The notes under the pieces are model-generated. The model made no database searches and was not told where the DNA came from. It was given only the letters and a program-made list of their open reading frames with translations. A program made the translations under genes and the position numbers. This document shows, piece by piece, positions 1 through 20,128 of a stretch of DNA of 20,128 nucleotides (position 1 is the first letter of the stretch; each line of letters opens with the position of its first letter). Source of the stretch: a virus. The DNA lies in IMG/VR virus record IMGVR_UViG_3300046010_009328, positions 1 through 20,128 of that record; one strand, written 5' to 3'.

Positions 1-1
1 G

Positions 2-43
2 GATACTAAGCGTCAAGAAGCAATCAAGATCGGGAAGGCTTGA
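2..43 (+). CDS. C-terminal end of an upstream gene (partial)
   Basis: Frame 2 is open from the window edge to a TGA at 41-43, encoding the last 13 residues of a protein ending in KIGKA. The stop lies two bases before the next ATG (46), the same tight packing seen through the operon, which is the main reason to call it. Frame 3 is also open here, so the choice is not certain. By position, upstream of a head-tail adaptor, it would be a head or capsid-region protein, but 13 residues do not allow identification. Confidence 0.4.
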   Translation, partial: DTKRQEAIKIGKA

Positions 44-45
44 TC

Positions 46-360
46 ATGACCGTTACTTACGAAAGCTTTCTTACGCGCTTCCCCGAATTCACTCCCCATC
101 CATCGGGAATTGTAAACGGGGCCATCACTGAAGCTACTGCCGACGCCTCGGAAGATGTGTTTGGTGATCAAACTGATCGTGCAGTAAAGCATCTGGCGGC
201 ACATATTATTGCCATTCAACTTGCACAAATGGGCGTTCAAATTGGCGCCACCGAAGGCAAAGTGTATGGCAAGGGGCTGGAGGCCACTCAATATGGCCAA
301 GAGTTCAAACGAATGCTTGAAACCGTTGCTGGTTCTTTCTCCATTGGCTTTGTCGCATGA
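46..360 (+). CDS. Head-tail adaptor protein, DUF4054-like
   Basis: This 104-residue protein resembles the DUF4054 family of phage head-tail adaptors. It has the early F-x-x-RFPEF motif, an alternating acidic helix ending in a WGD-like VFGD, the LAAHIIA helix, and a C-terminal YGQEFKRM segment; length fits the family (about 105-120). Such proteins form a ring under the portal to which the closure protein and tail attach. An in-frame TTG lies six bases upstream, but ATG 46 is preferred because GGGAAGG at 32-38 is well spaced from it. The next gene overlaps by ATGA. Family recognition is by motif pattern only. Confidence 0.75.
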   Translation: MTVTYESFLTRFPEFTPHPSGIVNGAITEATADASEDVFGDQTDRAVKHLAAHIIAIQLAQMGVQIGATEGKVYGKGLEATQYGQEFKRMLETVAGSFSIGFVA

Positions 361-746
361 TTAACGGCCTCTCACCATTAGCTAATGCCACACTTGTGTG
401 GTCGGTGGCTTCTGGTTATGCCGTTGATAGTGAAACTGGAAATTACGTTTCCATTTCATCAGGTGTAACATACTACGCCAGTTTGAAGCAAAAGCGCAAT
501 CCGCAGTACGACTATTTGCTTGGTGCTGATAGTACGGCTGTCTACATGGAGGGACGACTGACGGGGCCATTGGCACTGTCTGGTATCACTCCCGGAAGCT
601 CCGCTGCTGCAACAATCAATGGGAGGGAAGGACGGTTTGAGCTATTACCAAACGAGCAAATTGCTGACCATTATTGGCAGTTTCTCGGCACGCCAATCAG
701 AGGAATTTTTAGACTGGTTGGCAAAGGAAGCGTTCAAAACGTTTGA
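357..746 (+). CDS. Probable head-closure / neck protein
   Basis: A 129-residue protein whose ATG overlaps the stop of the adaptor gene (ATGA at 357-360), implying translational coupling. It is rich in beta-forming stretches (VTYYASLKQK, VYMEGRLTGPL, IRGIFRLVGKG) with a central glycine/serine turn and no membrane segment or signal peptide. In siphophages the gene between the adaptor and the tail proteins usually encodes a small beta-barrel head-closure or joining protein (lambda FII or SPP1 gp16 role). The call rests on position, size and predicted beta character, not on a recognised motif. A 36-base spacer with no evident promoter separates it from the next gene. Confidence 0.4.
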   Translation: MINGLSPLANATLVWSVASGYAVDSETGNYVSISSGVTYYASLKQKRNPQYDYLLGADSTAVYMEGRLTGPLALSGITPGSSAAATINGREGRFELLPNEQIADHYWQFLGTPIRGIFRLVGKGSVQNV

Positions 747-782
747 CGCTTAACCATTTTCTTTCCCATTGAGGATTTTCTC

Positions 783-1361
783 ATGCTCTACCACCCGACT
801 GAACTGGTTAAGAGCCAAGACGTTATTGTGCGTGTTGGCTCGATTGCTGGCGCGGCTCGTCCCGTGATCACCCAGAGCGGCGCTACGTTCACCGTTAGCG
901 GTGCTCCTACTCTGTACACCCTGCAAGCCGCTACGACGGCTTCCGTGGCCTTTAACGACGGCAACACTGAGTTCTACCTGCTGGGCGGCGGCGGCTTCTC
1001 TGATAGCGTTATTGTTACTTCCCAGGCCACTGCTTCCCTCACTTCTTACTTTCAGAAGGATGTTGACGGCACTGTGTTCCTGCCGAATAGCTTTGACGAA
1101 GCCTTCCAGGTGATTTCCGCTTCGCGCTATGACAAGAACAATGAAGTGTACGTGGAAATCAATAAGCAACTCGGAGTGAGTGGCACCACTTACTACTACG
1201 ATCGTGTGGCTTATACCGCTCGCGTTATGAACTACAACGAAAGCTATCCCGCCGATAACCTTGTGGAGGTCACCTTCGACCTGATCAGCCGTGGTCGAAT
1301 CGGTATTCACCAGAACGCTGAGAATACCGGCAGCCTGATTCCGACTGCTCCTAATAGCTGA
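783..1361 (+). CDS. Major tail (tube) protein, probable
   Basis: A 192-residue protein that is probably the subunit of the tail tube. It begins after a clear ribosome binding site (GAGGA at 771-775, ATG 783). The sequence is beta-rich, with an N-terminal segment containing ITQSGATFTVSG, a glycine run at LLGGGGFSD, and a C-terminal part reading NLVEVTFDLISRGRIGI, which looks like the beta-sandwich and outer strands of tube proteins. Supporting context: it sits between neck genes and the chaperone/tape measure genes, and it is followed at once by a strong terminator, as often happens with highly expressed structural genes. The codon use is also enriched in C-ending codons (ACC, TTC, CTG) compared with its neighbours, as expected for an abundant product. 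No catalytic motif is present. A different structural role cannot be excluded. Confidence 0.65.
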   Translation: MLYHPTELVKSQDVIVRVGSIAGAARPVITQSGATFTVSGAPTLYTLQAATTASVAFNDGNTEFYLLGGGGFSDSVIVTSQATASLTSYFQKDVDGTVFLPNSFDEAFQVISASRYDKNNEVYVEINKQLGVSGTTYYYDRVAYTARVMNYNESYPADNLVEVTFDLISRGRIGIHQNAENTGSLIPTAPNS

Positions 1362-1382
1362 CTTTCCCCCATCGTTTTTGCT

Positions 1383-1410
1383 AGCCTTCCTTTACGGGAA
1401 GGCTTTTTTT
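1383..1410 (+). terminator. Rho-independent terminator after the major tail gene
   Basis: A perfect 8-bp inverted repeat, AGCCTTCC (1383-1390) and GGAAGGCT (1397-1404), closes a 6-base loop (TTTACG). The 3' arm ends in a T and runs on into six more T's, 1404-1410. It starts 22 bases after the TGA of the tube gene (1359-1361). This is a textbook intrinsic terminator and would trim or attenuate the message after the tube gene. Since genes follow on the same strand without a visible promoter, partial read-through is likely. Confidence 0.88.
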
Positions 1411-1413
1411 ATT

Positions 1414-1824
1414 GTGAATATTGCGCAACTGCGAGATACGATTACAACGCTGTTAAGCGCCAGTCCAAACTTGGTGGGTTCTTACGCGCTACCAAATGGC
1501 ACTACGATTCCTGCCATTTATGTGGTGGGTCAACAAGGTGTGCCTTCGGAATTTAAGGCGACTGGGCTAGAGGTGACAATGCGACAGTTTCCAGAATTAC
1601 TACCAGAAGCGGGCGTAGGAATTGTCAGTGTACTTCAGCAATGGGAGGTCATGATTGTGCAATATAATCCTGATGGAAAAGAAATTGTTGACGCGATGGA
1701 CAGAATGGTAAGGCGATTTCCCGACGCATCGTTGAGATTTACGCCTGGCGATGACATTGCTTACGAGCGTTGTCGCTTCGTGATTCCCGATATGACAATT
1801 CGCCGTCTTTACCCTGGGCCCTGA
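1414..1824 (+). CDS. Putative tail terminator / tail completion protein
   Basis: The frame encodes about 136 residues from GTG 1414 (VNIAQLRDTITTLL). An open upstream extension to TTG 1378 would read through the terminator hairpin, so GTG is preferred; ATT 1411 is another option. The only Shine-Dalgarno-like sequence, GGGAAGG at 1396-1402, is the 3' arm of the terminator stem. The protein has an N-terminal helix, then alternating strands (IPAIYVVG, WEVMIVQY) around a helix (IVDAMDRMVRRFP), and ends in a strand-rich tail. This alpha/beta pattern, the size and the position next to the tube gene suggest the U-like protein that caps the tail and joins it to the neck. No diagnostic motif was recognised. 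Confidence 0.4.
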   Translation: MNIAQLRDTITTLLSASPNLVGSYALPNGTTIPAIYVVGQQGVPSEFKATGLEVTMRQFPELLPEAGVGIVSVLQQWEVMIVQYNPDGKEIVDAMDRMVRRFPDASLRFTPGDDIAYERCRFVIPDMTIRRLYPGP

Positions 1825-1826
1825 CC

Positions 1827-2279
1827 ATGGCAAGAATTATTGGGGGAGAACGAATTGAAAAGGCTTTGCTAGAAGCTTTTGAGCGCTGGACAAAAACCGA
1901 TATTAATTATACGTTTTGGAGCGATCAATTTAAGGATGAAAAGTGGAACCATAGTCCATTGACAATCAGGGCTAATGGAACTACAGTGGGAAGCCCAAGG
2001 GATATTTATGACTTAGGGGAACTGTATAGAAGTGGCATTAAGAGTTACCAATATGAATCATCCAGCAATAGTGCGACAGCTTCTTGGCATTGGGACGCTA
2101 AGAACAGAAGTGGACAGGAGTATGCGTGGTATGTCCATGAAGGACTGGGAACAAACGAACCCTATGAACGGCGTTTTACCGATGATGTGTCTGACATGGC
2201 CTTTTCCTTTAGAAAGCCAATTGGTCAGGCTTTATTATTCAGGGTAAGCGTGGCACTGGCTGGCCTAAATGCAACTTGA
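1827..2279 (+). CDS. HK97 gp10-like / lambda Z-like tail completion protein
   Basis: A 150-residue protein starting at ATG 1827, two bases after the previous stop (an upstream in-frame TTG at 1770 would overlap that gene and is less likely). It shows the pattern of HK97 gp10-like proteins: an N-terminal helix (GGERIEKALLEAFERW), a central SPRDIYDLGELYRSG segment like the tube-proximal 'D-x-G-x-L-x-x-S' loop, a strand with WHWDA, then YAWYVHEG and a final PYERRFTDDV like the family's Y-x-x-x-x-E-x-G and RPF-type ending. Members of this group act at the neck, finishing the tail so that it can join the head. Context between a tail-terminator candidate and the chaperones agrees. Confidence 0.6.
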   Translation: MARIIGGERIEKALLEAFERWTKTDINYTFWSDQFKDEKWNHSPLTIRANGTTVGSPRDIYDLGELYRSGIKSYQYESSSNSATASWHWDAKNRSGQEYAWYVHEGLGTNEPYERRFTDDVSDMAFSFRKPIGQALLFRVSVALAGLNAT

Positions 2280-2508
2280 CTATCTTCGGAGCACAGACGG
2301 GAGGGTGCATGCCATCGACTGTCTTTATGAAGGTGCCAGCATTGAAGCGGGCATCCTTTGCCTTATGGCATTTCCAGAAGATACCATTAGAATTTCAAGC
2401 GAAGACCACTCTTTTTTAGTTGAAGTGCCCAAAGAATTTCGCTCTCAGAGTGAAAGGGTGAAGGTATTCAACGCCATTCTGAACGTTCTTGATCATGAGC
2501 AAGTATAG
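2269..2508 (+). CDS. Small hypothetical protein between Z-like gene and chaperones
   Basis: A 79-residue protein I do not recognise. ATG 2269 lies inside the end of the previous gene (stop 2277-2279) and its own TAG at 2506-2508 overlaps the start of the next gene, so it is embedded in the operon. It is acidic, has no signal peptide or membrane helix, and reads as a compact alpha/beta domain: an early strand (GRVHAIDCLY), a central strand pair (TIRISSEDHSFLVEVP) and a C-terminal helix (RVKVFNAILNVLDHE). Its position next to the tail assembly chaperones suggests a tail assembly role, but that is inference from neighbours only. Confidence 0.6.
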   Translation: MQLDYLRSTDGRVHAIDCLYEGASIEAGILCLMAFPEDTIRISSEDHSFLVEVPKEFRSQSERVKVFNAILNVLDHEQV

Positions 2509-3040
2509 TTTTCTTCTGCAAAGCGAAGAGCCTGAGTATTTTGAACTGACTCCTAAGGTGCGTCTTCGCAAGCATGGCGGATGGTTGGTCGCTGAAGGCA
2601 TTGAACAGGAAGAGCTGAGTAAAGCTCAAAGCCAGGCAACGATTCGTGCAGTGCAACTTGCCAAGCGCATTGCTACCGCCAAGAATATCCCCCTTGACGA
2701 AGCATTTGCACTGCTTCAAGGCGGTGCCGATATGACTGAAATGGAACTATTAAGTGATTTCACCGAAGAAACGCTTGGCATGATCAATAGTAGTGGCAGC
2801 GTAGAAAATGGCAACGCCCGCATGGTGACTGTCTTTATTCGCTGCCGTGGTGAAGGCCTGATTGGTGAAGAATGGTTGCCCCTTGACGACTGGTCTATTG
2901 AAGACACCAAAAACATGGGCCGCTCAACTATCGCCAAGGGAATGGAGTTTATCATGAGCGAGCAAGAAGCTGAAATCAAAGAGGCAGGACAAGCAAAAAA
3001 AGCGCCCCGCAAGACCAAGGAGGAGTTGCCGAGCAATTAG
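2495..3040 (+). CDS. Tail assembly chaperone, G-like (zero-frame product)
   Basis: The zero-frame product is 181 residues from ATG 2495 (a TTG six bases upstream is also in frame). Its start overlaps the end of the 79-aa gene. The N-terminal half contains small strands and a helix (LRKHGGWLVAEG, QATIRAVQLAKRIA); the C-terminus is charged and lysine-rich, ending KAPRKTKEELPSN. A gene here, directly before the tape measure, with a second frame linked by a slippery sequence, is the hallmark of the lambda G/GT chaperones, which bind the tape measure and recruit tube subunits. Sequence similarity to lambda gpG was not recognised; the assignment rests on gene order and on the frameshift signal near the 3' end. 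Confidence 0.75.
   Translation: MSKYSFLLQSEEPEYFELTPKVRLRKHGGWLVAEGIEQEELSKAQSQATIRAVQLAKRIATAKNIPLDEAFALLQGGADMTEMELLSDFTEETLGMINSSGSVENGNARMVTVFIRCRGEGLIGEEWLPLDDWSIEDTKNMGRSTIAKGMEFIMSEQEAEIKEAGQAKKAPRKTKEELPSN
2995..3001 (+). promoter_or_regulatory. Predicted -1 ribosomal frameshift slippery heptamer A_AAA_AAA
   Basis: In the G-like frame the codons read GCA AAA AAA GCG, giving the heptamer A_AAA_AAA at 2995-3001. Both tRNAs can re-pair after a one-base backward slip. It lies inside the only stretch where both frames are open (2974-3040), 37 bases before the zero-frame stop, and the -1 frame continues open to 3471. No other heptamer of the X_XXY_YYZ type was seen in that overlap. Confidence 0.75.
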
Positions 3041-3471
3041 AAAAACAAGCTCGGCAGTCCTTAAAAAACCTGACAAAATGGGACGAAATTTATTTTCGTC
3101 TTAATGCGTCAGATCTGAAAGACGACCGATGGAACACGAGTCACTTTGGGAAGCAGCGCGTAAAGGACATGGTAGCTGCATTGAAATGGCTGGAAAAATA
3201 TGACATTACGAAATACAACATTAACAGTATTGCCACGGCTAAGCTTGGCACTGTAGTGGTAGGAGCATTGGCTGGTAAGAAGGCCAAGGCGTCCGTTGAT
3301 GATTTCCTACCGTTTGACACGAAAAAGATCAAAAAGGAAAACGGGCTTTCCAATGAAAGCTTGGCGGTGCTGCAGAAATTAATGCGCACAACGAGATTAG
3401 ATGGAAGAGTTATTGCCTTGCTGGCAGATGAGTTAAAGACCGCTTCCTCGCGTGAAGTAAGCAATGATTAG
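3001..3471 (+). CDS. T-like extension of tail assembly chaperone (-1 frameshift product)
   Basis: Frame 1 is open from 2974 (after TGA 2971-2973) to TAG 3469-3471. It has no good start near its beginning; the first ATG, at 3169, would discard about a third of the frame and has only a weak purine-rich site. Read after a -1 slip at 2995-3001, it adds 156 residues to the first 169 of the G-like protein, for a fusion of about 325. The added part is mostly helical (EQLEKQARQSLKNL, QRVKDMVAALKWLEKY) and contains DDFLPFD, similar to the D-F-L-P-F type motif often seen near the end of T-type chaperones. In lambda the T domain recruits the tube protein to the tape measure complex; the same role is inferred here. 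Confidence 0.75.
   Translation, partial: SAPQDQGGVAEQLEKQARQSLKNLTKWDEIYFRLNASDLKDDRWNTSHFGKQRVKDMVAALKWLEKYDITKYNINSIATAKLGTVVVGALAGKKAKASVDDFLPFDTKKIKKENGLSNESLAVLQKLMRTTRLDGRVIALLADELKTASSREVSND
3017..3062 (+). other. Stem-loop downstream of the frameshift site
   Basis: TGCCGAGC (3027-3034) pairs perfectly with GCTCGGCA (3049-3056) around a 14-base loop that contains the zero-frame TAG. AAGGA (3017-3021) can extend the stem with TCCTT (3058-3062) across an unequal internal loop. With that extension it begins 15 bases after the slippery site, somewhat further than usual for a stimulatory element (about 5-9), so its role in frameshifting is uncertain. Confidence 0.5.
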
Positions 3472-3483
3472 GCTACACTACAA

Positions 3484-3499
3484 ACAATAGGATTATTGT
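3484..3499 (+). other. Small hairpin at the tape measure ribosome binding site
   Basis: ACAATA (3484-3489) and TATTGT (3494-3499) form a 6-bp stem with a GGAT loop, ending seven bases before ATG 3506. The AGGA that would serve as the ribosome binding site (3489-3492) lies mostly in the loop. It is A/T-rich and weak, so it may only tune initiation of the tape measure gene, or do nothing. Confidence 0.3.
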
Positions 3500-3505
3500 G
3501 CGGAT

Positions 3506-6500
3506 ATGGCTGCGCCTAAGCTTCAGCTTGATGTAACGCTTAATCTTGCAGCGTTTCGTAAGGACTTAGGGAAAGTTGCACAGGCAGCGGCGGCATACTA
3601 TTACCCCGTCAATCTATTAATCAACAAGAAAAATTTTGAAGCGCAGTTAAAGGCTTTATCAAGAATTAAGCCAGTTATCAATATTGAGGATTCTCAGTTA
3701 ATTGGGGCACGGGCGCGTATCGCCACGCTCAATAAGAGCTTGGCCACTCTTCGCAGGGCCACTGCCACTCCCATTGAAATCAAAGTCAAGTACAAGGAAG
3801 AAGGAAGGCCCGCAGCGGGCGGTGGGGCAGTGGGGCGAGCCGTTATGGGCCGCGCTGGCGCAGAGCAAGCCTTAGAAAGTAAAAGTAGGGGAGAGTTGCA
3901 AAAGTTATATGCATTGTTTCGCGAAGCAAATCTTCAAGTTGGAGCGCTTAGCAAAGGTCTCGGAAAATCGAGTGCAGATGAAATAAGAGCGGCACTTGTT
4001 CCTGCATTTACTGATAGCGGAGAAGAGGCAGTCAATGGCTTGGCTATCGCCTTAAGAGATCCGTCTTCTAAGGTTGCGAAAGCAGCAGCAAGACTGGCAG
4101 AGGGAACTATTAAAGATACAAAAAAAGCGTTTGGCATTGCAAGTCCTTCGCGAGTATTCAAGAAAATTGGGCAAGATATTGTTGACGGCTTAGAGGTGGG
4201 CTTTCTTGATGACTTGAATATTTTCAAGAGCACCGCAGTGGCCGCAATGCGCCAGTTGATTGCGGCGATAAAAAGAGAAGCGAAAGTGGGTGGCATTGCA
4301 ATGGGGGGACTTTTGTCTCCCATTACAAAACCCTCTGGAGCTGCCACAAAAACTCTGCCTAGTGTTCTTTCTCCGTCACGTGCTGGTGCATCAACAGACC
4401 CTGGACGCGGAAACCAGAGGATCTTAAATTCATTATCATTGCTAACTGGCAATCCTGCTTTGTATCGAGGCAGGATGGCGAACCTGGGGACTGGGCGGCT
4501 TCCATCATCTTTGCTTGGGGCCGCACAATCTCAGTTTGACCTTGAAGAACTCGTTCCATCGTTTAAGCAGGCTCGACTTGCGAGCGGTGTATCTCCTTTA
4601 GACAAAATTATTGATGAAGCATTCTTTGGGAGGGGAACTCTTCCTAAGGCTCAAAGCGCACTTAACACCTTTAATAATTCCTTGGAGCGACTAGGTAGCA
4701 CCGCCAAGGCTGCATTGCCTTCGGGAATATTACAGAGCGCATCAGGAAATGCTCGCATGAAGGCGCCTGGAGGGGTAGCGCCAAGTCAAACTATGGGTAT
4801 TTTTGAGTCCACGGCTCGCCCTACGGTTTGGCCACCCTCAGGAGGATTTCTAGAGTTCTCCCGTCGTGCAACTGCAATTTCAGCGGGCCTTCCTGGGAAC
4901 GTGTTTGGCGGTAGGGGACGTGGAGGAGGCATGCCGCCAGGAGGAGGTGGCGGCGGTGGGCGAGGACCGGGCGGGGGTGGCGCTGTTCCCCCTGGCGGCT
5001 TCCCAGTGGACGACGCAATGGTTACGCGAACTGCCAGGCTTGGCACCGTTATGGATGTGGCCACTGCTTCCACCAGAAACTTCAGGGCCAGTCAAATTCC
5101 TCTTATTGGTGGAATCAGGGGGCTTGCCAGTGAATTTGGCGAGGCAACAAAGCAAGTGTTATTTTATGGCGCGGCTTACAAAAGTTTGGCGTTTTTAATA
5201 AACTTGCCCGGTCAAGTTCTGAACGCGGCAAAGAGCCAACAGCAATTTAATAATGCCTTACAGACTGCCACGCAAGATACTGGTACGTTTGCAAAAGAAC
5301 TTCTTTATGTAGATAATGTCCAGCGTGCATTTGGTCTTAATTTAGAAACCACTCGATCTGGCTTCACTCGTCTTTATGCTTCCATGGCCCCAACGGGCTT
5401 TGACTCGGGCTCCATTGAAAAACTCTTTACTGGCATCAGTGCAGCTACTGCCGCTCTGCAACTGACGCCTGACAAGGCGGAGCGAGTTATTTATGCCTTC
5501 GGGCAAATGGCTAGTAAGGGCCAAATCATGAGCGAAGAGCTTAAGGGGCAGTTGGGAGACGTGCTGCCTGGCGCTTTGGCTATTTTCTCTAAGGCCGCTG
5601 GAATGTCCGTGATGGAATTCAGCGAGGCAATGGAAGATGGAGAGTTCAAGGGCAAGCGATTTAGAGAAGTTTTCGCAAAAGTAAGCGACGAGCTGATGAA
5701 TCGCTTCGGCACTGGAGCACAGGCCGCCGGAAAATCGCTACAGGGTTTAATTAACACGGTAGGCGGTGACTTTCAGCGCACCTTGGAAAGCTTTGCACCA
5801 CTCGCCAACGCTGCAGCACAGGCAACTTTGGGTCCGCTTACTGGCATGTTGCGGGAGGTGTCAGTAGCAGCACAGCTTGCTATGGGCGAGCAGGACAGAG
5901 TAAGAAAACAATTAGAAGCCGCTCAATCAGATGCTTCTGCTTTGAGGGCCGGCGGAGCCGACGCGCAAGAGATTAAGGCTGCCGAGCAGAGTGTTGCAAC
6001 TTTAGCCGCTAAGTATGAATCTTTGAACGAAGCCGCCAAAGATCCTGCCATTGCTCAACAAGTAAAAAACATTGAAGCTTTTGTAGTTGAAATACAAAAA
6101 GCTGCTACTTTTACCATGAATTTGGCTGGAGTAATTGGAAATGTTTTGAATCCTATATTTACATTTTTAGGTGGAAATCTTACTTCAGTCATTGGAAATC
6201 TCGCATTGCTTGTGCTGGGCTTTAACGCGGCTAAGTTAGCGGCGCTGGTGTTTGTAGGGGCTATTTCGGCAATGAAAAGTATTGCTGGAATTAGCGCTGC
6301 CGGTGCTGCAGGGGCAAGTGTTTTAGCAACTGCATTGAGGCTTATTGGTATTCAAGCCACTGCAGCGCAGGTGGCGACTATTGGATTTAGCGTTGCAGTT
6401 AAAGGCTTGTTAATTAGCACCGGCATTGGAGCCGTGGTGGTGTTACTAGGATCTCTTGCTGCTGCATTTTTATCAGTAGGAGATAGTGCAAAAGAAGCAG

Positions 6501-9154
6501 CAGACAAGGCTAAGCGATCTATTGACTCAATGGCGGATGCCGCGAGAACTGGCAATGTCGCCACGATCGAGATGGACCTTGCCATCAACAAAGCCGATAG
6601 GCAAGATCTTGAAAACCTCATAAAAAGCATTGAGACGCTAGAGGTAAGAAAAGGGGCTAGAGGTATAGAGTTAATCACTTTGACGCCAGAACAAAGAAGA
6701 CAAGCAAAAAACTTGGGAATAGATGCAGGGAAAGAGATAAGCAAAGGGATCCTGCTTGATAAGCTGTTTGCGCGGCGGACACCATTGAAGCAAGTAGCAA
6801 CCGAAGGGCAACAGAATTTGGCCGACGCCAAACGAAGGGCTGAAAAACTTGGGCTTAACAAGCCCGATCCTTCTGTCATGGCAGCAGAAGAAGACTTGGA
6901 AGACAAAAAGAAAACAAGCCTTGAAAGCTACTACAGTCTCCAAGATCAACTTGCCAAAGCGCAAACGCAAGCTGACCTTGACCGCTTAAAGGCAGAGTTT
7001 GAACATAAACGAGCAATGATCAATGCAGAATACGATCTAAAAGAAGCGAAAGCTAATAGCTTCCAAAAGAAAGCTATCGCCTTCCAAAAGGAAATCTTTG
7101 CTATTACTTCCGAGCAAGATGCCGCTTTGTTCAAGAATAGGAGTAAAGTCTTAGCCGCAGCGGGAAGTGTGGCAGGAGGGGCTGGAGGTGGCGGCGGAGG
7201 GGGCGGCGGAACTGGTGCAATGTTTGGTGCCACTGGCAGGGTTTTTAATGCCCCAGGCTTTGTTCATGGGCATTTTCAAAACCAGAATCGTGAGGCTTTG
7301 GTTAAAGATGCGGTTGAAACCGTTATGGGTCTGTTGGGTCAAGGCGTTAGCCCTGAGCTTGGCAGCGGGGCTCGTTTTACTTCTGGCATGAATGCTAAAG
7401 AAGTAGAGGCTCTTGTCAGGCGTGGCATTGGATCTCATAAGCAATATGCAAGCGGCACTGGGGCTGTAGACATTTTCATGCCAAAGGGAACTCAGGTGCC
7501 CGTGCCCGTTTCTGGTATCCAGGATCTGAAAGGAGCTGCAGGGGTGACGGGTACGTTGCGTCATGGATCACAGTTAATGCACCTAGACCCCTCCTCTAAA
7601 GCGGTTGGGGGCGGCGCCGTGGCACCTGGAAAGGTCGCTCCCAGTATAAAAAGGAACGAACTGGCCGAGCAGCAAGTAGCTCTTACGGCAAGGGAAGCAA
7701 ATGCTTCTGCTGTGGAGAAAGAAGCAGAGGCCATTGCAAAGTTAGAAATAGCTACTGCCAATTACGTGCAATCTCTGCTGCCGACTGCAGAGCAATCTCT
7801 TCAAAATCAGCTACTACAGCAACGTATTACGCTGACGCAAAATAGCTTCTCGCCAGAAATTCTAGAAGCACAATTGGCTTTTGCCGAGCAGGAGTTGCAA
7901 GTTGCAGAAAGTATAAAACTAAATACCGAAAGAATTAATGAACTGACAGCGGCTGGCAGCAAAGACGTAAAAGGAATCAAGGCGTTAACTGATGCTAATA
8001 ATCAACTCAAGGCAAATCTTCCCGTGTCCGCTATTCAACTACTTACCAAGGCAATTGACGATCAAGTGTTGTCGTTAGTGCAACGCACTAAGACGGCGGA
8101 ACGAGATGCGGCTGACCAGGAAAGGGTGAATGGTTTGATCATTGGAGGCATGACACGCCAAGCAGCAGAAGCAAAGGTAACTGCTGAAAACCTAAGGAGT
8201 GACTATAAGAAGGCGTTAGAAGAAGCGACGAAGCAAGTTGAAATTGCTGCTGCCGCCGAAGAAGTTTTAGCTGCGGCAAGACGACTAGGAAAGAAAGAAA
8301 CTGCAGAGCAAACGGCGGAATACAACAGGCTTGCACAGGCTCTTAAGGATGCCAAAGATAAAAAAGATAAACTTGAGAAGAGGGCGCCAGAAGTGGAGGG
8401 AGCAGGAGCAGGCATCGAAGCATCGGCAGCTCCTAAGACTGCCTCTAGTTACATTGCAGATGGTTTATCGGCGGCGCAAGAAAGGCTTGCAGAGCTTACC
8501 AATACTGGCTATCAAGTGGTGCAAGCCGCCAACTCTATTGGAAATGCTTTTGGAGAAGCGTTCAAAGGCGTTATTACTGGCAGCATGACTGCGCGAGAGG
8601 CTCTTGCGGGTTTCTTCCAAAGTGTTGCAGATCACTTTGCCGACATGGTGGCAAATATGATTGCCGAATATTTGAAGATGGCGCTCATCAAGGGAATCAT
8701 GAGCCTGATTCCAGGACTGGGAAGCTTTGGAGGAGGTGCAGCAGTTGGGCAAGCGGTTTCTATGCCGACAGGCGTGGGAATAGGGGCCGGCGGAGGTATT
8801 TTGCAAAACAGCGCAGCGCAAGGCTTTGGCACTTTTGGGCCAAACTTTGGCATTCGCCAATTTGCCAACGGAGGCATCGTCACTGGCCCCACGCTGGGCC
8901 TTGTAGGCGAGGGTCGTTACAATGAGGCAATTATTCCTATGCCCAATGGCAAAAGCGTTCCAGTGGAGCTTGGCGGGGCCATGGGCAGTCCCATTACGAG
9001 CAACATCGTGGTCAACGTCAGCTCTGATGGTAAAACTTCTTCTTCTAACACTGGCTCCGATTCTGCCGGTCTTGGTCGCCGTCTTGAAGGCGCAGTGAAG
9101 CAAGTTATCGTGGATGAACTGCGTCCTGGTGGTCTTCTGTCGGGGAGGCGCTAA
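3506..9154 (+). CDS. Tape measure protein
   Basis: An 1882-residue protein that sets tail length and is ejected with the DNA. The start is fixed by an in-frame TAG at 3488-3490, with ATG 3506 the first start after it. Parts in order: N-terminal segment with the common tape-measure motif around FGIASPSRVFKKIG (about 160-240); glycine-rich linker (467-498); a conserved tape-measure N-terminal domain of the TIGR02675 type (about 550-755, including GQIMSEELKGQLGDVLPGAL); a long hydrophobic stretch with probable membrane-spanning helices (about 870-995); charged helical coiled coil; a second glycine linker (about 1217-1235); a possible M23-like peptidase segment (about 1250-1365); more coiled coil; and a C-terminal part with GGIVTGPTLGLVGEGRYNEA, typical of tape measures. 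By the usual 1.5 angstrom per residue, the tail would be near 280 nm, an upper estimate if the globular parts do not span the tube. Confidence 0.95.
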   Translation: MAAPKLQLDVTLNLAAFRKDLGKVAQAAAAYYYPVNLLINKKNFEAQLKALSRIKPVINIEDSQLIGARARIATLNKSLATLRRATATPIEIKVKYKEEGRPAAGGGAVGRAVMGRAGAEQALESKSRGELQKLYALFREANLQVGALSKGLGKSSADEIRAALVPAFTDSGEEAVNGLAIALRDPSSKVAKAAARLAEGTIKDTKKAFGIASPSRVFKKIGQDIVDGLEVGFLDDLNIFKSTAVAAMRQLIAAIKREAKVGGIAMGGLLSPITKPSGAATKTLPSVLSPSRAGASTDPGRGNQRILNSLSLLTGNPALYRGRMANLGTGRLPSSLLGAAQSQFDLEELVPSFKQARLASGVSPLDKIIDEAFFGRGTLPKAQSALNTFNNSLERLGSTAKAALPSGILQSASGNARMKAPGGVAPSQTMGIFESTARPTVWPPSGGFLEFSRRATAISAGLPGNVFGGRGRGGGMPPGGGGGGGRGPGGGGAVPPGGFPVDDAMVTRTARLGTVMDVATASTRNFRASQIPLIGGIRGLASEFGEATKQVLFYGAAYKSLAFLINLPGQVLNAAKSQQQFNNALQTATQDTGTFAKELLYVDNVQRAFGLNLETTRSGFTRLYASMAPTGFDSGSIEKLFTGISAATAALQLTPDKAERVIYAFGQMASKGQIMSEELKGQLGDVLPGALAIFSKAAGMSVMEFSEAMEDGEFKGKRFREVFAKVSDELMNRFGTGAQAAGKSLQGLINTVGGDFQRTLESFAPLANAAAQATLGPLTGMLREVSVAAQLAMGEQDRVRKQLEAAQSDASALRAGGADAQEIKAAEQSVATLAAKYESLNEAAKDPAIAQQVKNIEAFVVEIQKAATFTMNLAGVIGNVLNPIFTFLGGNLTSVIGNLALLVLGFNAAKLAALVFVGAISAMKSIAGISAAGAAGASVLATALRLIGIQATAAQVATIGFSVAVKGLLISTGIGAVVVLLGSLAAAFLSVGDSAKEAADKAKRSIDSMADAARTGNVATIEMDLAINKADRQDLENLIKSIETLEVRKGARGIELITLTPEQRRQAKNLGIDAGKEISKGILLDKLFARRTPLKQVATEGQQNLADAKRRAEKLGLNKPDPSVMAAEEDLEDKKKTSLESYYSLQDQLAKAQTQADLDRLKAEFEHKRAMINAEYDLKEAKANSFQKKAIAFQKEIFAITSEQDAALFKNRSKVLAAAGSVAGGAGGGGGGGGGTGAMFGATGRVFNAPGFVHGHFQNQNREALVKDAVETVMGLLGQGVSPELGSGARFTSGMNAKEVEALVRRGIGSHKQYASGTGAVDIFMPKGTQVPVPVSGIQDLKGAAGVTGTLRHGSQLMHLDPSSKAVGGGAVAPGKVAPSIKRNELAEQQVALTAREANASAVEKEAEAIAKLEIATANYVQSLLPTAEQSLQNQLLQQRITLTQNSFSPEILEAQLAFAEQELQVAESIKLNTERINELTAAGSKDVKGIKALTDANNQLKANLPVSAIQLLTKAIDDQVLSLVQRTKTAERDAADQERVNGLIIGGMTRQAAEAKVTAENLRSDYKKALEEATKQVEIAAAAEEVLAAARRLGKKETAEQTAEYNRLAQALKDAKDKKDKLEKRAPEVEGAGAGIEASAAPKTASSYIADGLSAAQERLAELTNTGYQVVQAANSIGNAFGEAFKGVITGSMTAREALAGFFQSVADHFADMVANMIAEYLKMALIKGIMSLIPGLGSFGGGAAVGQAVSMPTGVGIGAGGGILQNSAAQGFGTFGPNFGIRQFANGGIVTGPTLGLVGEGRYNEAIIPMPNGKSVPVELGGAMGSPITSNIVVNVSSDGKTSSSNTGSDSAGLGRRLEGAVKQVIVDELRPGGLLSGRR

Positions 9155-9157
9155 ATT

Positions 9158-9511
9158 ATGACCCAACCCACTTTTGCCATTGCTTGCGAATACGGCCTTA
9201 CGGTTCAGCGTGGTAATCGCACAAAGCGCGTACAATTTGGCGATGGTTATGAGCAAATTAGCCCCGAAGCGATTAACAATGACATTCGTTCTTACCAAAT
9301 TGATACTGTTCCTATTTCAGACGAAGCAGCCATCGCCCTTGACGCTCAACTCTCAGCGTTGAATGGCGACTTCTTCTATTCACAGTTCTTCATGGATGAT
9401 CGCAAATACAAATATCGACTAGAGCCAAATCAATGGCAATGGAGAACCATTGGTCCCAACAGCAATGTGTTTTCCTTTTCTGTAAGGAGGATATATGACC
9501 CTAGAAGCTGA
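9158..9511 (+). CDS. Minor tail protein, lambda gpM-like
   Basis: A 117-residue protein three bases after the tape measure stop, with GGGAGG at 9143-9148 as its ribosome binding site. It carries the hallmark of the phage minor tail family that includes lambda gpM: VQFGDGYEQ followed by an invariant-type P-x-x-IN, then a helix (EAAIALDAQLSALNGDFFY) and a C-terminal W-x-W segment ending in a strand-rich FSFSVRRIY. In lambda, M acts in building the tail tip and is thought to sit where the tip meets the tape measure. The gene order M-L-K-I-J continues without a break downstream. The next gene starts inside its 3' end. Confidence 0.85.
   Translation: MTQPTFAIACEYGLTVQRGNRTKRVQFGDGYEQISPEAINNDIRSYQIDTVPISDEAAIALDAQLSALNGDFFYSQFFMDDRKYKYRLEPNQWQWRTIGPNSNVFSFSVRRIYDPRS
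9483..9490 (+). promoter_or_regulatory. Strong Shine-Dalgarno deciding the gpL-like start
   Basis: TAAGGAGG at 9483-9490 matches the full anti-Shine-Dalgarno sequence and sits four bases before ATG 9495, inside the 3' end of the M-like gene. It is the best ribosome binding site in the window and firmly places the start of the L-like gene. Confidence 0.8.
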
Positions 9512-10178
9512 TGTACAACAAGGGTGGCATGATGCCATTGTTGAACTGTTTGATCTTGATCTAGAGCCTATTACAGGGGATCCTCAGGATAAGTTCTATT
9601 TCACCACACAGTTGAAGCCAGACGAAGCAAAGATTGTCTGGCAAGGGCGCACTTACGAGCCGTTGCCTATCCTGGCAGCAGGTTATGAACGCAGCACCAC
9701 CGGGCAAGTTGCTCAGCCATCGCTCACGGTGGCAAATGTCCTAGGAACATTTACGCAGGTCATCAGCAGCCTTGATGACATGGTGGGTGCAAAAGTAACA
9801 AGGCGCCGCACTTTGGGCAAATATCTTGATGGAGAACCGCAAGCGGATTCCACCCAGGAATTCCCATTGGACATCTTTTTTATTGAGCGCAAAACAGCAG
9901 AAAATGCGCTCACCATTTCTTGGCAACTTGCAAGCGTCTTAGATCTAGAAGGCTTGTCATTGCCACGTCGCATTGTCACGCAAAATTACTGTCAATGGAA
10001 ATACAGAAGTAGCGAATGTGGCTATGTAGGAGGGCCAGTGGCGACAGTGAATGATACGCCCACGTCCAACCCAGATCTTGATATTTGCGGCAAAAGAGTG
10101 CAAAGTTGTCAGCTAAGATTTCCAAACCAATCTCTTCCTTTTGGGGGATTTCCTGGGGCAATTAGAGGAAGACAATGA
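9495..10178 (+). CDS. Minor tail protein, lambda gpL-like, with four C-terminal cysteines
   Basis: A 227-residue protein with the two-part layout of lambda gpL: an N-terminal beta domain (IVELFDLDLEPITG, then IVWQGRTYEPLPILAAGYERSTTGQ, like the family's G-x-x-Y-x-x-x-P-I-x-x-x-G-F-E) and a C-terminal cysteine domain. The cysteines are C166, C175, C198 and C205, spaced C-x8-C and C-x6-C, with CGYVGG after the second. Lambda gpL is reported to bind an iron-sulphur cluster through its C-terminal domain; the same is likely here but not shown by sequence alone. It belongs to the tail tip hub. It overlaps the M-like gene by 17 bases and the K-like gene by four (ATGA). Confidence 0.85.
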   Translation: MTLEADVQQGWHDAIVELFDLDLEPITGDPQDKFYFTTQLKPDEAKIVWQGRTYEPLPILAAGYERSTTGQVAQPSLTVANVLGTFTQVISSLDDMVGAKVTRRRTLGKYLDGEPQADSTQEFPLDIFFIERKTAENALTISWQLASVLDLEGLSLPRRIVTQNYCQWKYRSSECGYVGGPVATVNDTPTSNPDLDICGKRVQSCQLRFPNQSLPFGGFPGAIRGRQ

Positions 10179-10876
10179 GCTGGCAATCGCTGAAAGACGA
10201 GCTGAGAAGCTATGCACACTCAAGGCCCAACGAAGAGGTGTGTGGAATTATTGCAAAGGGCGAATTCTTTCCCTGCTCAAACATTCATTCCTCTCCATCG
10301 AAAAACTTTGGCATTTCCGCTGAAGACTACGCAAAAGCGGAGCGCTTGGGAATTGAGGCTATTTTTCATTCGCACACTGGCTTTAACAACAGATTTAGTA
10401 AGCATGATATTGCGTCATGCAAGACAATCAATTTGCCATGGGTAATGTATTGCATTGGCACTAATAGTTGGCATGAAATGGATCCCACCGGCAATGCGCC
10501 TTATTTGGAAAGGCCATGGATTTATGGTGTGTATGATTGCTATGGCCTGGTAAGGGATTATTTCAGGAAAGAGTATGACATTACACTTGATGACTATGAA
10601 AGAGAAAGTGAGTTTGAATGGAGAAGCAGCGAGTGGCGCATGTTTGAAAAGAACTTTGTTGGACAAGGCTTCGTAGAAATTGACAAGCCTCAACGAGGGG
10701 ATGTGTTGCTAATGCAGCTTCAGTCTGATTTTCCGAATCACGTGGGTATTATTCACGATCCCAGTAAGAATATCTTTTATCAGCATTTGCTAGATAGACT
10801 GTCTGAAGCCAATGTCTATGGTGGTTATTGGCGAAAATGCACAGTTAAAGTGTTGCGTCACAAGAGCCTGTTGTAA
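10175..10876 (+). CDS. Tail tip peptidoglycan hydrolase, lambda gpK-like (JAMM + NlpC/P60)
   Basis: A 233-residue protein with two domains, as in lambda gpK. The N-terminal Mov34/JAMM metalloprotease-like domain has E21 (in EEVCG), H65 and H67 (FHSHT), S75 and D78, matching the E...H-x-H-x7-S-x2-D zinc signature exactly. The C-terminal NlpC/P60 domain has C122 (YDCYGLVRDYF), H189 (NHVGI) and a third polar residue H204 (YQHL), a complete catalytic set. Such proteins cut peptide cross-links of the cell wall during DNA entry or process tail components. Both active sites look intact, so both activities may be functional. It starts with an ATGA overlap after the L-like gene, behind an AGAGGAAG ribosome binding site, and ends in a TAATG overlap with the next gene. 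Confidence 0.93.
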   Translation: MSWQSLKDELRSYAHSRPNEEVCGIIAKGEFFPCSNIHSSPSKNFGISAEDYAKAERLGIEAIFHSHTGFNNRFSKHDIASCKTINLPWVMYCIGTNSWHEMDPTGNAPYLERPWIYGVYDCYGLVRDYFRKEYDITLDDYERESEFEWRSSEWRMFEKNFVGQGFVEIDKPQRGDVLLMQLQSDFPNHVGIIHDPSKNIFYQHLLDRLSEANVYGGYWRKCTVKVLRHKSLL

Positions 10877-11514
10877 TGAAACTGATTGAAGTGAAACTGT
10901 TGGGAGAATTGGGCCGTAAGTTTGGCCGTAAGTTTCGCTTCATGGCGTCATCGCCTCGTGATGTGATGTCAGCTCTTTGCAATCAATTGGAAGGCTTCAA
11001 GGAATACATGGCTTCAGCTCACGAGAAAGGCGTGGGCTTTCGGCTGGTCAATGATAATGATGAAGGCATGGATTACGACAATCTGATCATGCCTTGTAAT
11101 CGCTTGATTATTGCCCCCATCGTTACTGGTGGCGGTTCAGTGGGTCGTATTCTTTTGGGCGTAGCGTTGGTAGCGCTGTCTTTTGTGAGCTTTGGCGCTG
11201 GCATTGGTTTTGCTGGTTTCACTTCTGTGGTGGCGGCAAAAGCTGCTGGCACTGCAGCAGGCTTTTCTTTGGGTAGTGGCATTTTGTTCAACTTGGGCCT
11301 CGGCTTGGTATTAACTGGTGTTGCTTCTTTGCTCACGCCTCAGCAGCAAGTTGCCACCCCTTCCGACTCAGAGCGTAAAGATAGCTTCTTGTTTGATCGA
11401 ACCACGGAACTCACCACTCAAGGTCAGCCCATTCCATTGCTTTATGGCCGTTTCCTTGCGGCTTCTCCATTGGTTATTTCGTCTGCAATCAGCACCCAAC
11501 AGGTGCCCGTGTAA
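10876..11514 (+). CDS. Tail assembly protein, lambda gpI-like
   Basis: A 212-residue protein with the layout of lambda tail assembly protein I. The first 80 residues look like a small ubiquitin-like fold (MKLIEVKLLGELGRKFG at the start, NRLIIAPIVTGG at its end). A hydrophobic, glycine/alanine-rich stretch follows (about residues 90-155, from GRILLGVALVALSF), with one or two possible membrane helices. The last part contains QGQPIPLLYGRFLAASPLVIS, a motif typical of this family. In lambda, I is needed for tip assembly, though its place in the final virion is unclear. Its start and the next gene's start both use TAATG overlaps, so K, I and J are probably translated in tight coupling. Confidence 0.88.
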   Translation: MKLIEVKLLGELGRKFGRKFRFMASSPRDVMSALCNQLEGFKEYMASAHEKGVGFRLVNDNDEGMDYDNLIMPCNRLIIAPIVTGGGSVGRILLGVALVALSFVSFGAGIGFAGFTSVVAAKAAGTAAGFSLGSGILFNLGLGLVLTGVASLLTPQQQVATPSDSERKDSFLFDRTTELTTQGQPIPLLYGRFLAASPLVISSAISTQQVPV

Positions 11515-13634
11515 TGCAAGAATTCATTCGCGACAAGGAAGGCGGATGGACCGCTTACATTACTGGTGCTGGAGGAGGCGGCGGCGGCGGTAAAGGAAAA
11601 GGTGGTGGACAGAATCGTCCAGAGGAAGATCCAGAATCTCTTAGGAGCCGCTCAGAGGCGACTGTCGTAGGCATTTTCTGTGAAGGGGAAGTAGAAGGTT
11701 TTGAGGATGGCGTGGACCCCCTCACCCGCATCTACTTGGATAATGTACCCATCAAAAACATTGATGGCAGCTTTAACTATGGCGTGAATACTTTCTTTAC
11801 GGGAAGCCCCGGAAGCGCCAATGGCAAAGGAGGGTTGCAGCCCGAAATCGCCGCATCCATTCCATCGCTTAACCGAACCAGCGCTACTGGCGCCGTCAAC
11901 TCTTTAGTGGTCGATTATCGAACTGGCACGCAAAATCAAGACTCCATGCCCGGCTTTGATGACGTGCGTATAGAGCAGCCAGTAGGGGTGAAATTAACTA
12001 GAACAGCGGGTTCAGTCGTAAGGACAACAGTCAGTGATTTGCTTGACAAAATTCGCATCAGAATTGGCATTGGAGCGCTTTTTTATATTGACAAGGAAAG
12101 CGGTGATGTGAAGGGGCGTTCCGTCACCTTTAATGTCAAAATTCGTCCCGATGGTGGTTCCAACTTTGTCAATGAAGACAAAACTATCACAGGCAAAAGC
12201 AGGGGGCCAGTTGATTTTGAATATGAATATGACCTTCAAGGTAACGGTCCATGGGTGGTGACAGTAGAGCGTATCACAGAAGATCCGACATCTACTACCG
12301 TTAGCGATGATTTGTTTTTTAAGGCAATTGTTGGCATCTATACGCGTTCCTTTCGCTATCCAAACACGGCATTATTAGGTATCAAAATTGGCGCGGAAAA
12401 TTTTACTGCGGTGCCTCAAGTTAGCGCAGATATGCTGGGCGTCAAGATCAAAGTGCCTACCAACTACGATCCAATTCTGCGGACTTACAGCGGCATTTGG
12501 GACGGCACTTTCAAGACAGTTTGGAGCAACAATCCAGCCTGGGTGTTCTACGACCTGCTCACGAATAAACGCTATGGGGCAGGAGAATTTATCGACGAAG
12601 CTCAAGTGGATAGATATAGCCTCTATCCCATTGCCCAATATTGCGATGAACTCGTGCCAGACGGCAAAGGTGGCTTAGAGCCGCGCATGGTTTTCAACGC
12701 TTACATCACAGACAGGGCTGGCGCTTATGAAGTACTTAATGCAATGGCGGCGGCTTTCCGAGGTATGTTGTATTTCAGTGAAGGCACAATTGTTGCCATT
12801 CAAGACAAGCCAAAGCAAATTAGTAAAATCTTTTCTCCCGCAAATGTCATCCAGCAAACTGACGACAGCGGAGAAATGAGCGAGCCGCCTTTTTCTTACG
12901 AGGGCACAGCAAGAAAAGCCAGGAAGACAGTGGCGCTGGTTTCATGGAATGACGCCTCTGATAACTACAAAGCCAAGGTTGAATACGTTGAAGACCGGGA
13001 AGGCATTGATCGCTATGGCTATAGGGAGACGGAAATTAGAGCTTTTGGTACGACAAGCCAAGGACAGGCTCAAAGGATTGGGCGATGGACGCTGCTGAGC
13101 GATCAACTAGAAACGGAAATCATCACTTTCAAGACAGCCACTGAAGGTTTCTTTGTACTGCCCGGAGAAGTCATTGGCATTGCTGATCCAGCAAAAGGAG
13201 GCAAACGCTTTGGAGGCAGAATTCTTGGTGCCACCACCACTTCCCTTTCCATTGATTCTTCTTTCGTCATTGCCTCTGGCAATTCGTATCAGGCCAGTGT
13301 GATGCTGCCCAATGGCGTTGCCCAGACGCGCACTGTCACCAATGCAGCAGGGGGCACAGACACGCTGACGGTCTCTCCAGCCTTGTCTGACACGCCTTTG
13401 GTGGGTGCCCCGTGGGTGTTGCAAGAAAATAACGATGGAGTAAGGACATTTAGGGTGGTGTCTGTAACGGAAGACGATGGAGTGGTAACAGTATTGGGCG
13501 CCTTGTACGACGAAAGCAAGTTTCTTCTTACTGATACAAGCACGATCCTGGGCCTCACTCGCACTTCCATTGCTGGCCCTCAAGTGGTGCCAGCAGTTGC
13601 TGGGGGCAGCATTATCCTAGAGGTGCCCATTTAA
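11514..13634 (+). CDS. Tail tip hub / host specificity protein, lambda gpJ-like (short form)
   Basis: A 706-residue protein matching the N-terminal and central parts of the lambda J family: after a glycine-rich leader (about residues 19-32) comes EATVVGIFCEGEVEGFEDG, then RIYLDNVPIKNIDGSFNYG, the classic start of J proteins. Mid-protein blocks such as NPAWVFYDLLTNKRYGAG and EVLNAMAAAFRGMLYFSEG match the family's hub domains, and GRWTLLSDQLETEIITF the later ones. It is the centre of the tail tip, through which the tape measure and DNA pass. Lambda J is about 1130 residues; this one stops before the fibronectin-like and receptor-binding parts, and the next gene encodes a fibronectin-III-like domain alone. 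Receptor binding is thus probably handed to the downstream proteins. Confidence 0.93.
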   Translation: MQEFIRDKEGGWTAYITGAGGGGGGGKGKGGGQNRPEEDPESLRSRSEATVVGIFCEGEVEGFEDGVDPLTRIYLDNVPIKNIDGSFNYGVNTFFTGSPGSANGKGGLQPEIAASIPSLNRTSATGAVNSLVVDYRTGTQNQDSMPGFDDVRIEQPVGVKLTRTAGSVVRTTVSDLLDKIRIRIGIGALFYIDKESGDVKGRSVTFNVKIRPDGGSNFVNEDKTITGKSRGPVDFEYEYDLQGNGPWVVTVERITEDPTSTTVSDDLFFKAIVGIYTRSFRYPNTALLGIKIGAENFTAVPQVSADMLGVKIKVPTNYDPILRTYSGIWDGTFKTVWSNNPAWVFYDLLTNKRYGAGEFIDEAQVDRYSLYPIAQYCDELVPDGKGGLEPRMVFNAYITDRAGAYEVLNAMAAAFRGMLYFSEGTIVAIQDKPKQISKIFSPANVIQQTDDSGEMSEPPFSYEGTARKARKTVALVSWNDASDNYKAKVEYVEDREGIDRYGYRETEIRAFGTTSQGQAQRIGRWTLLSDQLETEIITFKTATEGFFVLPGEVIGIADPAKGGKRFGGRILGATTTSLSIDSSFVIASGNSYQASVMLPNGVAQTRTVTNAAGGTDTLTVSPALSDTPLVGAPWVLQENNDGVRTFRVVSVTEDDGVVTVLGALYDESKFLLTDTSTILGLTRTSIAGPQVVPAVAGGSIILEVPI

Positions 13635-14032
13635 TGGCTTACAACGAAGCAAGGTGGAACTTTCCGCAGTATTCCGCCTATTCCATTCTCAATGCAGCAG
13701 TGAATCCAGCAGTCTGCTGGAACCCTCCTCAGAACAATCCCTTCATTGCATCGTTTGAAGTGGATTTTTTGGACACGGCAGATAATCAATGGATCAGGAT
13801 TGGTACAACGGCAGCCAATTACATCCGGTTTCCATCAGACGTTTACGTGACCAATAGTTCATATAGAATTAGAATTGCTACCATTGGCATTAACGGTAGA
13901 CGCTCGCCATACGCTTATAGCACCGTGGTGTTAGCTAGTCCGTTGGTGTTTGACTTTACCGCCAGCCAAGACGTGCGCTTTTCGGACGGTACAATTGTTC
14001 CAAACCAGCGCTTCTTATTCCTGATTCTTTGA
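13634..14032 (+). CDS. Fibronectin-III-like tail tip protein (detached piece of J?)
   Basis: A 132-residue protein starting at a TAATG overlap with the J-like gene. It shows a fibronectin type III-like pattern: VCWNPPQNNPFIASFEVDF (tryptophan-proline strand B), QWIRIGTT, then SSYRIRIATIGINGRRSPY, like the Y-x-x-R-I-x-A-x-N-x-x-G-x-x-S motif that ends such domains. In many J proteins one or more domains of this type follow the hub. The direct continuation and the domain type suggest a former part of J that is now a separate polypeptide. The C-terminal 30 residues beyond the domain are not recognised. It could instead be an independent tip-decoration protein. Confidence 0.7.
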   Translation: MAYNEARWNFPQYSAYSILNAAVNPAVCWNPPQNNPFIASFEVDFLDTADNQWIRIGTTAANYIRFPSDVYVTNSSYRIRIATIGINGRRSPYAYSTVVLASPLVFDFTASQDVRFSDGTIVPNQRFLFLIL

Positions 14033-14033
14033 T

Positions 14034-14444
14034 ATGGCAAATCTTTACGGGCTTGATGCCATTGGCAATGCCGCCTATGTGAAAGCTACTGGCGCTGGAA
14101 GCAATTCCGATCCTTACGTGGTGCAGAATGATTTGTTCAATGCTGCATTGAAGAGTGCTCAAATCACCAGCTCCGCTAGTGCTGATGTGATTGCTGCAGT
14201 GGCGAGCAATAAATTGCGCGTCCTCTCCATGGCCATTACAGCATCATCCGGCTGCACCGTCAAGCTGCAAAGTGGAGGAACCACTGACAGAACGCCTCCC
14301 TTCCATATTGCAGCAAATGGCAATATCACTCTCTCCAATCCATTGGGTCTTTTTGAAAGCGTTAGCGGGGAAAAAATTAATGCAGTGGTGAGCGGTACGA
14401 CCACTTATTCCGTATTCCTTTCCTATCGGGAAGTGGCAGCATGA
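14034..14444 (+). CDS. Small beta-rich tail structural protein
   Basis: A 136-residue protein starting one base after the previous stop. The first 40 residues include VKATGAGSNSDPYVV, a phrase I have seen in small structural proteins of aquatic phages. The rest is a run of beta strands (KLRVLSMAITASSGCTVKLQSGG, then FHIAANGNITLSNPLGLFES, then INAVVSGTTTYSVFLSYREV), consistent with a single jelly-roll or immunoglobulin-like domain, with no membrane segment. The position between the J remnant and the fibre genes suggests a decoration or connector protein of the tip. Function is not established; the next gene overlaps by ATGA. Confidence 0.6.
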   Translation: MANLYGLDAIGNAAYVKATGAGSNSDPYVVQNDLFNAALKSAQITSSASADVIAAVASNKLRVLSMAITASSGCTVKLQSGGTTDRTPPFHIAANGNITLSNPLGLFESVSGEKINAVVSGTTTYSVFLSYREVAA

Positions 14445-15151
14445 GCACATTTGTTGCTACGAGTTTGGCGCCACAAATTGACTTGCGCCTGTTGCGTAGG
14501 GATTATTTTGATGGCGTCAGCTTCCTTTTGCAAGATGAAGATGGCGAGCCGTTTGACTTAGCAGACGTGGAAGTGTGTGCGGCTGTGTGGAAAAAGACAG
14601 GCGAAACAACTGCGAGTTTGGTAACTTCCTTCAACATTGAAGAGCAAGAGCCATTGCGCAATGGCCAAGTGAGGCTTTGGCTTACTTCCGCACAAACATC
14701 GCTGATTTGGGATGCCGCTGCAAATAGTGGCCCTGCCAATATTAGTCAAGCGTTTTTTCCGTCCGCTTATACAGCCGAAAACTCTAGTGATTCCTTGAGT
14801 GCTTCGCCGTTGACATGGGACATTCGCATTGAAAAGCGGGAGTACGTGGCCAATTTGATTAGTGTCAGTAGCGGTGTTTTCATTGCGCAAACAAATCATG
14901 GCCTTGGCGCCACTGAAAGAACTGTTTTTAGTGGCACCACTACGAGTGGCATTAATTACGATGGCACAAGCGCTCGTATTTACAGCAACTTAACCAATAT
15001 CACCTACGCTTCTCCTTATTCTTTTACCATTGCTTCTCTTTCTGGCGTTACCAACGCCGCCCTGGGGGGCAGTGTTTATAGACTAAGGCAAGATACTGTG
15101 GCCGCTGGTAGCGTTTTTGTTGGCACCACTTTCTCCAATTGTTTTCCCTGA
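14441..15151 (+). CDS. Probable tail tip / fibre-anchoring structural protein
   Basis: A 236-residue protein I do not recognise as a named family. The N-terminal 90 residues read as a beta-sandwich: IDLRLLRRDYFDGVSFLLQD, then GEPFDLADVEVCAAVWKK, then a segment ending NGQVRLWLTSAQTSLIW. The pattern 'property with a DxDG-type turn, then D-L-x-x-V-x-V-x-A-x-V-x-K, then G-x-V-x-L-x-L-T' resembles the N-terminal domains of upper baseplate proteins such as BppU, an inference from pattern only. LTWDIRIEKREY follows at about residues 126-137. The C-terminal 100 residues are serine/threonine/glycine-rich strands. The ATGA overlap with the previous gene and adjacency to the fibres fit a scaffold that holds fibres to the tip. 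Confidence 0.55.
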   Translation: MSTFVATSLAPQIDLRLLRRDYFDGVSFLLQDEDGEPFDLADVEVCAAVWKKTGETTASLVTSFNIEEQEPLRNGQVRLWLTSAQTSLIWDAAANSGPANISQAFFPSAYTAENSSDSLSASPLTWDIRIEKREYVANLISVSSGVFIAQTNHGLGATERTVFSGTTTSGINYDGTSARIYSNLTNITYASPYSFTIASLSGVTNAALGGSVYRLRQDTVAAGSVFVGTTFSNCFP

Positions 15152-15157
15152 GGAACC

Positions 15158-16903
15158 ATGGCTGAGTTAAAAGAAGGCGTAGCAGTTGTCACGGTAGGAC
15201 GCACTGCTCCAATTCCCCCTGGGCAACAAACAATGGCAACGAGTTTGCCTGTGGTGATTGCTAGTGATCAAACGCCCGTTCCAGTGGAAGTGGCAAACCA
15301 GCAAATCAGCGAAGTTAGTTTGAGTTTGCTTGGCGTACCTCGTGCTGAAGTGGCGCTTGGCATCTTTGCTGATGTCACTACTTACGACATCAACCCAAAC
15401 GAATGGGCAAGTGAAGGTGGTGGTGCCACCACTCATATTCCCAATGAAAGCGCAGCCAAAGTAACTCTTGGTAGCGCCAACACCAATAGCTACCAAATCT
15501 TAAGCAGTAGGCGTTTCTTTCGTTATCAACCAGGGCGAGTGAGTGCAGCCACGTTTGGCGTGAGAAGCACAACTTCCAATGATTCTACCGACATCAAAAA
15601 ATTTGGCGCTTTCGATAAGCGCGATGGTTATTACATTGAAGTGCAGGGTGGCGGACAAACGGATTCTGCCAGCAAAGAATTTAATTGTTACTGCGTAAGG
15701 CGCACCAGTGCCTTTGAAAGCGACGAGGCTGGCATTCGCACTCCCAATGCTTTAGACGGCGACATTGGCACGGCTGGCACTGATTTAGTAATCGTTCGCG
15801 CTGGTCTTACTTATATCCATGCAGGTCTTTTTGATCGAAGTGTTCGCGGGGCTGGTGGAGTTAACATTGGCAGCATTGCCTCTTCAGACGGCACCACTAG
15901 CGTTTCCGGTTCGTTTATTTCAGTGGAAGCGCCTTATCGTTATACCTACGAATACCGAGTGCCGCGTAAATATTTCAGCCATGATCGCCTTGATGGTGAA
16001 ACAAAAGCTCAGTATTACGCTGACAAAACTCCAGGCCGCAATTCGTTCTCCCTGTCCATTGGAGGCACTGCATCTAATCCAACAGTTTCCTACACCAACG
16101 GCAGTTCAGTAATCAATGTCAATGGAGACATTGTTACTGATACCAGTATTTGGAACATTGACTTTTCAAAAGTGACAATGTTCAAGATTGAATATAGCTG
16201 GTATGGAGCTGTGGGCGGACATTTCTTGGCCTACGTTCCTGACGCCACCACCACGGGAGAGGCGCGATGGGCGCGAATGCACCATATACGGGCCTCCAAC
16301 CAGCTTACGAGTCCTAGCCTGGCCAACCCCACTCTTCCCATCTCTTACCTTGCTCAGAAGGCTACAAGCGCCAATGAGTGTGCGCTGTACAAATACGGGG
16401 CTTCTTACTATATTGATGGTGGCGATAAGGGCACTGTTACTGCCCGCTCAGAAAGCAATGCCGCTGATCGCACTGTCACCACAAGTGGCACCATGCTGAT
16501 TGGCTTGCAAGTTAAGGAAAATATCAATTCCATCCGCAATCGAATGCAAGTGTATCCCACTCGACTGGGAGTGGGCAGCAGCGGCAGGGCGGTTGTTAAG
16601 CTCATCAAACAACCAACAACCGTTTCGGGCACTCCATCGTTTACCAGTGCTGACACTCTGAGCCCTGTTAATGTCACAACAACAAGTGGTGTAGTAACAG
16701 TAAGTGGTGGAACAAACGTAGCGACGTTTTTTGTTGGAGCTGGCGGTGTAGATATTGATTTATCTCCATACTTTGGTTACAACAAAGACTATCTTTCCTA
16801 CCCATTGACTGCAGCAACTGGCGACACTCTGTATGTGTTCGCTCAGGGCATCGGGGCCAGTGCAAGCATGAGCGCCTCCCTAACATGGGAAGAGCAAGTG
16901 TAG
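15158..16903 (+). CDS. Tail fibre protein A (first of a paralogous pair)
   Basis: A 581-residue protein starting at ATG 15158 behind a GAGGA site (15150-15154). The N-terminus has MATSLPVVIASDQTPVPV, a phrase widespread in phage tail and fibre proteins, followed by EVSLSLLGVPRAEVALGIF. It shares three blocks with the next gene: FRYQPGRVSAATFGV (about residue 121), KVTMFKIEYSWYGAVG (about 338-353) and YIDGGDKGTVT (about 418-428), and both end in an ASxSxxWEEQ motif. Between the blocks are divergent parts, including a stretch near 310 not found in the partner. It is threonine/serine/glycine-rich and beta-rich, as expected for a fibre or adhesin. Receptor or enzymatic activity is not evident. 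Confidence 0.7.
   Translation: MAELKEGVAVVTVGRTAPIPPGQQTMATSLPVVIASDQTPVPVEVANQQISEVSLSLLGVPRAEVALGIFADVTTYDINPNEWASEGGGATTHIPNESAAKVTLGSANTNSYQILSSRRFFRYQPGRVSAATFGVRSTTSNDSTDIKKFGAFDKRDGYYIEVQGGGQTDSASKEFNCYCVRRTSAFESDEAGIRTPNALDGDIGTAGTDLVIVRAGLTYIHAGLFDRSVRGAGGVNIGSIASSDGTTSVSGSFISVEAPYRYTYEYRVPRKYFSHDRLDGETKAQYYADKTPGRNSFSLSIGGTASNPTVSYTNGSSVINVNGDIVTDTSIWNIDFSKVTMFKIEYSWYGAVGGHFLAYVPDATTTGEARWARMHHIRASNQLTSPSLANPTLPISYLAQKATSANECALYKYGASYYIDGGDKGTVTARSESNAADRTVTTSGTMLIGLQVKENINSIRNRMQVYPTRLGVGSSGRAVVKLIKQPTTVSGTPSFTSADTLSPVNVTTTSGVVTVSGGTNVATFFVGAGGVDIDLSPYFGYNKDYLSYPLTAATGDTLYVFAQGIGASASMSASLTWEEQV
16172..16440 (+). repeat. Duplicated fibre core, copy 1
   Basis: In fibre A, a 22-base stretch starting GTGACAATGTTC (16172-16193) and a near-identical 29-base stretch starting ATTGATGGTGG (16412-16440, one mismatch at 16423) are repeated in fibre B at 17753-17774 and 17990-18018. 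The protein blocks between them are also related, so this marks a duplicated domain rather than chance repeats. Confidence 0.75.
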
Positions 16904-16909
16904 GCATCT

Positions 16910-19291
16910 ATGACAAGTTTTTCTGAATATTATCAGGTGCCCGAGGATGCCCAGCCAGCGGGAAGCGAGCTTATTGACGCAGAATTGATTGACTTCCTAA
17001 CGGGAGATTCTTTAATTGACCCTGTAGATCAAGAAGTCTTGACGGGTGACGCGAAAGGCACTTTGGTGCTCGTTGAGGATGAAGGTCTAACTCCCGTAAC
17101 GCTTAGGAATTCCACTGGAGCCAACGTTTCAGTGGATGTGGTGAATACAAGTCAAAGCGAAGTAGAAGTTAGTCTGCTTGGTATTCCTCGCAGCGAGACG
17201 GCGCTAGGGCTTTTTGATGTTGTAAATATCTATGGAGTGAATGATAAAGAGTTTTATGCGGGTCCAGATTTCGCTGGGTATGTTTACGCCCAAGACCCAA
17301 GCGATTGGACTTTTGCTGATGAGTATGGCTATTTCTGGAGGCATATTCCAGCAGAAAGTGCATTGCAAGCATATTCTTTTCCGCCGCCATTGAGCTTCAC
17401 TTATCCCGTGGATGACAATACGGGGCGATTTCCTGGAGGGCGCAGCGATGGCTCAATGACAACTTTCTGGGAAAGCAAACGCGCCTTTCGTTATCAGCCA
17501 GGACGGGTTACTGCCTTTACTTTTGGCGTGAGGATGTCCACTGGCAGTGACTACGAAGGAGAAGTTGTGAAATGGGGCTGCAGAAATGCTGTAGGAGATG
17601 GGTATTATTTTCAGTTAGATAAAGGCGGCGACCTGTTTGTAGTGCGCACTTCTCCTGATTTGGGCACAGCAAAAATCGGACGTGACGATTGGAATGGTGA
17701 TCCCATTCAGCCCAATGTAGGTAGCACTGGCTGGAACTTGGACTTGTCTCGCGTGACAATGTTCAAGATTGAATTTAGTTGGTACGGCGCTGTTGGCGCT
17801 CGCTTCTTGGCTTATGTGCCGATTAATCATGATGAAGCACGATGGGTGACATTGCATTATTTTTTCGCAGAAAACCAGTTCTTTTTTCCCAGTCTTCGCA
17901 ATCCCTTCTTAAAGCTCTTCGTAGAGGCTCGTACCACTGCGGGGGCAACGTCTCCTGCATTCATCAATTTATACGGCAGCAGTGTTTACATTGATGGTGG
18001 AGATAAGGGCACTGTTACAACTGGCGCTGTAGGTCTTGATGCGCCTAAGCCGATCAATGACACTCCCAGGGCGATTCTTGGCCTGCAAGTTAAAAGCAGC
18101 ATTAATGGGGTGGAAAACAAGAAATCCATATTTCCAAACAACTTATCAGTGTATGCCACCATTGACACGCGGTTTGATTTGGTTTTTCAAGGCAATGGAG
18201 TTTGCGCGGGAGAAAGTTATTTCTATGGAAACGGCACAAGTATCACTGCAAATCCCGCTTCAGGCATAACTGTAATTCGCACTGGAGGAAATACACTTAC
18301 CACTCCATCGGGACAATTTTTCCCTGATGTGAGGAATGAATTAGGGGGAGCCTTTGATTACAGAAGTGGCCGCCGAGTGAAGGTGGTTGGGCCAGGAATT
18401 ATTGCCACTCATGTGGCGGCTCTTTCTGATGACCTAACTCGTCTCACTACTGACGTTTTTCTCCCTGAAGGCATCACGAGTATTACGCTGGGGCGGATGA
18501 ATAACTATGCCGTTAGTAGCGGATTTATTGCCAGTGGCGTCACTCAAGGCACAATTTTTAGAGAATTTGTGAGTGGTTATGCTCGCATTGGCTTGCTGCC
18601 TAATGCTTCAGGACTTTCTTACAATCCATCGTCCAGTTCTGTGTTATGGGTGGCATCAAATTTTCCCACTTTTCTTTTTAATCGTTTTGGGCAACTTGTT
18701 GGAGAAGCTCGTTATCCAAGCGATTATGCTTGCAATCAAGCGACAGACTTTAGCATTACATTTCCCACGAGTGGCACTACAACAATTAGCGCAGCGGGGC
18801 AGTCAATTACTATTTCTGGCACTAATCCATGGCCCATCCGTCTAGTGGTAGAGGCTCATGCCGATGCAGTGGTTTCGGACGTGGTGCTAGCTCAGCAACC
18901 ATTGGCAGTGCGTCTATATCCTGGCAGCGGCTCCAGCCAGGCGCAAACATCGTGGCCACTAAGTAGTGGCATCACTCAAAACGCCACTGCAGCAGGCGGC
19001 ACTGATTATGTTGCCAATCATTTTGTAGATAGCCTTGCCGATCCATTGAGTGCCGCATTGGTAGATAAACAAGGCTTGCGCGTTCTAAGGGGAGGTCAGC
19101 GCGTAGCCACTTATTTTATTGCTAGTGGCGAAAGCCGTCAGTTTGATCTCAGCTCACTATTTGGTCCTGATAAGATGTTTATAACAGGCAGCCCAGGAAG
19201 CATTGAAAGCACGGGAGCACTTTTTGTTGTTGCCACTGCTCGCACTGCATCAGGAGAAGCCAGCGCAAGCATTAACTGGGAGGAGCAATAA
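16910..19291 (+). CDS. Tail fibre protein B (paralogue of fibre A)
   Basis: A 793-residue protein beginning six bases after the stop of fibre A, with only a weak AGG before ATG 16910. Its first 60 residues are acidic and differ from fibre A, then EVEVSLLGIPRSETALGLF matches. Shared blocks follow in the same order: FRYQPGRVTAFTFGV (about 192), RVTMFKIEFSWYGAVG (about 281-296) and YIDGGDKGTVT (about 360-370), and a C-terminal block ending ASASINWEEQ. Between residue 371 and the C-terminal block lies a large extra region, about 330 residues, absent from fibre A. The core with the SWYGAVG and DGGDKGTVT blocks probably folds as a beta-sandwich. Probable role is host recognition; no catalytic residues are obvious. 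Confidence 0.7.
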   Translation: MTSFSEYYQVPEDAQPAGSELIDAELIDFLTGDSLIDPVDQEVLTGDAKGTLVLVEDEGLTPVTLRNSTGANVSVDVVNTSQSEVEVSLLGIPRSETALGLFDVVNIYGVNDKEFYAGPDFAGYVYAQDPSDWTFADEYGYFWRHIPAESALQAYSFPPPLSFTYPVDDNTGRFPGGRSDGSMTTFWESKRAFRYQPGRVTAFTFGVRMSTGSDYEGEVVKWGCRNAVGDGYYFQLDKGGDLFVVRTSPDLGTAKIGRDDWNGDPIQPNVGSTGWNLDLSRVTMFKIEFSWYGAVGARFLAYVPINHDEARWVTLHYFFAENQFFFPSLRNPFLKLFVEARTTAGATSPAFINLYGSSVYIDGGDKGTVTTGAVGLDAPKPINDTPRAILGLQVKSSINGVENKKSIFPNNLSVYATIDTRFDLVFQGNGVCAGESYFYGNGTSITANPASGITVIRTGGNTLTTPSGQFFPDVRNELGGAFDYRSGRRVKVVGPGIIATHVAALSDDLTRLTTDVFLPEGITSITLGRMNNYAVSSGFIASGVTQGTIFREFVSGYARIGLLPNASGLSYNPSSSSVLWVASNFPTFLFNRFGQLVGEARYPSDYACNQATDFSITFPTSGTTTISAAGQSITISGTNPWPIRLVVEAHADAVVSDVVLAQQPLAVRLYPGSGSSQAQTSWPLSSGITQNATAAGGTDYVANHFVDSLADPLSAALVDKQGLRVLRGGQRVATYFIASGESRQFDLSSLFGPDKMFITGSPGSIESTGALFVVATARTASGEASASINWEEQ
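17753..18018 (+). repeat. Duplicated fibre core, copy 2
   Basis: The partner in fibre B. The 22-base stretch at 17753-17774 is identical to 16172-16193, and 17990-18018 differs from 16412-16440 at one base. The two copies have nearly the same internal length (266 and 269 bases) but the DNA between the identical ends is diverged, giving conserved protein with silent changes. Confidence 0.75.
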
Positions 19292-19848
19292 TGGCTTTCG
19301 TTGGACTCGTTGCAAATCAAAATCTTGCTGATGTAAGTAGCGCAGAAATTGCCTGGGACAACTTAGGGGCAGGCATTAGCTACACATTTAACAATGTAAC
19401 GACTAGCGGAGTTGTCGTTAAAGGGGCAGATATTCTGGCGATTACGGGCATTAATAGAGTTAGCGCAAGGGACTTATTGCTTCTTAAGGGGTTGACGAGT
19501 AATGCCCAGGTACGGCTTAATACCATTAGTCAACAAGTGGCTTCTGGCATTGCCCTGCAAAGCAATGCACTACTACGGGACTCTCCATCGTCCGTTGGAG
19601 ACTATTCGCTGGATGGTAATTTATCTGCGCAAAGCATTCGCATTAACGGAGTGCCAGTGCAGTCTTTAGCCACTTCACCCTTTTCTGGCGCCACTGCTAT
19701 CGCTTCTGTTTTGTTGGATAATGTTATAATTTCAAGCAATTTTACTGTTCAAAATACTACTAGTCTTGGTACAATTTCGTCGCCAGAGGTAGCTATTCCA
19801 GTTGCGGATGGTGGCTACATTTATTACCTAAGAGCAGGGCAATCATGA
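19291..19848 (+). CDS. Short fibre / tail-tip protein with WDNLG N-terminal motif
   Basis: A 185-residue protein whose ATG overlaps the stop of fibre B (TAATG at 19289-19293), behind a GGGAGGAG site at about 19279-19286. The N-terminus reads LADVSSAEIAWDNLGAGISY; the next gene carries a close variant (LAEVENRDACWDNLGID), so this looks like a shared attachment or targeting segment. The rest contains ADILAITGINRVSARDLLLLKGL, then serine/threonine-rich strands with GNLSAQSIRINGVPVQS and a final GGYIYYLRAGQS. There is no membrane helix or signal peptide. A fibre, fibre connector or adhesin tip is likely, but no exact function is recognised. Confidence 0.6.
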   Translation: MAFVGLVANQNLADVSSAEIAWDNLGAGISYTFNNVTTSGVVVKGADILAITGINRVSARDLLLLKGLTSNAQVRLNTISQQVASGIALQSNALLRDSPSSVGDYSLDGNLSAQSIRINGVPVQSLATSPFSGATAIASVLLDNVIISSNFTVQNTTSLGTISSPEVAIPVADGGYIYYLRAGQS

Positions 19849-20128
19849 CACAGCAGTTTGGTTTTCGTGCCTCTAGGAGCCTCGCAGAGGTTGAGAATAG
19901 AGACGCATGCTGGGACAATTTAGGAATTGATAGACGCGACTTGGCATTGCTGGTTGGGACAAGCGCTGCTGGCGTGACGGAAGGAGATTATTTCAATTGC
20001 AAAAATTTGACCACTTTTTTAGAGCCACAAATTAGTGGGCTAACAGTAAGCGCTGGATCTGGCCTGGTGGCCATGCTTGGCAAGATTAGCAAAAATGGAG
20101 ATACTGGCATTGGCACACTGTCTGGCTC
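19845..20128 (+). CDS. Fibre-like protein, N-terminal part, cut by window end
   Basis: ATG 19845 overlaps the previous stop (ATGA at 19845-19848) and the frame stays open to the window end, giving at least 94 residues with no stop. The N-terminus, FGFRASRSLAEVENRDACWDNLG, matches the motif of the gene before it, then diverges: LALLVGTSAAGVTEG and LTVSAGSGLVAMLGKIS follow. By similarity and position it is another tail fibre or tip protein in the same run. Full length and C-terminal domains are outside the window. Confidence 0.6.
   Translation, partial: MTQQFGFRASRSLAEVENRDACWDNLGIDRRDLALLVGTSAAGVTEGDYFNCKNLTTFLEPQISGLTVSAGSGLVAMLGKISKNGDTGIGTLSG

Follow-up and report, generated by a model that had tools for sequence, protein, structure and literature searches.

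A predicted lambda-type -1 ribosomal frameshift in the putative tail assembly chaperone frames of an uncultured virus related to cyanophage S-CBS4

The G and T reading frames and the conserved heptamer

The DNA analyzed here, referred to as the window, is a stretch of 20,128 bases whose source is an IMG/VR virus record. Two overlapping open frames, G and T, sit directly 5' of a tape measure gene, which is followed by further tail genes:

2495..3040, plus strand: G, putative zero-frame tail assembly chaperone of 181 aa plus the stop codon TAG at 3038-3040, assigned from its MSKYSF start and its position before the tape measure gene
2995..3001, plus strand: slippery heptamer A_AAA_AAA, in phase, kept or replaced in 83 of 83 junctions with a -1 relation
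3001..3471, plus strand: T, putative -1 extension of 156 codons after slippage plus a stop codon, assigned from its dN/dS of 0.02 to 0.10, its alignment and the lack of an early start
3506..9154, plus strand: tape measure protein, 1,882 aa, TIGR02675 above cut-off
9158..11514, plus strand: minor tail genes M, L, K and I, ordered as in lambda, assigned from Pfam and phrog_32

The zero frame begins at ATG 2495 and reads the heptamer as part of the codons GCA AAA AAA, so that its two lysines are residues 168 and 169. The -1 frame has no stop codon from 2974 until 3469-3471 and overlaps the zero frame over 2974-3040. The first-pass annotation, which proposed that a -1 programmed frameshift joins the two frames, had placed A_AAA_AAA at 2995-3001 within this overlap, and both the coordinates and the canonical phase are right. 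The MSKYSF start of G was kept in every relative having that end. Downstream, the M, L and K genes matched PF05939, PF05100 and NlpC/P60 plus JAB, all above the Pfam cut-offs, and the I gene was assigned by phrog_32. Family search of the window did not identify a major tail protein gene.

The identity of the two proteins was examined by sequence and by predicted structure. G matched no family in Pfam, PHROG or NCBIfam, and a PDB sequence search with G gave no relevant match. T showed a weak match to phrog_337, "tail protein" (best E value, 0.0075), and neither G nor T gave a confident match to the named chaperone families. Structure prediction from alignments of 17 to 18 rows reached a pLDDT of 65.5 for G and 53.6 for T, and Foldseek comparison of these low-confidence models with viral and PDB libraries returned nothing usable.

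Relatives were collected by single-sequence and alignment scans of IMG/VR, a phage collection and one genome scan, resulting in 85 distinct junctions from IMG/VR, phage S-CBS4 and one MAG contig. T lay at -1 relative to G in 83 of the 85. All 83 of these junctions carried an in-phase heptamer before the G stop codon (A_AAA_AAA in 74, G_GGA_AAA in 8 and A_AAA_AAC in 1), the compared sequences being kin and the counts therefore not independent trials. The last base of the heptamer was A in 82 junctions, C in 1 and G in none. Close relatives that had lost the heptamer, which the first-pass annotation had named as evidence against a frameshift, were not seen, since the site was either kept or swapped throughout. 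As for codon usage, the lysine codons of the heptamer were AAA in 69 of 69 and 52 of 52 aligned G genes with lysine there, while eight other conserved lysine columns of G were mostly AAG (AAA, 194; AAG, 372). This uniformity holds although synonymous sites in T are close to saturation. The G stop codon fell 16 to 73 nt past the first base of the heptamer, the distance being 43 nt in 51 of the 83 junctions. Moreover, certain relatives have a -1 frame that becomes open only 3 nt 5' of the heptamer, which pins the point of entry.

Chance occurrence of such sites was evaluated in the window and in the homologous genes. Across 20 forward genes of the window, comprising 6,497 codon positions, there were 26 in-frame heptamers of the X_XXY_YYZ type, and only the one at 2995-3001 led into an extended -1 frame, of 156 codons, close to the end of its gene. 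At other positions of the homologous G genes, such heptamers were found in frame 5 times in 12,468 codon positions. A second in-phase A_AAA_AAA was observed within the tape measure gene, at 4120-4126, and is probably incidental, because the -1 frame there closes within 19 codons.

Two junctions (L113 and L148) had G and T in a single frame. In both, frame disagreements were observed 5' of the junction, and these look like single-base indels, either real or due to assembly. The only match from the genome collection (L234, NYTN01000090.1) is a 12.7-kb contig of a Rhodobiaceae MAG, placed in an alphaproteobacterial bin; it may be a misbinned phage rather than a prophage.

Stem-loop and Shine-Dalgarno-like sequences around the heptamer

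Two further features flank the heptamer:

3020..3062, plus strand: stem-loop with an 8-bp core (3027-3034 with 3049-3056) and 14 pairs in total; stable, its inner pairs unconserved and without covariation
2981..2988, plus strand: weak Shine-Dalgarno-like GAGGCAGG, its GAGG ending 10 nt before the heptamer; duplex energy, -6.6 kcal/mol

The core stem is perfect and closes a 14-nt loop containing the TAG of G, as had been described in the first-pass annotation. By RNA folding, the core grows to 14 pairs with one bulge over 3020-3062, and the spacer from the heptamer is 25 nt to the core and 18 nt to the extended stem, which matches the 15 to 25 bases given earlier. The hairpin greatly exceeds shuffled sequences in stability, with z scores of -3.9 for 3002-3076 and -5.9 for 3010-3070 and no shuffle equally stable, a result that would favor a frameshift that is real but depends on this 3' stem-loop enclosing the G stop codon or on a pseudoknot that includes it. 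Consistent with such dependence, the corresponding segment of the nearest relatives (L074-L076) forms a moderately stable fold (z of -2.7 to -3.1 at +18), and the outer five pairs were kept in 17 to 21 of 21 close relatives. Nevertheless, in the same 21 relatives the inner A-U pair fails in 18 and the inner G-C pair in 11, the losses extending even to near relatives; covariation in the stem did not rise above that of shuffles, and RNAalifold found no consensus stem. Both arms also fall in conserved codons, and the spacer of 18 to 25 nt lies beyond the usual stimulator spacing of 5 to 9 nt, at most about 15 nt (PMC5009743). We therefore consider that dependence on the stem is improbable.

The stem as a conserved stimulator was rejected by the pair counts on the 21 relatives and by RNAalifold, and the earlier view of the stem as part of the frameshift signal did not survive the lost inner pairs, the missing covariation and the distance from the heptamer. 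A 3' hairpin 5 to 9 nt past the heptamer, as in signals of the dnaX type, is lacking in the window. The stem-loop is probably not an essential stimulator, and this distant hairpin would be a minor modulator at most. Since L074-L076 fold moderately stably at +18, a small lineage-local role of the stem may exist in the window and its nearest relatives.

Next, Shine-Dalgarno-like sequences were evaluated on both sides of the heptamer. Upstream, the window has only the weak GAGGCAGG, whose duplex is no better than that of synonymous shuffles (p 0.35); it is a possible weak 5' stimulator. Many lineages carry GGAGG 7 to 16 nt 5' of the site, S-CBS4 having it at 16 nt. Overall, the upstream signal is stronger than in the rest of G (-9.1 versus -2.7 kcal/mol), and against synonymous shuffles it stands out in some lineages only (p 0.01 to 0.06). 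The upstream signal is in good part explained by the E/K/A-rich peptide encoded there, and it probably does not act as a general element. Downstream, AAGGAGG is found at 3017-3023, where the first-pass annotation had located it.

Stable folds soon after the heptamer were also scanned. A 45-nt fold starting at +4 gave a z score below -2 in 22% of the junctions, compared with 4 to 12% upstream in G; the enrichment at +4 is modest, and the scan at +60 likewise gave 22%. Clear hairpins soon after the heptamer were seen in L196/L197 and L043. The only A_AAA_AAC junction (L216) has a potential 13-pair stem, with G-U pairs allowed, a few bases 3' of the heptamer, which possibly compensates for a less slippery site. 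In our reading, the heptamer would be the constant part of the signal, and the 5' Shine-Dalgarno-like and 3' hairpin stimulators would be optional and lineage dependent. As to the question raised in the first-pass annotation, pseudoknot or heptamer alone, we lean toward a signal consisting of the heptamer alone, or of the heptamer with weak, lineage-specific help.

Exchange of the heptamer and other readings of the two frames

A maximum-likelihood tree of 76 G+T proteins was used to place the heptamer variants. Seven G_GGA_AAA rows formed one clade (support, 100/99) within a wider clade that also contains A_AAA_AAA (99/97). Three contigs (L146, L149 and L152) have GGGAAAAAAAC, in which G_GGA_AAA and A_AAA_AAA overlap in phase, followed by a GCCGGA/TCCGGC hairpin. 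These contigs are not sisters of the G_GGA_AAA clade, so they indicate that a double site can exist and do not speak for it as the intermediate.

The exchange of one tandem-slippage heptamer for another bears on the possibility that RNA polymerase slips at the A7 run, generating mRNAs in which the run has gained one A (or lost two), so that the frames are fused with no slip of the ribosome. The A7 homopolymer is kept in nearly all relatives, and two have A8, as polymerase slippage might predict. However, GGGAAAA replaces A7 in one clade, leaving a run of just four A's, and slippage by the bacterial enzyme has been documented on runs of about 8 to 9 or more (PMC3711429, PMC5009743). The runs in this family are not lengthened, A7 being dominant. 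An exchange of this kind fits slippage by the ribosome, not by a polymerase that needs a longer homopolymer, and we regard the polymerase explanation as very unlikely.

We then considered whether T could be made independently of G, either from a start codon within its own frame or by ribosomes that re-initiate once G has terminated. AAGGAGG at 3017-3023 resembles a ribosome-binding site, ATG 3169 is in frame, and S-CBS4 is annotated with a separate gp033. Against this, no ATG, GTG or TTG of the -1 frame precedes the site in any of the 83 junctions. After the site there is no conserved start either, the first one lying at codon 8 to 86 and differing between relatives. A conserved separate start for the second frame, which the first-pass annotation had named as contrary evidence, was thus absent among the 83 junctions. 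In the window, the first start past the site is ATG 3169, 56 codons in, in line with the earlier statement that the -1 frame runs to 3471 without a well-placed start. As a start signal, AAGGAGG was rejected: it reads AAGGAAG in the nearest relatives, and no -1-frame start follows closely. T itself is under strong purifying selection, with a dN/dS of 0.02 to 0.10 and synonymous sites near saturation, and in the alignment its conserved residues begin upstream of any start. In addition, separate translation leaves the constraint on the heptamer unexplained, and its chances appear slim indeed. Instead, as in lambda-type pairs, T is predicted to be made only as a fusion with G.

Finally, although homopolymers are error prone and L113 and L148 show indel-like frame disagreements, an artifact of sequencing or assembly within the A run can practically be dismissed, given that the same -1 relation with a slippery heptamer recurs across many metagenomes, in 83 distinct junctions, and in the cultured S-CBS4.

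Proposed mechanism and comparison with known systems

Overall, we interpret the region 2974-3062 as a predicted -1 programmed ribosomal frameshift of the lambda G/GT type, with a probability of roughly 0.93. The proposal that such a frameshift joins G and T finds strong support in the heptamer in 83 of 83 junctions, the selection on T, the lack of a T start and the gene order. In the proposed mechanism, most ribosomes would read G to TAG 3038-3040 and produce the 181-aa chaperone. In a minority, the two lysyl-tRNAs on AAA AAA at 2996-3001 would re-pair one base back, at 2995-3000, and the shifted ribosomes would go on reading AGC GCC CCG and so forth in the -1 frame, resulting in a 325-aa G-T fusion. 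If the proteins act as in lambda, G would coat the tape measure protein, and recruitment of the major tail protein would fall to the T extension. We infer the slippage, its low rate and the chaperone roles of G and GT from these comparisons.

In E. coli reporters, A_AAA_AAA alone gave 10% frameshifting, and tail chaperone cassettes gave 6 to 7% (PMC3711429). A_AAA_AAA is less shifty than A_AAA_AAG in E. coli (PMC5009743), which, together with a window that has no close stimulator, counts against the frameshift reading. A final heptamer base that is A or C and never G would fit a need for a low frameshift rate. The missing confident match of G and T to a chaperone family and their poor fold models count against the lambda-type reading. 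A broader scheme, which we put forward tentatively and consider rather doubtful as a whole, is that the heptamer is the sole constant, its last base A and never G; that A_AAA_AAA and G_GGA_AAA are swapped as tuning; that stimulators are gained and lost; and that the hairpin enclosing the G stop codon in the window may modulate the ratio in an unconventional manner.

The family now has a well-supported G/GT annotation, absent from the searched family libraries and from the S-CBS4 record, which covers aquatic cyanophages and their uncultured relatives. G/GT frameshifting is itself already known, being widely conserved in long-tailed phages (PMC5009743, PMC3711429, PMC10885494); what is new here is a family that had lacked this annotation and in which the changes of the signal are well documented. 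A natural swap of heptamers, together with the turnover of stimulators, offers a comparison for how a phage keeps its chaperone ratio constant.

Among isolated phages, homologues of both proteins (G, 65%; T, 55%) were found only in S-CBS4, a Synechococcus phage, so Synechococcus is the probable host. Its gp032 and gp033 are homologous to G and T and share the in-phase A_AAA_AAA. Unlike the window, S-CBS4 lacks a distant stem of this kind and carries a strong GGAGG 16 nt 5' of the heptamer, and its G and T are annotated as two separate hypothetical proteins. In its record (NC_016766.1; L072, 9073-9974), gp033 starts about 200 nt past the end of gp032, indicating that the record misses the frameshift along with the N-terminal portion of T and shows T truncated. 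The annotated start of gp032 also falls downstream of the conserved MSKYSF start. We found no report of G/GT frameshifting in S-CBS4-like phages in the literature searched, most subscription journals lying outside the search.

An unrelated cyanosiphovirus, Cyanophage KBS-S-2A (L073, 8062-8588; CPKG_00058 and the gap after it), has an in-phase A_AAA_AAC directly before the stop codon of a small gene 5' of its tape measure gene. An unannotated -1 frame of 62 codons (8400-8588) follows this heptamer, and a second unannotated G/GT frameshift is likely there, judging from its sequence.

E. coli dnaX, with A_AAA_AAG, an upstream Shine-Dalgarno sequence and a downstream hairpin, shares the A-rich tandem lysine slippage, and several relatives of the window show an upstream GGAGG, a close 3' hairpin or both. 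In contrast to dnaX, the window has no strong upstream Shine-Dalgarno sequence or close hairpin, and the heptamer of the family never ends in G.

In lambda, G and GT are made at a ratio of about 30:1 (PMC5009743). By architecture, heptamer, absence of a T start and gene order, the pair described here is assigned as a predicted lambda-type G/GT pair. It differs from lambda in having mainly A_AAA_AAA and in that G and T show no detectable homology to named chaperone families. As in lambda, the overlapping frames lie just 5' of the tape measure gene with the second frame at -1, a conserved tandem-slippage heptamer sits near the G end (83 of 83), T lacks its own start, and the genes downstream run in the order H, M, L, K, I. 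The slippery site of lambda is G_GGA_AAG, and a sister clade even has G_GGA_AAA.
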